The notes under the pieces were generated by a model that saw nothing but the letters and a program-made list of their open reading frames with translations, searched no databases and was not told the DNA's origin. The translations under genes were made by a program, and so were the position numbers. Positions 1 to 64,000 of a stretch of DNA of 64,000 nucleotides are shown piece by piece (position 1 is the first letter of the stretch; each line of letters starts with the position of its first letter). This DNA is from Paenibacillus azoreducens (lineage in GTDB: Bacteria; Bacillota; Bacilli; Paenibacillales; Paenibacillaceae), in contig NZ_AP025343.1 of the NCBI RefSeq assembly GCF_021654775.1, positions 5,361,501-5,425,500 on the forward strand, written 5' to 3'.

Positions 1-23
1 TTTTCATGCATAGGATATGCAAA

Positions 24-416
24 TCATTTGGAATCCTTGTATTTCCCTAACTTCTTGTCGAGAGCCGAAAACAAGTTCAGAATAATACGGTAGTTCGCTC
101 CCAAATCCCCCAAAGAACCTCTTGAAGCCGAATACATGTCAACTGCGCTTCGCACCGGACCGACGGACAGTACCGATACCGTGATATCGACCGTCCTTCC
201 CATGGAAGTTCTTTTCTCCAGTGTGATTTCTCCGACGGAAGGTACCTCATGCAGGACTTTATAGCCCGGAATTTTCTTTAATGTTGAGGATATTTCCTCC
301 CATGCCTTGTCCTTCGATAAATTATAATAGCGCGTCTTCATCTTAGGATCTTTTGCCCGGTCGCTTGTTCCTTCCTGACTGCGAACGATCCCTACCAGAA
401 CTCTTTTTAACGACAA
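24..416 (-). CDS. DUF1499-like small protein
   Basis: Encodes 130 residues starting at a TTG, preceded at good spacing by the purine-rich site AAAGGGGGAAAGG. No signal peptide or membrane segment is visible, so the protein is probably cytosolic. The central part (KTRYYNLSKDKAWEEI, then alternating strands with VDITVSV) and the phrase DMYSASRGSLGDLGANYRI near the C-terminus resemble the DUF1499 family, whose function is unknown. It lies downstream of the 6S RNA on the same strand, but the terminator at 524-560 separates the two, so it probably has its own promoter. Family assignment is by eye and moderate. Confidence 0.6.
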   Translation of the reverse strand: MSLKRVLVGIVRSQEGTSDRAKDPKMKTRYYNLSKDKAWEEISSTLKKIPGYKVLHEVPSVGEITLEKRTSMGRTVDITVSVLSVGPVRSAVDMYSASRGSLGDLGANYRIILNLFSALDKKLGKYKDSK

Positions 417-523
417 GACCTTTCCCCCTTTGTAGTAAGCATCTTCAATACTTTACAGTGTATCATTGTTAGGGGCAGAACAAAAGAGAAAGTAAGGTAA
501 AATATCCCCGAACAGATAAAAAC

Positions 524-560
524 ACCCCTTATTCCGGATCACATCCGTAAAAGAGGTGCG
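524..560 (-). terminator. Intrinsic terminator after 6S RNA
   Basis: Read on the minus strand, CACCTCTTTTACGGAT pairs with ATCCGGAATAAGGGGTG around a three-base loop and is followed by TTTTTATCTG. It lies just past the 3' end of the 6S RNA and would end that transcript. Confidence 0.75.
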
Positions 561-571
561 TGATGAATAGT

Positions 572-766
572 CAAAATAAAAACCCGCCTATGCCGTCCGG
601 TTAAATTGTCTTCTGAACCTGCTTTAGCAGGTGGGTGATCGCGGAAGCGTTTTTGAAGTCCCCTTGTCATATAGACAGGGCTTTTCAGCGGCGCCTCGTA
701 AAAATCTCCCTAGACATTATCATTGGTTCAAAACAACGATTAACCGTGGCGAACATCGCAGGATGT
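572..766 (-). ncRNA. ssrS: 6S RNA
   Basis: About 195 nt on the minus strand have the hallmarks of 6S RNA, which mimics an open promoter and binds housekeeping RNA polymerase. The 5' arm carries GCGATGTTCGCC, matching the conserved start GAUGUUCGC of E. coli 6S RNA. The 3' half carries CACCCACCTGC and GCAGGTTC as a hairpin, like CACCUUG and CAAGGUUC in known 6S RNAs. The ends CCTGCGATG and GGCATAGGCGGG can close the terminal stem. A sigma-A-like promoter and a terminator frame it. No convincing ORF covers it. Exact ends are inferred. Bacillales often carry two 6S paralogues; which one this is cannot be told. Confidence 0.85.
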
Positions 767-772
767 AGTCTT

Positions 773-800
773 ATTATAGACCCATTTTATCAAAATGTAA
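773..800 (-). promoter_or_regulatory. Sigma-A promoter of 6S RNA
   Basis: On the minus strand TTACAT (-35) and a perfect TATAAT (-10) are 16 bases apart. Transcription would begin near 766, at the 5' arm of the 6S RNA. Confidence 0.7.
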
Positions 801-839
801 ATGTCGGGTACAGAAAATTCGGGAAAATAAACCGATTTC

Positions 840-1652
840 CTATTCTTTTTTACCCTCTTCTTTAACGCGCGAATCATCGTCATCAGGTTCCGAATCCGAC
901 GGATCGTCAGACTCTTCTCCCTCGGACGCCTCTTGTTCTTCCTGCTCTTTCTGTTTAAGCTTCTCGGCCTGATCCTGCATTTTTGTGAACGTCGCGTAAA
1001 AATTGTAAAATGCCCAATAAGCGATTAAACTTCCGCCGAAGAAGAATATGAGCGCAGGATATTTAAAGCCAAAGAAAAGCACGGCCGCGCTGCCGAGAAC
1101 CGTCATAATGACGCGAAATGGACGGATGATCGTGATGAGCACCGCATTTTTCAGGATTTGTCCAAGTTTCATATGATAATGAACAATCATCGAAAAGAAA
1201 TTAAACAACGAGACAAAAAGCACAATCAATAATACGAGCATAACGATACCGATGATCTGCATGTTTTTGAACTGCGTCATGTAGATGGTATAATCAACCA
1301 TCATGATCACCAGCAGCAGGACGTAAAATATGCCCCCGATCATACTTTGCTTGTAATTTTCTTTGTAAGATCTGAAAAACAAGCTGAAGATCTTCACATC
1401 AGGATCGCCCATCACCCATTTACGGACCACCGCAAACAGCGCCGCCGTAGCCGGAAACAATGTAAACGGTGCCACAATACCCATGGCCCAGTTCATTTGC
1501 AACGATTCGTTAACGCCGGTTACCATCAATCTGGTCATCAAAAAAAAGAAAAACGGAGCCGAACATAACAGCCACAGGATGTTGCTGAAAGCAAAGCGGG
1601 TAATCCATTCTGTAATTTTGTAAATACCGCCCATTGCACCTTTAAATTCCAA
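840..1652 (-). CDS. DUF624/YesL-type membrane protein
   Basis: 270 residues from a TTG start (LEFKGAMGG) placed about 8 bases after GGAGGAGG; the longer frame upstream has no ribosome site. At least five hydrophobic segments fill the first 210 residues (for example SNILWLLCSAPFFFFLM and IGIVMLVLLIVLFVSLFNFF), followed by a strongly charged tail rich in E, D and S. This layout, with the opening helix next to an aromatic-rich stretch, fits the DUF624 (YesL) family of membrane proteins found beside sugar-uptake genes in Bacillales. There is no transporter nearby here, so its role is unknown. The acidic tail of about 50 residues is longer than usual. Confidence 0.65.
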   Translation of the reverse strand: MEFKGAMGGIYKITEWITRFAFSNILWLLCSAPFFFFLMTRLMVTGVNESLQMNWAMGIVAPFTLFPATAALFAVVRKWVMGDPDVKIFSLFFRSYKENYKQSMIGGIFYVLLLVIMMVDYTIYMTQFKNMQIIGIVMLVLLIVLFVSLFNFFSMIVHYHMKLGQILKNAVLITIIRPFRVIMTVLGSAAVLFFGFKYPALIFFFGGSLIAYWAFYNFYATFTKMQDQAEKLKQKEQEEQEASEGEESDDPSDSEPDDDDSRVKEEGKKE

Positions 1653-1757
1653 GTAAAAGCCTCCTCCTCCACTATCTATGCCTGTACATATTAATATACC
1701 GCATTTTAGCCTTACATTGCCAGAGCCTAATTTTCCGGGATATGGGTAAGGGTCTAT

Positions 1758-1785
1758 ACCCGAATGCCCGGACACACATAGGATA
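1758..1785 (+). promoter_or_regulatory. SigK-type sporulation promoter
   Basis: AC (1758-1759), 17 bases, then CATAGGATA matches the SigK pattern AC-N16/17-CATANNNTA. It lies about 45 bases before the YjcZ peptide, which fits late mother-cell expression. Inferred from motif only. Confidence 0.5.
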
Positions 1786-1830
1786 CACAGTAACCTATAG
1801 GAATCAAACAAATTAAGGAGGTAATTCTTA

Positions 1831-1941
1831 ATGTCTCATGTTGCCGGATACGGATATGGTCATGGTCTGTGGGGTTCCACAGGTGCGATCCTTGTGCTGT
1901 TTATACTGCTTGTGATTATTACCCGGGCATTTATTTGGTAA
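1831..1941 (+). CDS. YjcZ-family spore peptide
   Basis: A 36-residue peptide with a perfect AAGGAGGT site 8 bases before the ATG. It begins MSHVAGYGYGHGLWGS, a glycine/tyrosine-rich head, followed by one hydrophobic helix (AILVLFILLVIITRAFIW). This is the signature of the YjcZ/sporulation small membrane proteins of Bacillales, which are found in spores and have no known biochemical role. A SigK-like promoter lies upstream and a strong hairpin terminator directly downstream, so it is a single-gene unit. Confidence 0.85.
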   Translation: MSHVAGYGYGHGLWGSTGAILVLFILLVIITRAFIW

Positions 1942-1948
1942 TTAAATA

Positions 1949-1990
1949 ACAAAATAGCCGCCCCAATGCAAGGGCGGCTATTTTGTTATT
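1949..1990 (+). terminator. Bidirectional terminator
   Basis: AAAATAGCCGCCC and GGGCGGCTATTTT form a near-perfect stem with runs of A before and T after. It ends the YjcZ transcript and may also serve the helicase gene arriving from the other side. Confidence 0.85.
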
Positions 1991-2074
1991 AGAAGCATTT
2001 TTTTAATTAATTGAGGTTGTACCAACCTGCCCGCATTCGCGTTTTAACGCCCTGGGGCAAGCCACGCATGCGGA

Positions 2075-3622
2075 TTAGCTGTTATAGGATTCATCCCGCT
2101 TCGAAGAAGGGCGTCTTTCGCTATTATTCGTGCGCGGCTTACGGTCGCCGTTGTTGCGGTTGTATCCGCCGCGGCCGCTATTGTCGCGATCGCGGTTATA
2201 TCCGCCTCTGCCGCTGTTGTTTCCACGGAACCCGCCGTAGTTGCCGGACGGTCTGCGGCCGTTGCGGAGATCCGGTTTGCCGTTGTTGTAACGGCGTTTC
2301 ACGCGGATCGGCTCTTCCGGAGTCAATTGGATTTCGGAGTCGCGTTTCTCGCCTGTCAGCATTTTCATCGCACCGGACAGAAGCTGTACGGAATCGTACT
2401 GCTCAAGCAACTGGATTGCCAGGCCCTTATATTCGTTCAATTCACCGGATTCGATCGTTTCCATCAAACGTTCCGCAATAACGCGCTGTTTGCCTTCGAT
2501 AGCTTCAGCCAGCGTTGGCAGCGGTTTGCGGGCAATGCGATGACGCGTAATCCGTTCGATCAAGTGCAGATGATCGATTTCACGCGGCGTTACAAAGGAC
2601 CATGCGCTGCCTTCTTTGCCCGCGCGGCCCGTACGTCCGATCCGGTGTACATAACTTTCCGGATCCTGCGGAAGGTCAAAGTTAACGACATGTGTGACGC
2701 CGGAAACATCCAGACCGCGTGCAGCCACGTCTGTCGCTACCAATACGTCGATGCTGCCGTCGCGGAATTTGCGCATGACGGTATCGCGTTGGTTCTGGGA
2801 CAAGTCGCCATGAAGGCCGTCCGCAGAGTAGCCGCGTTTTTGCAGCGCTTCAGAAAGTTCATCGACCCGGCGTTTGGTACGGCCGAATACGATCGCAAGC
2901 TCAGGAGACTCCATGTCGATCAAACGGCAAAGTGCTTCGAACTTCTGGCGTTCAGGCACTTCGATATAGGCTTGATCAATAAGCGGAGCGCTCACTTGTT
3001 TAGGTACTACCGATACATGTTCAGGATTTTTCAAAAATTGCTGAGCAAGTCTTTGAATGTTAGGCGGCATTGTTGCGGAGAAAAGCATGGTTTGGCGTTC
3101 TTCCGGAACCAGCTTCAGGATGGATTGGATATCATCCATAAAGCCCATGTCCAGCATTTCGTCAGCTTCGTCCAAAATAACGGTTTGTACATCGTCCAGA
3201 CGGATGGTTTTGCGGTTGATATGGTCCAGCAACCGGCCTGGGGTACCAATAATGATTTGAGGTTTTTTCTTCAGCGCGCGGATCTGACGTCCAATATCTT
3301 GACCGCCGTAGATTGGCAGCGAACCGATTCCTTTGAAACGGGTCAATTTGCCGATTTCTTCCGCGACCTGAATGGCCAACTCGCGGGTTGGCGTCATAAC
3401 GAGCGCAACGATTTTATCCGTATCTTTGGAGATCTTGTTGATTAGCGGAATACCGAAAGCTGCGGTTTTCCCTGTACCGGTTTGTGCCTGCCCGATCAAA
3501 TCGCGGCCGGTCATGGCAATCGGAATCGATTGCGCCTGAATAGGTGTGGCTTCCTCGAATCCAAGCTCTGTAATGGCCCGGAGAACCTTTGGTTCCAAGC
3601 CTAAATCTGCGAAATTTTTCAA
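2075..3622 (-). CDS. cshA: DEAD-box RNA helicase (CshA type)
   Basis: 515 residues counted from a TTG 9 bases after GGAG; an ATG three codons earlier touches the ribosome site and is less likely. ATP-dependent RNA unwinding for RNA decay, ribosome assembly and cold adaptation. Motifs appear in order: Q motif (GFEEATPIQ), AQTGTGKT (I), PTRELA (Ia), [13 protein letters not shown] (II), SATMP (III), and the second RecA domain with ARGLD and [10 protein letters not shown] (VI). A further domain and a basic tail follow, rich in RGG and repeated RGGYNR(N/D) units that should bind RNA. This matches CshA/DeaD proteins of Bacillales. It is a single gene followed by other small units. Confidence 0.93.
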
Positions 3623-3631
3623 AATGTTCAT

Positions 3632-3982
3632 ACTCCTTCTATATAGTGGACATTCCACAATCTTGTCTGTATTCTTAAGTAGCGGTAAACATATATAGGT
3701 TAGCCATCGGCATAAAATTTGTTGCATGGCTTATATTCTCTATAGAGTTTATCCAGGGCAAAAACAGCCTACAGATGTTAGTAAACGGTAATTTTTCTCC
3801 TGAAACAATGTCAGAATAAAACTATTGTACAAGCCTACTCAAGAACATCCAAATCATTATATCATAAAATAAATCGCAAACACCAGCGACCTTGGAAGCA
3901 ATCGTTTAAAACCTTTTGCCTCATGAGATTTTTTGCAAATAATAAAAAATAAATTCAAGTAAGAAACAGAGGTGGAACAATC
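3632..3982. other. Intergenic region between helicase and YitT genes
   Basis: About 350 bases between two divergent genes, AT-rich (notably 3840-3960). It must hold both promoters, but no promoter with good spacing or any hairpin stands out. I see nothing else in it. Confidence 0.4.
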
Positions 3983-4807
3983 GTGAGGCTCAGCAATGTC
4001 TGGAAGTATTTGGTCGTCATTCTGGGGGCAGCGTTTATCGCATGCGGATTCAATCTTTTCCTGGTTCCCCATCAGCTATTAAGCGGGGGCGTATCGGGGC
4101 TTTCCATGTTAGTGAATTATTTTACGCGCATGGATCTAAGTATTTTGTATTTTGCATTTAACGTTCCGATCTTGGTCGCCGGTTGGTTCCAACTGGGCAA
4201 GCGTTTTATCGTGCTTAGCATTGTATCCGTCGTGGCCACGACCTGGTTTATTGCGATCGTGCCTGTTCATGCATTGTCATCCGACACGCTGCTCGCATCG
4301 GTCTTCGGAGGCGTTTTGGTCGGAATTGGAGCAGGCATTTCCTTCAGGGCGGGCGGTTCCTCGGGGGGGTTCGACATTGTCGGCTCCATCGTAACGCGCT
4401 ACCGCGATTTTCCGGTCGGCAATGTGCTTGTTGCCATGAACGGGCTGGTTATTCTCGCCGCCGGATATCTGCAGCAGGACTGGAACCTGGCCTTGGCTTC
4501 GATGATATCGATCTTCGTGTCGGGCAAGGTCGTGAATTTTATCCATATCAGCCACTACAAGGTCACCGTATATATCATTACCAATGAAACGGATGCGCTT
4601 CTGACCAAACTGCTCGAGCTTCCCCGCGGCGTTACGAAAATCAAAACCGAAGGTGCGTTTTCCCATAAATCCAAAGACATGCTGATGACGGTTACCACCC
4701 GGTACGAGCTGCAAGAACTGAAGCGGATCATCAAACAAACCGATCCGAAGGCTTTCGTCAATATCGTCGAAACCGTAGGTATTATGGGTTCGTTCCGCAG
4801 AGGCTGA
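3983..4807 (+). CDS. YitT family membrane protein
   Basis: 274 residues from a GTG start behind GAGGTGG. The first ~195 residues hold five to six hydrophobic segments with the family phrases LSGGVSGLSML and GISFRAGGSSGGFDIV, typical of the YitT/DUF161 fold. The last ~70 residues (YIITNETDALLTKLLEL through VNIVETVGIMGSF) are a soluble DUF2179 domain, thought to bind a small ligand. Function in the family is unknown; membrane location is clear. The start agrees with the usual family length (about 280). Confidence 0.88.
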   Translation: MRLSNVWKYLVVILGAAFIACGFNLFLVPHQLLSGGVSGLSMLVNYFTRMDLSILYFAFNVPILVAGWFQLGKRFIVLSIVSVVATTWFIAIVPVHALSSDTLLASVFGGVLVGIGAGISFRAGGSSGGFDIVGSIVTRYRDFPVGNVLVAMNGLVILAAGYLQQDWNLALASMISIFVSGKVVNFIHISHYKVTVYIITNETDALLTKLLELPRGVTKIKTEGAFSHKSKDMLMTVTTRYELQELKRIIKQTDPKAFVNIVETVGIMGSFRRG

Positions 4808-4990
4808 TTTTTGGCGGCCTCGGTGTAAAAAAGTTGCCTTTTGTGGTATATTAAAGATGCGCGGTTCCTGTATTTGTTCCATGAGATTAGGATTGACCCG
4901 GTTTTTCCAAGCACTTAAACGCTTTTCCGATTCTCCTTTCGCTTTAAAGAATTAAGGCTGCAAAGAATCTGAGAGGAAAGGGTGATTTTT

Positions 4991-5185
4991 GTGGAAATGG
5001 AAACGGTAAAACTGTCCCAAATCGTCATGAAATGGTTCCCGGATCTGATGCCTTCCTTAAAAAACAATGAACTGAATTCACTCATTGTGCTGCGGGACGG
5101 ACTCGGTATTCTGGAACAGGATGATGCGATGGAGATTATTCAGTACAGCATCTGTGAACATCAAAGCTCTACGCCTCTTCAATAA
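4991..5185 (+). CDS. Small uncharacterised protein
   Basis: 64 residues. Of three candidate starts, the GTG at 4991 has the best spacing from AAAGG. The protein is acidic to neutral with no membrane segment: EMETVKLSQIVMKWFP opens it, and LIVLRDGLGILEQDDAMEI looks like a helical core. I do not recognise the family. A strong terminator follows directly, which supports a real transcribed unit. Confidence 0.6.
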   Translation: MEMETVKLSQIVMKWFPDLMPSLKNNELNSLIVLRDGLGILEQDDAMEIIQYSICEHQSSTPLQ

Positions 5186-5213
5186 TGAAGGTGCGATTAA
5201 AGCATCAAAAAGA

Positions 5214-5267
5214 TAATGCCGCCTGCTTTTCAGTTTTGTATCCCACTGAAAACAGGCGGCATTTTTA
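5214..5267 (+). terminator. Strong intrinsic terminator
   Basis: AATGCCGCCTGCTTTTCAGT pairs with ACTGAAAACAGGCGGCATT across a short loop and is followed by TTTTT. It ends the small gene at 4991-5185. Confidence 0.9.
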
Positions 5268-5515
5268 ATTTGTCACATTGGTTGCGAAATTGTAAAAATG
5301 TTGCCAATCCTAGATCCCGTTTGTATTTATCAAGTTCGCGGGCAAACCTACAACTGACGAAAAAGTTTAATCCCGAAGCGTATGGTTTAACTATTGATAA
5401 AGCGGCCCTTCATCATTCGAAAATTTACGCCAAATTGTTACAAACCTGTTGTTTTTGAGCTCATTTGTTCTTATATAATCATTACTGTTAATGCTAACAA
5501 GGGAGAGAATTATTT

Positions 5516-6688
5516 ATGAATATCATCTGGGCTTTGCTGATGTTATTGGGAAGCGCGGCGCAACATCCGCAGAACGACAGTCAGCAAGTCGCCAAAATCA
5601 TTGGATCATCCTTTCATTCAGCCCTGATCGCTTCCCTGCAAAAAGACGTACCCGTAAGCGCCGACCATCCACCGGTCAAAGTGGATCCCCAGACTAACGC
5701 TCCCAAGGTAAAAGGGGTATACGTTACGGCTTATAGCGCCGGAGGCTCCCGCATGCAGCAGCTTCTGGATCTTGTAGACAAAACGGATCTGAACGCCATG
5801 GTCATCGACATCAAAGATGATGCGGGATACATAACCTACAAAACGGACAACCCCGATCTGATCAAAAAAGGCCATCCACAGCCTTTCATTCGCGATATCA
5901 ACGGACTGATGGACCGTCTGAAGCAGCATCAGGTATATCCGATTGCGCGCATCGTCGTGTTCAAAGATACGGTTCTTGCCAAAAAACGTCCTGATCTTTC
6001 TTTCGTCAACAGCGATGGAACCGTATGGAAAAACGGCAAAGGCGACAGCTTCGTCAACCCGTTCAACAAAGAAGTATGGGATTATAACGTGGAAATCGCC
6101 AAAGAAGCGGCCAAGTTGGGTTTTAAGGAAATCCAGTTCGATTATGTCCGCTTTCCGGAAGGATTCGAAAAACGCGCCGATTCCTTGAAATACTTCAAGA
6201 ACGGTAAGTCCCGGGTAGACGCCGTGGCCGAATTCGTTCAATATGCCCGCAAACAGCTCGCGCCACTGGGCATACGCGTATCGGTCGACATTTTTGGTTA
6301 TGCGGCTTCGGTACCCGCAGCGGAAGGGATCGGTCAGGACTTCAACAAGATATCCGAAAACGTGGATGTCATCAGTCCGATGATCTATCCAAGCCATTAT
6401 ACCCAAGGCTGGTTCGGCTCCAAGGATCCCGACAAGGAACCTTACCGGACGATCAAAGGATCGATAACGGATACCTTCAAAAAACTCGATCCCCTTGCAG
6501 ATCAGAAGCCTATTGTGCGGCCATGGATCCAGGATTTCACCGCAAGCTGGCTCGGCAGCGGTCACTACATCAAATATGGCAAATCTCAAGTCGAAGAACA
6601 GATTCGCGCCTTAAAGGATATGCATGTTGACGAATACCTGCTTTGGAATGCCACGAACCGGTATTCCTCAGGCGTTGAATATAAGTGA
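5516..6688 (+). CDS. Putative glycoside hydrolase, DUF4015
   Basis: 390 residues. A short hydrophobic start (MNIIWALLMLLGSAA) suggests export or membrane anchoring. From about residue 62 the sequence follows the DUF4015 TIM-barrel family: KGVYVTAYSAGG, then VIDIKDDAGYITY, PIARIVVFKD, GFKEIQFDYVRFPEG, VSVDIFGYAA, ISPMIYPSHY and a final YLLWNATNRYSSG. The aspartates in VIDIKDD and FDYVRFPE are in the positions where barrel hydrolases keep catalytic acids. Members act on polysaccharides or the cell wall but the substrate is not established. The gene stands alone between two terminators. Confidence 0.85.
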   Translation: MNIIWALLMLLGSAAQHPQNDSQQVAKIIGSSFHSALIASLQKDVPVSADHPPVKVDPQTNAPKVKGVYVTAYSAGGSRMQQLLDLVDKTDLNAMVIDIKDDAGYITYKTDNPDLIKKGHPQPFIRDINGLMDRLKQHQVYPIARIVVFKDTVLAKKRPDLSFVNSDGTVWKNGKGDSFVNPFNKEVWDYNVEIAKEAAKLGFKEIQFDYVRFPEGFEKRADSLKYFKNGKSRVDAVAEFVQYARKQLAPLGIRVSVDIFGYAASVPAAEGIGQDFNKISENVDVISPMIYPSHYTQGWFGSKDPDKEPYRTIKGSITDTFKKLDPLADQKPIVRPWIQDFTASWLGSGHYIKYGKSQVEEQIRALKDMHVDEYLLWNATNRYSSGVEYK

Positions 6689-6710
6689 ACCGCCTTATAA
6701 CGGCTAACTG

Positions 6711-6743
6711 AGAGTCGCCCCCAACAGATTGAGGGGCGGCTCT
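6711..6743 (+). terminator. Terminator after DUF4015 gene
   Basis: AGAGTCGCCCC and GGGGCGGCTCT form the stem; the tail TCTTCATCTATTTT is only moderately T-rich. Confidence 0.7.
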
Positions 6744-6912
6744 TCATCTATTTTCACAAGAAACACCTAACAAATTAGGGCCAATTCGCTTAAAATTTTT
6801 CCATGTACTGTAAATTTTTTCTCGGTTTTCTCTGTTCAAAGCGGGAGTTATGCTCTACAATAAACTACTATCACCATGATATCAGATTCCAATACAGTGA
6901 GGCTTATTTTTT

Positions 6913-8283
6913 ATGAAACCAACCTTGACCCTTCGCCAAAAAACAAAGCAGTTTCTCGTTATATTGCTGCCGATCCTGATTACGCAAATCTCCTTATCGG
7001 CCATCACTTTTTTTGACACCAACATGTCAGGCAAAGCCAGTTCCACTGACTTGGCCGGAGTCGCCATCGGCTCAAGCCTGTGGGTTCCGCTGCAAACCGG
7101 ATTAAGCGGCATTCTGATGGGCATGACCCCGATCGTCTCCCATTTGATGGGCGGCGGCCAAGCCAAAAAGGTTGCATACCATATCATGCAGGGACTATGG
7201 CTTGCGCTCTTGCTGGCGGTTGCCATATTAGCTGTCGGAAGCATGCTTTTGCCCACGATTCTCGATGGAATGAAACTGGATGCCGAGGTAAGGCATATAG
7301 CTTTCCGCTTTTTAAGCTTCCTGGCAATCGGCATTATTCCCATGTTCGGATATACTGTGTTGCGCAGTTTCATTGATGCTCTCGGGCAAACAAGAATTTC
7401 GATGACCGTTACCTTGATTTCGCTGCCGATCAACATTTTCCTCAACTACCTGCTGATTTTCGGCAATTGGGGATTTCCGCGGCTTGGCGGCGCAGGCGCA
7501 GGTATCGCATCCGCGATTACCTATTGGTGCGTTTTTATCATTGCCGCCATCTTTGTTATCCGGCTTAAGCCTTTTGCTTCCTTTGGCGTTTTCCGCAGCT
7601 TTTACGGTATATCCCTGAAGGTGTGGAAGGAGCTGCTCAAGATCGGCGTGCCCATCGGATTTTCGATTTTCTTCGAGACGGCGGTATTTGCCGCAGTAAC
7701 GCTGCTGATGAGCCGCTTTGATACGATTACCATCGCAGCCCATCAGGCCGCCATGAACTTCGCTTCAACGCTTTATATGATTCCGCTCAGCATCAGCATG
7801 GCGCTAACCATTCTGGTCGGCTTTGAAAAGGGGGCAGGCCGCCTTAAGGACGCGCGGCAGTACAGCATCCTCGGCATTGCATCGGCGGTCGCGCTGTCTC
7901 TTGTAACAGCCGTTGTACTGCTTGTAGCAGGTCATTATGTTGCCGGACTTTATTCGGATGAAAGCAGCGTCATCAAGCTGACGCAGCATTTCCTGATCTA
8001 TGCGATTTTTTTCCAAATTTCCGACGCGATTGCGACGCCGGTCCAAGGTTCGCTGCGTGGATATAAGGACGTAAATCCCGCTTTTATCATTACCTTCATT
8101 TCGTATTGGGTCATCGGACTTCCCGTCGGCTATCTGCTGGCTACCTTCACGGGACTTGGTGCTTACGGGTTCTGGGTCGGACTCATTGCCGGCCTTGCGG
8201 CCGGCGCGGTTCTTCTGCTTGCGCGGCTGATCAAAGTGCAGCGCCCCAAGCAGGAAAGCCCCGCCGCGGCAGCCTCAGCCTAA
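6913..8283 (+). CDS. MATE family efflux transporter
   Basis: 456 residues with about twelve membrane helices in two related halves, the architecture of MATE (NorM/YpnP-like) pumps that export cationic drugs against Na+ or H+. The first half has LLPILITQISLSAITFFDTNMSG and the second FFETAVFAAVTLLMSRF, both at the expected helix 1 and helix 7 positions. The C-terminus ends in a short basic and alanine-rich tail. No regulator is adjacent, and the substrate cannot be deduced. A dispersed palindromic repeat begins 43 bases after the stop. Confidence 0.93.
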   Translation: MKPTLTLRQKTKQFLVILLPILITQISLSAITFFDTNMSGKASSTDLAGVAIGSSLWVPLQTGLSGILMGMTPIVSHLMGGGQAKKVAYHIMQGLWLALLLAVAILAVGSMLLPTILDGMKLDAEVRHIAFRFLSFLAIGIIPMFGYTVLRSFIDALGQTRISMTVTLISLPINIFLNYLLIFGNWGFPRLGGAGAGIASAITYWCVFIIAAIFVIRLKPFASFGVFRSFYGISLKVWKELLKIGVPIGFSIFFETAVFAAVTLLMSRFDTITIAAHQAAMNFASTLYMIPLSISMALTILVGFEKGAGRLKDARQYSILGIASAVALSLVTAVVLLVAGHYVAGLYSDESSVIKLTQHFLIYAIFFQISDAIATPVQGSLRGYKDVNPAFIITFISYWVIGLPVGYLLATFTGLGAYGFWVGLIAGLAAGAVLLLARLIKVQRPKQESPAAAASA

Positions 8284-8325
8284 ATCATGTTCGACTGATG
8301 TTTATACAGCCTTGTATCCAAAATG

Positions 8326-8450
8326 CCCCCGCAAAGAGTATCGGAAAGAAGTCCGACGCCTCTCACAGAGAGGCGCTTTTGCGGAGCAAAAGTACTGAGT
8401 GACGTGTAGCCTTTGTAGCTTATTCCGATTACTTTGCGGGGACCCCGGAA
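8326..8450. repeat. Dispersed palindromic repeat, long form
   Basis: Begins CCCCGCAAAG and ends ACTTTGCGGGGACCCCGGAA, so the ends are inverted copies of each other. The middle carries a block with its own hairpin: CGGAAAGAAGTCCG, then GCCTCTC and GAGAGGC, then CTTTTGCGGAGCAAAAG. The same block occurs at 27589-27779. Confidence 0.85.
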
Positions 8451-8455
8451 ATTCA

Positions 8456-8516
8456 CCCCACAAAGTGACGCGTAACCTTTGAACCTTATTCCGATTACTT
8501 TGCGGGGACCCCGGAA
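8456..8516. repeat. Dispersed palindromic repeat, short form
   Basis: About 61 bases starting CCCCACAAAG and ending ACTTTGCGGGGACCCCGGAA, directly after the long-form copy. It lacks the inner block. Confidence 0.85.
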
Positions 8517-8593
8517 GAAGAGCCATAGTAGCAGTATGGACAATATTTTCATTCATCAGTGGTGCCGCGAAACGGCATGATTGTCTGATATGT

Positions 8594-8634
8594 AAAGAAA
8601 ACCCTGCAAAGTTGATCTTTGCAGGGTTTTCTTT
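8594..8634 (-). terminator. Terminator after pfkA
   Basis: AAAGAAAACCCTGCAAAG and CTTTGCAGGGTTTTCTTT form an almost perfect stem that works in both directions. It ends the pfkA-ytpB transcript arriving on the minus strand. Confidence 0.9.
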
Positions 8635-8646
8635 ATGCTTTTCGAA

Positions 8647-9615
8647 TTATTGCGAAAGCCGCAGGGCCAATTCGTAAAGCTCCATATTGAATTCCTTTTT
8701 GGTGTTTACCACTTTGTCGATGTCCGTAAGAACAAGCTCGCCTTTAATAATACCGCAGGCTTTATCGGATTCGCCTTCAATCAGCTTGCGTACGGCAAAG
8801 TCGCCAAGGCGGCTCGCCAAATTCCGGTCTGTAGGCGTAGGCGTGCCTCCACGCTGGATATGACCCAGGCATGTCACGCGCGGCTCAAGCGTAGGGCAGC
8901 GGTCTGTCAGCGCTTTGGCCACATCTTCCCCGCTTCCAACCCCTTCGGCCACGATCACGATGCTGTGGCGTTTGCCGTGGGCAAAGTTTTCCTTCATTCG
9001 TTCTGTAATTTCGTCCATGTCATGCGGCACTTCTGGAACGAGAATCGTCTCCGCTCCGGACGCCAGACCGGCATAGAGGGCAATATCCCCGCAATGTCTG
9101 CCCATGACTTCAACGATCGAAGAACGTTCATGGGAAGACATCGTATCGCGAAGTTTATTTACGGCATCCACAACGATGCTCACCGCTGTATCGAAGCCGA
9201 TCGTAAAGTCCGTGTAAGAAATGTCGTTGTCGATAGTGCCCGGCAGCGCCATCGTTTTGATGCCAAGCTTACTCAGCTTGTTGGCTCCATGGTACGAACC
9301 GTCTCCCCCGATGACAACCAGGCCGTCAATGCCATGCTTGCGCAAAATTTCAGCGCCTTTTTGCTGGCCTTCCGGGGTCATGAATTCTTTGCAGCGCGCA
9401 GACTGCAGAATCGTTCCGCCGCGTTGGATGATGTCTCCGACACTGCGCAGGTCCATCGAGAAAATATCATCATTCAAAAGTCCTTGATAACCACGCTGAA
9501 TCCCGTAAACTTCAAGTCCATAATATAGTCCGCTGCGCACAACCGCCCGAACTGCCGCGTTCATCCCTTGGGAGTCCCCGCCACTTGTCAGTACTGCAAT
9601 CTTTTTCACTGTCAT
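8647..9615 (-). CDS. pfkA: 6-phosphofructokinase
   Basis: 322 residues; the ATG lies 9 bases after GAGGAGG, and the frame extending upstream is not used. It phosphorylates fructose 6-phosphate to fructose 1,6-bisphosphate with ATP, in the cytoplasm. Seen motifs: nucleotide site LTSGGDSQGMNAAVR, GGDGSYHGA, catalytic PGTIDNDI with DTA following, substrate-binding VEVMGRHCGDIA, and HIQRGG near the C-terminus. Length is standard for the ATP-dependent bacterial enzyme. It is the second gene of an operon with ytpB, 20 bases upstream. In many Firmicutes pfkA is instead next to pyk and accA. Confidence 0.97.
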   Translation of the reverse strand: MTVKKIAVLTSGGDSQGMNAAVRAVVRSGLYYGLEVYGIQRGYQGLLNDDIFSMDLRSVGDIIQRGGTILQSARCKEFMTPEGQQKGAEILRKHGIDGLVVIGGDGSYHGANKLSKLGIKTMALPGTIDNDISYTDFTIGFDTAVSIVVDAVNKLRDTMSSHERSSIVEVMGRHCGDIALYAGLASGAETILVPEVPHDMDEITERMKENFAHGKRHSIVIVAEGVGSGEDVAKALTDRCPTLEPRVTCLGHIQRGGTPTPTDRNLASRLGDFAVRKLIEGESDKACGIIKGELVLTDIDKVVNTKKEFNMELYELALRLSQ

Positions 9616-9635
9616 GAAAAAATTCCTCCTCGTAA

Positions 9636-10721
9636 TCACTCATACAAATGCTTGCGAATCCAGCGGCTGTTGACGAAAAAGAAGAGCCTGGTCATTGGGC
9701 TTCCTTTCATCAATCGCCTGGATACGGAGCGAACTTCCTGCTGCTCGCTGACTTTCGGATCAGACAAATAGATTGCCAGCAATCCCTCAATGATCATCCG
9801 ATGAAACGATGGTACAGGTATGGACGATACATCCTTGCGCGCCGATTCAACCAACAAGGCAATCCGGTCCAGCATAGCTTCGGGAGATTGATAATAATTG
9901 CAAAAATTGAGATCTCCTCCAAGCCGATCCTCTTCCTGATCAATCAGGTAATCCAGCATAATGTGCAGACAGCAAACATGTGGAAAGTATGACGCATGAA
10001 TGGAGGCCGCAGCCGCATCGCTCAAGTGCCGATCACTCGCGGCGAGAAACAGCATAAATACGCCTAACGTAGAACCGGTGGCAGCAGCGAATTCATTCCA
10101 CTTTAGATGAGGTGTCCGTTCGCGGTGAAGCTCCCACCATTCCAGGAGCGCCTGCTCCCTGAGTTCGGGTTTGATGTGCTTGTACACCTGCAGGTCGGTA
10201 TACAGGCCTGCTAAATCCCGAATGTAGGGCATGGCCGCCGAATAACCCGGAAGCTCACGAATACAGCCCTGACAAGTTGTTACCAGACTGTTCAGATATC
10301 CTCCGTCATTCTGCTCCTGACGCAGTGCGTAATAATTGACCGGCTCCGCCTCCGGATCGGTGGCATCCAGCATAGACTGGTGCAAAAGCCTGAAATCCCC
10401 CTGATCCATAGAGGTGCTGCGGTCGCACAGATTGTCCAGATAGTCGCTTATCGTCTGGTATGCGACGATAAGCTTTACCAGAACAAGTCTGTCAGGTAAA
10501 GGAACGGCGGCATAAATCCCCCCGCCCTCGCAATGAAACTGCTTGGTTTCAATGCTGGCAAGCGCCTGTTTCCGCAGCTCGGGATCCGGAATCATTCCGG
10601 CATTCCGACGCCACCCGTCCAATTCCTTCCGCACTTCAGGCAGAATATGCTTATACACTCGTCCCATCAAGCTTATAGGATTCTTTGGAACTTGATATTG
10701 ACTTTGCCTAATTTCATTCAA
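9636..10721 (-). CDS. ytpB: Tetraprenyl-beta-curcumene synthase
   Basis: 361 residues from a TTG 7 bases after GGAGG. The family (DUF2600, YtpB/TS) cyclises all-E-tetraprenyl diphosphate to tetraprenyl-beta-curcumene, the first step to the C35 sesquarterpenes of Bacillales spores and membranes. Two acidic clusters that can bind Mg-diphosphate are visible: AYQTISDYLDNLCDR near residue 90 and HIMLDYLIDQEEDRLGGD near residue 245. The rest (QFHCEGGGIYA, CQGCIRELPGY) also follows the family. It is the first gene of the pfkA operon, behind the promoter at 10771-10799. No squalene-hopene-type cyclase is present in the window. Confidence 0.92.
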   Translation of the reverse strand: MNEIRQSQYQVPKNPISLMGRVYKHILPEVRKELDGWRRNAGMIPDPELRKQALASIETKQFHCEGGGIYAAVPLPDRLVLVKLIVAYQTISDYLDNLCDRSTSMDQGDFRLLHQSMLDATDPEAEPVNYYALRQEQNDGGYLNSLVTTCQGCIRELPGYSAAMPYIRDLAGLYTDLQVYKHIKPELREQALLEWWELHRERTPHLKWNEFAAATGSTLGVFMLFLAASDRHLSDAAAASIHASYFPHVCCLHIMLDYLIDQEEDRLGGDLNFCNYYQSPEAMLDRIALLVESARKDVSSIPVPSFHRMIIEGLLAIYLSDPKVSEQQEVRSVSRRLMKGSPMTRLFFFVNSRWIRKHLYE

Positions 10722-10770
10722 GACGGTGCCTCCACAGTGTTGTCTACTAATATCTATCCTAATGTCCCTT

Positions 10771-10799
10771 ATTATAATATGGACCTTAAAATAGCACAA
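10771..10799 (-). promoter_or_regulatory. Sigma-A promoter of ytpB-pfkA
   Basis: On the minus strand TTGTGC (-35) and TATAAT (-10) are 17 bases apart, about 50 bases before the ytpB start. Confidence 0.65.
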
Positions 10800-10974
10800 A
10801 TAAACTAGATCACGTCATGTCAGGTCTTACGCCGAAATACAATAAAATAGAAAAGGCTTACACCCTTGTTATAACCAACATGTAAGCGTTATGAAAATAA
10901 AAAGGATTCTTTTCAACTCGGCTCGAAATATAATTAAAAATTTATTGAATTTATCTTAAAGGAAGGTGCAAACA

Positions 10975-11640
10975 ATGATCAAACGGCTTCTCTTGCCCGC
11001 CGCCATCCTCGTGATGGGACTGGTCTATATTTTTGTTTGGCACGGAATCGTATTCAAACTGATCCCCATGTGTTTGATCCTCATTTTCGCTTATCTTCAA
11101 GCACCCGCAGCCAAAAGTACATATGCAAAGCTGATATTATCGGGTCTTTTCTTCTGCATGTTGGGTGACGGACTGCTGCACTGGTTTATCATCGGGCTTA
11201 CCGCATTCCTGATCGGGCACCTCTTCTACTTATCCGCCTTCACGACTCGGTGGCAGTTCTCCGCCTTTCGGCTGTGCTTGCTTATTCCGCTTGTCTGCTA
11301 CGCCGTCTATATGGGCTGGAAGCTGCATCTGGGACTGGAAAGCGGCGGCCATTCCAATCTTTCGGCCCCGATCATTTTGTATATGATCGCCATTATGCTG
11401 ATGGGCTTCTTCGCCATCATGTCAGGCAATCTGAAAGCCGCCATCGGCGCCCTGCTATTCATGATCTCGGATTCCATTCTCTCCTGGAACATGTTTATTT
11501 CCAAAGTCTCGTATTCGGAGGTCCTGATTATGTCGACATATTATACCGCGCAGTTCCTTATCGCCGGCAGCATCCCAAACAACCAGCGCAACCGTTCCAG
11601 TGTAGACAACCAAGTTATGCAAAATACCCCCACAAAGTGA
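10975..11640 (+). CDS. YhhN family (lysoplasmalogenase-like) membrane protein
   Basis: 221 residues starting at an ATG 8 bases after AAGGAAGG; a GTG three codons earlier overlaps the site. About eight hydrophobic helices match the YhhN/TMEM86 family. Family landmarks include FCMLGDGLLHW, GHLFYLSAF and FMISDSILSWNMF, with conserved aspartates in helices. Animal TMEM86B cleaves the vinyl-ether bond of lysoplasmalogens; the bacterial role is not settled. The last residues and the stop codon (NTPTK, TGA) are encoded by the first bases of a dispersed palindromic repeat, so the natural C-terminus may have been changed by that insertion. Confidence 0.85.
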   Translation: MIKRLLLPAAILVMGLVYIFVWHGIVFKLIPMCLILIFAYLQAPAAKSTYAKLILSGLFFCMLGDGLLHWFIIGLTAFLIGHLFYLSAFTTRWQFSAFRLCLLIPLVCYAVYMGWKLHLGLESGGHSNLSAPIILYMIAIMLMGFFAIMSGNLKAAIGALLFMISDSILSWNMFISKVSYSEVLIMSTYYTAQFLIAGSIPNNQRNRSSVDNQVMQNTPTK

Positions 11641-11688
11641 AGCCTATGCTTCGATGCTTACTCCGAATACTTTGCGGGGACCCCGGAA
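11627..11688. repeat. Dispersed palindromic repeat (copy C)
   Basis: CCCCCACAAAG to ACTTTGCGGGGACCCCGGAA, with inner hairpin GAAGCCTATGCTTC. Its first bases overlap the 3' end of the YhhN gene and supply the TGA. Confidence 0.88.
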
Positions 11689-11702
11689 ACCTAACAAAAT
11701 AA

Positions 11703-11763
11703 CCCCACAAAGTGAAGCCTATGCTTCGATGCTTACTCCGAATACTTTGCGGGGACCCCAGAA
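11703..11763. repeat. Dispersed palindromic repeat (copy D)
   Basis: Almost identical to copy C (ends CCCCAGAA) and separated from it by ACCTAACAAAATAA, so the array looks like tandem duplication with a 75-base period. Confidence 0.88.
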
Positions 11764-11777
11764 ACCTAACAAAATAA

Positions 11778-11833
11778 CCCCACAAAGTGGAACTTATGCT
11801 TCGATACTACTCCGAATACTTTGCGGGGACCCC
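11778..11833. repeat. Dispersed palindromic repeat (copy E)
   Basis: Third tandem copy, diverged in the middle (GTGGAACTTATGCTTCGATAC) and cut short after GGGGACCCC. Confidence 0.85.
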
Positions 11834-11861
11834 TAAAAAACTTATACATTCTATACCCGCA

Positions 11862-11897
11862 AAAAAAGCACAGTTCTCTTTCGAGAACTGTGCTTAT
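11862..11897 (-). terminator. Terminator for cold-shock gene
   Basis: AGCACAGTTCTC and GAGAACTGTGCT flank TTTC. Read on the minus strand it is followed by TTTTTTTGCGG, so it ends the cold-shock transcript after about 190 bases of 3' untranslated RNA. Confidence 0.85.
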
Positions 11898-11918
11898 AGG
11901 CTTAATTAACCAAAGCTA

Positions 11919-11942
11919 TAAGAAAAACGTCATCGACGTAAT
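11919..11942 (-). repeat. Diverged end of the 21.5-kb hairpin repeat
   Basis: Minus strand TTACGTCGATGACGTTTTTC plus TTA closely resembles the 3' end of the two units at 21516-21698 (TACGTCAATAGACGTTTTTC plus TTA). It lies in the 3' untranslated region of the cold-shock gene. Confidence 0.4.
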
Positions 11943-12084
11943 TTCACAATGAAAAACGTCAACCAACGTTACTTCCAAAGAAGCTAAGACCGTGTTTAGC
12001 GGAATTTTTTTTCTTACGATTATCGAATGGTTCAGCACTGCCGAGCATTTATAATCCAAAGAAATCCGTTAACGAAGGCCAATC

Positions 12085-12282
12085 TTATAATTTAGTTACG
12101 TTAGCAGCTTGTGGGCCACGGTTGCCTTCAGTGATTTCGAATTCAACTTCTTGACCTTCGTCCAGAGTTTTGAATCCATCTCCTTGGATAGCGGAGAAAT
12201 GTACGAATACGTCCTCGCCGCCTTCAACTTGAATAAAGCCATAGCCTTTTTCTGCGTTAAACCATTTAACTGTACCTTTCAA
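12085..12282 (-). CDS. Cold-shock protein
   Basis: 65 residues, a single cold-shock domain that binds single-stranded RNA and DNA and melts RNA structure at low temperature. RNP1 (KGYGFIQV) and RNP2 (DVFVHFSAI) are both intact, and the N-terminus [13 protein letters not shown] and C-terminus [10 protein letters not shown] are standard for CspB/CspD of Bacillales. The start codon is TTG, 8 bases after GGAGG. The mRNA leader is about 40 bases with a small hairpin (CGCCACATATGGCG at 12306-12319). It is monocistronic. Confidence 0.96.
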
Positions 12283-12327
12283 ATGAACAACCTCCTAAAA
12301 ATACCGCCATATGTGGCGAATAACTAC

Positions 12328-12356
12328 ATTATACTTCATGCCCCTTGACAATGCAA
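12328..12356 (-). promoter_or_regulatory. Sigma-A promoter of cold-shock gene
   Basis: TTGCAT (-35), 17 bases, TATAAT (-10) on the minus strand, about 45 bases before the TTG start. Confidence 0.75.
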
Positions 12357-12444
12357 TCGCTCTTTTGCGAATTGTATCTTTTCATTTGCTTTTGGAGCTT
12401 CCTCTGCGGTATCATTTTACCAAAAGACCAAACGGAGAATGCAT

Positions 12445-12678
12445 ATGATCAAAAAACATGAAATATACAAAAAAGACAAATGGAACATGATGACCGTCGA
12501 AGTGCAGGGACGATATATCGTTCTTCGTGAAATCTCCGATCAGTGGGGCGAGGAAACCCATACATTCATGAGCCGCCCGGCTCTTATGCAATGGGCCGCA
12601 ACCCGTTTTCCAAAAGAAGAGTACGAAGACAATATGGAAGAATGGCGTTCAATCATGGCCGCTTTTAAAGGAGTTTAG
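12445..12678 (+). CDS. Small uncharacterised protein
   Basis: 77 residues starting at the second of two close ATGs, 7 bases after GGAG. Charged and soluble: the start MIKKHEIYKKDKWNMMTVEV is followed by YIVLREISDQWGEETHTF and a helical, acidic C-terminus (PKEEYEDNMEEWRSIMAAF). I do not recognise the family. The next small gene starts 9 bases after its stop, and its ribosome site AAAGGAG lies inside this gene's end, so the two are probably co-transcribed. Confidence 0.7.
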   Translation: MIKKHEIYKKDKWNMMTVEVQGRYIVLREISDQWGEETHTFMSRPALMQWAATRFPKEEYEDNMEEWRSIMAAFKGV

Positions 12679-12687
12679 TCCTTCAAA

Positions 12688-12873
12688 ATGGAATATAACA
12701 GCATCCTTATCTTTATCATTTCCGCCTTTTGCCTTGGAGCCGTTCTCATCATGATGAGAAATTCGGTGCCGCAGAAGCTGAAACGGGGTCTTGCGGGCAC
12801 AGCTGCCTTCATGATCCTCATTGCCTTTATTCTTATTGTATACAGTCTGTTCAAGATGGGTTCCAGCCCTTGA
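12688..12873 (+). CDS. Small two-helix membrane protein
   Basis: 61 residues with two hydrophobic helices (ILIFIISAFCLGAVLIMM and GTAAFMILIAFILIVYSLF) joined by a basic loop RNSVPQKLKRG. No family recognised. The ribosome site AAAGGAG is rather far away (14 bases). It follows the 77-residue gene closely and probably shares its transcript. Confidence 0.65.
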   Translation: MEYNSILIFIISAFCLGAVLIMMRNSVPQKLKRGLAGTAAFMILIAFILIVYSLFKMGSSP

Positions 12874-13078
12874 AGGAAAGATTAATATTGCGGGGAAAAG
12901 TTCATACTAAGGGGGATATTTCCTGACTAAGGAGGTCTCCCTACCCTTGAATTTCAATGCAACACTCAGGCTTGCCATGGCATTTGCCATTACCGTGAGT
13001 GCGGATCCCCTTTTTCCTCCTGCGGTTTCATCAAGCGGAGCCCATGCACCATCATCCCAACATTTAAGGAGGATTCCC

Positions 13079-14869
13079 ATGGAAAAAATATTGAAACGTT
13101 CTGAAGTCGCCGAAGAGCATAAATGGAATGTGGAGGATTTGTTTGACGGGCAAAAGGCCTGGGATCAAACCTATGCCGAGCTGCAGCAGGAAGTGAAGAA
13201 AATGGCTGACTTCCACGGCAAACTTGATAATGCGCAATCCGTGAAATCCTGCTTCGGACTGGAAGACGAAATTGCGCTTAAGGCTGAGCGGCTTTATGTT
13301 TACGCGCACTTGCATCATGATGAAGATACAGCAAACCCTACATACCAGGCCCTCTCCCAGAAGGCCAAAAAATTGAACGTACAAATCGGCGAAGCTCTAT
13401 CTTTTATTACGCCTGAAATTTTGTCCCTGCCGGATGAGAAGCTGGATGCGTTTATTGCCGATCCCGCCCTCGCCCCTTACAAGTTCACTTTGACCGAAAT
13501 GAAGCGTGAAAAAGCCCACGTGCTTTCCAAAACGGAAGAAGCGCTGCTCGCGCAAGTCGGCAACCTGTCCCAGGCGCCGCAGACCATTTTCGGCATGCTT
13601 AATAACGCGGATATGAAGTTCCCATCCATTAAAAACGAAGAAGGCAAGGAAGTTGAACTCACTCACGGCAATTATATCCAATTTTTGGAGAGTCCGAACC
13701 GTGAAGTTCGCGAGCGCGCCTTCAAAGCCGTATACGGAACCTATTCCAAACAAAAGAACACGATCGCCTCAACGTTGAACGCCAACGTCAACAAAAATAT
13801 TTTTTATGCGAACGTACGCAAATATCCTTCGGTGCTGGAGATGTCCCTATACGGCGACAACATTCCGAAGGAAGTGTACACCAATCTGATCGACACGATC
13901 CATGAAAGCCTGCCGCTTCTGCATCGCTACATGAATCTCCGCAAAAAGCTGCTGGGCGTCGACGAACTTCATATGTACGATCTTTTCGCTCCGCTGGTGG
14001 ATGAATACAAGATGGACATTACCTATGATGAAGCGAAACAAACCGTAAAAGAAGGCCTGAAACCGCTTGGCGAGGATTATTTGAAATCGCTGCAGGAAGG
14101 CTACGACAACAAATGGATTGACGTGTATGAAAATGAAAACAAACGCACCGGCGCTTACAGCTGGGGCGCCTACGGCACGCATCCATTCGTGCTGCTGAAC
14201 CATAAGGATAATCTGAACAGCATGTTTACGCTCGCCCATGAAATGGGCCATGCGCTGCATTCCTACTACTCGGACAACACGCTGCCTTACCGTGACGCGC
14301 AGTACACCATTTTCCTGGCGGAAGTGGCTTCTACGACCAACGAAGCGCTGCTGATGGATTACCTGCTGAAGAAGTCGACGGATCCGAAGGAAAAAATGTA
14401 CCTGCTGACCTATTACGCAGACCAGTTCCGCACAACAGTGTTCCGGCAAACGATGTTCGCCGAGTTCGAGAAGCTCATCCACGAGCGTGCTGAATCAGGC
14501 GAGGCGTTGACGCCGCAAGCGCTGTCGGAAATTTATTATGATTTGAACGTAAAATACCATGGCAAAGGCATGGCCGTGGATAAGGATATCGAAATGGAAT
14601 GGGCCCGCATCCCGCATTTCTACAACAGCTTCTATGTGTACAAATACGCGACCGGGTTCTCCGCTGCAACGAGCTTCTCCAAGCAGATTTTGGAGGACGG
14701 CCAACCAGCCGTCGACCGCTACCTCGGCTTCCTGAAGAGCGGCGGCAGCGACTTCTCGATCAACATCCTGAAAAAAGCCGGCGTCGACATGTCTTCGCCG
14801 CAACCGATCCGCGAAGCGATGAGCGTCTTCGAAAATGTAATCGAACAATTGGAGCAAATGACGAAATAA
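13079..14869 (+). CDS. pepF: Oligoendopeptidase F
   Basis: 596 residues, an M3B zinc metallopeptidase that cleaves peptides of roughly 7-17 residues in the cytoplasm. The zinc site HEMGHALHS with the downstream glutamate (AEVASTTNEALL) is intact, and the family opening RSEVAEEHKWNVEDLF and the ending YKYATGFSAATSFSKQI are typical. The ATG at 13079 follows AGGAGG with 6 bases. A second, in-frame start is possible: a TTG at 12947, 10 bases after a perfect AAGGAGGT, would add 44 residues of no recognised domain. The shorter form matches the family. A terminator follows. Confidence 0.95.
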   Translation: MEKILKRSEVAEEHKWNVEDLFDGQKAWDQTYAELQQEVKKMADFHGKLDNAQSVKSCFGLEDEIALKAERLYVYAHLHHDEDTANPTYQALSQKAKKLNVQIGEALSFITPEILSLPDEKLDAFIADPALAPYKFTLTEMKREKAHVLSKTEEALLAQVGNLSQAPQTIFGMLNNADMKFPSIKNEEGKEVELTHGNYIQFLESPNREVRERAFKAVYGTYSKQKNTIASTLNANVNKNIFYANVRKYPSVLEMSLYGDNIPKEVYTNLIDTIHESLPLLHRYMNLRKKLLGVDELHMYDLFAPLVDEYKMDITYDEAKQTVKEGLKPLGEDYLKSLQEGYDNKWIDVYENENKRTGAYSWGAYGTHPFVLLNHKDNLNSMFTLAHEMGHALHSYYSDNTLPYRDAQYTIFLAEVASTTNEALLMDYLLKKSTDPKEKMYLLTYYADQFRTTVFRQTMFAEFEKLIHERAESGEALTPQALSEIYYDLNVKYHGKGMAVDKDIEMEWARIPHFYNSFYVYKYATGFSAATSFSKQILEDGQPAVDRYLGFLKSGGSDFSINILKKAGVDMSSPQPIREAMSVFENVIEQLEQMTK

Positions 14870-14886
14870 ATGCATCTTTGCGGTAC

Positions 14887-14922
14887 AAAATCCCTTGTCC
14901 ACACAGGTCAAGGGATTTTATA
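14887..14922 (+). terminator. Terminator after pepF
   Basis: AAAATCCCTTG and CAAGGGATTTTATA form the stem and T-rich tail. Confidence 0.8.
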
Positions 14923-14945
14923 CTGTCGATAGAGGAGGTGTTCGG

Positions 14946-15281
14946 ATGAAAATTCAATGGTCGCTTATTGCCGGACTGGTATTTGCTCTTTTGACCGCTA
15001 TATTTGCCGTCGTAAACGTCGATCCGGTTCGCGTCAATCTGATGTTCACGCAAGTCAACATACCGCTCATTCTGCTAATTGTCGGCTGTACGCTGATCGG
15101 CGGAATCATCGTCGGTTCTTACGGCATTTACAGGCAGTATAAGCTGCAGAAAGAGCTCAAGTTTCTCTCCGCCCAACTGGCGCAGATCCAAAGCGAAACA
15201 GGATACACGTTCCCGTCGCCGGAAGTGAAAGCAGACGATGTTCCCAAGGATACCGGTGACAGCGATCTGCCGACATCATAA
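14946..15281 (+). CDS. LapA-type (DUF1049) membrane protein
   Basis: 111 residues from an ATG behind GAGGAGG. Two hydrophobic helices (SLIAGLVFALLTAIFAVVN and IPLILLIVGCTLIGGIIVG) are linked by DPVRVNLMFTQVN, then a basic turn (YRQYKLQKELKFL) and a soluble tail. This is the LapA/DUF1049 pattern; the E. coli homologue works in lipopolysaccharide assembly, which does not apply here, so the role in a Gram-positive is unknown. The M42 aminopeptidase gene starts 21 bases downstream, probably in the same operon. Confidence 0.82.
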   Translation: MKIQWSLIAGLVFALLTAIFAVVNVDPVRVNLMFTQVNIPLILLIVGCTLIGGIIVGSYGIYRQYKLQKELKFLSAQLAQIQSETGYTFPSPEVKADDVPKDTGDSDLPTS

Positions 15282-15302
15282 ACATCCAAGGAGGACCTTA
15301 AC

Positions 15303-16340
15303 ATGTCGATACAACCCAATGAAGAGTACATATTAACCTTTCTGAAAAAGCTGCTGGATACGCCAAGTCCAAGCGGTTATACCGCACAGGTGATGAAGCT
15401 TGTGGAACAGGAAGCCGCTTCTCTTGGCGTCAAGCTCTCCTGGAACCAAAAAGGCGGCGCCATACTTGAGATCGAAGGCAAGAATCCTTCCCGCACGATC
15501 GGGCTCAGCGCGCATGTGGACACACTTGGCGCCATGGTTCGCTCGATCAAATCAGAAGGTACGCTGCGCCTCACCCGCGTAGGTGGTTTTATGCTGCAGA
15601 GCATCGAAAATGAATACTGCGTCATCCATACGCGCAGCGGCAAGACGTATACAGGCACGATTTTGAGCACCCATCCATCCGTGCATGTCTACAGCGACGC
15701 CCGTGACTTTAAACGCGAAGAAGAACATATGGAGGTCCGCATTGACGAGTTGGTCGATTCCAAAGAAGATGTGCTGAAGCTTGGCATCGGGGTCGGGGAC
15801 TTCGTATCATTTGATTCCCGTGCGGTCATTACCGACAGCGGATTCATCAAATCCAGACATATTGACGACAAGGCAAGCGTCGCCGCGCTGTTCGGCCTGC
15901 TTGAATCGATGAAGCGCGATAGCTGGAAACCCAATGATAACGTTAAACTTCTGATCTCCAATTATGAGGAAGTTGGTCATGGCGCCGCCTATATTCCGGC
16001 CGACATCGATGAAATGATCGCTGTCGATATGGGTTGCATTGGCGATGACCTGAGCTGCAAAGAAACCGATGTCTCCATCTGTGCCAAGGATTCTTCCGGA
16101 CCTTATGATTATGATATGACCAGCAAACTGATTGAATTGGCTCAAGCCGAGGGTATTCCTTATGCAGTTGATGTATACCCGCATTACGGCTCTGACGCTT
16201 CCGCCGCATTGTCGGCCGGCAACAATATCCGCGCCGCGCTGATCGGCCCAGGCGTACATGCCTCCCATGCGATGGAGCGCACGCACAAGCAGGCTGTCAT
16301 CAACACAACCAGGCTGCTTGCGGCTTATTTAAAAGCATAA
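15303..16340 (+). CDS. M42 family aminopeptidase
   Basis: 345 residues with a perfect AAGGAGG before the ATG. A cytosolic, two-metal aminopeptidase of the M42 (glutamyl aminopeptidase/PepA, YsdC, FrvX) family that forms tetrahedral particles. Metal and catalytic residues are visible: LSAHVDTLG (His), KSRHIDDKAS (bridging Asp), ISNYEEVGHG (catalytic Glu pair), IAVDMG (Asp) and MERTHK (last His). It trims peptides released by other peptidases, in keeping with pepF just upstream. It follows the LapA gene closely. A strong terminator lies about 80 bases downstream. Confidence 0.93.
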   Translation: MSIQPNEEYILTFLKKLLDTPSPSGYTAQVMKLVEQEAASLGVKLSWNQKGGAILEIEGKNPSRTIGLSAHVDTLGAMVRSIKSEGTLRLTRVGGFMLQSIENEYCVIHTRSGKTYTGTILSTHPSVHVYSDARDFKREEEHMEVRIDELVDSKEDVLKLGIGVGDFVSFDSRAVITDSGFIKSRHIDDKASVAALFGLLESMKRDSWKPNDNVKLLISNYEEVGHGAAYIPADIDEMIAVDMGCIGDDLSCKETDVSICAKDSSGPYDYDMTSKLIELAQAEGIPYAVDVYPHYGSDASAALSAGNNIRAALIGPGVHASHAMERTHKQAVINTTRLLAAYLKA

Positions 16341-16420
16341 ATCAAGGACAAGGTTTACCGGGTGAACTACCACTGACAAACGAGCTTGATTCGATGGTTT
16401 CCCCGCACTTCCATAAACGA

Positions 16421-16469
16421 TAAAAAGGCTATCCGGTCATCCTGTGAACTGACCGAATAGCCTTTTACT
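16421..16469 (+). terminator. Bidirectional terminator
   Basis: AAAAAGGCTATCCGGTCAT and TGACCGAATAGCCTTTT form a long stem. Confidence 0.85.
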
Positions 16470-16750
16470 TATAATCGGAAGCCGAAGCTTACATTTTCAC
16501 GTTATCTTACCGAACCGCCGAGAATATAATCTTCACCAGATTCGTTAAGCACATTTCAGCAAGCTCGTCCTTTAAAAAAATCTCGAAGCCGCGGAATTTG
16601 GAGAAACCCTGTCCTTTAAAAAGGACAGGGCTTCTTGACAATCTGAAAGAACTTGTAAAAAATGAAAGTTCTTTTTATCTTATTCTCTTTCTTCGATCTT
16701 TGAATTAACTCTGGCATTGGCGGCCAAGAAAGACTCTATTTGTTATGCCG
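16470..16750. other. Intergenic region with one hairpin
   Basis: Between two converging genes. It contains the inverted repeat CCCTGTCCTTT and AAAGGACAGGG at 16613-16636, and otherwise nothing I can name. Confidence 0.5.
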
Positions 16751-18679
16751 TTACCCATTTTTGCTTGCTTCGATTTTCTCCGCCAGCTCATTGAGATACG
16801 TCCAGCGTTCCATGAGATGCTCCAGTTCCTGCTCGGTATCCTGCTGCTGCTGCAACAGCTCCTGAAGAAGAGCGGAATCGCTGAAAGCCTCCTCCATTTT
16901 TTTCTGGATGCCTGCCAATTTATTTTCGCAGGCCTCGATCAGGCCGTCGATTTGCTCGAATTCGCGCTGTTCCTTGTAGCTGAATTTCACCTTCTCGCGC
17001 TCGCGCGGAGCCGCCGATGCGGCTGTTGGCGGCGCGGGCGAAACCTTCTCTTCCTTTCTTTCGGGCGCTGCAGTTTCAGCGTTTTTAGCCATCCATTCAT
17101 TGTATTCGGTAAAATTGCCGACATGAACGCGTACTTGCCCCTCGCCCTCAAAGGCCAGAATTTTATCGACGGTCCGATCCAAAAAGTAACGGTCATGGGA
17201 AACGGCAAAAACGACACCGGGGAAGTCATCCAGATAATCCTCCAGCACGGTCAACGTCTGAATATCCAGATCATTTGTCGGTTCATCAAGCAGCAGCACA
17301 TTCGGGGCCGACATCAGCACCCGCAATAAATAGAGGCGGCGCTTCTCACCGCCGGAAAGCCGGGAGATCGGCGTCCACTGCATGGCGGGCGAGAACAGAA
17401 ACCGCTCCAGCATTTGCGAGGCGGTGATACTGCCGCCATCATCGGTACGGATCACTTCGGCTTCTTCCTTGATATATTCGATCACCCGCATACTGCCGTC
17501 CATATCCTGATGCTCTTGCGTAAAGTAGCCGATTTTCACGGTTGTGCCTGTAATGACTTCACCATCATCCGGCTGCAGTTTCCCGGCAATCATATTGAGC
17601 AGCGTCGACTTTCCGCTTCCGTTCGGCCCGACGATGCCAACCCGGTCTCCGGGAACGCTGATGTAATTCAGATCGCGAATCAGCACTTTATCTCCGGCAT
17701 TTTTATTAAGATGCTCGATTTCAATAATTTTGCGTCCAAGCCGGGTAGAAGCCGCAGACATCTCAACCGTGCCGCTGCGGGTTGGAGCTTGTTGTTCCTT
17801 TAGCGACTCGAATCGTTCGATGCGGGCTTTCTGTTTGGTCGATCTGGCCTTCGCTCCGCGGCGGATCCAGGCCAGTTCATTGCGCAGCAAATTTTGTCTT
17901 TTTTGCTCGGATGCTTCCTCACGCTCTTCTCTCTCGGCCTTCAGCTCGAGAAATCTGGAGTAATTAGCCTCATACCGGAACATTCTCCCCTGATCCAGTT
18001 CTAACATCACATTGGCCACTCGATCCAGAAAATAACGATCATGCGTAATCATCAGCAAAGCACCGCGGCGTTTCTGCAAATATTGCTCAAGCCAAATGAC
18101 GGAATCATTGTCGATATGGTTCGTAGGTTCGTCAAGAATCAACAGTTCGCATGGCTCGATCAACGCCTGCGCCAGGGCGACGCGTTTGCGCTGCCCGCCT
18201 GATAACGTGCCCATTTCCGCATCAAAGTTAACGATGCCAAGCTTGGACAAAATCGTTTTGGCCTCGCTTTCCATCTGCCAAGCCTGGAGCGTGTCCATCT
18301 GCTGATTGAGCTGCAGCAGCTTTTCCTGAAGCGCTTGATCCGCCGGGTGCAACTCAAGGCGTTCCATGACCTCCGTATAATCCCGCACGGCCTTCAGCTT
18401 CGGATCATTCCCTTCAAAAACCTGCTGGAGTACGGTATTTTTCGGATCAAACTCCGGATTTTGCGCCAGATAACGGACCCGGACCTGATTGCCAACGGAT
18501 ATTTCTCCATCATCCGGCTGCTCCAAACCGGCGATAACCCGTAAAAATGTGGATTTCCCCGTCCCGTTGACGCCTACAATGCCAATTTTATCCTGATCCC
18601 CCATGCCAAAGGAGGCATCTTCAAACAATATTTTTTCGCCGTAACTTTTGGATATATGTTCAACTGTCATAATATTCAT
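16751..18679 (-). CDS. ABC-F protein, Uup/YfmR type
   Basis: 642 residues with two ABC ATPase domains and no membrane segment. Domain 1: Walker A GVNGTGKST, signature LSGGQRKRVALAQAL, Walker B LLILDEPTNHID. Domain 2: GPNGSGKST, LSGGEKRRLYLLRVL, VLLLDEPTNDLD. An inter-domain linker of the P-site tRNA-interacting type (NLLRNELAWIRRGAKARSTK) and a C-terminal coiled-coil extension (about residues 555-640) place it with Uup/YfmR, ribosome-associated factors that rescue stalled translation, rather than with the antibiotic-resistance subgroup. It stands alone. Its start region has a weak ribosome site (AGTAGGG). Confidence 0.93.
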   Translation of the reverse strand: MNIMTVEHISKSYGEKILFEDASFGMGDQDKIGIVGVNGTGKSTFLRVIAGLEQPDDGEISVGNQVRVRYLAQNPEFDPKNTVLQQVFEGNDPKLKAVRDYTEVMERLELHPADQALQEKLLQLNQQMDTLQAWQMESEAKTILSKLGIVNFDAEMGTLSGGQRKRVALAQALIEPCELLILDEPTNHIDNDSVIWLEQYLQKRRGALLMITHDRYFLDRVANVMLELDQGRMFRYEANYSRFLELKAEREEREEASEQKRQNLLRNELAWIRRGAKARSTKQKARIERFESLKEQQAPTRSGTVEMSAASTRLGRKIIEIEHLNKNAGDKVLIRDLNYISVPGDRVGIVGPNGSGKSTLLNMIAGKLQPDDGEVITGTTVKIGYFTQEHQDMDGSMRVIEYIKEEAEVIRTDDGGSITASQMLERFLFSPAMQWTPISRLSGGEKRRLYLLRVLMSAPNVLLLDEPTNDLDIQTLTVLEDYLDDFPGVVFAVSHDRYFLDRTVDKILAFEGEGQVRVHVGNFTEYNEWMAKNAETAAPERKEEKVSPAPPTAASAAPREREKVKFSYKEQREFEQIDGLIEACENKLAGIQKKMEEAFSDSALLQELLQQQQDTEQELEHLMERWTYLNELAEKIEASKNG

Positions 18680-18867
18680 TTTATTTTCCCTACTTATCTA
18701 TCGATTTCAATGCATAATGCTATTTTAGCACACGGTTGGGACAGATTTGAACCTCCCACGACGGAAGTTGCGAGATTCCTCGGCGGAAACCCAATGGTTT
18801 CTAAAAGGATCCAGGCTAGCCCCGGTCCCTCCGGTTGAAGCCTAGTTGATCATGTGATCAGGAAAAT

Positions 18868-19240
18868 GTTGCGAAAGTGCATCCTTTTCAGGCAATTTAT
18901 AGCGTGAAAGGCAAAATTGTTGCGAAAGTACATCCATTTGACTATGAATCGTCTGTCTATGCCTAAAAGCTGGGGAAAAGATGCATTTTTGCAAGCTTTC
19001 GAGCCATAATTGCCTGGAACGCTAAAATAGATGCACTTATGCAACTTTTTAGATGGAACACCAGTCATTTTTGTCATGTAGGATTTTGCTAAACCAAAAA
19101 GCGAATTCAAGAATCCATTTCATAATGCCGCTGTTCAAATACCCGTAATATTATTCATTATGAAATTGATTCAAAATGCATCCTTTTCGGTCAGTTGTTT
19201 GGGACTATTAGTTAATTCCTGTAAAAGTGCATCTTCTTGG
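18868..19240. repeat. Degenerate array of ~20-base units in both orientations
   Basis: Six related words about 50 bases apart in two groups: GTTGCGAAAGTGCATCCTTT (18868), GTTGCGAAAGTACATCCATT (18919), the inverted AAGATGCATTTTTGCAAG (18979) and ATAGATGCACTTATGCAAC (19027), then TCAAAATGCATCCTTTTCGG (19171) and GTAAAAGTGCATCTTCTTGG (19221). The intervening sequences are not similar. Confidence 0.6.
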
Positions 19241-19491
19241 GACATATTCTCGAAGTCGGCTTAAATAACGTGAAAATCCTGCTCGAGAACCCCCTTGTTT
19301 TTTACAGAGGGGTTAAAATTGCCTCTTCGGTCTATGATGTAGGGGTCTCAGAGCGTTTTAAAATCGATTTTTGTTTTAATGGATATGCTTCCTATATAAA
19401 AATAGAGTGTCGAAAAGTCCGCAGGACTTTCTCAACACTCTGACCTTCGCAGGTTTTTACAAGAATTTTGTATATTTAGACTAAAAAGGAT

Positions 19492-19606
19492 GTACTTTTG
19501 TACTTTTGTACTTTTATACTTTTGTGCTTTTGTACTTTTATACTTTTGTGCTTTTGAGAGTGCTTTTGAGAGTACTTTGATACTTTGATACTTTTGCACT
19601 TTTGCT
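19492..19606. repeat. 8-base tandem repeat (GTACTTTT)
   Basis: Eight contiguous units of GTACTTTT, ATACTTTT or GTGCTTTT from 19492 to 19555, then a more degenerate stretch with units of 8-12 bases to about 19606. On the minus strand it would read as a lysine-rich repeat, but there is no supporting start or ribosome site. Confidence 0.9.
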
Positions 19607-19859
19607 CTTACCCTTTGCACTCGCACGCGTGAGGTGACCTCCGACACGCAACGCAACACCACCGCGTGCCGAGAGCTGTGCGCGGTGCTTCGACACATAA
19701 ACTTTCGTTTTGAATTTTGAGCTTCTGAAACTTGAATACTCTACTTCAAACTTTTTCCCTTTTTGATTGAATCCGCCTATACGCAAATGATCTGTTAAAG
19801 TACGCTAGCCAATACGCCGCCGTTATTCATCCACTATTCCGGAATTACATTCTGCCCCA

Positions 19860-20660
19860 TTAGATAGCCAGCGCCAGCAGCCAAGCGGCAATCCCGCCAA
19901 TACATGCCGACAGGAAGTTCACCGCATCATTATTCATCCAGGACAAACCGCGGATGCGGCGAGTCGGCTGCCCGCAATGTGCCAGCACCTCAACGTCTTT
20001 GCCGCAAACCTGGCATCGGTGCATGACCTGCAGAGTAGCACCCAAAAAGGAGTCGGCAAATGCTCCTGCTATCCCCCCGGCGATGCCGGCAAGCAGATAC
20101 TCCATACCTTGGCCGCTCATGCCGGACAATTCCGCAAACAGCCAGCCGAACAAGCCGATCAAAAGGCCGCCAAGCGCCGCTGCTGTGCTTCCGAGCAATG
20201 TAACGCCGCCTGAGGTTCCGGGAGGCACGATCTTTCCTGTTATAACAGACCGCGGCGGTCTCCGGCTGAGACCTCCCCATTCCGTCGCCCATGTGTCGGC
20301 AGTTACGGCGGCCATTACGCCGATAAATGCAAATACCCATCCAAGATGCGGCCATATTGCATTCAGGATGCACAGAAGCATGCCAGCGCCGCCATTGGCC
20401 AGCACCTGGCCCGCATCGCGCGTAGACGTTTTGGCATAGGATTTTTCAAGCTCTTCCTTATTGGCCTGCTTAAACTTGGAGAGCAATGAAGAACTGATAA
20501 AAAACAGCAGCAAAATGCCAAACCAAAGCAGGTTTCCCGCGCCAAAGTAGACCGTGCCCATCACAAATGCGGCAGCTGCGCCAGATAAGGTCAACGAATG
20601 TTTCCAGTAGGCGGCCGCAGCTACAAACAGGGCGCACACCCCACCGATCAACCAAAGCAT
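19860..20660 (-). CDS. DUF92 family membrane protein
   Basis: 266 residues, about six to seven hydrophobic helices. Family landmarks: KHSLTLSGAAAAFVMGT at the start, KRDAGQ-like TSTRDAGQVLANGG in the middle, DTWATEWG, GGVTLLGS and AFADSFLGATLQ. A four-cysteine/histidine patch (HRCQVCGKDV...HCGQP) lies before the final helix. DUF92 (TMEM19-like) proteins are membrane proteins related to phytol and farnesol kinases; activity is not shown. The ATG lies 2 bases after the stop of the FAH gene, suggesting translational coupling; a longer start overlapping that gene is possible. Confidence 0.87.
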   Translation of the reverse strand: MLWLIGGVCALFVAAAAYWKHSLTLSGAAAAFVMGTVYFGAGNLLWFGILLLFFISSSLLSKFKQANKEELEKSYAKTSTRDAGQVLANGGAGMLLCILNAIWPHLGWVFAFIGVMAAVTADTWATEWGGLSRRPPRSVITGKIVPPGTSGGVTLLGSTAAALGGLLIGLFGWLFAELSGMSGQGMEYLLAGIAGGIAGAFADSFLGATLQVMHRCQVCGKDVEVLAHCGQPTRRIRGLSWMNNDAVNFLSACIGGIAAWLLALAI

Positions 20661-20662
20661 AA

Positions 20663-21277
20663 TCAGCCGATCACGCAGCTTCCCAGAAGCTGGTCTCCCC
20701 AAAATAATTCAAATTGGTCACCAGCGGTACACGGACCTACGCCTGCAGGGGTTCCCGTAAAAATAACGTCTCCTTGATCCAGACCATAATGAACCCCGAT
20801 ATAGTCAATGATTTCCTGCAGCGAAAAAATCATATCCTTTACATTTCCGCGCTGAACCTCGGCGCCGTTTTTACGGACCGAGAAATCTTGGTCGCCCGCC
20901 GCCTGCGTACCAGGAAAATCGATCCATGCGGAAATCGGAGCCGCATTTTTAAAACCTTTGGCAGCTGTCCATGGATGCCCCTTTTTCTTAATCACCGTCT
21001 GTACGTCACGGAGGGTAAAGTCGATTCCCAAGGCCATTTGGTCCACCAACTCCTCCACCTTCAATCCCGGCTCATAGGCGCTGGAAATACGTAGGACCAA
21101 TTCACCCTCGTAGTGGATCTCTCCCTGATCCTGCGGCAGACTCAGAACCCGGCTTTCCATATCTACAACGGCATGGGACGGCTTCATAAAAATCATCGGT
21201 TCATCAGGAATGTCATTTCCGAGTTCAGCGGCATGGAGCTTGTAATTGCGGCCTACACAATATACGTTGCGAATCAT
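20663..21277 (-). CDS. Fumarylacetoacetate hydrolase family protein
   Basis: 204 residues from an ATG 9 bases after GAGG. The FAH fold hydrolyses or decarboxylates acyl-pyruvates and related beta-diketo acids with a divalent metal. Metal ligands are in GEIHYEGELVLRI (two glutamates) and GIDFTLRDVQ (aspartate); KGFKNAAPISAWID and GDVIFTGTPAGVGP are also conserved. The short length and opening NVYCVGRNYKLHAAELGN fit the bacterial YcgM/FAHD1 subgroup (acylpyruvase or oxaloacetate decarboxylase). It is upstream of and coupled to the DUF92 gene. Confidence 0.92.
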   Translation of the reverse strand: MIRNVYCVGRNYKLHAAELGNDIPDEPMIFMKPSHAVVDMESRVLSLPQDQGEIHYEGELVLRISSAYEPGLKVEELVDQMALGIDFTLRDVQTVIKKKGHPWTAAKGFKNAAPISAWIDFPGTQAAGDQDFSVRKNGAEVQRGNVKDMIFSLQEIIDYIGVHYGLDQGDVIFTGTPAGVGPCTAGDQFELFWGDQLLGSCVIG

Positions 21278-21326
21278 GAACATCATCCTCTTATTTTAGT
21301 AGTGAAGGTCTATCCTATAAGTTCGG

Positions 21327-21719
21327 GTTCAAAAAGGTTGGTTTTCAGCACCGAGAAGGTTGGATAAAGCTAGGGACTTCAGGAGCGGAGCGTACGTTTT
21401 GGTACGTGAGCATCTGAAGTCCCGGCTGAATTCAGATTCGATGCCGCGTGACTACCTGTTTTACTTCGTGTTAGATATAGAATTTATAAGTTATCAGCTC
21501 CGCTGATGAAATTCAATATCGCAAGAAAAACTACAGCAAAAGGTGGTTTGTCTGCTGTGAAGATACGTCAATAGACGTTTTTCTTAAGATATCAGAAAGT
21601 ATAAACTTCAAAGGAATCTGCATCCTGATATCGCAAGAAAAACTACCGCTAAAGGTGGTCTGTCTGCTGTGACAGTACGCCAATAGACGTTTTTCTTATC
21701 AAAAGCGGACTTTTTGAAC
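21327..21719. repeat. Composite intergenic element with inverted ends
   Basis: Bounded by GTTCAAAAAG (21327-21336) and its exact inverse CTTTTTGAAC (21710-21719). Inside are a long hairpin (GGGACTTCAG and CTGAAGTCCC around CGTACGTTTTGGTACG, 21373-21423) and two 70-base direct repeats at 21516-21586 and 21629-21698. Each repeat begins ATATCGCAAGAAAAACTAC and ends TAGACGTTTTTCTTA, so each can also fold. It fills the gap between the FAH and glycerophosphodiesterase genes and ends 4 bases from the latter's stop codon. Confidence 0.75.
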
Positions 21720-21724
21720 AACCT
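21699..21724 (+). repeat. 26-base word shared with 33995-34020
   Basis: TCAAAAGCGGACTTTTTGAA plus CAACCT is repeated exactly, in reverse, in front of racE. Its last two bases overlap the stop codon of the glycerophosphodiesterase gene. Confidence 0.85.
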
Positions 21725-22448
21725 ATACAAACGTCTTTTTCCATATATCCGGTCTGTTGGTGCAAATCAGAATTTCCGGGGAAATATTCGCCAGACGCTT
21801 CATGCGTCTCGCATCGTCCACCGTCCAGGCCATAGTGGTGATGCCTGCCTCCTTTAGCTTAGCGACAAGTTCATAGTCCGGATGAGAATACCCGATCGAA
21901 AGGAAGGAGCATTCCAGAGACTGCAACCGCTCCACCAAATCTTTTGGACGCGCATCGATGATCAATCCCGTCGCCAGCTCCGGATGGATCTCTTTCACCC
22001 TGCGAAGCGCTCCTTCATCAAAGGAGGTAAGAACGATGTCCTTTTCCATGTGATAAGAGGCAATGCGCTCGATAACCGCGTATTCCAGGCCGGGGTACAT
22101 ATTCCCCGAAGTTTTAAGCTCAATGTTCAGACGCATGCGGCCGCAGCTAAGGCGAAGCACTTCATCCAGGGAAGGAATCCGTTCGCCGTGAAACGCTCTG
22201 CCTTTCCAGCTCCCCGCATCCAGCCTGAGCAGCTGCTGCCAGGTGTAATCCTTGACTTTGCCGCTGCCGTTTGTCGTTCGATCCAGACTGAAATCATGTA
22301 TGACGACAGGAATCCCGTCTATCGTAAGCTGAGTGTCGATTTCCATCCACTGCACATAAGGTTCGGCAATGGCCATTCGAAAAGCAGCCATCGTATTTTC
22401 CGGTGCTTTCCCGGAAAAACCGCGGTGTGCCACACATAGATTATTCAT
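21723..22448 (-). CDS. Glycerophosphodiester phosphodiesterase
   Basis: 241 residues, ATG behind GGAGGGAG. A cytosolic GDPD (UgpQ type, no signal peptide) that splits glycerophosphodiesters into sn-glycerol 3-phosphate and alcohol. Seen: the metal-binding HRGFSGKAPENT, EIDTQLTIDGIPVVIHD with the second catalytic His, LNIELKT, and the closing AWTVDD motif of the TIM barrel. It lies 42 bases downstream of the CapA-type gene on the same strand. Confidence 0.95.
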   Translation of the reverse strand: MNNLCVAHRGFSGKAPENTMAAFRMAIAEPYVQWMEIDTQLTIDGIPVVIHDFSLDRTTNGSGKVKDYTWQQLLRLDAGSWKGRAFHGERIPSLDEVLRLSCGRMRLNIELKTSGNMYPGLEYAVIERIASYHMEKDIVLTSFDEGALRRVKEIHPELATGLIIDARPKDLVERLQSLECSFLSIGYSHPDYELVAKLKEAGITTMAWTVDDARRMKRLANISPEILICTNRPDIWKKTFV

Positions 22449-22490
22449 CTTTTCTCCCTCCAAACTCTGCTTGCCGCATGCTATTCGGAT

Positions 22491-23951
22491 TTAGTGGCCA
22501 GGCGTAACGACGCCGTCCCCGGAAATTTTCACGCCGCCAATCGAAAGCTTCTGCAGCTCCTGCATCAGCTGGCTGCCCTCTTGCGCATTCATAGGCACGG
22601 GTTGGCCAAGCTCCGCATGATATGGAGTCAGTTTCATGCTGCATCCGGATTTCGGTTTGCAGGTTGCCTCAAACACAGCTGTTTTCCATGTTGAAGGCGT
22701 GCTGGATTTGGTAAAAATAAAGTTCCCTGTGCTATAGGCAATCCATTTGCCTTTATACTGTTCCAGTCCTTGCAGAACATGCGGGTGACCGCCAATAATC
22801 AAATCGGCGCCGGCGTCTACAAAGTCATGCGCAAGCTTCTTTTGGATGTCATTCGGCGTAAGGGACCGTTCTATGCCCCAATGCGTCATCACGATGACCA
22901 TATCGGCCTTTTTCTTGGCTTCGGAAATCGTCCCGATCACGCGGGCCGCCTTATCGTACGCGCTGGCCACTCCGGGTTTATTCTCTCCGGCAGCCCAGCT
23001 TGTTTCCGGATATACCCGGCTGCAGCCAATGACGGCGATGGTCATGCCTTTGCGTTTAAAAAACACCGGTTGATATGCACGGTCTGCATTTTTACCTGCG
23101 CCCACATACTGGATTCCGCTTTGGTCCAGATACTTGATCGTATCCATCAAGCCAATTTCGCCCTGATCGAGGATATGGTTATTTCCCAGATTAACGACAT
23201 CCATGCCTGCCGCATGCAAAGCTTGCAGCGCTTTCGGCGAGGATTTGAATACAAACTGTTTGTTTTTGGCGCTTACGCCGCCTGTCGTTACCGGTGTTTC
23301 CAAATTTCCGAGCGTCAGATCATCTTTCTTGAAAGTATCCCCTAAATAAGTAAACGGGTATGAATAGCCATTCTTCTCAAGCAGCGTTTCCACTTTGCCC
23401 GAAAAGATCATGTCGCCTACAAAATGAATGGTGACCGCTTTGCCGTTATCTTCAGCTATATTTTGTTCCTCCGGCGCTTTCGAGTCCTCCTGCATGTCAT
23501 CCTTTGTGCCGTCATCCCCGGATGTTGCCGGAGGCTGTTCCTTGCTCTTTTCCGGGTTTTGCTGTTTTTCCGTGGTTTGATCGTCCCGATCTTTGGAACC
23601 CGCATCCGGCTGTTCAGGTTCTTGAGCCGGTTGTTTGCCGTTTTCTACGGTATCGGAACTTTCGGAATTTTGCTTCGTTTCCCCGGTATCGTCGCCAGTT
23701 GAATTTATGTTAGAGTCCTGGGACTTCGGTTGATCTTTAGGGGGATGCTCTTTAAGACCTGTTGCCGCGGGGGGGTGGTTTGGCGACGGCTGCATTCCGG
23801 CCGCACTCTGGTAATCGTTGATAAAATAATAAGAAAGCAAACTGACAATCATCAGAAGCAATGCGGCATTGATCGCAAGCCACAGCCGCCTCTGCTTCAA
23901 CTTCCGGTTTTTTTTGCCGGTACGTTTTTTCTGTGATCTCGGCGGATACAT
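22491..23951 (-). CDS. CapA family protein
   Basis: 486 residues. A basic N-terminus (QKKRTGKKNRKLKQRR), one membrane anchor (LWLAINAALLLMIVSLLSYYF), then about 120 residues of low-complexity linker rich in P, E, K, Q and D, and from about residue 170 a PGA_cap metallophosphoesterase-like domain: FVGDMIFSGKVE, LGNLETPVTTGG, VNLGNNHILDQGEIG, VMTHWGIE and IIGGHPHVLQG. CapA proteins take part in poly-gamma-glutamate capsule formation or related surface polymers. No capB, capC or capE is adjacent, so the substrate is open. The domain faces outside the cell. Confidence 0.9.
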   Translation of the reverse strand: MYPPRSQKKRTGKKNRKLKQRRLWLAINAALLLMIVSLLSYYFINDYQSAAGMQPSPNHPPAATGLKEHPPKDQPKSQDSNINSTGDDTGETKQNSESSDTVENGKQPAQEPEQPDAGSKDRDDQTTEKQQNPEKSKEQPPATSGDDGTKDDMQEDSKAPEEQNIAEDNGKAVTIHFVGDMIFSGKVETLLEKNGYSYPFTYLGDTFKKDDLTLGNLETPVTTGGVSAKNKQFVFKSSPKALQALHAAGMDVVNLGNNHILDQGEIGLMDTIKYLDQSGIQYVGAGKNADRAYQPVFFKRKGMTIAVIGCSRVYPETSWAAGENKPGVASAYDKAARVIGTISEAKKKADMVIVMTHWGIERSLTPNDIQKKLAHDFVDAGADLIIGGHPHVLQGLEQYKGKWIAYSTGNFIFTKSSTPSTWKTAVFEATCKPKSGCSMKLTPYHAELGQPVPMNAQEGSQLMQELQKLSIGGVKISGDGVVTPGH

Positions 23952-24033
23952 TGTTCCTCCTTAAATATCTTCATAGTTTAATAGATTTGCCTCCAGAATC
24001 CATACTATTATATTAAAGCCATACAAGCAAATA

Positions 24034-24060
24034 GAACCCTCCGCCAGGGGCGGAGGGTTC
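24034..24060 (-). terminator. Hairpin after hemH
   Basis: GAACCCTCCGCC and GGCGGAGGGTTC form a strong stem; the minus-strand tail is only weakly T-rich (TATTTGCTTG). Confidence 0.65.
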
Positions 24061-24065
24061 CTGAT

Positions 24066-24141
24066 TGTGCCAAACGGCTATCAAGCCATTTCAGATTTTT
24101 TGATGTGCCAAACGGCTATCAAGCCATTTCAGATTTTTTGA
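24066..24141. repeat. 38-base tandem duplication at the end of hemH
   Basis: Two exact copies, 24066-24103 and 24104-24141. The second contains the end of hemH (KSEMA and stop); the first repeats the same bases after the gene. Confidence 0.95.
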
Positions 24142-25072
24142 GCTGGTCAACGATTGAATCGCAAAGCGTTTGCATATAAAGAGGGTCGCTGTTCAGCATA
24201 TCGATCCGCATCAGGCGCATATCAAGCTCTTTAGCGACCTCCTGCGCTTCGATATCCAAATCGTAAAGCACTTCGAGATGGTCGGACACGAAGCCGATCG
24301 GGGCCACCAGCACGTTTTCAACCTGCTCTTTGCTGAGATTGCGGATCGTATCCAGAATATCCGGACCAAGCCAAGGCTCCGAGGTGCGGCCGGCGCTTTG
24401 CCAAGCGAACTGCCATGACGTGATCCCGATTTTGTCGGCAATGGCGCGGGAAGTCTCCATCAGCTGTTCGGGATATGGATCGCCAAGTTCCAGAATTCTC
24501 TCCGGTAGGCTGTGCGCGCTAAACAATACGCGTACTTCGTCACGGCTGGCGCCCGCTTCCTTAAAGAGATCGAGTTTGGCTTTCACCCGGCGCGAGAAAG
24601 CTTCGATAAGCTGCGGATGCAAGTGATAACTCTTCACGAAAGTGAATTTCACTCCCAACTCATCCGCCTTGGCTTGGGCGCGTTTTACGTAACTTTCCAC
24701 GCTCATCGTCGAGTAATGGGGCGCAAGCACGATCCCGACCGCTTTTTTAATGCCGTCCTTAGCCATGCTCTCCACGCCGTCTTCAATAAAAGGACTGGCA
24801 TGCTTCAAACCCTGGTAACATACGAATTCGACGTCATGCAGGCGGCTGTCGGTATTGAGTGCTTCCTGCAGGCTTTCCACTTGATGATTCGTATGCTCGC
24901 GCAGCGGGAAAACCCCGCCTACAATAGCTTTATACCGGTCTTCCAGCTCTTCAAGCTGTTCGGGGGACGGTGCATGCCCGCGGCGGATATGCGTATAATA
25001 CGCTTCTATGCCTTCTAAGCTTTCCGGAGTTCCGTAAGACATGACGAGAACGCCTACTTTTGTTTTCATCAT
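24119..25072 (-). CDS. hemH: Coproporphyrin ferrochelatase
   Basis: 317 residues; the start has GAGGTGATC close to a tandem ATGATG. In Gram-positive bacteria this enzyme (CpfC) inserts Fe(II) into coproporphyrin III, before decarboxylation to haem. Seen: VLVMSYGTPES at the start, LAPHYSTMSVESY with the metal-binding His, LFSAHSLPERI, AWQSAGRTSEPWLGPD, and GFVSDHLEVLYDLD with the catalytic Glu. It is the second gene of a hemEH operon, 36 bases after hemE. The usual third gene hemY/cgoX is missing. The C-terminus lies in a short tandem duplication. Confidence 0.96.
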   Translation of the reverse strand: MMKTKVGVLVMSYGTPESLEGIEAYYTHIRRGHAPSPEQLEELEDRYKAIVGGVFPLREHTNHQVESLQEALNTDSRLHDVEFVCYQGLKHASPFIEDGVESMAKDGIKKAVGIVLAPHYSTMSVESYVKRAQAKADELGVKFTFVKSYHLHPQLIEAFSRRVKAKLDLFKEAGASRDEVRVLFSAHSLPERILELGDPYPEQLMETSRAIADKIGITSWQFAWQSAGRTSEPWLGPDILDTIRNLSKEQVENVLVAPIGFVSDHLEVLYDLDIEAQEVAKELDMRLMRIDMLNSDPLYMQTLCDSIVDQLKKSEMA

Positions 25073-25108
25073 ACGATCACCTCTTCGAAAATGTTGGTCT
25101 TTCGTTTT

Positions 25109-26158
25109 TTATTTTCCGTTCTTCAAAACGGCTGCCGAATACTCGTGGATATATTCCGTTAGCTCCTTCAGTTTATCCAGCGACGCTTCGGGAAACAGCC
25201 CATGTCCCAGATTGAAAATATACCCTTGTTTCTCCAAACCTTCATCAACGATATCTTTGGCATATTGTTTGATGATATCCATAGGCGCCGTCAAAATATA
25301 CGGATCCAGGTTGCCCTGCATCGCAAATTTGCCGCCAGTACGTTTGCGGCCCTCCGCGATAGAAACCCGCCAATCCAGTCCGATGACATCCGCCTGCAGC
25401 TGCGTCAGCGTAGGAAGCAGTTCACCGGAGCTGACGCCCGGAAAATATATTTTAGGTACATTCAAATCCGAAAGTTCGGTAAAGATACGAGTAATGGTCG
25501 GAAGCACGTACTTTTCAAAATCCTTAGGCGCAAGCGCCCCTACCCAACTGTCAAACAGCTGGAAGGCCTTGCCGCCATTTTGAATATGGGCTCTAACATA
25601 TGTAATGACCATATCGCCAAGTTTGTTCATCAACAGATTCCATACTTCCGGCTCGCTGTACATCAATGTTTTCGTCAAAATGTAGCTTTTTGAAGGACGT
25701 CCTTCAATCAGATAACTCGCGATCGTAAATGGCGCTCCGGCAAAGGTGATGAGCGGGACTTCAAGCTCGCGGTCAAGAATGCGGATCGTCTCCATAATAT
25801 GGGATAAATCCTTGTCTACATCAATCGGACGAAGTTTCTCCACATCCGCTTTGCTCCGGATCGGATTGTCGATCACCGGGCCGATGTTTTTTACGATATC
25901 AAAATCCACTCCAATGGAAGCAACCGGATTCATAATATCCGAATACAATATGGCGGCATCCACGCCCAGCTTGCGCACCGGCATCATCGTAATTTCCGCT
26001 GCAAGCTCCGGCTGGCGGCAAATTTCAAGCAGCGAATACTTCTCTTTGATTTTGCGGTACTCGGGGTCATACCTCCCCGCTTGCCTCATGTACCAGACAG
26101 GGACATGATCCACTTCCTGCTTATAACTGGCACGTATGAGTGTATCGTTGTAGGTCAT
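25109..26158 (-). CDS. hemE: Uroporphyrinogen decarboxylase
   Basis: 349 residues, standard length. Decarboxylates the four acetate side chains of uroporphyrinogen III to give coproporphyrinogen III. Seen: PVWYMRQAGRYDPEYR (arginine-rich substrate site), AILYSDIMNP, FAGAPFTIASYLIEG, FDSWVGALAP and FNLGHGLFPE. It is the first gene of the operon with hemH. A promoter and a 15-base palindrome lie upstream. Confidence 0.97.
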   Translation of the reverse strand: MTYNDTLIRASYKQEVDHVPVWYMRQAGRYDPEYRKIKEKYSLLEICRQPELAAEITMMPVRKLGVDAAILYSDIMNPVASIGVDFDIVKNIGPVIDNPIRSKADVEKLRPIDVDKDLSHIMETIRILDRELEVPLITFAGAPFTIASYLIEGRPSKSYILTKTLMYSEPEVWNLLMNKLGDMVITYVRAHIQNGGKAFQLFDSWVGALAPKDFEKYVLPTITRIFTELSDLNVPKIYFPGVSSGELLPTLTQLQADVIGLDWRVSIAEGRKRTGGKFAMQGNLDPYILTAPMDIIKQYAKDIVDEGLEKQGYIFNLGHGLFPEASLDKLKELTEYIHEYSAAVLKNGK

Positions 26159-26179
26159 GAAGGAGCCTCCAATACTAAT

Positions 26180-26194
26180 TTAGAATTTTTCTAA
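26180..26194. promoter_or_regulatory. Palindrome at the hemE transcription start
   Basis: TTAGAATTTTTCTAA is a perfect dyad about the central T and overlaps the predicted start point. It differs at three positions from the PerR/Fur-type box TTATAATNATTATAA, so a PerR-like operator is possible but unproven. Confidence 0.4.
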
Positions 26195-26199
26195 TCTAT

Positions 26200-26228
26200 A
26201 TTATGCCCTTTTTGAAAGTAAGTAACAA
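26200..26228 (-). promoter_or_regulatory. Sigma-A promoter of hemEH
   Basis: TTGTTA (-35), 17 bases, CATAAT (-10) on the minus strand. Confidence 0.6.
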
Positions 26229-26365
26229 CCGGTACGATGCCGCATCCGATGACAATAATATGACATCTGTTACCGAGCTGTCTACGCGGGATGTGATATA
26301 CTGGAATAACCTGTGTTTTTCATGATGAGATTTGCAGTCATGACAGAAAGGAAGTGAAAAGCACA

Positions 26366-27577
26366 TTGAAATCGTGGAAAGTCAACCTGATCGTCCTTTG
26401 GATCGGCCAGTTTCTGGTCAATTCCGGCATGACGATGATCACTCCGTTCCTGTCCCTGTATCTGGCGATGGATCTGGGGGTACGGGGTGAACATAGGATT
26501 GGCATGTGGGCCGGGATGATTTTTGCAGCCAACTTCCTGACCTCTTTTATTTTTCAGCCCCTTTGGGGGAAGCTTGCCGACCGCTACGGACGAAAAATCA
26601 TGCTGCTGCGCTCCGGCTTCGGCATGTCGATCGTCATTACGCTAATGGGCTTCGCCCGCAGCCCGTGGGAGCTGCTGGTGCTTCGGCTCCTGAACGGTAC
26701 GATTTCCGGCTTTAACCCTGCTTCGATATCGCTGGTATCCAGCACCACCCCGAAAAACCGGATGGGGTTTGCAATGGGTATCATGCAGTCCGGCTCCGTG
26801 GCAGGGACGATTCTTGGTCCTCTCATCGGGGGAGGCCTTGCGGATTTATTCGGATTCCGCCCTATTTTCTATATTATCGGCATTCTGATTTTTATCGCTA
26901 CGATGCTTGCGCTTTTCATGGTCAAAGAGAACTTTAACCGTGAAGAGGCAGCTAAAACGCCGCAGATGTCCGTTCTCGACGGGTTCAAGGAGCTGGTGCA
27001 GATTCCGCAGCTGCCGGCCTTGTTTGCCGTCACCTTTCTGCTGCAGTTCGCCATGATGAGTCCGATGTCGCTGCTTCCGCTGTATGTGGAGAAGCTTCAC
27101 GCTTCACAAGCCAATCTGGCCTTCTGGGCCGGAATGGTCAGTGCCGTCACGGGGCTGTCCAACATGATCACCTCGCCGATTCTCGGGAAGGTCAGCGACA
27201 AGGTGGGGGCGCACCGCGTTTTGACCTATGCCTTGATTGGCGCCGGACTGATGCTGATTCCGCAGGCTTTTGTTCAATCTGTATGGCAGCTCATTATCAT
27301 TCGTTTCCTGATGGGCATCTTTATGGGCGGCCTGCTTCCAAGCGTGAACGCCCTGATCCGATCATATTCGCCTGATGGCATGGAAAGCCGGGCTTTCGGC
27401 TTCAACACGAGCACGCTGGCGCTCGGCAACATGTTGGGGGCGCTCGTCGGCGGATTTTTATCCGGTTTTATCGGCATCGAAGGATTGTTTATCATCTCCG
27501 GCTGCCTGCTGCTAATGAATATGGTTTGGGTGCGGCTTAAGCTGTACAAAAAGCATAAATCACCGCAGTACCGATAA
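26366..27577 (+). CDS. MFS multidrug-type transporter
   Basis: 403 residues with twelve membrane helices. The start is taken at a TTG 9 bases after GGAAGTG; a GTG at 26354 is too close to its site. Motif A between helices 2 and 3 (GKLADRYGRKIMLL) and its echo in the second half (GKVSDKVGAHRVL) are clear. Helix 5 has SGSVAGTILGPLIGG, the antiporter motif C found in drug-proton exporters. The whole resembles MdtG/YitG-type exporters. Substrate unknown. The gene stands alone and is followed by a dispersed repeat and a terminator. Confidence 0.92.
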   Translation: MKSWKVNLIVLWIGQFLVNSGMTMITPFLSLYLAMDLGVRGEHRIGMWAGMIFAANFLTSFIFQPLWGKLADRYGRKIMLLRSGFGMSIVITLMGFARSPWELLVLRLLNGTISGFNPASISLVSSTTPKNRMGFAMGIMQSGSVAGTILGPLIGGGLADLFGFRPIFYIIGILIFIATMLALFMVKENFNREEAAKTPQMSVLDGFKELVQIPQLPALFAVTFLLQFAMMSPMSLLPLYVEKLHASQANLAFWAGMVSAVTGLSNMITSPILGKVSDKVGAHRVLTYALIGAGLMLIPQAFVQSVWQLIIIRFLMGIFMGGLLPSVNALIRSYSPDGMESRAFGFNTSTLALGNMLGALVGGFLSGFIGIEGLFIISGCLLLMNMVWVRLKLYKKHKSPQYR

Positions 27578-27588
27578 CCCTAAAATAA

Positions 27589-27779
27589 CCCCGCAAATAG
27601 TATCGGAAAGAAGTCCGACGCCTCTCTCACAAAAGAGGCGCTTTTGCGAAGCAAAAGTACGGAGAGTATCCGAAAGAAGTCCGACGCCTCTCTCACAAAG
27701 AGGCGCTTTTGCGAAGCAAAAGTACGGAGTGACGTGTATCCTTTGAAGCTTATTCCGATTACTTTGCCGAGCCCCGGAA
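27589..27779. repeat. Dispersed palindromic repeat with duplicated inner block
   Basis: Begins CCCCGCAAA, ends ACTTTGCCGAGCCCCGGAA. The inner block (AGTAT, CGAAAGAAGTCCGACGCCTC, then GAGGCGCTTTTGCGAAGC and AAAAGTACGGAG) occurs twice in tandem. The end has two changes relative to the other copies, which weaken the terminal pairing. Confidence 0.85.
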
Positions 27780-27791
27780 GTTGATATGTTT

Positions 27792-27830
27792 AAAAAGGTG
27801 GGCAGAACCATTCTGCGCCACCTTTTTTTA
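27792..27830 (+). terminator. Terminator after MFS gene
   Basis: AAAAAGGTGGGCAGAA and TTCTGCGCCACCTTTTTTT form the stem and T-run. Confidence 0.9.
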
Positions 27831-27971
27831 ATTCAGGATTTGCAAAATTCGATGTTCAGGCCTCTCTGCTGGAAGACCAAACGCCATTTCTTCTTTTGTT
27901 CACCGCCTGCATACCGCCTTTAAGTTCAACCCAAGTTGTGCCGCAAACATCTTTCATAAGCCATGCGGGAA

Positions 27972-28610
27972 CTACTGCCCCTGCGGTTTCACCATCGCTA
28001 CGGCCAGGCCGTCATAAGCCGGCAGAATCGTGCCGATCAGCCGATCATCCGTGGCCATCTGCTCATTAAAACGACGGATCGCCTGTACGGATGGGCCGTT
28101 TTTGTCCAGGTTTAACGTTCTTCCGCGTAAAAATGTGTTGTCACCCGCTATGATCGCCCCCGGATTCGCAAGTTCGATCGCATATTCCAGATAGACGGGA
28201 TAATTCTCCTTGTCCGCATCGATAAAAAAGAAATCGAACTTCCGGCCTTCCTGCTTGAGCATCTCCAAGCTGTCTACAGCCTGACCGATCAAATAGTCCA
28301 CCTGTCCGCCGAATCCGGCTTCGGTCAAATGTTCCAGCGCGACATCGGCAAACTCCTGTTTCAGCTCAAGTGACGTGAGGCGTCCTTCCGGCGTCAGCCC
28401 TCTCGCCAAACAGATGCCGCTGTAGCCGCCCAGGGCGCCGATTTCCAGCACCTGCGCCGCCTTCGTAGCCGCAACGAGCATCGTTAAAAGCCGCCCGTAA
28501 CCCGGCGCGATGGAAATATCGGGCATGCCTTTTTCGGCGATATTTTGTTTTACACGGGCTAACTGCCCGTCATTCTCAAGAAAATGGTCCGCATATTCTT
28601 CAGGACTCAT
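27972..28610 (-). CDS. Class I SAM-dependent O-methyltransferase
   Basis: 212 residues from an ATG 9 bases after AAGGAG; the longer frame lacks a site. SAM-binding motif VLEIGALGGYSGICLARG, acidic loop TSLELKQEFADVA, and FDFFFIDADKENYPVYLEYA with the metal-binding Asp followed by DNTFLRG identify the catechol-O-methyltransferase-like family (Methyltransf_3). Relatives include the tRNA wobble-uridine methyltransferase TrmR (YrrM) and small-molecule enzymes; sequence alone does not decide. Single gene. Confidence 0.9.
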   Translation of the reverse strand: MSPEEYADHFLENDGQLARVKQNIAEKGMPDISIAPGYGRLLTMLVAATKAAQVLEIGALGGYSGICLARGLTPEGRLTSLELKQEFADVALEHLTEAGFGGQVDYLIGQAVDSLEMLKQEGRKFDFFFIDADKENYPVYLEYAIELANPGAIIAGDNTFLRGRTLNLDKNGPSVQAIRRFNEQMATDDRLIGTILPAYDGLAVAMVKPQGQ

Positions 28611-28702
28611 GCTTAGACTCTCCTTCACATTCAACATTCAATGACAAAATCCTTCACGAAAGGTTTGTTTCTCCACTTACATTAACCTATACTATTATAG
28701 AT

Positions 28703-28820
28703 TGAATTGAAGATATATTCGAGCTTCAATTCATTCTACACCTGTAGATTGAATTGAAAACCTATTCGAGCATCTATTCATTCCGTCTCTAGAGATGGAA
28801 TGATGACTTCCTTTCATTCT
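28703..28820. repeat. Three degenerate tandem hairpins
   Basis: TGAATTGAAG...CTTCAATTCA (28703-28733), TGAATTGAAAA...TCTATTCA (28750-28780) and GGAATG...CATTC (28797-28819), spaced 47 bases. The first two share ATTCGAGC in the loop. Confidence 0.6.
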
Positions 28821-28842
28821 GATTGTTAAATCAAGGCTAAAA

Positions 28843-30000
28843 ATGGAGTTGAAACCGCATATGTCCCGTTTGCAATTGATTGCAACCGCCCCGATGGGCC
28901 TGGAAGCCATCGTGGCGCGCGAACTTAAAGAGTTAGGTTATACCGACATGCAGGTCGAGAACGGCAGAGTCACTTTCGCAGGAGATCTCAAGGATATTTG
29001 CCGCTGCAACCTGTGGCTGCGGACCTCGGACCGGATCCTCGTCAAAATGGGAGAGTTTCCGGCCACAACCTTTGACGAGCTCTTTGAAGGAACGAAAGCT
29101 CTGCCTTGGCAGGACTGGATTCCGGTTGACGGGGAATTCCCTGTTGAAGGACGTTCCCATCATTCCCAGCTCAGCAGCGTTCCCGCCTGCCAAGGGATCG
29201 TAAAAAAAGCGATTGTAGAAAAACTCAAACAGAGTTATCGCAAGGATTGGTTTCCGGAAAACGGAGCGCGTTATGTCATTGAAGTCAATCTTCTTAAAGA
29301 CGTGGCGCTCCTTACGCTGGACACGACCGGGCCGGCCTTGCATAAGCGCGGTTACCGCAAACTTGTGACCGAGGCGCCAATCAAGGAAACGATGGCTGCC
29401 GCGCTGCTGCAGCTCAGCCGCTGGAATGCCTCCCGCCCTTTATACGATCCATGCTGCGGTTCGGGAACCATTTTGATCGAGGCCGCGCTCATGGGTTGGA
29501 ATATCGCCCCGGGGCTGCGCCGCTCTTTTCCTTCCGAGCATTGGCGCGTTATTCCGGAACAGCTTTGGAACGAAGCGCGCGAGGAGGCTTATGATTCGGT
29601 CCGGGATGACGAACCCCTGCAGCTTACGGGGAGCGATATTGACCCGCAAGCTATTGAAGTTGCCAAAGCGGCTGCCAAAAGCGCCGGCTTCGGACGCGAA
29701 ATCACATTTCAAGTTTTGCCTGCCGCCAAAGCCAAACCGGAAGGGGAATACGGGTGCCTGATCACCAACCCCCCTTACGGCGAGCGGCTCAGCGAAAAAG
29801 CCGAGGTCGAAAAACTGATCCGCCAATTGGGCCATACCGCCGCCCAGCTGCCGACATGGTCCTTTTTCGCCATCAGCCCGACCAAACAGTTCGAGCACTA
29901 CTTTGGACGCAAAGCGGATAAACGCCGCAAGCTGTTCAACGGTCGGATCGAGTGCCAATACTATCAGTTCCTGGGGCCTCTCCCGCCGCGAAAGCGTTAG
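28843..30000 (+). CDS. THUMP-domain RNA methyltransferase (RlmL/YpsC type)
   Basis: 385 residues. The N-terminal ~160 residues form a ferredoxin-like plus THUMP RNA-binding part (IATAPMGLEAIVARELKELG); the rest is a Rossmann methyltransferase with DPCCGSGTILIEAAL (SAM site), TGSDIDPQAIEVA and the NPPYGERL motif for N2-methylation of guanine. Homologues modify 23S rRNA G2445. AAGG sits 6 bases before the ATG at 28843; an ATG six codons later (MSRLQLIATAPMG) agrees better with family N-termini and is an alternative. Confidence 0.92.
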   Translation: MELKPHMSRLQLIATAPMGLEAIVARELKELGYTDMQVENGRVTFAGDLKDICRCNLWLRTSDRILVKMGEFPATTFDELFEGTKALPWQDWIPVDGEFPVEGRSHHSQLSSVPACQGIVKKAIVEKLKQSYRKDWFPENGARYVIEVNLLKDVALLTLDTTGPALHKRGYRKLVTEAPIKETMAAALLQLSRWNASRPLYDPCCGSGTILIEAALMGWNIAPGLRRSFPSEHWRVIPEQLWNEAREEAYDSVRDDEPLQLTGSDIDPQAIEVAKAAAKSAGFGREITFQVLPAAKAKPEGEYGCLITNPPYGERLSEKAEVEKLIRQLGHTAAQLPTWSFFAISPTKQFEHYFGRKADKRRKLFNGRIECQYYQFLGPLPPRKR

Positions 30001-30057
30001 GCAGCGCGTAACATTTTCGGCGGATTCTCAGCGGGAACATCGCCGCCAAATGATATT

Positions 30058-30101
30058 GAATAACCCGGAATTGCCTTTTGCGCAGGCTTTCCGGGTTATT
30101 C
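30058..30101 (+). terminator. Hairpin after RNA methyltransferase gene
   Basis: AATAACCCGGAA and TTCCGGGTTATT flank an 18-base loop; the T-run is absent, so termination strength is doubtful. Confidence 0.5.
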
Positions 30102-30188
30102 GGCATTATCATGGCCGAAATCGTACCAACGCAAAAAGGAGCTGCTCCCGTAGCATAACTACTTGGAACAACCCCTTAGACAGGCAAC

Positions 30189-30473
30189 TTATTTCGTTTG
30201 TTCTCCTTCGATGGCAGAGGCTACGGATGCCAAACGGCTTTTTTCCTCTGCCAGCATTTCCTCGGCTAATTCAACGGCTTGTCCGTTCAAGCTGTCCCCG
30301 GCTTGCCGAACGGCCTGTTCCGTGTGTACAAGCCGGCTTTGGGCCTGCTTTACCATTTGGGCATTCGGATGGGACATCGCTTGCGAAACTGCATAATGCA
30401 GCTTCTCTACTGAATTTTGAGCCTGGGAAATCGGATTTTGCGATTGCAGACTGGAATCGTACCTTGATGCCAT
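30189..30473 (-). CDS. Small helical protein, unknown
   Basis: 94 residues, ATG 9 bases after AAGGAGA. Predicted all-helical: MASRYDSSLQSQNPISQAQN, then NSVEKLHYAVSQAMSHPNAQ and an amphipathic stretch of A, Q, E and L up to the end. No cysteines, no membrane segment. It recalls small Bacillales proteins of the DUF3813 type, but I cannot confirm this. It is convergent with the RNA methyltransferase gene. Confidence 0.65.
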   Translation of the reverse strand: MASRYDSSLQSQNPISQAQNSVEKLHYAVSQAMSHPNAQMVKQAQSRLVHTEQAVRQAGDSLNGQAVELAEEMLAEEKSRLASVASAIEGEQTK

Positions 30474-30586
30474 GGGCTGCTCTCTCCTTCACTCGAAAAG
30501 TTCCTATCCACGTTATAGGATGGGTTTTCCTGAAAGGAACTATGCGCGGCAGCCACGTAAGTATTTTCCAGTCTCGTCCTTGCGCT

Positions 30587-30811
30587 TTACTTGATATACG
30601 GCTCCATTTTGGCGAGTACTTCTTCTTCGGTCGGCGCGCTGATATAACGTCCGTTAATATAAACAAACGCCCGCTTGCCGCAAGGACCGCAATACGATTT
30701 GCAGCCGATTTTGATCTCGGTATCAGGAGCCATTTTTTTCAGCTTTGGAATTAAACTTTTCATTTGTATATGATTGCACTTATCGCATATACGGATATCA
30801 TTGGCCATCAT
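30587..30811 (-). CDS. DUF1450 protein (YuzB-like)
   Basis: 74 residues; ATG 6 bases after AAAGG. Two cysteine pairs are spread over the protein: RICDKCNH near the N-terminus and GCKSYCGPCGKRAF in the middle, followed by YINGRYISAPTEEEVL. This is the DUF1450 pattern (B. subtilis YuzB), a thioredoxin-like ferredoxin fold that may bind a [2Fe-2S] cluster. The HesB-like gene is 33 bases away on the same strand, suggesting a common iron-sulfur context. Confidence 0.85.
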   Translation of the reverse strand: MMANDIRICDKCNHIQMKSLIPKLKKMAPDTEIKIGCKSYCGPCGKRAFVYINGRYISAPTEEEVLAKMEPYIK

Positions 30812-30843
30812 TTGCACCCTTTTCTTTCATTTTTCGAAAAAAA

Positions 30844-31146
30844 TTAGTGGTCGCCGTGATTGCCTTTGGAAGGGTTGGTAATCACAAATCCCTCCTGCGG
30901 AAAATACAAGTAATCTACTTTTACTCCATCCAGCAGCGGCTCACTACGGTTCAGCAGTACATCGATGTTCTTGTCTGTGCTTACAACCTCATCGTTTTCG
31001 CCCGGCTTGTCCAAATCCAGACCATAATGCGCATGATCTCCATGGGAATGAGTGACGAACACGCGAAGCTTCAGATCACGGTTTTCCTCTTTCTCCAATT
31101 CTCTTTGCAGCACTTTGGCGGCATTACGCGTAATTTTGCATTTCAT
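30844..31146 (-). CDS. HesB/IscA-like protein without the usual cysteines
   Basis: 100 residues. Opens MKCKITRNAAKVLQREL and continues KLRVFVTHSHGDHAHYGLDL; the fold and spacing fit the HesB/IscA (A-type iron-sulfur carrier) family, but only one cysteine (residue 3) is present and the conserved C-terminal CGCG-type motif is replaced by NPSKGNHGDH. Such variants (YneR-like) occur in Bacillales and their role is not known. The histidine clusters HSHGDHAH and NHGDH could bind metal. It lies next to the cysteine-rich DUF1450 gene. Confidence 0.8.
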   Translation of the reverse strand: MKCKITRNAAKVLQRELEKEENRDLKLRVFVTHSHGDHAHYGLDLDKPGENDEVVSTDKNIDVLLNRSEPLLDGVKVDYLYFPQEGFVITNPSKGNHGDH

Positions 31147-31223
31147 AGGGAAGTTACATCTCCTGTATCTGAGTTAAAAGCTAACCTTATTGTAAAGAAA
31201 CCCGCTGCGCTTCGCAAGGCAAG

Positions 31224-31502
31224 TTAACGTCTGCTTTTGGGAGGCGCGGCTGGGTCATGAGTCGTTAGGGACGGATACTTCTTGTTCATACGGGAAACAA
31301 ACCAGTTCATTACGAGCAATGTAACGCCGATATCGTCGATCGGAACAAAGGGCATGACGTCCGGCAAAACCCAGTAGAGCAGCACCGGAACCAGAAACAG
31401 CAGCTTGTCCGCAAGCGATACCTGCGTGGCGGCCAGATACCGCCAGGATTGCCTTGTCATATACGACCAGTATCGTATCGATAGCAGCTTTCTCCATTTC
31501 AT
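31224..31502 (-). CDS. DUF1232 (YkvA-like) membrane protein
   Basis: 92 residues with a hydrophobic core SLADKLLFLVPVLLYWVLP followed by DVMPFVPIDDIGVTLLVMNWF, the pattern of DUF1232 proteins, in which a short helical pair precedes the phrase PDDIGD or similar. Probably membrane-bound; function unknown. Standalone gene upstream of the HesB-like gene on the same strand, 77 bases away. Confidence 0.82.
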   Translation of the reverse strand: MKWRKLLSIRYWSYMTRQSWRYLAATQVSLADKLLFLVPVLLYWVLPDVMPFVPIDDIGVTLLVMNWFVSRMNKKYPSLTTHDPAAPPKSRR

Positions 31503-31633
31503 GCTGACTGCTCCCTTTTCTGATCAAATTTGAACATTCAGTGAAAAGAGGAAACGATCGCCTAAATAGCTGTTGCGGCCGTCCCCTCTTAACGTATTAT
31601 ACGCATTTTTACAGAAAATGTTTCAAAATGGTT

Positions 31634-32833
31634 TCATATCGACAGCAGTTCCGCCACTACAAGCCCTGTTTCCAAAGCGAGATCGTCGAAATCCTCTAAA
31701 GGCAGCGGGTTTTTGCCAAGTCCGATCTCGACCGTAAAGCCGGGTTTTCGGAATTCCTGAATAAACCAGTCTTTGTAGCCTGCATCGCTGCCCTCGAGTT
31801 TAACGGGGCGATATCCGCTGACCTGACCGAGCCGCCGCGCCCACTCCCTGCTTTCCTTCGGCTCATAATTACGGTAATTCCAATAAATTTCCTGCCCTTG
31901 GCTGTGCAGCGAAATCGCCGCATCCGGCGTTGTTTTGACGGTAAAAGCCGCCAGCGCTTCCGCTTCCGGCTCGCTGAGTGGCGATGTTCCTGCGTAATCC
32001 CTCGGTCCGGGAGAATGCTTCCCCCGCCGCTGCACTTCTTCTTCCCAATGGGCGGGGAACTGGTCCCCCAAATCCACGCCGTTGATATTCGCTTTCCAAT
32101 GCCGGTAATCGCTGCGTCCTCCATTCCACTCCGTCAGTTGTTCATAATACGGATTATTCGGAAATACGCCTTCCTGCACCAGCTCTACGCCGTCGGGATT
32201 TACCATCGGCACAACCCAAAGCGTATTTTGCGCAAACCACTGGCATGGATCGTAGCCGTTCCAGCGTTTTCCCAATTTGCAAGCATGGGCGTACTCCTCG
32301 ATAAAATACATGATGCAGGGAGTCGTTATCCATTCATTCGCATGGATGGAAGCGTTCACATGAATTTTTCTGGGACCCTCTCCGATTTTTACATAGGGGA
32401 TTGGTTTGCCGAGCACGCTTTCGCCGATGGTTCCGGCTGTAATCCGTGGGTAGAGCTGCGTCAGCTTGGCTATATCATGGCATAAATGCCGATATCCGTA
32501 TTCCCCTGCAGGATATACCGTCCTTTTTTTCCCGGCATGAGGCAGCACAAGCACGCGCCCCTCAGGAAAATAACTTCGGGACAGGCCCGGATTCATTTCA
32601 AGCAAGGAGGCTTCCATAACATGAAAAGCATCCGCCACTTTCTCCGGTGAATCCTCTCTTTGGATGACGTATCTTCTTCTTGGCGAGGACGGCAAAAAAA
32701 TAATCTGCCCCGGCACCAAATACGGCTGTTCTCCCACCCAAGGGTTGGCATTGATAATATGGACCCTGGACAACCCCCTGCTGGCCGCGATTCGATCCAA
32801 GGTATCCCCTTTACATACGGTATACTGCTGCAT
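31634..32833 (-). CDS. Gamma-D-glutamyl-diamino acid endopeptidase, LysM + M14
   Basis: 399 residues; the ATG follows AAAGGAAG. Two LysM-like cell-wall binding modules come first (MQQYTVCKGDTLDRIAASRG, ending PGQIIFLP, then YVIQREDSPEKVADAF), and from about residue 105 a zinc carboxypeptidase domain: NASIHANEWITTP (zinc His and Glu), VVPMVNPDGVELV, AISLHSQGQEIYW (third zinc His) and TVEIGLG (catalytic Glu). This is the layout of ENP1/YqgT, which cuts gamma-D-Glu-meso-Dap bonds in cell-wall peptides of sporulating cells. No signal peptide is seen, consistent with ENP1-type enzymes acting inside the cell. Confidence 0.92.
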   Translation of the reverse strand: MQQYTVCKGDTLDRIAASRGLSRVHIINANPWVGEQPYLVPGQIIFLPSSPRRRYVIQREDSPEKVADAFHVMEASLLEMNPGLSRSYFPEGRVLVLPHAGKKRTVYPAGEYGYRHLCHDIAKLTQLYPRITAGTIGESVLGKPIPYVKIGEGPRKIHVNASIHANEWITTPCIMYFIEEYAHACKLGKRWNGYDPCQWFAQNTLWVVPMVNPDGVELVQEGVFPNNPYYEQLTEWNGGRSDYRHWKANINGVDLGDQFPAHWEEEVQRRGKHSPGPRDYAGTSPLSEPEAEALAAFTVKTTPDAAISLHSQGQEIYWNYRNYEPKESREWARRLGQVSGYRPVKLEGSDAGYKDWFIQEFRKPGFTVEIGLGKNPLPLEDFDDLALETGLVVAELLSI

Positions 32834-33017
32834 GGCGTCTTCCTTTCCCGCGGCGAATTCCTGCCGCTGCTGAACATTGCTTTTGTAATCAGGACAATCG
32901 GTCTGTCGGACTTGACGCTCCGCCGCTTTATGCAGCTTTTTTCCGCCTTGGAGCAAGCGCTGCAGACCGTGTTCTTTGATTGTATGACGCCGACACCTTG
33001 ACCGATGCGAAAAACCG

Positions 33018-33080
33018 CCCCAAACGAAATGACGTGAAGCCTTTGAAGCTTATTCCGATTACTTTGCGGAGACCCCGGAA
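33018..33080. repeat. Dispersed palindromic repeat, diverged copy
   Basis: CCCCAAACGAAATGACG at the left is diverged, but TTTGAAGCTTATTCCGATTA and CTTTGCGGAGACCCCGGAA match the other copies. Confidence 0.75.
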
Positions 33081-33106
33081 GTTTATACTTTCTAATATCT
33101 AAATAA

Positions 33107-33135
33107 AGAACCCCGCATGAAGCGGAGTTCCCTTG
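33107..33135 (-). terminator. Terminator after racE
   Basis: GAACTCCGC and GCGGGGTTC on the minus strand flank TTCAT, followed by TTTATTTAG. Confidence 0.7.
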
Positions 33136-33144
33136 GAACTGATA

Positions 33145-33969
33145 TCAAAATGACTCAACAAACTTCGAAACTTGCCAAACGACAGGTGTCCGGCGAATTT
33201 GCTCGCCCAGCCAGGATTTCGCTATTTTCTGGAACATATCCGCATCCCCGCTGCAAAAAAACTGATGGACCGGGCTTTCGTTTCTGCTGGCCAGCTGTCC
33301 CTTGTCGTATAAAATCGTGCTGACCTCCCTTGCCGTTTCATCCGCGGAGCTGATCAGCTTTACCTTTTTACCCATCACTTCCTGAATCGTGTCTTTTAGA
33401 AACGGATAATGAGTGCAGCCCAAAATCAGGCAGTCGATCGAAGAGTTTTTGATGCCACGCAGCGATTCCTTGACAACAGCGGTCGTTTCCTTCGACCGGA
33501 ATTGTCCCTGCTCTACAAGCGGAACAAGCGCCGGACATGCTTCGCTCACCACATGCACATATGGCGAAAGCTGATGAAGCGCCGATGTATATGCACCGCT
33601 GCTGATCGTGCCGATTGTGCCGATCACCCCGATATTCCCCGTCTTCGTGGCACTGATTGCCGCTCTTGCGCCTGGATGGATTACCCCGATGACCGGAATG
33701 GATACCTTTGCTGAAATATAATCCAGCGCTGCCGCCGTTGCCGTATTGCATGCAATGACAATGGCTTTGGGATCGAATTGATACAGAAAGTCAACAATCT
33801 GCTCCGTAAATTTTCTTACTTCTTCGGACGAACGGGGTCCGTAAGGTGTGCGGGCAGTGTCTCCGAAATAAATGATTTTTTCCCGTGGGAGCTGCCTCAT
33901 GATTTCCTTGACGACCGTTAAGCCCCCCACACCCGAGTCTAATACTGCGATTGCTTGCTGCACGAACAC
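33145..33969 (-). CDS. racE: Glutamate racemase
   Basis: 274 residues from a GTG 6 bases after AAAGGAAG; a GTG two codons later is an alternative, and the longer frame upstream runs into a repeat. Interconverts L- and D-glutamate for peptidoglycan. Catalytic cysteines are in VIACNTATAAALDY and LILGCTHYPFL; LDSGVGGLTV and YFGDTARTPYG are the conserved N-terminal motifs. Single gene with its own terminator. A 23-base palindrome (GTTCAAAAAG ... CTTTTGAAC) lies 31 bases upstream of the start. Confidence 0.96.
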   Translation of the reverse strand: MFVQQAIAVLDSGVGGLTVVKEIMRQLPREKIIYFGDTARTPYGPRSSEEVRKFTEQIVDFLYQFDPKAIVIACNTATAAALDYISAKVSIPVIGVIHPGARAAISATKTGNIGVIGTIGTISSGAYTSALHQLSPYVHVVSEACPALVPLVEQGQFRSKETTAVVKESLRGIKNSSIDCLILGCTHYPFLKDTIQEVMGKKVKLISSADETAREVSTILYDKGQLASRNESPVHQFFCSGDADMFQKIAKSWLGEQIRRTPVVWQVSKFVESF

Positions 33970-33994
33970 ACCGCTTCCTTTTTTTCGTTTTATG

Positions 33995-34022
33995 AGGTTG
34001 TTCAAAAAGTCCGCTTTTGAAC
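33995..34022 (-). repeat. Palindromic word upstream of racE
   Basis: GTTCAAAAAGTCCGCTTTTGAAC (34000-34022, 23 bases, given here as two halves GTTCAAAAAG and CTTTTGAAC around TCCG) is a near-perfect hairpin. Its 26-base neighbour 33995-34020 is the inverse of 21699-21724. Confidence 0.8.
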
Positions 34023-34163
34023 ACTACTTTACGTTCTCTCTTTTGCTAATATATGAATGATTGACGCAAACGTACCTTGCATCGATGCGTTTTGTACTGT
34101 GTGTATATTCCGCCGCACCGACAGGCTCCGCCGGGGAAATTGTTCGCGCGCAGGCGCGCGTAA

Positions 34164-34202
34164 AAGCAGGCCCGTTTTTCCTTATACCAAAGGAACACGG
34201 GC
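34164..34202 (-). terminator. Terminator after YtxH gene
   Basis: GGGCCCGTGTTCCTTTGG and AAGGAAAAACGGGCCTG on the minus strand form the stem, followed by CTTTT. Confidence 0.75.
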
Positions 34203-34218
34203 CCGCCGCAATTTTACC

Positions 34219-34578
34219 TTATTTTAATTCATCCTGCTCCGAATCTTCAACGAAAACGGCTTCCTTCCCTCCGCCGTCTTCAAAGGAAGAAATCCGGGCC
34301 ATCTCGGATGTCTCTTCATCTTCATCCGATTTGCGCCAGCTGCGGATGTCATGAATGACATTGCCGGCCGTATCCCTGACTTTACCAATCAAACTTGCGC
34401 TCTGCTCGCCGACTTTTTCTGCCAGCTCCTGCGTTTTATTGCCGATTGTTCTGGCTCCTTCAGCGATATCCTGGCGAAGCTCCTTGCCTGACTTTGGCGC
34501 AAATAAAAGCGCCGTTACCGAGCCGACCACGCTGCCGATCAATGCGCCCCACAACAAGCTTTTGTTTTTTTCCTTCAT
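34219..34578 (-). CDS. ytxH: YtxH domain protein
   Basis: 119 residues. The N-terminal LWGALIGSVVGSVTALLFAPKSGKELR is the YtxH domain (glycine-rich membrane helix followed by APKSGKE/LR), then a helical stretch with IRSWRKSDEDEE and an acidic C-terminus. YtxH is a general-stress protein of unknown function. It is co-oriented and 19 bases downstream of the DUF948 gene, like ytxG-ytxH in B. subtilis. Confidence 0.9.
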   Translation of the reverse strand: MKEKNKSLLWGALIGSVVGSVTALLFAPKSGKELRQDIAEGARTIGNKTQELAEKVGEQSASLIGKVRDTAGNVIHDIRSWRKSDEDEETSEMARISSFEDGGGKEAVFVEDSEQDELK

Positions 34579-34597
34579 CGCTTATCTCTCCTTCGCG

Positions 34598-35047
34598 CTA
34601 GGCATGATCGTCCGTAGAGGATTGTGACTGGCGTTTGAAGGAATGCCATACCGATAACCCGGCATCAAGCCACCGGTAGGCTTCCGCGAAGCGAAGCTCA
34701 TTTTCCCGGTGGGCCCTCTCCAAACGTTCCATGGCCGAATCCGCTGCCTGCCGCACAATGGTATCCGCACGCTCAAGCGTGGCCGCCAAAGTTACGCCTG
34801 CAAGCTGAAGCGATTCGCAGAATGGCCGCACTTCCTCCACCCGGCTCTGCAGCTCCGATAACGTCGCCGTGACCTGCACGATCGTCTCTCTCGATTCGGC
34901 CGCCAGCTGCGAAATCTCATTCCCAGCCTTGCCAAGTACGTCCTCGGTCCGCAGCAGCACTCTTCTGAGCGTATGCAGAAGAATCACCGCGACAACGGCG
35001 AACAATACGAATCCGCAGCCAAGCAAAACAGCGCCCCATTCCGCCAT
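34598..35047 (-). CDS. ytxG: DUF948 protein (YtxG-like)
   Basis: 149 residues. One membrane helix near the N-terminus (GAVLLGCGFVLFAVVAVILLH) followed by a long helical, coiled-coil-prone region (TEDVLGKAGNEISQLAAES, ELQSRVEEVRPFCESL). This is the DUF948/YtxG family, which pairs with YtxH. Role unknown, stress-related in B. subtilis. Start codon GTG or ATG: an ATG is used at 35047. Confidence 0.87.
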   Translation of the reverse strand: MAEWGAVLLGCGFVLFAVVAVILLHTLRRVLLRTEDVLGKAGNEISQLAAESRETIVQVTATLSELQSRVEEVRPFCESLQLAGVTLAATLERADTIVRQAADSAMERLERAHRENELRFAEAYRWLDAGLSVWHSFKRQSQSSTDDHA

Positions 35048-35163
35048 GATGTGTCACTCCCTTCACCCTTACGGGCTAATGCCTATTTTTAGGATATTAT
35101 AAGCACGAAGAGACTGTCCTGACACAAAGGACAGAACGAAATTTTCAGCAGCATGGCCTGCTA

Positions 35164-35201
35164 AAAACAACAAGCCCAATCCGGCCTTCGGGATGGGCTT
35201 A
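35164..35201 (-). terminator. Terminator after DUF86 gene
   Basis: AAGCCCATCC and GGATTGGGCTT on the minus strand, then GTTGTTTTT. Confidence 0.85.
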
Positions 35202-35226
35202 CAAGGTCGTTATCTTCATAACGGAA

Positions 35227-35652
35227 TTACAGTCTGAGCTCTTGCTTGATGTACGCGCGGACCTGATCGGCAAACTTGTCCAGCACATTCGGCAGGACCG
35301 GCGTCAGCTTGTGAAGCTCACAACGCTTCCACGTAAAATATTCCTGCACCAAAGCTTTACGAAGACTGACCAGTTCAAGCAGAACATTATATACTTCGCC
35401 GTCAAAGACCTTTTCTTCATAATTGATTTCCATAATATCTTCATAGCTGCTGGCATCACGCATAATAAAACCGTCGATCAAATAGCTGCCTACATCGGTG
35501 ACGACCTCAATCGCCAAGTGCAGGGCACGTTCCTGAACCATGCCAAACATAACGCTCCCGTCCCAAGAAACGGCAACCTTCGTCAGGGCTTCGGCAATTT
35601 CCGGAATCGCATCCAGACGATGCTGGATCTGTTCCTGATTTACATAATACAA
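35227..35652 (-). CDS. DUF86 protein (YutE-like, HepT fold)
   Basis: 141 residues from a TTG 7 bases after TTGGAGGT. The phrase EVVTDVGSYLIDGFIMRD and the C-terminal SLRKALVQEYF match YutE/DUF86, a four-helix fold shared with HepT, the toxin partner of a minimal nucleotidyltransferase (MntA). The HepT catalytic RX4HXY motif is not visible and no nucleotidyltransferase gene is adjacent, so a toxin role is unlikely. It shares strand and spacing with the 36-residue membrane peptide upstream. Confidence 0.82.
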   Translation of the reverse strand: MYYVNQEQIQHRLDAIPEIAEALTKVAVSWDGSVMFGMVQERALHLAIEVVTDVGSYLIDGFIMRDASSYEDIMEINYEEKVFDGEVYNVLLELVSLRKALVQEYFTWKRCELHKLTPVLPNVLDKFADQVRAYIKQELRL

Positions 35653-35677
35653 GATCCGTACCTCCAAGCTGCAGATA

Positions 35678-35788
35678 TTATTTCCCTTTTTTGCCCCGCC
35701 GCTTTAACCAGAAGAACATAATAAAAATCGCTGCGACAAATACCACAAGCAGGGTCAATGTTTCCATTGGGTATTCCAAATCGCTCAT
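35678..35788 (-). CDS. 36-residue membrane peptide
   Basis: ATG behind AGGAAGT at 8 bases. The peptide has an acidic head (MSDLEYPMETLTL), one hydrophobic helix (LLVVFVAAIFIMFFW) and a basic tail (LKRRGKKGK), so it should insert with its C-terminus inside the cell. It lies between the Dabb and DUF86 genes on the same strand, with gaps of 20 and 25 bases. I do not know its family. Confidence 0.6.
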   Translation of the reverse strand: MSDLEYPMETLTLLVVFVAAIFIMFFWLKRRGKKGK

Positions 35789-35808
35789 AATCAAGTACTT
35801 CCTATCTG

Positions 35809-36096
35809 TTAGATTTCGTAATCAACGCTAACGGATAATTCTTTTACTTCATTCAAATGACGAACGACTTCCTGATGAACGGGATGCACCTGATATGCCT
35901 GCAAGTCTTCCAGAGAGGGCACTTCGGTAACGAGGGCAATATCAAATGAACGCTCTGAATGCATGACATCAACGCCAACTTCAATGGAGAGCAGCTGCGG
36001 AATTTTTCCTTCCATAGCACGCAGCACCGCCGCCGTTTTGTCAACGCTTTCCGGAGATCTATCCTTCAATTTGATAAAAACAATATGTTTAATCAT
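35809..36096 (-). CDS. Dabb (stress-responsive A/B barrel) protein
   Basis: 95 residues; ATG behind AAGGAGAT. Opens IKHIVFIKLKDRSPESVDKT and ends with HPVHQEVVRHLNEVKELSVSVDYEI, the signature of dimeric alpha-beta barrel (Dabb) proteins. The family includes stress proteins of unknown activity and some aldehyde or polyketide cyclases. Probably co-transcribed with the 36-residue peptide and DUF86 gene. Confidence 0.9.
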   Translation of the reverse strand: MIKHIVFIKLKDRSPESVDKTAAVLRAMEGKIPQLLSIEVGVDVMHSERSFDIALVTEVPSLEDLQAYQVHPVHQEVVRHLNEVKELSVSVDYEI

Positions 36097-36179
36097 GGCA
36101 TATCTCCTTGTCCAACTCTTAAGGTTACAAAAAAAATATACCATATCCTCCCGCATAGTAAAAGAGAAGTTATCGGTAT

Positions 36180-36239
36180 CTAGCTTTTGGGTGGATTATC
36201 GCCCACCGTGCTTATACTATTGACTGCGAGCGAATTCAC
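36180..36239 (-). CDS. Candidate 19-residue peptide
   Basis: GTG start 8 bases after a perfect AAAGGAGG, reading MNSLAVNSISTVGDNPPKS and then TAG. It sits in the gap upstream of the Dabb gene, which starts 84 bases further on. The site is unusually good for random intergenic sequence, but the peptide has no recognised features and could equally be a leader peptide or chance. Confidence 0.35.
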   Translation of the reverse strand: MNSLAVNSISTVGDNPPKS

Positions 36240-36378
36240 AATCCGCTCCTCCTTTCATATGATCTCTTACATCTTATGAAAGAAGGAATCGGACTGCTAA
36301 GCCGGACATCATTCCTTCCGGCCCGTTTCATAGATTTGGTGAAGCATCCTGCCCTCACCTGGTGGTTGCTTCGATATT

Positions 36379-37518
36379 TTAACGCTCATCATGCCAGAAA
36401 TTCAGCGGCTTCATATCGTTCGTCAGCGGTTTGAACGTGTAACCCTCAGCTTGGATCGCTTTGATCATCTTCGGCAAAATCGATACCGTAGCCTGTTGGT
36501 CATGGAACAGAACGACCGGGGTAATTCCTTTCCTCTTCATATTTTTGACATCCCGCATAACACTGTCGTAAATCTTTTGCGGGTTGCTTTTGTATCTCCA
36601 GTCATTGGAGTCGATATTCCAATCCCACAGACGATAACCGTAAGCAGCCGTTTGATCGCGGTATGCTTTGGTGAAATAAGGTTTGCTTCCGTATGGCGGA
36701 CGGATCAACTTCGTATTTACATTAGCTGCCTTATGCAATTGCGCATTGTCCATGTTCATTTCGTTAAGTGCCGAATAAGGCGAGGCGTAAAATTTGTTTT
36801 TTTGGTGCGTCATGCCATGCAACCCTACGCCGTGTCCCTCTTTGACGATCCTTGCAGCCGATGCGGGGTGGTTGGCAATTTGGTTGCCCAGCATAAAGAA
36901 AGTTGCTTTTACGTTATATTGATCAAGCACATTCAAAAGCTGCGGCGTGTACGGAGAAGGTCCATCGTCAAAAGTGATGTAAATCGTTCTGGAGCCCGCT
37001 GCAGGCTTGGCTGCAGCTGTCGCCTTGGTCTTATTCTGCTGGATATAGGAACTGTACTTGTTGGCCAGCTGAGCATCCGTCAAAGCCGCTCCTTTGTTCA
37101 ATGCACGGTACAAATTCTGGTTCGACAGATAGGAGAGCTGGAACCCGAATTTTTGGCTCAGCACACGAAACGAGATAAATGTTTTCCCGTTTTTAACCAG
37201 TGTATTTTGGCCGTTTGCCGGCAGCGTCACGGATGCGCCCGCGTTATGCTTCAGCGTAACTTTGCCTTTTGAATATTGCACGGAAATATTCATTGCTGAA
37301 GCTGTTTCAACCAGCGGAACATATAAAGTTCCCTTATGTATAACCGGCGATACGGGATAAGTAACAAGTGTATCGTTTACGGCCACAAAAACGGAAGATG
37401 CGCCCGATGCCTTAGCACTTCCTTTCGCCGTCGCCTCATGGCCGGCTGCAGCTAGAACAATGCCTACAATAAGTACAAGGGATAAAAGAAACTTGGAGCA
37501 TTGCATTACCTTTTTCAA
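36379..37518 (-). CDS. Polysaccharide deacetylase with stalk domain
   Basis: 379 residues from a TTG with a weak ribosome site. Signal peptide (MKKVMQCSKFLLSLVLIVGI, cut near AAAG-HEA), then a copper-amine-oxidase-like N-terminal stalk domain (VAVNDTLVTYPVSPVI, FISFRVLSQKFGFQLSY), then from about residue 175 a NodB domain: TIYITFDDGPSPYTP (metal Asp), HGVGLHGMTHQ (metal His pair), IRPPYGSKPYF and VLFHDQQAT (catalytic His). It probably removes acetyl groups from cell-wall or surface polysaccharide outside the cell. Strong sigma-A promoter upstream. Confidence 0.92.
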   Translation of the reverse strand: MKKVMQCSKFLLSLVLIVGIVLAAAGHEATAKGSAKASGASSVFVAVNDTLVTYPVSPVIHKGTLYVPLVETASAMNISVQYSKGKVTLKHNAGASVTLPANGQNTLVKNGKTFISFRVLSQKFGFQLSYLSNQNLYRALNKGAALTDAQLANKYSSYIQQNKTKATAAAKPAAGSRTIYITFDDGPSPYTPQLLNVLDQYNVKATFFMLGNQIANHPASAARIVKEGHGVGLHGMTHQKNKFYASPYSALNEMNMDNAQLHKAANVNTKLIRPPYGSKPYFTKAYRDQTAAYGYRLWDWNIDSNDWRYKSNPQKIYDSVMRDVKNMKRKGITPVVLFHDQQATVSILPKMIKAIQAEGYTFKPLTNDMKPLNFWHDER

Positions 37519-37640
37519 TTCTCTCTACCAACCTTTTCCTGCATATTTTGCATAGACTTGCCGGAGGAAATCTTCCATTTTTCTTGTTTTTCCTCCCTGC
37601 ATGTCGATTCAAAAAGAATCTAGCAATCTAGTTCCTCTGC

Positions 37641-37669
37641 ATTGTACCCCGTTCAGCAGGCTGTTTCAA
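37641..37669 (-). promoter_or_regulatory. Sigma-A promoter of deacetylase gene
   Basis: TTGAAA (-35), 17 bases, TACAAT (-10) on the minus strand, about 120 bases before the start codon. Confidence 0.75.
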
Positions 37670-37874
37670 TTGCAATTCAGTAATCTTTTTTGTAACCTTT
37701 TCAGTAAATTAAGGTAAATAAGGATAATAGTGGGCCATAGTTTGTGAGAATCATCCCATAAACTCTAATAAAAAATGAAATATAGTAGGAATGAAGTCAT
37801 AAAATTGGGCGATAGTTACTATTGAAAATAGGTCGATAAAAATGTAGAATTTTAAGAAAAACTTCGGAGGAAAT

Positions 37875-38462
37875 ATGCCTACACAACAAGAACAACATTC
37901 AATTCAGGCGTGGTCTCTGATCAATCGCAAATATTTGGGGAAAGGTATTCGCGTCAAACGCTTCCGCAGGCCTTCCCGCTGCCAAGTCCGCAACAGGGTA
38001 CTGCTGGCGGTTTTGATGGCAAACGATATCAAGCTGTCGCAGCTTGCCGAGGAACTCGGCGTCTCCTCGCGAAGCGTCAGCGCTTGGGTCTATGAAGGAC
38101 GGATTCCGGGCAAAAAGAATCTCGACAAGGTATGCCAATTCCTTGGTTACCCGCATCATATTCTTTTTAACCGAACCGTTACGACAAACAGTCCGATTAT
38201 TTGTCAGCCGACTTCATCCCGCTTCATGCGCAGAACGTTGACCCGCTCCCCTGTAGACAACAAAATTCTGACAGGGCTTTGCATGGTGCATGACCTGTCC
38301 GTCAGCGACGTCAGCCAGTGGATGAACATCCATCCGGGAACGTTCCGCAAATGGCTGCATCAGGGAACACTGCCGTCGCCAAGCTTTCAGGATCGAGCCG
38401 AGCAGTTTTTCCGCATTCCGAAATTCATTTTGTTTGCAGACTGCATCCTGCACGAATCCTGA
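37875..38462 (+). CDS. Protein with two tandem HTH units
   Basis: 195 residues, ATG 4 bases after GGAGG. Two similar blocks of ~60 residues are visible: residues ~38-100 (NRVLLAVLMANDIKLSQLAE, ELGVSSRSVSAWVYEGRIP, ending HILFNR) and ~128-190 (NKILTGLCMVHDLSVSDVSQ, WMNIHPGTFRKWLHQGTLP, ending FILFAD). Each contains a helix-turn-helix of the XRE/MerR-like type in which SSRSVSAW and HPGTFRKW are the recognition helices. A basic arm (RVKRFRRPSR) precedes the first block. It could be a DNA-binding regulator; no target is known. Downstream is the repeat-operator region of an MFS gene. Confidence 0.7.
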   Translation: MPTQQEQHSIQAWSLINRKYLGKGIRVKRFRRPSRCQVRNRVLLAVLMANDIKLSQLAEELGVSSRSVSAWVYEGRIPGKKNLDKVCQFLGYPHHILFNRTVTTNSPIICQPTSSRFMRRTLTRSPVDNKILTGLCMVHDLSVSDVSQWMNIHPGTFRKWLHQGTLPSPSFQDRAEQFFRIPKFILFADCILHES

Positions 38463-38672
38463 TTCAACCCCTGCGGCTTCAACTAACCAGTTATACGGCC
38501 ATACATTGGCAAACAGCTCTATGATCCGGCAATATATCCGGCTTATAGAGCTGTTTTATTTGTCAGGATGATTTTCAGCTATAGAAGCATGCGGAGTTGC
38601 TTTAACAACATCGGTAATGGCAATGAAGATGGCATAACGGCATCAAACATGATCTGCATCCAAAAGTTAACG
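38463..38672. other. Intergenic region, HTH gene to MFS promoter
   Basis: Contains a possible terminator for the HTH gene (AACAGCTCTATGATCCGG and CCGGCTTATAGAGCTGTTTT, 38513-38558), then AT-rich sequence. I see no gene. Confidence 0.55.
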
Positions 38673-38690
38673 TTGACGTTAACGTTAACT
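38664..38690 (+). promoter_or_regulatory. GTTAAC-type tandem operator
   Basis: GTTAACGTTGACGTTAACG plus TTAAC contains three overlapping copies of GTTAACG/GTTGACG, each near-palindromic, covering the -35 region of the promoter at 38673. A repressor or activator site is likely; the protein is unknown. Confidence 0.55.
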
Positions 38691-38701
38691 GAGTTTAAAA
38701 T
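38673..38701 (+). promoter_or_regulatory. Sigma-A promoter upstream of MFS gene
   Basis: TTGACG (-35), 17 bases, TAAAAT (-10); transcription would begin near 38708. Confidence 0.75.
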
Positions 38702-38740
38702 AATTTATGTCTAAAAGAACATAGAGAAACGTCTTTCTGT

Positions 38741-38775
38741 AAAAAACGCAATGTCGTCATCGCTTGCGTTTTTTT
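38741..38775 (+). terminator. Intrinsic terminator in MFS leader
   Basis: AAAAAACGCAA and TTGCGTTTTTTT flank a 12-base loop. It lies between the promoter and the MFS start codon, so it can only be relevant as an attenuator or as the end of a ~65-base RNA. Confidence 0.75.
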
Positions 38776-38835
38776 GAGGCGGGCCCTATTGAAAATTGAA
38801 AATACACTTACAACAAAATGGAGGTAATGAATGTT

Positions 38836-40053
38836 ATGAAATCCAGCACGACAACACCTCTGGAACTCGAACAGAGGAAAGCAGGGCTGCTCGCTCAGCC
38901 CAAGGCGGTATGGGCCATCGCCTTTGCCTGCGTTATATCTTTTATGGGACTCGGTCTCGTCGACCCCATCCTTCCTGCCATTGCCCAGCAGCTGCATGCC
39001 AGCAAAAGCCAGGTGTCTCTCCTGTTCACCAGCTACAACCTGGTTACTGGCATCGCGATGTTGATCACAGGCTTCATTTCCAGCCGGATCGGGATTAAAA
39101 AAACGCTGCTTTCCGGCATTTTCCTGATTATTATTTTCTCCGCACTCGGCGGGTTCTCCGATACCATCGCACAGATTGTAGGCTTCCGCGGCGGCTGGGG
39201 ACTGGGCAATGCCCTGTTTATCGCCACCGCATTGTCCGCAATAGTCGGCCTGTCGACTTCGGGTACGGCTCAAGCGATCATCCTTTATGAAGCAGCGCTT
39301 GGTCTCGGCATTTCCGTCGGACCTTTGCTTGGCGGCGAACTAGGTTCGATCAGCTGGCGCGGTCCCTTTTTTGGAGTTGCGGTTTTGATGCTGATTGCTT
39401 TTATTTTTATCATCTTCATGCTTCCTGCGGTTCCAAAGCCAAAGCAAGCAAGCTCGCTTGCGGATCCTTTCAAGGCATTATCCTATCCGGCATTGCTGAC
39501 ACTCGGCATTACGGCGTTCCTGTACAACTTCGGCTTCTTTACATTGATGGCTTATTCCCCATACGTGATGGAACTGGATGAACATGGCCTGGGTTATGTA
39601 TTTTTCGGCTGGGGCATCCTCCTGGCCTTCACCTCCGTCTTCGTCGCTCCGAAGCTGCAAAAGCGGTTCAGCGTCGTGAAATCGATTTGTGCGGTCCTCA
39701 CCTTGTTTACCATCGTTTTGGCCGTGATGGGCGTAGGAACTTATAACCACTCTCCAAAAACGGTTATCGTCTGCGTCATCGTCGCCGGGATCTTCCTTGG
39801 CATCAACAATACGCTGATCACCACGGCCGTGATGCAGGCGGCCCCGGTAGAGCGTTCCGTCGCTTCCGCTGCATACAGTTTTGTCCGTTTCCTTGGCGGC
39901 GCCGTATCCCCATGGCTCGCTGGAAAGCTGTCGGAATGGTATCATGCCGAAACGCCGTTTTATTTTGGCGCATTGATGGTATTTCTGGGTGTAGTGACAT
40001 TGCTTGTCCGCCGCCGGCATCTGACTCATGTAGACAGAGCGGAAGGACACTAA
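38836..40053 (+). CDS. MFS drug exporter
   Basis: 405 residues, twelve membrane helices. ATG 11 bases after GGAGG; a nearer ATG is too close. Conserved motifs: FMGLGLVDPILPAIA in helix 1, the motif-A position GFISSRIGIKKTLLSG, and GLGISVGPLLGG in helix 5 (motif C of drug-proton antiporters). Overall similar to Bmr/NorA/YceJ-type exporters. Preceded by an unusual promoter, operator and terminator arrangement that suggests inducible expression, as often seen for drug pumps. Terminator downstream at 40095. Confidence 0.92.
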   Translation: MKSSTTTPLELEQRKAGLLAQPKAVWAIAFACVISFMGLGLVDPILPAIAQQLHASKSQVSLLFTSYNLVTGIAMLITGFISSRIGIKKTLLSGIFLIIIFSALGGFSDTIAQIVGFRGGWGLGNALFIATALSAIVGLSTSGTAQAIILYEAALGLGISVGPLLGGELGSISWRGPFFGVAVLMLIAFIFIIFMLPAVPKPKQASSLADPFKALSYPALLTLGITAFLYNFGFFTLMAYSPYVMELDEHGLGYVFFGWGILLAFTSVFVAPKLQKRFSVVKSICAVLTLFTIVLAVMGVGTYNHSPKTVIVCVIVAGIFLGINNTLITTAVMQAAPVERSVASAAYSFVRFLGGAVSPWLAGKLSEWYHAETPFYFGALMVFLGVVTLLVRRRHLTHVDRAEGH

Positions 40054-40094
40054 GACCCGGCTTCGGTTATCTGCAAAAACAGCCGCACGCCAAA

Positions 40095-40141
40095 TAAGGG
40101 TATCCCTGCAGGTGCATTCACCTTGGGATACCCTTTTGTTC
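40095..40141 (+). terminator. Terminator after MFS gene
   Basis: AAGGGTATCC and GGGATACCCTT form the stem, with an inner pair AGGTG/CACCT and the tail TTGTTCTT. Confidence 0.85.
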
Positions 40142-40190
40142 TTCCGCCCGAACAGCACTAACATGCCTTACTCGAAAGACTGTCATAACT

Positions 40191-40949
40191 TCAGCCAAAC
40201 CGGCCGGAGATATATTCCTGAGTCATATGATTTTCAGGATTGGTAAAAATAATTTCAGTATCGTTATGTTCCATTAATGTGCCCAGATAGAAATAAGCCG
40301 TGTAATCGGAAATACGGGCTGCCTGCTGCATATTATGAGTCACGATGACGATGCTCAGTTCTTTTTTCAGCTCGACGATCAGTTCCTCCACCTTTGAGGT
40401 CGATACCGGATCAAGGGCCGAAGCTGGCTCATCCAGCAGCAAAATCCGCGGTTTGACGGACAATGCCCGTGCAATGCACAGCCGCTGCTGCTGCCCGCCG
40501 GACAGGGACAAAGCCGACTGCTTCAAGCGGTCCTTGACCTCATCCCATAACGCCGCTTTGCGCAGGCTGGTTTCAACGATTTCATCAAGCTGCTTTTTAT
40601 CTTTGATACCGTGATATTTGGGACCAAAAGCAATGTTTTCGTAAATCGATTTATAAAACGGGTTTGGTTTTTGCCATACCATCCCGATTTTTTGGCGAAG
40701 CTGGATGACGTCGGTTGCCGGATCGTTGATATCCTCTCCATCGATCCAGATGCGTCCTTTGATTTTAGCTTGCGAAATTTCGTCGTTCATCCGGTTCAGC
40801 GAACGCAGAAACGTCGATTTACCGCAGCCCGATGGGCCGATCAAGGCGGTGACGCTTCGCTCCGGAAAATTTAGGTTAACATTTTTCACAGCTTCATATT
40901 GTCCGTAAAATACGCTGAGATGCTCTGTGCGAAACGATGTGGTTTGCAT
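40191..40949 (-). CDS. pstB: Phosphate ABC transporter ATPase
   Basis: 252 residues; AGGAGG and 8 bases before ATG. Energises high-affinity phosphate uptake. Walker [11 protein letters not shown]-loop MVWQKPNPF (the PstB-typical PNPF), signature [15 protein letters not shown] and Walker [14 protein letters not shown] are intact. Last gene of the pstSCAB operon, 12 bases after pstA. There is no phoU downstream, unlike in many Firmicutes. Confidence 0.97.
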
Positions 40950-40961
40950 ATTGATGTCCTC

Positions 40962-41858
40962 CTATCCCATACGTTTGGATGCCGTCATGGCTTTGTACAA
41001 TACGCCACCGAGCCAGCGGGCAAGCAGGTTGAACACCAGCACCAAAATGACGAGCACAGCCGAAGCGCCTGCGGCAATCTGCGCGGCATCCGGCGCGATG
41101 CCTTCGCTGTTGATTTTCCAGATATGCACCGCAAGCGTTTCTGCCGGACGGAACGGGTTGATCGGCGACGTCGGGCTGAGCGGGTTCCAGTTGGTGAAAT
41201 CAAGACGCGGCGTGGACATCCCTGCCGTAAACAGCAGTGCCGCCGCTTCCCCGAATACCCGGCCGGCAGCCAGAACAGTGCCTGTGACGATGCTTGGCAA
41301 CGCGACCGGAAACAGAACCGAGGAAATGATTTTCCATTTGGACAGGCCCAAAGCCAGTCCCGCCTCTTTCTGTTCCTTCGGTACGCTGCGGAATGCCTGC
41401 TCCGTAATACGCACCATAAGCGGCAGGTTAAAGATGGTTAGAACCAGCGCTCCTGAAAAAAGCGAAAATCCGAAACCAAACGTATTGACGATCAGCAGCA
41501 AGCCGAACAGACCCACAACGATCGACGGAAACGAAGACAATACCTCTACGACAAGCCGGATCGCTCCGGTAATTTTGCCGGGTTTTGCATATTCGGCCAT
41601 ATAAATGCCTGCGCCAAGTCCCAGCGGAATGGTAATGATCAAAGTCAGCACAAGCAAAAACAAAGAGTTAAACAGTTGCGGTCCAATGCCGCCGCCCGCA
41701 CGGATCGTTTGCGGTGCCGAGGTCAGGAAGGACCAACTGATATGATTCAGCCCGCGTACCAATATAAATCCGATAAGTCCAGCCAGAACGGCCACGATCA
41801 GCAAGGCAAACGCCACGATGAAGAACGTTGCGATTTTGTCGGTCAGTTTCGCTTTCAA
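40962..41858 (-). CDS. pstA: Phosphate ABC permease PstA
   Basis: 298 residues with six membrane helices. Starts at a TTG that shares bases with the TGA of pstC (4-base overlap TTGA), with GGAG 9 bases upstream, so translation is probably coupled. The permease loop EAFRSVPKEQKEAGLALGLSKW is the EAA motif contacting PstB. Phrases LTSAPQTIRAGGGIGPQL and SFPSIVVGLFGLLL are typical of PstA. Confidence 0.96.
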   Translation of the reverse strand: MKAKLTDKIATFFIVAFALLIVAVLAGLIGFILVRGLNHISWSFLTSAPQTIRAGGGIGPQLFNSLFLLVLTLIITIPLGLGAGIYMAEYAKPGKITGAIRLVVEVLSSFPSIVVGLFGLLLIVNTFGFGFSLFSGALVLTIFNLPLMVRITEQAFRSVPKEQKEAGLALGLSKWKIISSVLFPVALPSIVTGTVLAAGRVFGEAAALLFTAGMSTPRLDFTNWNPLSPTSPINPFRPAETLAVHIWKINSEGIAPDAAQIAAGASAVLVILVLVFNLLARWLGGVLYKAMTASKRMG

Positions 41859-42790
41859 ATCCGATGTCTCCTTTCCAAGAGCCTAACGATGACCACGAAG
41901 ATAAAGGTCATGAACATCAACGCGAGCGCCATGCTCCACAGTGCATTACTGTGCACGGTACCCATGACCGTGTTGCCCATATCCAGCGTGATGACGCTGG
42001 TTAGTGTCGATGCGGATTCGAACAGCGACCGCGGGATATGCGGCGCATTCCCGATAACCATCTGCACCGCCAGAGCTTCGCCGAACGCGCGTGCCATGCC
42101 TAGGACAATGCCTGTCAAAATGGAAGGAAGCACGGTTGGCAAAATAACTCTGGAAATCGTCTGCCAGCGTGTAGCCCCAAGCGCAAAAGAGGATTCCTTT
42201 AATCCGCGCGGCAGCGATGACAAAGCATCCACAGCCACGCTTGTTATCGTCGGCAGGATCATGACTGACAGCACCAGCGCTCCGGCCGCGATCCCGATCC
42301 CCTGTCCGGGAAACACATCGCGCAAAAAAGGAACGACGACAGTCAAGCCGATGAAGCCGTAAACGACCGATGGAATGCCTGCAAGCAGCTCGATCACGGG
42401 TTGCAGCAGTTTCTTGCCCCAGCCGGGAACGATTTCCGTCATAAACAGCGAAGCGCAGATGCTGAGCGGACTTGCGATCAGGGCGGCGAGCAGCGAAGTG
42501 GCGAAGGAACCGAAAATGAACGGCAGCACGCCAAACACCGGTTCACCCTGGTTCCCTTCCGGGTCCCAAGTGGTGCCAAACAGAAAATCGCCAAGACTGA
42601 CGCCATCGCGAATAAACGTCGCCAGTCCTTTGGATGCGACAAAATATACGATTGAAATGATGATGACAATGAGCAAAGCCACGCAAATCGACGTATAGCT
42701 TCGGCCCACAAGATCTTCCGCATGATGTTTTTTCAAACGCTTGGCTGGGGCCGGCTGAGCCTGAACAGGCCTTTCATCTATTGCTTTCAT
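41855..42790 (-). CDS. pstC: Phosphate ABC permease PstC
   Basis: 311 residues; ATG 5 bases after AAGAAGGA. A cytosolic head (HAEDLVGRSYTS) precedes six helices; EAA loop VDALSSLPRGLKESSFALGA and PSVVYGFIGLTVVVPF are characteristic. A terminator-like hairpin at 42812-42843 lies between it and pstS, so expression may be lower than that of pstS. Confidence 0.96.
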   Translation of the reverse strand: MKAIDERPVQAQPAPAKRLKKHHAEDLVGRSYTSICVALLIVIIISIVYFVASKGLATFIRDGVSLGDFLFGTTWDPEGNQGEPVFGVLPFIFGSFATSLLAALIASPLSICASLFMTEIVPGWGKKLLQPVIELLAGIPSVVYGFIGLTVVVPFLRDVFPGQGIGIAAGALVLSVMILPTITSVAVDALSSLPRGLKESSFALGATRWQTISRVILPTVLPSILTGIVLGMARAFGEALAVQMVIGNAPHIPRSLFESASTLTSVITLDMGNTVMGTVHSNALWSMALALMFMTFIFVVIVRLLERRHRI

Positions 42791-42811
42791 CGCTGTCCTT
42801 CTTTCTAAAGT

Positions 42812-42843
42812 GAAAATAGAGGCAGAATGTTCCTTCCGCCTCT
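42812..42843 (-). terminator. Attenuating hairpin between pstS and pstC
   Basis: AGAGGCGGAA and TTCTGCCTCT on the minus strand, followed by ATTTTCA. Partial read-through would make PstS in excess of the permease. Confidence 0.65.
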
Positions 42844-42899
42844 TCAATGCTTATTTCAAAGATTTGCAAGATCCAAACTATGTCAAACTAGTTCAAAAC

Positions 42900-43823
42900 C
42901 TATTTCGAAATATTGCCGTCAGCGTCGCGTTTCACTTCCATTTTGGATACCGGAATATATCCAAGCTCGACAACGTCGCCGTTTTGTACCGCATCAGAAG
43001 CGATATAATCCAGGAATGCTTTAACATGCGCCTTTGGTTCGCCTTTGGTGTACATGTGCTCGTAAGCCCACACAGGATATTTGCCCGATGTTACATTTTC
43101 TACGGTAGCTTCCACGCCTTCGTATTTCACGGCTTTCACTTTGTCATCAAGGTAGGAAAGGGCCAGGTATCCAATCGCGCCAGGGCTTTCGGAAATGATT
43201 TTCTTAACCGTGCCGGAGGAATCTTCCTGGATGGAACCTTTCAAATCTTCCGTCTTGGTGCCCAGTGCATATTTTTCGAATGTTTTGCGGGTACCGGAGC
43301 TGGATGGACGGTTTACGATCACGATCGCTTCGTCTTTGCCGCCAAGTTCTTTCCAGTTCGTTACTTTACCTGTGAAAATATCAACCAGCTGCTGCTTGGT
43401 CAGGTTATCTACACCTACGTCCGGGTTGGTTACGGCAGCCATAGCCACAACCGCCACTTGATGGTCAACCAGATCTTTGGCTTCGTCTTTCAGTTTCTCT
43501 TCTGCAAACACGTCGGAGTTGCCGATATCCGCTTGTCCTCCGGATACTTGCGTCAAGCCTGTGCCGCTGCCGCCGCCTTGCACTTGCACTTGAATTTTGG
43601 AATACTGGGATTCAGCCATAAATTTTTGTGCTGCCTGTTCGACAAGCGGTTGAAGCGCCGTGGAGCCTACGGCCAGGATGGAGCCGCTCAGTTCTGCAGC
43701 TTTATTATCAGTTGTCGTTCCAGATGCGTTGCTGTCTCCTTCGGTGCCTTTGCTACCACAGGCTGCCAGCATAACGACCAGTGCCAACGTACAAATCATA
43801 AGTAACGGTTTTTTCAGTTTCAT
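42900..43823 (-). CDS. pstS: Phosphate-binding lipoprotein PstS
   Basis: 307 residues. Lipoprotein signal with lipobox LAAC at Cys22; GSKGTEGDSNASGTTT is the linker. The binding domain shows ILAVGSTALQPLVE, QGGGSGTGLTQVSGG and NRPSSSGTRKTFE, where GST, GSGTG and SSGT are the phosphate-binding loops. First gene of the pst operon. Outside face of the membrane. Confidence 0.97.
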   Translation of the reverse strand: MKLKKPLLMICTLALVVMLAACGSKGTEGDSNASGTTTDNKAAELSGSILAVGSTALQPLVEQAAQKFMAESQYSKIQVQVQGGGSGTGLTQVSGGQADIGNSDVFAEEKLKDEAKDLVDHQVAVVAMAAVTNPDVGVDNLTKQQLVDIFTGKVTNWKELGGKDEAIVIVNRPSSSGTRKTFEKYALGTKTEDLKGSIQEDSSGTVKKIISESPGAIGYLALSYLDDKVKAVKYEGVEATVENVTSGKYPVWAYEHMYTKGEPKAHVKAFLDYIASDAVQNGDVVELGYIPVSKMEVKRDADGNISK

Positions 43824-43902
43824 AATCTTTTGTTTCCCCCTGTTTTATGTTTGTCACAGCAGTTCTATTAACGCTGCCGACAAATTCATTGTAGTTCTCT
43901 AT

Positions 43903-43933
43903 CATTTTGTAAAATGAGGCGTTTTGTAAAATG
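43903..43933. promoter_or_regulatory. Two tandem dyads between pstS and lysR
   Basis: CATTTTGTAAAATG (43903-43916) and CGTTTTGTAAAATG (43920-43933) are 17 bases apart in the divergent region. Candidate operator for PhoP or for the LysR-type protein; neither consensus matches strictly. Confidence 0.5.
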
Positions 43934-44021
43934 AAAAACAAAAATCTATACATTCTCTTTATATAAACATAGATTAACTCTATAATTAGCTTCAGAAAGG
44001 TGTTTTTGGGAGGGAATATCA

Positions 44022-44960
44022 TTGAATTTGTTAAAATTGCAAATCCTAGTTCTGATCGAAAAGCTCAAAAAAGTGACGGATGTGGCGCGGGAACTGAATA
44101 TGAAGCAGCCTACCGTTACATTTCATATGAAAAGCCTGGAGGAAGATTTGGGCGTCGCCTTGTTTGAAGCCAAAAGAGGCCGTATTTTGTTAACGGAAGC
44201 TGGCAAGGCGCTGTACCCATATGCGGTAAAAATGACGGCCATGGCTCAGGAGGCCAGAAAAGCCGTAGAGGATTATGCCGATTTAAACAAAGGCCATCTG
44301 CATATCGGCGCCGACAGCATGATGGGAAACTATTACCTTCCTTCGCTCATCAGCGGCTTCTGCAGCCTGTATCCGGGCATTCAAATTGAACTGAGCATCA
44401 AACCCACCCGGCGGATCCGCGAGCTTCTGCTCGGTCAGGAGATCGATTTAGCTTTCTATTATACCGGACAACCCGCAACGGAGATGCCGAAAACTGTAAA
44501 AGAAGAAACATTAATCAAAGAAAATGCAGCGCTGATCTTTTCCGGAACCCATGCGTTTGCCGGGTTGAAGTCGCTGACGCATCAGCTGATCGCGAAGCAG
44601 TTCTTCGTTCAGCACGGCGAAGGTTCGTTTATGATGGAATACGCCCGCTCATACGCCGCTGCCTGCAACATCCATCTATGGGAACGGGCCGTAGCCGATT
44701 CGCCCGAAATCATCAAAAGCATCGTGCGTTCCGGCGACTTCATCAGCATCTTCCCGCTGTCGGGCATCCAAAGAGAGCTTGCTGCCGGTGAACTGAAATC
44801 CCTGCCGCTGCCCGGCCAAGACGATCCGGCGGTGTATGGCGTGCTTGGGTATGCCGCAGACCAGCCGCTCTCACCGCTTCGGGACCAGTTCCGCCAATAT
44901 GTCCGTCAATTTGTTAAACCGGAGCTTCAGGAATCTTTTTCCCCCGAAACGCCTTCTTAA
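44022..44960 (+). CDS. LysR family transcriptional regulator
   Basis: 312 residues from a TTG 7 bases after GGGAGGG. N-terminal winged helix-turn-helix (KKVTDVARELNMKQPTVTFH, with MKSLEEDLGVALFE) and a C-terminal substrate-binding domain with two lobes (GHLHIGADSMMGNYYLP; EIDLAFYYTG). Divergent to pstS. LysR-type proteins often control their divergent neighbour, but none is known for pst; sulfur or flavin-reductase targets downstream are also possible. Ligand unknown. Confidence 0.93.
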   Translation: MNLLKLQILVLIEKLKKVTDVARELNMKQPTVTFHMKSLEEDLGVALFEAKRGRILLTEAGKALYPYAVKMTAMAQEARKAVEDYADLNKGHLHIGADSMMGNYYLPSLISGFCSLYPGIQIELSIKPTRRIRELLLGQEIDLAFYYTGQPATEMPKTVKEETLIKENAALIFSGTHAFAGLKSLTHQLIAKQFFVQHGEGSFMMEYARSYAAACNIHLWERAVADSPEIIKSIVRSGDFISIFPLSGIQRELAAGELKSLPLPGQDDPAVYGVLGYAADQPLSPLRDQFRQYVRQFVKPELQESFSPETPS

Positions 44961-45187
44961 TAGAAGAAAAGAAAAGATAAGACCCGACCTAAGTGATTGA
45001 TCAATGAAGCTATTTATCGCATGAAAGTATTTATACGCGTACTCGTAGTAACAATCGGCGATTCTTGTGGTTGCAATGGGTCCGATTCTAACACGGAGTG
45101 TGTCTTTCAAAATATAACCGGCCTCTGATCCATCTATCTTAAGTACCTCAAAAAGCGGGCAAGAACGTAAGTCCCATTTTTCATATA

Positions 45188-45400
45188 TGGTGGTGACCGT
45201 CAGGCCATGTTTGATTCTAACGGACACAGCTGCCGCTATATAGGGGAATTTCGACCATTTTGATTTTTAACGGACACAACTGCAACTATTTAGACAATAA
45301 TGCCCCTTTTGGCGGTTGTTTGCAGTAATTAAGTGCTGTGGTGACCGTTAAATTTGAAAAATCGCTGTTTTTTTCTAATTAGCGTCCATGGTGTCCGTTA
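45188..45400. repeat. Array of TAACGGACAC-type units in both orientations
   Basis: TAACGGACACAGCTGCCGCT (45218) and TAACGGACACAACTGCAACT (45268) in one orientation; AAGTGCTGTGGTGACCGTTA (45331) and AGCGTCCATGGTGTCCGTTA (45381) in the other, with a partial unit GTGGTGACCGTCA at 45189. Spacing is about 50 bases; spacers are unrelated. Confidence 0.65.
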
Positions 45401-45448
45401 GCCTCCGATTAATCCTCTTTTATTCCACAAACCTGCCGCTTTATTTAA

Positions 45449-45487
45449 ACAAAAAAAGTAGAGCAGCTGCCCGCGGCAAGCTACTCC
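45449..45487 (-). terminator. Terminator after flavin reductase gene
   Basis: AGTGGAGTAGCTTGCC and GGGCAGCTGCTCTACT on the minus strand, then TTTTTTTG. Confidence 0.85.
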
Positions 45488-45503
45488 ACTCTCTCGTTCT
45501 CCG

Positions 45504-46148
45504 TTAGATTAATGCTGTTGAGTCTCCATTACGGGAAACCGGACCGAATACCGGCGCTAATCTGGAAGGATGCAATTTGCCCTTTAGTCCGAAAAATTCA
45601 CAAAAGTTCATAATCAGCGGATTCCATTTTTCCGGATCAATATAGTTCTTCTCCCCCGTCATTATCAGCTTTTCATCAATATGCACTCTTGTTATGGCAA
45701 CCTCAATAGAGGCCAGGGAGCTAGGTTCGCCGAAGTTATGAACTTGGATGAGCGTTGCCTCTAACTGAACCGGACACTCCGCAACGCGTGGTGCCTTAAC
45801 TAAGTCAGCAGGCTCCGGGGTGAGTCCGGCTATTCCGAACTTATCGGATTCGTAGCGGTATCCCATCTGTTTTTTGGTCTCGGGCACAGGGTTCATACCG
45901 GTGAGCAGAGCGAGTATGTCTACTGAACTCACAAGGTCCGCTGATGGAAGATTCAATACGCACTCTTTTTCACGGATGAGATTCTGCACCGTCTTGGATT
46001 TGCGGCTCATTCCAAGCATACAAGACTGATTTAACCACCATGCTGAGGACATCGGGGCTAAATTAGCCGAACCATCTTCGTTTAATGTACTGATGAGGAC
46101 GACAGGCGTACCAAAATAGAGAATTTTGGGCTCGATAACTTTATGCAT
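45504..46148 (-). CDS. Flavin reductase family protein
   Basis: 214 residues from an ATG 10 bases after AAGGAG. The split-barrel flavin-binding fold is shown by KILYFGTPVVLISTLNEDGS, NLAPMSSAWWLNQS and CVLNLPSADLV. Proteins of this type bind FMN and either reduce free flavin for a partner monooxygenase or act on small molecules. No partner enzyme is nearby. A perfect 10-base palindrome TTGTTAACAA (46209-46218) lies upstream. Confidence 0.9.
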   Translation of the reverse strand: MHKVIEPKILYFGTPVVLISTLNEDGSANLAPMSSAWWLNQSCMLGMSRKSKTVQNLIREKECVLNLPSADLVSSVDILALLTGMNPVPETKKQMGYRYESDKFGIAGLTPEPADLVKAPRVAECPVQLEATLIQVHNFGEPSSLASIEVAITRVHIDEKLIMTGEKNYIDPEKWNPLIMNFCEFFGLKGKLHPSRLAPVFGPVSRNGDSTALI

Positions 46149-46322
46149 TTCAAACACGCTCCTTAACAAAGAAAATGTTGTTGTTATAGCTCTGTTTTTA
46201 ATGTCTTGTTGTTAACAATCAATTAACACGTTGCAGAGTATAACACGCGTATTCATGCATAAATGGCTTTCGAGAATATGATAGCAAGATATCGATAGAT
46301 ATGGCCGGATTAACTTCTCCCC

Positions 46323-48062
46323 CTATCCATCCGTCCTCCTAATTACTGCCACCTTCTCCTGGATCAATTGTCGGATCTGTTCCGAACTTTCAAGCTCAAG
46401 AGCTTTGTCTGCCAATTCCTTCATTTGCCCGTAATTTAATTGCCTGATCAGTTGACGGGCCGGCAAAATGGATGAGGCGCCCATGCTTATTTCATCCAAC
46501 CCAAGGCCCATGAGAATCGGCACCGCCATTTTGTCCGCAGCCATTTCTCCGCACATGCCGACCCATTTGCCCTTCCTATGCGCAGCATCGATCACCATTC
46601 GGATCAGACGGAGAACAGCCGGATGAAACGGCTGGTACAAATATGAAATTCTCTCGTTCATCCGGTCGCATGCCATCGTGTATTGAATCAGATCATTGGT
46701 TCCGATCGAGAAGAAGTCGGCTTCCTTCGCAAGTGCATCCGCTGCCAAGGCCGCCGCCGGAATTTCTATCATAATGCCTACCTCGATATCCGGATGAAAA
46801 GCTATATTTTCCCGGCTCAATTCTTCTTTGGCTTCCGCCAAAATTTGATTGGCCTGACGAAATTCTTCAAGCGCGGCAATCATAGGGTACATGATTTTAA
46901 CCAAACCGTAGCGGCTTGCACGCAATATGGCCCGCAGCTGCGTTTTGAACATTTCTTGCCGGTCCAAGCATAGGCGGATTGCACGATAACCGAGAAACGG
47001 ATTCTGTTCTTTCGGCAGTTGAAGATACGGAAGCTCCTTATCGCCTCCGATATCCAGCGTACGGATAATTACCGGCTTCCCGTCCATGCCTTCCGCCACC
47101 TTGCGATAAGCTTGAAATTGTTCCTCTTCATCAGGCATGCTCTCGCGATTCATGTAAAGAAATTCGGAACGGAACAATCCGATTCCTTCCGCACCGTTTC
47201 GTATCGCTCCTTCCAAATCATCAGGAGTACCGATATTCGCCGCCAGTTCAACCCGCCTTCCATCGGCCATGATCGTCGGTTCATTGATGAGCTTCGTCAG
47301 CCCCTCTTGCTTGTCACGATAAATGTCCCGCTTCTCCTCATAGTACGCCAATTGTTCAGGCGACGGATTTACGATCACCTTCCCGTCCATCCCGTCGATG
47401 ATCACCATCGTTTGACCGTTAATCCGCCCGGTTATGTTTTGTAAGCCGACCACGGCGGGAATCCCCATCGAACGGGCCATGATTGCCGAATGGGAGGTCC
47501 GTCCCCCGATATCCGCGGCAATGCCGACGACATATTTGACGTCCAGCCCCGCCGTGTCCGACGGCGTCAAATCATGCGCAATGACAATAACGGGTTCCTC
47601 TAACGGCGAATCAACCTGCCCGGAAGCCCCCAGCAAATGCCCCATTACGCGCCTGCTGACATCCTGAATATCGATGGAACGTTCTCTCATATATGCATTT
47701 TTCATGGATCGGAACAGCTGTATAAGTTCCTTCGTCACTTGATCCAATGCAAACTCGGCGTTCACGGACTCTTCCGCTATCTTTTCTTCTATCGAACGAA
47801 GCCACTCCGGATCTTGTAGCACAAACAGATGTCCTTCAAAAATTCCCGCCTGGTCTTCTCCGAATTCCTCCAGCGCGTTGTGAAAGATTTGCTCCAGCTC
47901 AGCCCTGGATTGCTGAATTGCCTCGCGCAAACGCATCATCTCTTGTTCTGCCGATATATCCTGCTTCCTTGTCACCTCGAATGTTTTTTCTTGCATGACA
48001 TAAGCTTTAGCAATCGCTATTCCGGGAGAAGCGGCTATTCCCTGCACTTCATTGGCCTGCAT
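46323..48062 (-). CDS. ptsI: PTS enzyme I (operon-specific)
   Basis: 579 residues, full length. Takes phosphate from PEP and passes it to HPr. Active-site histidine in GGRTSHSAIMARSMGIPAVVG, PEP-binding EGIGLFRSEFLYM, metal-binding MIEIPAAAL and DFFSIGTNDLIQYTMACDR, and the catalytic cysteine GKWVGMCGEMAAD are all present. It is the last gene of the PTS-transketolase operon, 3 bases after the HPr gene. This is likely a paralogue of the housekeeping enzyme I rather than the only copy; that is inference. Confidence 0.93.
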   Translation of the reverse strand: MQANEVQGIAASPGIAIAKAYVMQEKTFEVTRKQDISAEQEMMRLREAIQQSRAELEQIFHNALEEFGEDQAGIFEGHLFVLQDPEWLRSIEEKIAEESVNAEFALDQVTKELIQLFRSMKNAYMRERSIDIQDVSRRVMGHLLGASGQVDSPLEEPVIVIAHDLTPSDTAGLDVKYVVGIAADIGGRTSHSAIMARSMGIPAVVGLQNITGRINGQTMVIIDGMDGKVIVNPSPEQLAYYEEKRDIYRDKQEGLTKLINEPTIMADGRRVELAANIGTPDDLEGAIRNGAEGIGLFRSEFLYMNRESMPDEEEQFQAYRKVAEGMDGKPVIIRTLDIGGDKELPYLQLPKEQNPFLGYRAIRLCLDRQEMFKTQLRAILRASRYGLVKIMYPMIAALEEFRQANQILAEAKEELSRENIAFHPDIEVGIMIEIPAAALAADALAKEADFFSIGTNDLIQYTMACDRMNERISYLYQPFHPAVLRLIRMVIDAAHRKGKWVGMCGEMAADKMAVPILMGLGLDEISMGASSILPARQLIRQLNYGQMKELADKALELESSEQIRQLIQEKVAVIRRTDG

Positions 48063-48065
48063 AAA

Positions 48066-48326
48066 CTATCCCTCTCGTCCCGTCAAAAGATTTTCCAAAG
48101 AAGCAATCGCTTCCTGCTCGTCCGCTCCGTCCGCAATCAAGGTGACTTCCTCTCCCGTGTCAATCGCCAAAGACATGATCCCCAGGATGCTTTTCCCGTT
48201 TATTCTGTTATCGTCTTTATGAATAAAGATCTCGCACTCATAATCCGCTGCTATTTTGACGAACTGTTTGGCCGGACGAATATGAACGCCCTGTTCAAGA
48301 CCTACCACGATCTTTTTTTCTACCAT
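48066..48326 (-). CDS. HPr family phosphocarrier (operon-specific)
   Basis: 86 residues. The phosphorylated histidine region reads GVHIRPAKQFV instead of the usual GLHARPA, so the active His is kept but its surroundings differ. The regulatory serine region NGKSILGIMSLAI keeps Ser46. It lies between the transketolase and enzyme I genes, which suggests a dedicated phosphorelay. It could also link the operon to carbon catabolite control through Ser46. Confidence 0.9.
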   Translation of the reverse strand: MVEKKIVVGLEQGVHIRPAKQFVKIAADYECEIFIHKDDNRINGKSILGIMSLAIDTGEEVTLIADGADEQEAIASLENLLTGREG

Positions 48327-48353
48327 GGGCCCATCGCACTCCTATCTCTCATG

Positions 48354-49319
48354 TTATCTATTGCCGAGCAGTTCCTTTGTTTTGCGGGCAATATGCTCCT
48401 TGGTCAAGCCGTAATATTCTTTTAGATAGTCGGTCGTTCCGACCCTGCCAAACTGCTCATCAATGCCGATTCGCTTCAAGCGCGTCGGCGCATGTTCCGC
48501 CAATACCTCGGCTACAGCCGAACCGAGCCCATTGATGCAATTATGATTCTCAATCGTAACGATCGCCCCGGTTCTTGCGGCATACTTGATAATTAAATCC
48601 CGATCGATCGGCTTGATGGTAAACATGTCAATGACAGCCGCTCCGATTCCTTCTTTCGCCAGAATATCGGCAGTTTGCAGCGCCTCAGCTACCATGATAC
48701 CGCTTGCGATGAGAGTAACGTCATTTCCTTCGCGCAGCACTTTGCCTTTGCCGATCTCGAAATCGGTGTGTTCGTCATAGATTTTGACCGCTTTTTTACG
48801 TATGGTGCGAATATAATGAATGCCATAGATTTGCTCCACCTGCCTCAGCATGCTGGCCAGCATGGCTGCATCCGACACTTCGATCACTGTGGCGCCCGGA
48901 ATGATGCGGACCAGGCCTATGTCTTCAAACGGCATATGCGTTCCGCCATTGTGCTCCGACGTGACCCCCGCATCCGAACCTAGAATTTTAATATTCAGCT
49001 TCGCATAAGCGCCGGAAATGAACAGCTGGTCGAACGCTCTTCGGGTCGCAAAAGAAGCAAAGGTATGCAGGTAGGGAATTTTGCCCGTCAACGATAACCC
49101 TGCGGCCACGCCCACCATATTTGCTTCCATAATACCACAATTGACAAACTGGTCCGGGCAAGCCGCTTTAAACTTATTCGTGGAAATGGCGCTCATCAAA
49201 TCCGCTTCCAATGCGATAACCTCGCTATTTTTTTGCGCGATTTCAATCAGCGTCCCCGCATACGCTTCCCTCATTTCGATTTGGTCGAGTTCGTAGGTCA
49301 TGCTTGCGCCTGTTCTCAT
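48354..49319 (-). CDS. Transketolase, C-terminal half
   Basis: 321 residues. Contains the pyrimidine-binding and C-terminal domains: NCGIMEANMVGVAAGLSLTG (Glu that activates thiamine diphosphate), FASFATRRAFDQLF, then DVTLIASGIMVAEAL and VTIENHNCINGLGSAVAE. With the N-terminal half (overlap of 4 bases, ATGA) it forms a split transketolase as in archaea and some Firmicutes. Transfers two-carbon units between sugar phosphates. Confidence 0.93.
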   Translation of the reverse strand: MRTGASMTYELDQIEMREAYAGTLIEIAQKNSEVIALEADLMSAISTNKFKAACPDQFVNCGIMEANMVGVAAGLSLTGKIPYLHTFASFATRRAFDQLFISGAYAKLNIKILGSDAGVTSEHNGGTHMPFEDIGLVRIIPGATVIEVSDAAMLASMLRQVEQIYGIHYIRTIRKKAVKIYDEHTDFEIGKGKVLREGNDVTLIASGIMVAEALQTADILAKEGIGAAVIDMFTIKPIDRDLIIKYAARTGAIVTIENHNCINGLGSAVAEVLAEHAPTRLKRIGIDEQFGRVGTTDYLKEYYGLTKEHIARKTKELLGNR

Positions 49320-50164
49320 ATGATTCCCTCCCGCAGCGTAAGTTCCAGCTCATGGATCGCAGCATCGATCGCTTGTTGATCTTCTTTAGAAGGCCGGATA
49401 TGATGATTGTCTGTTTTTTCCTCCAGGTAGCGTACGCCCTGCCCCTTGACCGAATCAAGAATGATCGCGACCGGCTTTTCCATCTGCTGCTTTCCTTCTT
49501 CGATCGCCGAGAGAATTTCCTGCACAGACGCTCCATTTACTTTCAGCGCATAGAAACCGAATGCATTAAATTTTTCCTGAAAATCGATCGGATCGCATAT
49601 ATCCTTCGTAAATCCGTCCAATTGCTTCTTGTTATCATCGATAAAAACGACCAGACGGTGCAGCTTATGATGGGCGGCAAACTGAACCGCTTCCCAGCAC
49701 TGCCCTTCATTCAATTCCCCGTCGCCGACGAGCGTGTACGTATAGTTGCCCCGCTTGCTCAACTTGTGGGATAAAGCAACTCCGACCGCCGCGGAAATCC
49801 CCTGTCCAAGCGAACCTGTCGTCATATCGACGCCCTTGGTCAAATTCCGGTCAGGGTGACTCGGCAAAGTAGTGTTGTTGTCATTAAGGGTATATAATAT
49901 CTCTGGCGAAAAATAACCCTTAAGCGCAAGCGCAGCATATAATGCCGGCCCCCCATGACCTTTCGACAGGATAAAATAATCTCTTTCCGGCCAATCCGGG
50001 TTCGCAGGATCAATCTTTAATACCTCGCCGTACAAAACCGCGATCGCTTCGACGATGGACAAGCTTCCGCCGTAATGCCCGAATCCCCGGTGATTCAGCA
50101 TCTTCAACACTTTTAACCGGATTTCCCCTGCAAATTTCTCCAGATAATTTCGTCTCTCTCCCAT
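49316..50164 (-). CDS. Transketolase, N-terminal half
   Basis: 282 residues; ATG 8 bases after GGAGGAG. Thiamine-diphosphate-binding domain: GHYGGSLSIVEAIAVLYG, RDYFILSKGHGGPALY, MTTGSLGQGISAAVG and LVGDGELNEGQCWEA (GDGE...N metal motif). It precedes the C-terminal half and overlaps it. The two genes are the catabolic output of the PTS operon. Confidence 0.93.
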   Translation of the reverse strand: MGERRNYLEKFAGEIRLKVLKMLNHRGFGHYGGSLSIVEAIAVLYGEVLKIDPANPDWPERDYFILSKGHGGPALYAALALKGYFSPEILYTLNDNNTTLPSHPDRNLTKGVDMTTGSLGQGISAAVGVALSHKLSKRGNYTYTLVGDGELNEGQCWEAVQFAAHHKLHRLVVFIDDNKKQLDGFTKDICDPIDFQEKFNAFGFYALKVNGASVQEILSAIEEGKQQMEKPVAIILDSVKGQGVRYLEEKTDNHHIRPSKEDQQAIDAAIHELELTLREGII

Positions 50165-50217
50165 AAATAGGTCTCCTCCACTCCTTGTGATCTCAGGATT
50201 TCTCACCTAATCCTCAA

Positions 50218-51588
50218 CTACATATTTTCAGTTGTCTCTACTGATTTTTTTCTTGAGAAAAGCTTGACGATAATTGGAATGAGCACAAAGATAACCACCG
50301 CAACCGAAATTCCGATCGAGCCAAACTTATTCGCGATATTCCCCAAAATGATTCCGGATACGGCAAAATCGGCATCGGAGAACGTCGTGTTCGCAAATCC
50401 CAGATCTCCAAGCACAGGCATTAAGAATACCGGCAGGAACGTAATGATCAGACCGTTAACAAAAGAACCGATCGTTGCCCCCCGAACGCCGCCGTTGGCA
50501 TTGCCGAACACTCCGGCCGTCGCTCCCGTAAAAAAGTGCGGAACTACGCCTGGCAAAATGATGACCGAGCTTGTTAGAGCCAAAACGCCCATCCCTACGA
50601 TGCCGCCAAGAAAGCTGCAGAAAAATCCGATGATCACGGCGTTCGGAGCATACGGATATACAACCGGGCAATCTAATGCAGGTCTTGCGTTAGGAACAAT
50701 TTTCGTAGAAATCCCTTTAAACGCAGGCAGGATCTCGGCAAGCACCAGACGAACGCCCGACAGGATAATGAATACGCCCGCCGCAAAGGTTATCGCCTGT
50801 ATGACCGCATATACGAGGAAATTAAGGCCATCGCTCAAGTTCGTTTCTACGTAATGTTGACCCGACAATATCGCTACCAAGATATACAAGACGCTCATCG
50901 TCAAAGAGATCGTTACGGAACTGTCGCGCAAAAATCCCAGGCCTTTCGGAAAATTAATGTCTTCCGTTGATTTGGAGCCTTTGCCGACAAGCTTTGCCGT
51001 CCATGCCGACAAAACGTAACCCACTGTGCTGAAATGAGCGAACGCAACTTTATCGTCCCCTGTAATCTTGCGCATCGTCGGCTGCGCGAGTGCCGGAAAA
51101 ACCGTCATGATGAGACCGAGCGCCAATGAGCCGACTGCAATGAGCAGAAACCCCTGCAGCTTGGCAACCACCAAAATAACGCCGATCATGCAAGCCATAT
51201 AAAGCGTGTGGTGACCCGTCAAGAAAATGTATTTCAAATGGGTAAAGCGAGCGATCAAAATATTAACGATCATCCCGAAAAACATAATCAATGCCGTAGC
51301 TTCGCCATAATTGGTTAGCGCCATCGCTACTATGGCCTCGTTATTAGGAACGACACCGCTTACATTAAAAGCCGCCTCAAACATTTTTCCAAAGGGTTCA
51401 AGCGCCCCGACCAGAATTCCGGCGCCTGCGCCGATCACGATAAAACCAAGAAAGGATTTGGTCGTGCCTTTGATGATTTCGCTGACGGGCTTCTTCTGAA
51501 CGATGAGTCCGATGAATGCGATCAATGCGATCAAAACAGCGGGCTTGCTTAAAACATCCATGATAAACTTTAAAAGTTGTTGGCTCAT
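50218..51588 (-). CDS. PTS IIC, ascorbate (UlaA/SgaT) family
   Basis: 456 residues with 10-11 membrane helices. Family features: NYGEATALIMFFGMIVNIL, RFTHLKYIFLTGHHTLYMAC with the conserved HH pair, PTMRKITGDDKVAFAHFST and CPVVYPYAPNAVIIGFFCSF. UlaA-type IIC proteins carry L-ascorbate or related compounds. Here the neighbouring transketolase genes suggest a product that ends as a ketose phosphate; the true substrate is unknown. Confidence 0.93.
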   Translation of the reverse strand: MSQQLLKFIMDVLSKPAVLIALIAFIGLIVQKKPVSEIIKGTTKSFLGFIVIGAGAGILVGALEPFGKMFEAAFNVSGVVPNNEAIVAMALTNYGEATALIMFFGMIVNILIARFTHLKYIFLTGHHTLYMACMIGVILVVAKLQGFLLIAVGSLALGLIMTVFPALAQPTMRKITGDDKVAFAHFSTVGYVLSAWTAKLVGKGSKSTEDINFPKGLGFLRDSSVTISLTMSVLYILVAILSGQHYVETNLSDGLNFLVYAVIQAITFAAGVFIILSGVRLVLAEILPAFKGISTKIVPNARPALDCPVVYPYAPNAVIIGFFCSFLGGIVGMGVLALTSSVIILPGVVPHFFTGATAGVFGNANGGVRGATIGSFVNGLIITFLPVFLMPVLGDLGFANTTFSDADFAVSGIILGNIANKFGSIGISVAVVIFVLIPIIVKLFSRKKSVETTENM

Positions 51589-51611
51589 GTTTTTGTCCCC
51601 CTATCGTTTTT

Positions 51612-51893
51612 CTAAAGAACACCTTTCTCCGCAAGCGCCGCCATAATTTTGGTTTTCAGTTCATTTTTATCGAGAATATTGTTTAATACAACGACATCGC
51701 CCAGATGCCCTGCGCCTTCGGCTATATCGCGTCCGGCCACAAAAATATCCGCCATGTCCCTTGATGCCGAACCCAAGTCGGCATGCTCCACTTCCACTCC
51801 GGATACATTCATTTCTTTCAGCATTTCGATGATATTCATCTCGAGCATAAAGCTGCTTCCCAGACCCGAACCGCAAACCGCCATAATTTTCAT
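51612..51893 (-). CDS. PTS IIB, ascorbate/lactose-like
   Basis: 93 residues. The phosphorylated cysteine is in IMAVCGSGLGSSFMLEMNI, the P-loop-like motif of IIB proteins of the UlaB/GatB group; VEHADLGSASRDMADIF follows as expected. It passes phosphate from a IIA domain to the substrate in the IIC. No separate IIA gene is found in the operon. Confidence 0.93.
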   Translation of the reverse strand: MKIMAVCGSGLGSSFMLEMNIIEMLKEMNVSGVEVEHADLGSASRDMADIFVAGRDIAEGAGHLGDVVVLNNILDKNELKTKIMAALAEKGVL

Positions 51894-51909
51894 CGTTTGT
51901 TCTCTCCTT

Positions 51910-54048
51910 TTAATGGGTTGAATATTGATTTACCAGCTGCAATACCGGCGCCACCGAATCCGCTTCCAAAATGGCATCCACATTATGTTCTCCAGTGAGC
52001 AGCCGAGTCAGCTGGGCAACTGCCTTTAAATGCGCCTGTTTATCCACGGCAGCGAGAACGATAATTAAATTGGCGTCATGGCTGCCGTCTTCGGAAAAGG
52101 AAACCCCTTCCCGCAAACATAGGAGACTCATCCCCATTTGGAACACGCCTTGATCCGGCCTTGCATGGGGAATGGCAATCCTTGGCGCGATCACGACATA
52201 TGGGCCGAGCTCCAGCACATTGTCGATCATCGCCGTCACATAATCCCCGCTTACGTAACCCTTTTGCAATAATGGTTCAGCGGCTATTCGTATGGCCTCC
52301 TTCCAATCCCGCACGCGGGTTTCGAACTGAATCATTTCTGGGGTAATCAATTCGTTTAGCATAGGTTTTCTGTACTCCTTTATATTTTGTCGCTCGGTTT
52401 GAAAGTGCTGGGCGAGATCCTGGGTCAAGGCTTCCTCATTAAAGATGTCCGCATGCCGTTTAATCACATCCATTAGCGTTTTCACCGCATGTCCAGGCCT
52501 TCTCGCCTTCGTTTCCATGAGACTATTCACCTGATTGAGGAGCGCTTCTTTTTCCGCATCCGTAAGAATCGGACTGACAATAAAGACGCTGTGGTCCTTT
52601 TTCTCGATTGGAGCCGTTGACACGACAAAGTCCACATCATAATCGCCGGAATGATATTCCCGCAATGACACAACCGCGACGATATCCACTGCTGAAAGCA
52701 AATTTTCCAATTGCACCTGCAATATGCGAGAAGTAGAAATCCCGTTTCCGCATACGATCAAGGCTTTTTTGCGCGTTATGGGCTTGGAGCCTTCTCTTCT
52801 CATCCATCCGCCGAAATGCATCGCGATGTAAGCAATCTCCTTTTCGCTTATGCTTCTGCCAATGAAGTTTTCAAAATGATGAACGACTTTTTTCGTGATT
52901 TCAAAAATCTCGCTGTACTTTTCTTTGACGCTATCGGTTAAAGGATTTTCGACTTCGATGCCGTATTTAATGCGGTAATATGCCGGTTTTAAGTGAATGA
53001 GCATCTTTTCTTCGATTAATGGGCGTTCTTGAAAAAAAACGCAGGCAAATCGTTGAAAATCATCAACCATTCTTTGAATGATCCCTTTTAAATGCTGAAC
53101 ATCCGTATCGCTTTCCGGTCCATGGCTCATATAATTGACTTTGGAACCCAAGAGATTCATGGCAATGTAACACACTTCATCTTCCGGGAACGGCATGTGG
53201 AACATTTCTTCCAGTTCTTTGCTGATATTCATAGCTGCCTTATATTCAGCCGTTGACTTCAAAACGTCTTTTTCGTCTTGATCGATGACGATGTGCTCCC
53301 CCTGCAGCAGCCGTTTGCTGAAAATAATAAAACGCAAGGCCAGGCTGTGCAGCATTTCATCCGTCATTTGAATCCCAAGTTCTTGTTCGCATTTATCAAT
53401 GATCTGATAGATCATCGATAAATGTTCTTCCACAAAAGCGAGCGTCGGCTTTTCATAAACATTGCCGCCTTGATCCGGCCTTCCGTTTAGCAGCAATTGA
53501 ATCTCTGAGACAAGATGACTCCAACTATCCTTGGATAAAATTTGCGATAAATAGTGGATAAGCGCTTTCCGCTTGTCATTCTCGCTCCCTTCAATCAAGT
53601 ACCCCTCTTTACGATGAAATGAGACGATAAGACTGAAATTCTGCAATTCTTCCTTCAACTTATTTAGCTCGGTATTGGTCGTTCCGCGGCTTACGCCGAT
53701 TTTCTCCATGAGATCTTTTAAAAATACGGTATTTGTGCTTGTGATGAGATGGATGGCCAGCAGCGCCTTCCGTTCCTTCTCAGAGTAGTAATACTGCCAT
53801 GTATCCAGCATCTTGATCATCGCCGGAATCTTTTGTTTCGTTTCATCCGGTATATACAAACCTAAAGACCGAACATGCTCAACAGGATTTAATTGATGGT
53901 CCTCAAGCCAGTAATTGATTTTTTCGAGATCATAGTACACGGTCCGCCTCGATATATGGAGCTTTTCCGTGATTCTCTCGATTGGCGTATACGTTTCCGA
54001 ATTCATCAGTTGGGTCAGAATGCGCGTGCTGCGTTCATCCAAAGACAT
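51910..54048 (-). CDS. PRD-containing antiterminator-type regulator with IIB and IIA domains
   Basis: 712 residues; ATG close after AAAGGGGGGAT. Order: winged HTH (ERSTRILTQLMNSE, HISRRTVYYDLEKINYWL), second HTH-like, two PTS-regulation domains (RFIIFSKRLLQGE; EVCYIAMNLLGSK; EIAYIAMHFGGWMR with the histidines), a IIB-like domain (KALIVCGNGISTSRILQ) and a C-terminal IIA domain (VVIAPRIAIPHARPDQG with the phosphorylated His). This is the MtlR/LicR architecture of transcription activators. Since no free IIA gene exists, this IIA domain may also serve transport. Confidence 0.93.
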   Translation of the reverse strand: MSLDERSTRILTQLMNSETYTPIERITEKLHISRRTVYYDLEKINYWLEDHQLNPVEHVRSLGLYIPDETKQKIPAMIKMLDTWQYYYSEKERKALLAIHLITSTNTVFLKDLMEKIGVSRGTTNTELNKLKEELQNFSLIVSFHRKEGYLIEGSENDKRKALIHYLSQILSKDSWSHLVSEIQLLLNGRPDQGGNVYEKPTLAFVEEHLSMIYQIIDKCEQELGIQMTDEMLHSLALRFIIFSKRLLQGEHIVIDQDEKDVLKSTAEYKAAMNISKELEEMFHMPFPEDEVCYIAMNLLGSKVNYMSHGPESDTDVQHLKGIIQRMVDDFQRFACVFFQERPLIEEKMLIHLKPAYYRIKYGIEVENPLTDSVKEKYSEIFEITKKVVHHFENFIGRSISEKEIAYIAMHFGGWMRREGSKPITRKKALIVCGNGISTSRILQVQLENLLSAVDIVAVVSLREYHSGDYDVDFVVSTAPIEKKDHSVFIVSPILTDAEKEALLNQVNSLMETKARRPGHAVKTLMDVIKRHADIFNEEALTQDLAQHFQTERQNIKEYRKPMLNELITPEMIQFETRVRDWKEAIRIAAEPLLQKGYVSGDYVTAMIDNVLELGPYVVIAPRIAIPHARPDQGVFQMGMSLLCLREGVSFSEDGSHDANLIIVLAAVDKQAHLKAVAQLTRLLTGEHNVDAILEADSVAPVLQLVNQYSTH

Positions 54049-54240
54049 CTCTATCCCCCCTTTAAGTTGATGAAGAATACGAAATGTGAAATACATTTTG
54101 TGCAAAAATTATACCCTGATGTGTTATCGATTTCTTTTGCTTGCATCTAATTTACACCGTAATCGCCGGCAATGTAAGGGGTTTCAGCGTTCAAAGTATG
54201 TACGTAGATTCGTGCAAATTTTGGAACATTCGTAAAAGCT
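54049..54240. other. Upstream region of the PTS operon
   Basis: Contains a TATAAT on the minus strand (54108-54113), a possible -10, but no good -35. No other feature recognised. Confidence 0.4.
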
Positions 54241-54564
54241 TTAGATTCGGGTGTGATAACATGCAAAAAAGAGCAGGCCGCGAGCTAACGCGGGCCTGCC
54301 CCTTTTGTAATTGATGCGCCTCACGGCGCTGCATTTCCATTGGCGATGCCGCCACAGCCGATAATTCGCAGCGTTCGCAAGCTTTTGCAAATACTGGACC
54401 TGATCGACTCCGCCTCTCATCGCCCAATATGTGTCCAACTCCACTTTGACGATCACCGCCATATCTTCCGGAACCCGGAGTCCCGCCTTATGAATCGCAT
54501 TAATGCAGCCGATGCCCATATTATCGCTCATGCAGAAAATACCCGATGGCGGCTCAGGCAGCAT
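54241..54564 (-). pseudogene. Relic joining a LacI fragment to an isomerase fragment
   Basis: An open frame of 107 codons. Residues 1-38 (PSGIFCMSDNMGIGCINAI, HKAGLRVPEDMAV) match the effector-binding end of LacI-family repressors. From residue 39 VKVELDTYWAMRGGVDQVQY resembles the metal-binding part of sugar-phosphate isomerase/epimerase proteins. The remainder is unlike either. The frame lacks the DNA-binding domain and an adequate ribosome site and looks like the scar of a deletion that joined two genes. Assignments are by eye. Confidence 0.5.
54268..54308 (-). terminator. Terminator of the relic region
   Basis: GGGCAGGCCCGCG and CGCGGCCTGCTC on the minus strand, followed by TTTTTTGC. Probably the terminator of the lost operon. 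Confidence 0.75.
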
Positions 54565-54693
54565 GCCTGAACAAGAGCAGCGAGAAGAATGATGGCGGCC
54601 GGTATCCGGGGTTGCCTTCGCGGTTACGTGCTTGGAACTCTGCTATTCGCGAAACATCGATGTTGATATAACCCGTCACATGAATACGTCACG

Positions 54694-56907
54694 CTAATTC
54701 CGGATGCCTATATCGTTAAGCAATACAGTGCCTTTTTCCGTCAGGTTAAATTCAAAAACGATTGCCGCCAATTGCTCCGGTTCGAATTTGGGATTAACCC
54801 GCTGAAATTCGCCCAGGCGGAATCCGTAGCTCTGGAACGCGGGTTCCTTTGTCGGCATGGCGGACGAGAACGGGGCTTTTAATATTTTCCCCTCGATCAT
54901 CGGCAAAAGCGGTGCGACGCTGCTCAGCGGAAGACTAGCTTCGTTGCCTTTCTTGTCTGCAACCTTGACCGTCAGATCAATCCGGGCAGCCAGCTCCTGT
55001 TCTTTCCGTGAATCCTCCGCGTCAGCCAATGAAAATACGATGGAGCTGTTTGCTTCCGCTTTGATTCCTTGTGGCGGGAGGGTAACAGTATATGAAGGGC
55101 TTCCCTGTTTCTTCGTCCGGTCCCAGCCAAGACGAACCGCGCTGATATCAGCTAAAGCATGCTTTTGCTTGATTTTCTCCTCTTTCCATTCCAGAAGACG
55201 CTGACCCTTCAGCTTCCCGCCCGGAATCGTTGTGCTCTCCGGATCAGTATCATCGTCAAAGGAACTGATCAAAGTCGTTTGCGAATCGAGGTAATTCGTC
55301 ACGTATATCGTTTCCGGAAGCCATTTCCGGGCATAGCCGATATCCTGAAATATCCGCTGGTATTCGTTTTTCTTTTTTAACGTCGCATCAAGGAATGAAG
55401 AGATCAGGACTTTGGCCGCCTGCTGCTGCTCAGCTTCGGACATCAGCTGTTTTGTGTTGTACACTTTATTTCCAGGTCCAACCGTATCTTTTCGCCCCCA
55501 TACGCTGTTAAACTGGCCGTGATTGGCCCCGTAAATATAGACCGCTGCTTTAAATCGGTCATCCCCCTGAGTAAAATCGATCCGCTGATACTGGTTGGAA
55601 GCCGCAAAGGAATCGACGTCCATATCATGCGCACCGTGTACAGCCAAATAATTCATGTCCCGAAGCTCGATCGGCTGTCCGGCAGGTTTGTATTGCTGGT
55701 CCGTCCCTCCGATCGCAATCAGGGAACCAATATTGAAATGATAGTCGAACTTGATATTGCCGTCCTCTGGATAAGCATTCAGGCGATTATACGCCGCGGC
55801 GATGGCTATCGCCTCCGCTCCCCGGGAATGGCCGATTAATGCGATATTGTTCATATCGACTTTGCCTCTGAACGGTCCCCCCGCCTGCTTGCTCCATGCC
55901 TCCCATGTTTTCAAATGCTCCAGCATCAGCAATCCTCTGGCGGGATTCTCGTTCTTCAGCACATTTAATATGAGCAAATCATCGAACGGGGACGTGTTCA
56001 GAAAGTTTTCATCGATGGATACAAAAATATATCCGCGGCTTGCGAGCAATCTGCCAAGATATTCATATCCCGGATCGGAATATTCAGTCATCAGATGATT
56101 CCCGTGAACGGCAATCACAAGCGGAAAAGGCCCCTCGCCATCGGGATACCAGACCAGCCCGTTTAATGGCATTGCATCCGGCCCAAAACCCAATGTTGAT
56201 GTTCTTGTCGCCGACCAATTTTCCACAAAAGCCGAGCCGTCAACCGTTTTCGTGACCAATGATCCGCTTTGATTAAAGGAGGATCGGTAGTTGCCGGGAC
56301 TGCCGTACACTAACGTCTTCACCTTGAATTTTCCCTCTGCAGCAGGATCCTGAAGTCCGGCCCGAAACTTTTCCGCAGGAGCAAGCTCTTGTAAATTGAC
56401 TGCGGACGCGTTAAACCCACTATCGCTTGCCAGCCAGAAACCGCCTGCGCTCAAGCCTGTGACGGTAGCTGCCGCTGTGACCATCGCCGTAACCTTTTTC
56501 GCTTTCGATACATCTTTGTATCCCCCTTTCGCCCATTTGTAGATAAGGCAACCAAGAATAGAAAATAAAAGGATGATGACTCCAATCACCATTCCTGCAA
56601 CCTGAGGCGGTACGATAAAACAGAATAACAAACAAAGCGCAGAACCTGCACACAACCCCATATAGCGGCTGGGGACCTTTTTCAGAAAATGGGCCGCCAA
56701 CGCCACGATACCGCATATCAACACTCCTGCCGCGATATACAGCACGGCTCCTACCATCATATCCACTGCGCCATGGGAGCCGAGCATGTAGTAGGCTTGC
56801 ACGATGCATAAGCATACCGTAACCGCAGCCAACCCGATCGAAGCCCCTTTCCATCCGGCAGACATCGGCTTAACGAAACTTTTGATTTTTTTCCGTATCT
56901 TCTCCAT
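54694..56907 (-). CDS. Membrane-anchored alpha/beta hydrolase
   Basis: 737 residues from an ATG behind GAGGGATAGG. The first ~165 residues hold five hydrophobic helices (ASIGLAAVTVCLCIVQAYYM to AMVTAAATVTGLSAGGFWLA), then a large extracellular alpha/beta hydrolase domain: FPLVIAVHGNHLMTEYSD, nucleophile elbow IALIGHSRGAEAIAIA, and a probable Asp/His pair in HGAHDMDVDSF and IYGANHGQFNSV. A beta-rich C-terminal domain of ~200 residues follows. The pattern GHSRGG in place of GHSMG is typical of chlorophyllase/PAF-acetylhydrolase-like families. Substrate unknown. Divergent from the two-component system. Confidence 0.82.
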   Translation of the reverse strand: MEKIRKKIKSFVKPMSAGWKGASIGLAAVTVCLCIVQAYYMLGSHGAVDMMVGAVLYIAAGVLICGIVALAAHFLKKVPSRYMGLCAGSALCLLFCFIVPPQVAGMVIGVIILLFSILGCLIYKWAKGGYKDVSKAKKVTAMVTAAATVTGLSAGGFWLASDSGFNASAVNLQELAPAEKFRAGLQDPAAEGKFKVKTLVYGSPGNYRSSFNQSGSLVTKTVDGSAFVENWSATRTSTLGFGPDAMPLNGLVWYPDGEGPFPLVIAVHGNHLMTEYSDPGYEYLGRLLASRGYIFVSIDENFLNTSPFDDLLILNVLKNENPARGLLMLEHLKTWEAWSKQAGGPFRGKVDMNNIALIGHSRGAEAIAIAAAYNRLNAYPEDGNIKFDYHFNIGSLIAIGGTDQQYKPAGQPIELRDMNYLAVHGAHDMDVDSFAASNQYQRIDFTQGDDRFKAAVYIYGANHGQFNSVWGRKDTVGPGNKVYNTKQLMSEAEQQQAAKVLISSFLDATLKKKNEYQRIFQDIGYARKWLPETIYVTNYLDSQTTLISSFDDDTDPESTTIPGGKLKGQRLLEWKEEKIKQKHALADISAVRLGWDRTKKQGSPSYTVTLPPQGIKAEANSSIVFSLADAEDSRKEQELAARIDLTVKVADKKGNEASLPLSSVAPLLPMIEGKILKAPFSSAMPTKEPAFQSYGFRLGEFQRVNPKFEPEQLAAIVFEFNLTEKGTVLLNDIGIRN

Positions 56908-57107
56908 CCTATCCCTCTTTTGCATATATGTTTTTTTGCCGGCAATGATCGGTATGTTATGGCCAACCGAATAGCTATATCTTACTAAGCCACTCTTTCT
57001 CCAGGCTTTGGCTAACCTTACAATAACCTTACAGCCGATTCGTTAAGAAGGACTTCTCAAGATCAAGGCGAATAATCCCTAACATCAGGCTGACAGGAGG
57101 GAAATTT

Positions 57108-57830
57108 GTGCATAAAACTGTTTTGATCGCCGATGACGAGCCGGATATAGTCAATCTGCTCAAACTCTATTTGGAAACGGAAGGTTTATCCGTCCGGGAA
57201 GCGTGGGATGGCAAGGCGGCGATGGAGATTTTGCGGAGCGAACATATCGATCTGGCTATCGTGGACATTATGATGCCGGAACTGAATGGATACCAATTAA
57301 TCAAGATAGTCCGGAAAGAGTTAAAACTGCCGATCATCATTATTTCCGCCAAAAATCAGGATGCGGATAAAATTGTCGGACTCGGGCTAGGGGCCGATGA
57401 TTTTATTACAAAACCGTTCAGTCCGCTGGAGGTCGTAGCACGCGTGCAAGCCCAACTGCGGCGAACATATGAATTCAATGATCATCCGGCTGCCGAAGAA
57501 ACCCCGTTTACGCGCGTCGGCGCTTTTGAGCTTGATCATCATTCCTGCGTTCTCTACAAGCGAGGCGAACAAGTCGCGCTGAGCGCAAATGAATACAAAC
57601 TGTTAAGGCTGCTGATGGATTCACCGGGCCGCATTTTTACGAAAAAGCAAATTTTCGAGCATGTATGGTCCGAGCCGTATATCGCCGACGACAACACCGT
57701 TATGGTGCAAATCAGCAGACTGCGGGAAAAAATCGAGGACCAGCCGAGAAATCCGGTTTATCTCAAAACGATCCGGGGACTCGGTTACCGGTTTGCAAAA
57801 GAGGAAGAATGCCGTGACTCATCGCAATAA
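57108..57830 (+). CDS. Response regulator, OmpR/PhoB type
   Basis: 240 residues from a GTG behind CAGGAGGG. Receiver domain: acidic pair DDEPD, phosphorylated Asp in LAIVDIMMPELNGY, SAKNQD (the Thr/Ser position) and the Lys of ITKPFSP. C-terminal winged helix binding DNA: LSANEYKLLRLLMDSPGR, WSEPYIADDNTVMVQISRLR, IRGLGYRF. The kinase gene starts before its stop codon (17-base overlap). Target genes unknown; the divergent hydrolase is a natural candidate. Confidence 0.96.
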   Translation: MHKTVLIADDEPDIVNLLKLYLETEGLSVREAWDGKAAMEILRSEHIDLAIVDIMMPELNGYQLIKIVRKELKLPIIIISAKNQDADKIVGLGLGADDFITKPFSPLEVVARVQAQLRRTYEFNDHPAAEETPFTRVGAFELDHHSCVLYKRGEQVALSANEYKLLRLLMDSPGRIFTKKQIFEHVWSEPYIADDNTVMVQISRLREKIEDQPRNPVYLKTIRGLGYRFAKEEECRDSSQ

Positions 57831-59235
57831 GCTGTTTAATCTGCTGATCAAAAATTATGTTTTTTTCTCATTTACGTTGGGATTGATCATGTTCGGACTG
57901 CTTGGCTGGCTCGCTTACCAGCTGGACCGGGACATCAACAGCCCAAGGCTGGAAAATCTGACCGCAAGCGAGATTGTCCGGGCGGACTTTCAAGAGATTT
58001 CCTCAGAGGCTATTCAGGCGTTGGGCGGTTGGGTGGAAATCCTGAATGAAGAGTTGAAGGTCGTGTATGTCCAAGGCAAAAAACTTGACCGGATGACAGC
58101 CTATACGGAGAAGGATCTAAACGCCCTCTTATCCGACCTAAAGGATAAACCGTATATGGCCTCATTCGCTCCTTTTACGACGGATGACGGAAGAACGTTC
58201 CATGCCCTTGTCAAAATTCCCGCTCAATATATCGGGGCCAAATATGAACTTAAGGATTTGAATAATGGACAAAATGAGATGTTTATCAAAATCATGCTGC
58301 AAACGCTGGTTATATTCATCATTCTGTTCACCCTCAACGTTTATTTGTACAGCCGTTGGACAGCCGCCAAAATCACCAACCCGCTCGGCGCCGTGGCGGA
58401 AGCCATCAAAAACGTGGCAAACGGCCGCTACCATAAAAGGCTAAACATTAAAGCAAACCATGAAATCGCGCAAATTCAGGATCATTTTAATGTGATGGCA
58501 GACAGGCTGCAGAAGACGGAACAGGAGAAAAAAAGACTCGAGGCCAATAAACAGCGCATGCTGGTCGATATTTCGCATGATCTGAAAACGCCGATCACCA
58601 CGATTCACGGTTATGTGGAGGCTTTGCAGCTGGGGCTGATTCATGACGAGGAAAAGAGACAGAAAACGCTGGACCTGATTCAGGATAAAACCAAGCTGGT
58701 AACGTCATTGATCGAAGATGTATTCGAGCTCTCCAAGCTGGAGCTTGCGGATTATCCAATGGTCACCGAAGTGTCGGACATTGCGGAATCTTTGCGCGAA
58801 ATCGCCGCCGAATGGTACGGCCCCTTTGAGGATAAGGAGATTATTTTCGAATATTCCATTCCCGAGCATGTAATAAACATGCCTTTCAACATGAAATTGA
58901 TATACCGGGCGATATCCAATCTGCTGTCCAATGCATTGAAATACAATCCGGCAGGTACCCGCGTATCCCTTGAATTGCTGGAGACAAGCGATGAGATCGA
59001 AATCATCGTCGCCGATAACGGCATCGGCATCGCGGAAGATTTGCAGGATAAAATTTTCGATGCCTTCGTCCGCGGAGACCAATCCAGAAGAAGCGATGGA
59101 GGAAGCGGGCTTGGCCTGACGATTGCCAAACATATTATTGAGAAGCACCGGGGACGGATCTGCCTGGACGCCGGACAAGACAGTACCCCCAGCCGCAGCG
59201 GCACGATGTTCCGAATCACGCTTCCCAAAAAATGA
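57814..59235 (+). CDS. Sensor histidine kinase
   Basis: 473 residues from a GTG 6 bases after AGAGGAAG, overlapping the regulator gene. One membrane helix (NYVFFSFTLGLIMFGLLGWL), an extracellular sensing region of ~150 residues, a second helix (MLQTLVIFIILFTLNVYLY), HAMP linker, HisKA box LVDISHDLKTPITTIHGY, and ATPase domain with N box NLLSNALKYN, G1 VADNGIGI and G2 GGSGLGLTIAKHI. The membrane signal is not known. The motifs are complete, so it should be active. Confidence 0.95.
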   Translation: MTHRNKLFNLLIKNYVFFSFTLGLIMFGLLGWLAYQLDRDINSPRLENLTASEIVRADFQEISSEAIQALGGWVEILNEELKVVYVQGKKLDRMTAYTEKDLNALLSDLKDKPYMASFAPFTTDDGRTFHALVKIPAQYIGAKYELKDLNNGQNEMFIKIMLQTLVIFIILFTLNVYLYSRWTAAKITNPLGAVAEAIKNVANGRYHKRLNIKANHEIAQIQDHFNVMADRLQKTEQEKKRLEANKQRMLVDISHDLKTPITTIHGYVEALQLGLIHDEEKRQKTLDLIQDKTKLVTSLIEDVFELSKLELADYPMVTEVSDIAESLREIAAEWYGPFEDKEIIFEYSIPEHVINMPFNMKLIYRAISNLLSNALKYNPAGTRVSLELLETSDEIEIIVADNGIGIAEDLQDKIFDAFVRGDQSRRSDGGSGLGLTIAKHIIEKHRGRICLDAGQDSTPSRSGTMFRITLPKK

Positions 59236-59270
59236 ACATCGTCATGATCTCAGAGCAAAAATCATTTTAA

Positions 59271-59288
59271 TTGTGAAATATTTCACTA
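59271..59288 (+). promoter_or_regulatory. Rex- or Fnr-type operator
   Basis: TTGTGAAATATTTCACTA differs by one base from the Rex pattern TTGTGAAWWWWTTCACAA and also resembles the Fnr/CRP pattern TGTGA-N6-TCACA with one mismatch. It lies between a possible -35 (TTTTAA, 59266-59271) and -10 (TATAAA, about 59286) of the reductase gene, which would block RNA polymerase when bound. Confidence 0.6.
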
Positions 59289-59493
59289 TAAATGAGTTGG
59301 CGGTATATTAAAATGAAATGGACCTAAAGAAGCTAAAGATGCAGACTGGGGAGGCGACCGTTGTTTGAAGTTGGAAGAATAAAGGTGACGCATGGCCTTC
59401 TTTCACTTCTCATTTACCGCTGCTCTCTCCTTTTTTCATTGGGCTCTTTATGTTCATCACAACATAGATATAGCAAATTGGAGGGGTTAAAAA

Positions 59494-61023
59494 GTGAAAA
59501 GGAAAGCAGCAGCAATGCTCATTCTCGTACTCTCCGTCATGCTCGTGATTGCGGGATGCGGCAGCGGGAACCAAAAGCAAGATCAAAGTCAGGACAATAC
59601 GAAAAAAGAAGAGGCCAAAACCGAAGCCGTTTCGGGAGCGTCTCAAACCAGCTATACTCCGCTTGATCAATTGAAAGATAAATATGATATCGTCATTGTC
59701 GGCGCAGGCGGTGCCGGCATGTCTGCCGCGCTTGAAGCCAAGGAAAAAGGCATGAACCCGGTTATTTTTGAAAAAATGCCGGTTGCCGGCGGAAATACAA
59801 CCAAGGCATCCTCGGGGATGAATGCTTCGCAAACCAAATTCCAAAAGGAACAGGGCATTCAAGACAGCAATGATTTATTTTATGAAGAGACCTTAAAAGG
59901 CGGTCATGGCACAAACGACAAAGATATGCTTCGTTTCTTCGTTGACAATTCGGCCAGTGCGATCGATTGGCTCGATTCCATCGGAATCCGTTTGAACAAT
60001 ATCACCATTACGGGCGGCATGAACGAAAAACGCACACATCGTCCTGAAGACGGCTCCGCCATAGGGCAATATCTTGTCAACGGATTGCTGAAAAATCTAC
60101 AAGAAAAAGAAATCCCGCTGTTCGTCAATGCCGATGTGACGGAGATTACGGAGCAAGACGGCAAAGCAAACGGCGTCAAAGTTACGTTCAACGAAAACGA
60201 AGAGAAAAACATTGCGGCGGATGCCGTCGTTGTGACAACCGGCGGTTTCGGCTCCAATATGGACATGATTTCTGAAGTTAGACCTGATTTGAAAGGTTAC
60301 GTCACTACCAACCAAGCAGGCAGCACCGGCGATGGCATCAAGATGATTGAAAAGCTCGGCGGCGTAATGGTGGATATGGATCAAATCCAAGTTCACCCAA
60401 CGGTACAGCAAGAGAAATCCTATCTCATTGGCGAAGCTGTCCGCGGAGAAGGAGCGATCCTCGTTTCCAATGACGGCAAACGTTTCACAAACGAACTGGA
60501 TACTCGCGACCATGTCACTGCGGCAATCAATAAACTCTCTGCAAAATCGGCTTTCCTCGTCTTTGATTCCGGCGTAAAATCCCGCGTCAAGGCGATCCAG
60601 CAGTATGAAAAAATGGGTTTTGTCATTCAAGGAGATTCAATCGAAGCTTTGGCCAAAGAAATGAACGTTCCGGCAGATCAGCTCAAAACCACGCTCGATG
60701 CATGGAACAATGCGGTGAAAAATAAAAAGGATGCCGAATTCGGCAGAACGACCGGGATGGACAACGACTTGTCCAGCGGACCGTTTTATGCAATCAAAAT
60801 CGCTCCGGGGATCCACTACACCATGGGTGGCGTAAAAATCAACACGAACACGGAAGTTTTGAATAAAGACGGCAAACCGATTCCGGGCTTGTTTGCGGCA
60901 GGCGAAGTTGTAGGCGGCTTGCATGGCCAAAACCGGATCGGCGGCAACTCCGTTGCGGAGATCATTATTTTCGGCCGTCAGGCCGGCATCAAATCGGCTG
61001 AATTTGTTAAAGCGCAGCAGTAA
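59494..61023 (+). CDS. Fumarate-reductase-like flavoprotein, lipoprotein
   Basis: 509 residues; GTG 7 bases after GGAGGGG. Lipobox VIAGC (Cys22) follows a typical signal peptide, so it is anchored on the outside. A linker with EAVSGASQTS (44-53) precedes the FAD domain: KYDIVIVGAGGAGMSAALEA, VAGGNTTKASSGMNAS, VVVTTGGFGSN and GEVVGGLHGQNRIGGNSVAE. The arginine and histidines of fumarate/urocanate reductases (THRPEDG, HPTVQQ, IHYTMGG) are present. No haem or FMN-binding domain is seen, so the electron donor is unclear. Likely a terminal reductase for fumarate or a similar enoate. Confidence 0.9.
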   Translation: MKRKAAAMLILVLSVMLVIAGCGSGNQKQDQSQDNTKKEEAKTEAVSGASQTSYTPLDQLKDKYDIVIVGAGGAGMSAALEAKEKGMNPVIFEKMPVAGGNTTKASSGMNASQTKFQKEQGIQDSNDLFYEETLKGGHGTNDKDMLRFFVDNSASAIDWLDSIGIRLNNITITGGMNEKRTHRPEDGSAIGQYLVNGLLKNLQEKEIPLFVNADVTEITEQDGKANGVKVTFNENEEKNIAADAVVVTTGGFGSNMDMISEVRPDLKGYVTTNQAGSTGDGIKMIEKLGGVMVDMDQIQVHPTVQQEKSYLIGEAVRGEGAILVSNDGKRFTNELDTRDHVTAAINKLSAKSAFLVFDSGVKSRVKAIQQYEKMGFVIQGDSIEALAKEMNVPADQLKTTLDAWNNAVKNKKDAEFGRTTGMDNDLSSGPFYAIKIAPGIHYTMGGVKINTNTEVLNKDGKPIPGLFAAGEVVGGLHGQNRIGGNSVAEIIIFGRQAGIKSAEFVKAQQ

Positions 61024-61086
61024 GGTCTATCGCCGTACTCTCAAAGCAGACAGACCGCGTTTAGCAAATGTTTTTCTTTTCATTCA

Positions 61087-61137
61087 AAAGAACACAAACG
61101 CTTGGGCTCCGCCAGAGTCCAAGCGTTTGTTCGTTTT
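61087..61137 (-). terminator. Bidirectional terminator
   Basis: ACAAACGCTTGG and CCAAGCGTTTGT flank GCTCCGCCAGAGT. It ends the reductase gene and the four-gene overlapping operon coming from the right. Confidence 0.85.
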
Positions 61138-61405
61138 AATGATCCTTATCATCCATTCTCTTCTCCAAAAAAGCAACGATAGTCCCGGCGCTCGATAGGT
61201 TATCCAGTGTTAAATCCTCATCGCCAAAGCTGATTTCAAACGCCTGCTCCAACTGAACGACCAGCGCTACAGCAGTGACGGAATCAAGTATGCCGTGCTG
61301 CCCGAGCAGACATGTTTCCATTGACACCTCTTTGGTTCCCAATAAAGCTTGCACGATTTGGACAACCTTGTACTCCAATTCCCGGCGATCCCTTCTTTCA
61401 ATCAT
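61136..61405 (-). CDS. Acyl carrier protein
   Basis: 89 residues; ATG 10 bases after AAAAGGAG, overlapping the FkbH-type gene by 8 bases. The phosphopantetheine attachment Ser is in LLGQHGILDSVTAVALV, replacing the usual DSL by DSV, so a thioester carrier is likely. The remainder (LEQAFEISFGDEDLTLDNLS) is a normal acidic ACP helix bundle. Last gene of the overlapping operon; expected to carry the acyl group made by the HAD protein. Confidence 0.9.
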   Translation of the reverse strand: MIERRDRRELEYKVVQIVQALLGTKEVSMETCLLGQHGILDSVTAVALVVQLEQAFEISFGDEDLTLDNLSSAGTIVAFLEKRMDDKDH

Positions 61406-62441
61406 TTAAAGACAACTCCTTTTCCATGTCCAACCCAATCCATTCAGGCCCTGTATAACTATAGGGGAACGGCAGCGCATAGATCGATTCCTCCTGCCCC
61501 TGTAAGCGGCACCTAAAACCTAACAGCTGCAGCAGCAATAAAGCAGGGCGATTCCGTTTTTGTGATCGATAGCGGCACACTGCTTCGGTCAGCAGCGGCC
61601 ACTCTTGCTGTATCCGGGATAGAACCGCTCCCAAAAAAGCAGTACCCATCCCCCGCCCCTCCATACGGCAGGAAATACAAAAAAGCTCGATTTCCGCAGC
61701 GGAATCATGAACATGTATCATCGCCATCGCTACAGTTCCATGATCGCCAAAGCGGTCCTTCATTTGTCCGATATAAATGCATCTCCGTTCCGAACCCAAA
61801 TAGGATTGGATGACAGCAGGCGTGGGAGCCTGAACGAGATTATTGAATTGAGTCGTACGGGATGCCAACTCGGCCATGCGCGGTAAATCCCCATCCCTCG
61901 CGCCTCGTACGGATAATCTCATCTTGCATGAATGCAGAAACTCCTCTCTCGTACCGCTAAACCGCTGCTCGGCAGTGTTCCGCGCCTGTCGCAACATCAT
62001 TTGTTGGCGGCGCCTGGATGTTTCCTCCGAGAGAGTAGTCTGAAATTCGGGGAGCTCGGGAAGTCCCGCCGCGGCATTGGCTTCGTATATATAAATGTCC
62101 GGCAGGTACGTGCCGACTTCGTACCGTTCATACGGATTGTCATCGATAAATGCGAGTGAATCGATGCCGATGTTCATTTCTTGAGCGATTTTACGAATGC
62201 TGGTTGCTTTTGACCCCCATCCGAATTGCGGATATAGGAAAAAGTGATCAATCCCAAGCTCAACCAGTTTTTGAAATGCCCGATCAGGGTCGTTGCGACT
62301 GGCAATACTCTGCAAAACCCCCCGCTGATCAAGTGTGTGCAATACATCCTGGACGCCCGGACGCAGCACAACATGCCCATCCTCAGACAATGTTCCCTGC
62401 CATAACGTATCGTCAAGATCCCATACCAAGCATTTAATCAT
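61398..62441 (-). CDS. FkbH-like HAD-IIIC protein
   Basis: 347 residues; ATG after GGGAGG and overlapping the GNAT gene's stop by 4 bases. N-terminal HAD domain: LVWDLDDTLWQGTLSEDGHV (nucleophile Asp), SIASRNDPDRAFQKL and SLAFIDDNPYERYEV. C-terminal ~150 residues form a GNAT-like domain (MEGRGMGTAFLGAVLSRIQ). FkbH proteins transfer a phosphoglycerate-derived glyceryl group to an ACP. The associated ACP here supports that. The oxidoreductases that make methoxymalonyl units are absent, so the glyceryl unit may be used as such. Confidence 0.9.
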   Translation of the reverse strand: MIKCLVWDLDDTLWQGTLSEDGHVVLRPGVQDVLHTLDQRGVLQSIASRNDPDRAFQKLVELGIDHFFLYPQFGWGSKATSIRKIAQEMNIGIDSLAFIDDNPYERYEVGTYLPDIYIYEANAAAGLPELPEFQTTLSEETSRRRQQMMLRQARNTAEQRFSGTREEFLHSCKMRLSVRGARDGDLPRMAELASRTTQFNNLVQAPTPAVIQSYLGSERRCIYIGQMKDRFGDHGTVAMAMIHVHDSAAEIELFCISCRMEGRGMGTAFLGAVLSRIQQEWPLLTEAVCRYRSQKRNRPALLLLQLLGFRCRLQGQEESIYALPFPYSYTGPEWIGLDMEKELSLND

Positions 62442-62908
62442 GGTTCCTCCCCGCCTGCGATGCCGCATCCGCTATATTCCATCGTCAGATGAGTTGGCAT
62501 AAAGCCATATTTTTTATACAGGGTTCGCATCGGCAGATTATGAATATGGACATGTCCTACGATTCTTTGGGCACCTGTTTGCTTTGCGAATGAAATTCCA
62601 GCTTCAAACAGCTCGTCAACGCCTGCAGTACCGCGATAAGGCTCGCTAACGTAAAAACTCCTGAACTGCATATAAGCCTCATGTGTAACCGAATTCACCC
62701 TGAGACTCATCCACATCCATCCCGCGGCGCAGCCGTCTATGTCCAATACCAGCATTCCGGACCGTTCGCGAATCATAGCCTTCTCCAGCTTGCGCAAGTG
62801 AAAAGCCAAGTCCGTAATGGCTTCTTCGCCAAAAGAGATCTCAGAAATCTCCCGTTCCCATTTCGCTACCTCGGCCAAATCACGTTTTTCAATCTGCCGT
62901 ATGATCAC
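62438..62908 (-). CDS. GNAT family acyltransferase
   Basis: 156 residues; the GTG at 62908 lies 9 bases after AAAGGA; an ATG three codons earlier touches it. The core shows MLVLDIDGCAAGWMWMSLR, FRSFYVSEPYRGTAGVDELF (acyl-CoA binding loop) and HIHNLPMRTLYKKYGFMPT. It overlaps the bpsA gene by 20 bases and the FkbH gene by 4. It may move an acyl group from the ACP or from acetyl-CoA to an amine. Confidence 0.88.
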   Translation of the reverse strand: MIIRQIEKRDLAEVAKWEREISEISFGEEAITDLAFHLRKLEKAMIRERSGMLVLDIDGCAAGWMWMSLRVNSVTHEAYMQFRSFYVSEPYRGTAGVDELFEAGISFAKQTGAQRIVGHVHIHNLPMRTLYKKYGFMPTHLTMEYSGCGIAGGEEP

Positions 62909-64000
62909 CCTTGTCATTCCTTTCTTGTGATACCCGTTTTTTGGCTACCATCTCAAACGTATCATGGCCGCAGCCCGTGCATCCTTCATTCTTAAGCTGC
63001 TCGATGGTCGCAAACTCTCCATTGATGCCGACATACACATCTTTTGAGCACTGCTTACAGCGGTAGGTGCGCAGTGTTTGTTTCACTTCGCCTGTGTACA
63101 AGGCGTCCGTGAATTTCTCTGAATATTCCGGTTTCGTCTGATCCGTTGTCCGCAGAATGAACATCTGGCTCCGGTTGGCGATCATTTCCGCGCCATCGTA
63201 GGCGTTGAATTGCGGGAAATTAGCGCTGACCGTCAGCCCCATGCGGACAAACTCCCGCTGCATGGCAAGCATGAACGCCGGCGATTTATGGGCAAAAGAC
63301 AGAAAAATCGGCACTCCCTTCTCCCTCTTCAATGCCTGTATGCCGCGCGATACGAACAGACTCATCCCCTGAAGCGTATAGGGAGGATCCGTAAAGAAAC
63401 AATCATATTGCCCGTGCAGATTATCGGGCAGCGGCTCCCTTAAGTCCAACCGACGGCACCCAATCGGCATTCCATGCTCCTTCGCAATCGTTTCAATACA
63501 GCTCAAAAACCGTTCGTCAATATCCACAACATCCACATGCGTAACGGTATGCCCGCAATCCGGGAACAACCGCTGCAACAGCAGACCAATAGAGACACTC
63601 ACGAGATCATCATCGCCAACACATAAAATCTTCTTTCCAATCAACGCATGCTGCTTCAAACAAAGGATAGCCCGGCGCAGGCTTGTTTCCGGCGTACATT
63701 TGGACTGGTCGATCTGAACATCCACGGACGGCCGCAACGAAAAAAGTTCCTCCAAGATTGCCAGCACATCTTTGAGGCTCTCGATCCATTTCGTCTCATC
63801 AAGCAAATCGTGATAAAGGGAATGATCCAGTCCATGGTACCCCCATTCCCGCTCGATCCACGCGAGTCCGTCAGCCGTGCAGCGCACGCCGCGATCCTGC
63901 ACAAGCGCCCCCGATTTAATTAATTCCCGTTTGATTGCCGCAGCCACAGGCGTCGGCAGCAGCGTTTTACGTGCCAGCTCTTTCGTGGAAATACCCGGTT
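62889..64000 (-). CDS. bpsA: Branched-chain polyamine synthase-like protein (partial)
   Basis: The reading frame is open to the window edge (no start within view; GTG 63947 is internal), at least 370 residues. The order is an N-terminal winged-helix region (STKELARKTLLPTPVAAAIK), a Rossmann domain with ILCVGDDDLVSVSIGLLL and CFFTDPPYTLQGMSLFV, and a C-terminal zinc-ribbon-like part with CKQC and CTGC. The motifs GDDD and DPPY match N4-bis(aminopropyl)spermidine synthase (BpsA/DUF43), which adds aminopropyl groups from decarboxylated SAM. First visible gene of the overlapping operon. A related tRNA or small-molecule role cannot be excluded. Confidence 0.85.
   Translation of the reverse strand, partial: PGISTKELARKTLLPTPVAAAIKRELIKSGALVQDRGVRCTADGLAWIEREWGYHGLDHSLYHDLLDETKWIESLKDVLAILEELFSLRPSVDVQIDQSKCTPETSLRRAILCLKQHALIGKKILCVGDDDLVSVSIGLLLQRLFPDCGHTVTHVDVVDIDERFLSCIETIAKEHGMPIGCRRLDLREPLPDNLHGQYDCFFTDPPYTLQGMSLFVSRGIQALKREKGVPIFLSFAHKSPAFMLAMQREFVRMGLTVSANFPQFNAYDGAEMIANRSQMFILRTTDQTKPEYSEKFTDALYTGEVKQTLRTYRCKQCSKDVYVGINGEFATIEQLKNEGCTGCGHDTFEMVAKKRVSQERNDKGDHTAD

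Follow-up and report, generated by a model that had tools for sequence, protein, structure and literature searches.

A recurring four-gene cassette of Paenibacillus azoreducens: a possible polyamine-acylation operon behind a conserved leader

Four overlapping minus-strand genes, bpsA, gnat, fkbH and acp, are located at the right edge of the window (the whole stretch of 64,000 nucleotides of Paenibacillus azoreducens that was analysed; the genome is a single contig of 7,316,152 bases). These genes recur as a unit in relatives, FkbH and ACP occur as fusion proteins, and the GNAT is similar to a polyamine acetyltransferase but lacks the usual CoA loop, which makes glyceryl-type polyamine acylation the best reading of the set. 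The cassette is conserved and selected, presumably for an acylated polyamine, and this chemistry is plausible. Together with its upstream leader it may constitute an operon that is self-contained, modifies polyamines and is controlled in response to translation, a tentative reading that we favor while placing it somewhat short of probable. The initial annotation had proposed a short pathway that acylates a branched polyamine with a glyceryl or related unit. Polyamine acylation by a recurring unit survives from this proposal; the term glyceryl is taken over from the protein family, and the polyamine may or may not be branched, the acidic carriers of Tk-BpsA being not recognisable. If true, the reading joins carrier-protein chemistry, mesophilic-bacterial polyamines and ribosome rescue. 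It would also give BpsA a role in mesophilic Bacillota, and provide a compact leader and a defined set of four genes in which acyl transfer from an ACP to a polyamine could be studied.

In the proposed pathway, BpsA would use decarboxylated SAM to add an aminopropyl group to a polyamine, and FkbH would convert 1,3-bisphosphoglycerate to glyceryl-S-ACP on the operon's own ACP (both steps as expected for the respective families). The GNAT would take the acyl group over from the ACP and attach it to one of the polyamine's amines, with a glyceryl-type polyamine amide as product; this step is deduced by elimination, from the altered P-loop and from the Dpa-like fold. The leader would gate transcription. 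One strand of a long helix, P1, would consist of the last codons and the stop of its upstream ORF (uORF); P2 comes next, and then a terminator that may have an antiterminator. While a ribosome is stalled on the uORF, P1 would be unable to form, which would change the outcome at the terminator. In other Paenibacillus the cassette ends a PKS/NRPS line, lacks the leader and probably supplies the acylated polyamine of that line.

The features of the locus are as follows (positions in the window):

62889..64000, continuing past the edge to genome position 5425591, minus strand: 3' part of the bpsA-like gene (BpsA_C/DUF43, PF01861; 400 aa in full)
62438..62917, minus strand: GNAT gene, 159 aa from the longest start (PF00583; catalytic-type Tyr134, no canonical CoA P-loop)
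61398..62468, minus strand: stand-alone FkbH-type gene with a HAD part and a C-terminal part, 356 aa from the longest start (TIGR01686)
61136..61405, minus strand: acyl carrier protein gene, 89 aa, Ser42 in GILDS (PF00550 and alignment)
61094..61130 (4094-4130 of locus L002), no strand assigned: terminator-like hairpin in the gap that separates acp from the convergent flavocytochrome c gene, from a consensus scan only, which found 8 hairpins in the region where 4.7 are expected

The complete bpsA gene starts with GTG (L002 5889-7091, 400 aa). Matches to BpsA_C, GNAT, TIGR01686 and PP-binding models bear out the assignments of the initial annotation (polyamine synthase, GNAT, FkbH-type protein and ACP). 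It had also given overlaps of 20, 4 and 8 bases. The last value is confirmed; taking the longest start of each gene gives 29, 31 and 8 bases. An overlap of 20 results from a GNAT start at the fourth codon and one of 4 from an FkbH start at the tenth codon, so both values depend on the choice of start. On its upstream side, bpsA is separated by 539 bases from a TetR-like ORF (recognised by eye). The operon contains no FabH-like, dehydrogenase or methyltransferase gene. Purifying selection acts on all four genes, as judged by pN/pS values of 0.12-0.37 per gene in comparison with three relatives.

The GNAT is encoded in 24 of 392 genomes of the order. bpsA adjoins it in all 24, and the complete order bpsA-gnat-fkbH-acp is present in 21. 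The remaining three cassettes are decayed with bpsA still open. When a second collection was scanned with the GNAT alignment, 20 loci were found (19 from Paenibacillus and one from a Bacillota MAG), 17 with the full cassette; this collection contains in part the same assemblies as the 392, and the two counts are not independent. The initial annotation had asked for conserved neighbourhoods and named four genes that never occur together as the outcome speaking against it. This is false, and the four-gene order recurs at the above frequencies (21/24 and 17/20). In the decaying cassettes of loci L101, L102 and L103 (and of L045 and L048), bpsA is open, gnat is broken or cut and fkbH is broken or gone.

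Of 100 genomes searched for a BpsA homologue, 11 have one, that of P. azoreducens included. Around these homologues, the bpsA-gnat-fkbH-acp order is present in four further loci; the others carry bpsA without the cassette. Among 398 genomes of the phylum, only that of P. azoreducens itself has the GNAT at E 1e-12, and no plasmid-borne copy was found at E 1e-8. GNAT relatives are also clostridial and other. The 3,175-base contig of a Bacillota MAG (L047 1-3175) carries diverged, adjacent gnat and fkbH genes. About 1 kb beyond fkbH lies an ORF that by eye is ACP-like and has a tail of repeats; the 3,175-base piece contains no bpsA. Among the proteins listed (120 of 140 GNAT matches and 120 of 428 FkbH matches), 13 of the 120 GNAT proteins have a longest contig equal in size to that of one of the 120 FkbH proteins, which hints weakly at linkage. 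A literature search, covering mostly titles and abstract openings, returned no description of this gene set, and the text of PMC11107197 contains neither 'BpsA' nor 'Paenibacill'.

FkbH reaches 216.8 bits against TIGR01686 (cut-off 146.65) over the full-length model, and it is the only match in the whole genome. The HAD residues are present; Asp17, Asp19, Thr21, Lys87, Asp109 and Cys267 are invariant. The ACP matches PF00550 (E 1.9e-6), with the phosphopantetheine serine invariant in all five rows of the alignment. FkbH and ACP form a single fused protein at two loci (L030 and L039), and four database proteins with PF00550 (P0135, P0136, P0141 and P0142) are fusions of the same kind. In the FkbH/ACP pairs of tetronate and methoxymalonyl pathways, such as Mad7/Mad8 of tetromadurin (PMC7489565), FkbH likewise stands beside a stand-alone ACP. 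The present pair differs from them in being accompanied by a GNAT and an aminopropyltransferase, with none of the FabH-like, dehydrogenase and methyltransferase genes.

The GNAT matches PF00583 (E 2.7e-9), and a Foldseek search with its model places it closest to the polyamine acetyltransferase Dpa; with VIA, Dpa is tied with Ard1 (18.4 and 18.1). The GNAT fold and the catalytic-type tyrosine are both present, the tyrosine being found in 118 of 120 homologues. In contrast to Dpa, which shares these two features according to the available part of PMC10267138, the GNAT has no canonical CoA P-loop and adjoins FkbH and ACP. The consensus Q/RxxGxG/A is absent from all 15 rows of alignment A5 (by eye) and present in 1 of 118 homologues (the gap-free ones among 120 of the 140 listed); all five solved relatives listed have it. 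The missing P-loop is consistent with the ACP as the putative acyl donor. Alternatively, the GNAT could N-acetylate the BpsA polyamine with acetyl-CoA as Dpa and SSAT do, FkbH and the ACP making a glyceryl unit for another purpose. The closest solved relatives use CoA, and CoA-using GNATs with atypical P-loops exist (PMC4964394, in its available part). Acetylation of this kind is nevertheless improbable, given the near-absence of the consensus among homologues, the persistence of FkbH and ACP next to the GNAT (21 of 24 genomes), and a stand-alone cassette with no other obvious user of an ACP.

Twelve of the 21 complete cassettes stand alone, among them that of P. azoreducens. The other nine lie downstream of a PKS/NRPS protein, as scored by matches to its AT, C and embedded FkbH domains. 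The initial annotation had named a full polyketide or peptide synthase beside the genes as another outcome speaking against it. The nine linked relatives show this outcome. It is not seen here, where no PKS/NRPS-like ORF was found in the 12.9 kb read to the right (judged by ORF lengths and sequence). In the one genome in which it was scanned, the linked protein has the order KS, AT, carrier, C, FkbH, carrier. The cluster there extends over about 45 kb and comprises NRPS and PKS modules together with genes for a beta-lactamase-family protein, a thioesterase, 3HCDH, FkbH and acyl-CoA dehydrogenase. Outer neighbours of stand-alone loci vary, except within the elgii group. A tree of 34 bpsA rows chosen by hand (L024, a split ORF, was left out) unites the linked genes in one clade (100/100). 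The lone bpsA genes, six in number, group at two positions among the stand-alone cassettes. The position of lone bpsA inside the stand-alone clade fits a loss of gnat-fkbH-acp, with repeated gain as an alternative.

These linked cases raise the alternative that the cassette is a building-block module for a PKS/NRPS antibiotic and that stand-alone copies are leftovers or act in trans to a distant assembly line. The further FkbH parts and the 3HCDH and acyl-CoA dehydrogenase genes of the linked cluster would agree with this. With more than half of the complete cassettes alone, purifying selection on the P. azoreducens copy, linked bpsA confined to a single clade and condensation domains at only two places of the P. 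azoreducens genome, both more than 1.3 Mb from the operon, such a role appears quite improbable, and a self-contained operon is preferred here. The linked cassette can be likened, by description only, to the paenilamicin type, an NRPS/PKS product with a C-terminal spermidine in the available part of PMC9054821: both are Paenibacillus NRPS/PKS systems, here with a polyamine enzyme, whereas the stand-alone cassette has no assembly line.

Two further proteins were observed around linked cassettes. A DMFA2_C/Laminin_G_3 protein is encoded directly 3' of one (L025 12335-14674), and ORFs of similar size come after the cassette in L026 and L027. At the start of a linked PKS/NRPS cluster (L050 6839-7858) there is an ORF with a weak match to BtrH_N (26.8 bits, below the cut-off of 29.7), a family of ACP-dependent acyltransferases.

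The leader of bpsA is located just outside the window (genome positions about 5425610-5426000), which is why it went unnoticed in the initial annotation, and it is strongly conserved in relatives. Each of 21 bpsA-side leaders, hand-chosen among the fetched loci, has a Shine-Dalgarno sequence and a uORF of seven codons, ATG TCN NNN NNN GTT CTT AAC TAA, with TCG (16), TCT (3) or TCC (2) as the serine codon. The end of the uORF, GTTCTTAACTAA, can pair with TTAGTTAAGAAC (P1). GTTAAGAAC starts 92-102 bases further on in 19 loci and 182 bases on in one; it is changed in P. tianmuensis. In P. tianmuensis and two lone-bpsA genomes the partner strand is changed and the uORF side is not, which favors a coding constraint on the uORF side. 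The leader motif is absent from all 18 linked-type stretches that were retrieved (15 with the cassette; several represent one assembly twice).

Covariation was inspected in alignment A8, which holds 20 of the 21 leaders (32O-W was left out for an insertion). Double-sided changes are found in eight of nine pairs of P2, four of ten pairs of the terminator and none of the twelve pairs of P1, nine of which never vary; since P1 hardly varies, there is little covariation support for this pairing itself. The covariation score is 0.262, compared to 0.133 for shuffled alignments (0 of 500 as high) and at most 0.101 for slid versions. A candidate antiterminator of six pairs fits most rows and is broken in 3 of 20. 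The sequence and structure of the leader as a control element are well supported; its signal and direction are inferred. Rfam gave only three matches, all sub-threshold, in the P. azoreducens region and none at E 0.1 in seven loci. The leader terminator is followed by a second hairpin. In P. azoreducens, where it lies between leader and bpsA, this second strong hairpin with its U-run (L002 7198-7238) gives a sub-threshold caiA match.

In the order, 154 of 392 genomes contain the core pattern of the leader, and in the phylum 5 of 398; the reversed pattern, used as a control, gave 0 in every row listed. A sample of 56 loci (36 returned by the pattern scans and 20 picked by hand, so that proportions are not random) gave 58 readings and, after removal of four other-strand palindromes (MISAVLN), 54 leaders. 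A MutS2-like gene follows in 44, bpsA in nine and neither in one (L115), where the next ORF resembles a group II intron reverse transcriptase by eye. Two of these readings, L144 and L148, come from the same place, and what counts as mutS2-like in L138 is a mere remnant before bpsA. The ATG rule gave no reading for L134, where a mutS2-like gene follows, and for L156, which has a non-ATG start and then a BpsA-like ORF (by eye). P. azoreducens itself has a second leader (L110 from 1504, near genome position 905,424) with the uORF MSVVVLN and the same elements, 5' of a mutS2-like gene.

In the elgii group, leader, mutS2-like gene and bpsA form a joint operon. The two genes overlap by 4 bases in A3, tyrfis, elgii and ehimensis; in MZ04-78.2 the mutS2-like gene ends 4 bases before bpsA. 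P. tianmuensis retains only a C-terminal remnant of the mutS2-like gene between leader and bpsA. With 587 bits, the P. elgii protein exceeds the TIGR01069 cut-off of 400, and its best match is the MutS2 of PDB 7qv3 (residues 1-507 of 660); Pfam gives MutS_V only. The upstream neighbour of the elgii group is hence ruled out as a metabolic partner.

Ribosome-mediated attenuators with short uORFs precede ribosome-protecting genes, and MutS2 acts on collided ribosomes. The leader shares with such attenuators the Shine-Dalgarno sequence, the short uORF, a helix, a terminator and, often, a MutS2-like gene downstream. It differs in its seven-codon uORF ending in VLN-stop, the missing Rfam match and bpsA as a second target. 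Its position before MutS2-like genes, also in P. azoreducens, makes slowed or blocked ribosomes the likely signal. A wider, speculative and on balance unlikely reading is a translation-stress regulon of Paenibacillales. The MxxxVLN-stop leader peptide, a minimal one of the arrest type, would sense slowed ribosomes and induce a MutS2-like rescue ATPase; in some lineages the same transcript would also encode a pathway for a polyamine, acylated and perhaps branched, with a helping or shielding effect on the ribosome. A sister cassette would be carried by antibiotic assembly lines, perhaps for ribosome-targeting polyamine antibiotics.

The bpsA product has the BpsA_C domain (PF01861, E 7.8e-43) and the BpsA fold, with a strong match to BpsA structures, some of which contain bound aminopropylspermidine or spermidine. 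Asp160-Asp162 are invariant in all 11 rows and align to the GDDD motif of Tk-BpsA, which contains the Asp that orients dcSAM. The Asp of DPP and Tyr298 are also retained; Glu259 of Tk-BpsA is unmatched. Tk-BpsA possesses an acidic C-terminal cluster that carries the aminopropyl group (PMC12979288, section 11). Such a cluster is not recognisable here by eye, the alignment ending before this region; the C-terminal region has the invariant Glu335 of YTGE and then a Cys4 ribbon. Domain, fold and GDDD are thus those of the known BpsA (EC 2.5.1.128) of Thermococcus kodakarensis and Thermus thermophilus, whereas the ribbon-like extension, the mesophilic Bacillota host, the lack of a recognisable carrier cluster and the acylation genes in the operon set the protein apart. 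Aminopropylation of a non-polyamine target, for instance RNA or protein, followed by acylation there, would accommodate the ribbon, the unmatched Glu259 and carriers, and the leader that ties bpsA to a ribosome-related gene, but is highly doubtful in view of the retained residues, the polyamine-bound structures and the resemblance of the GNAT to polyamine enzymes. The genome also has speD and speE-type genes.
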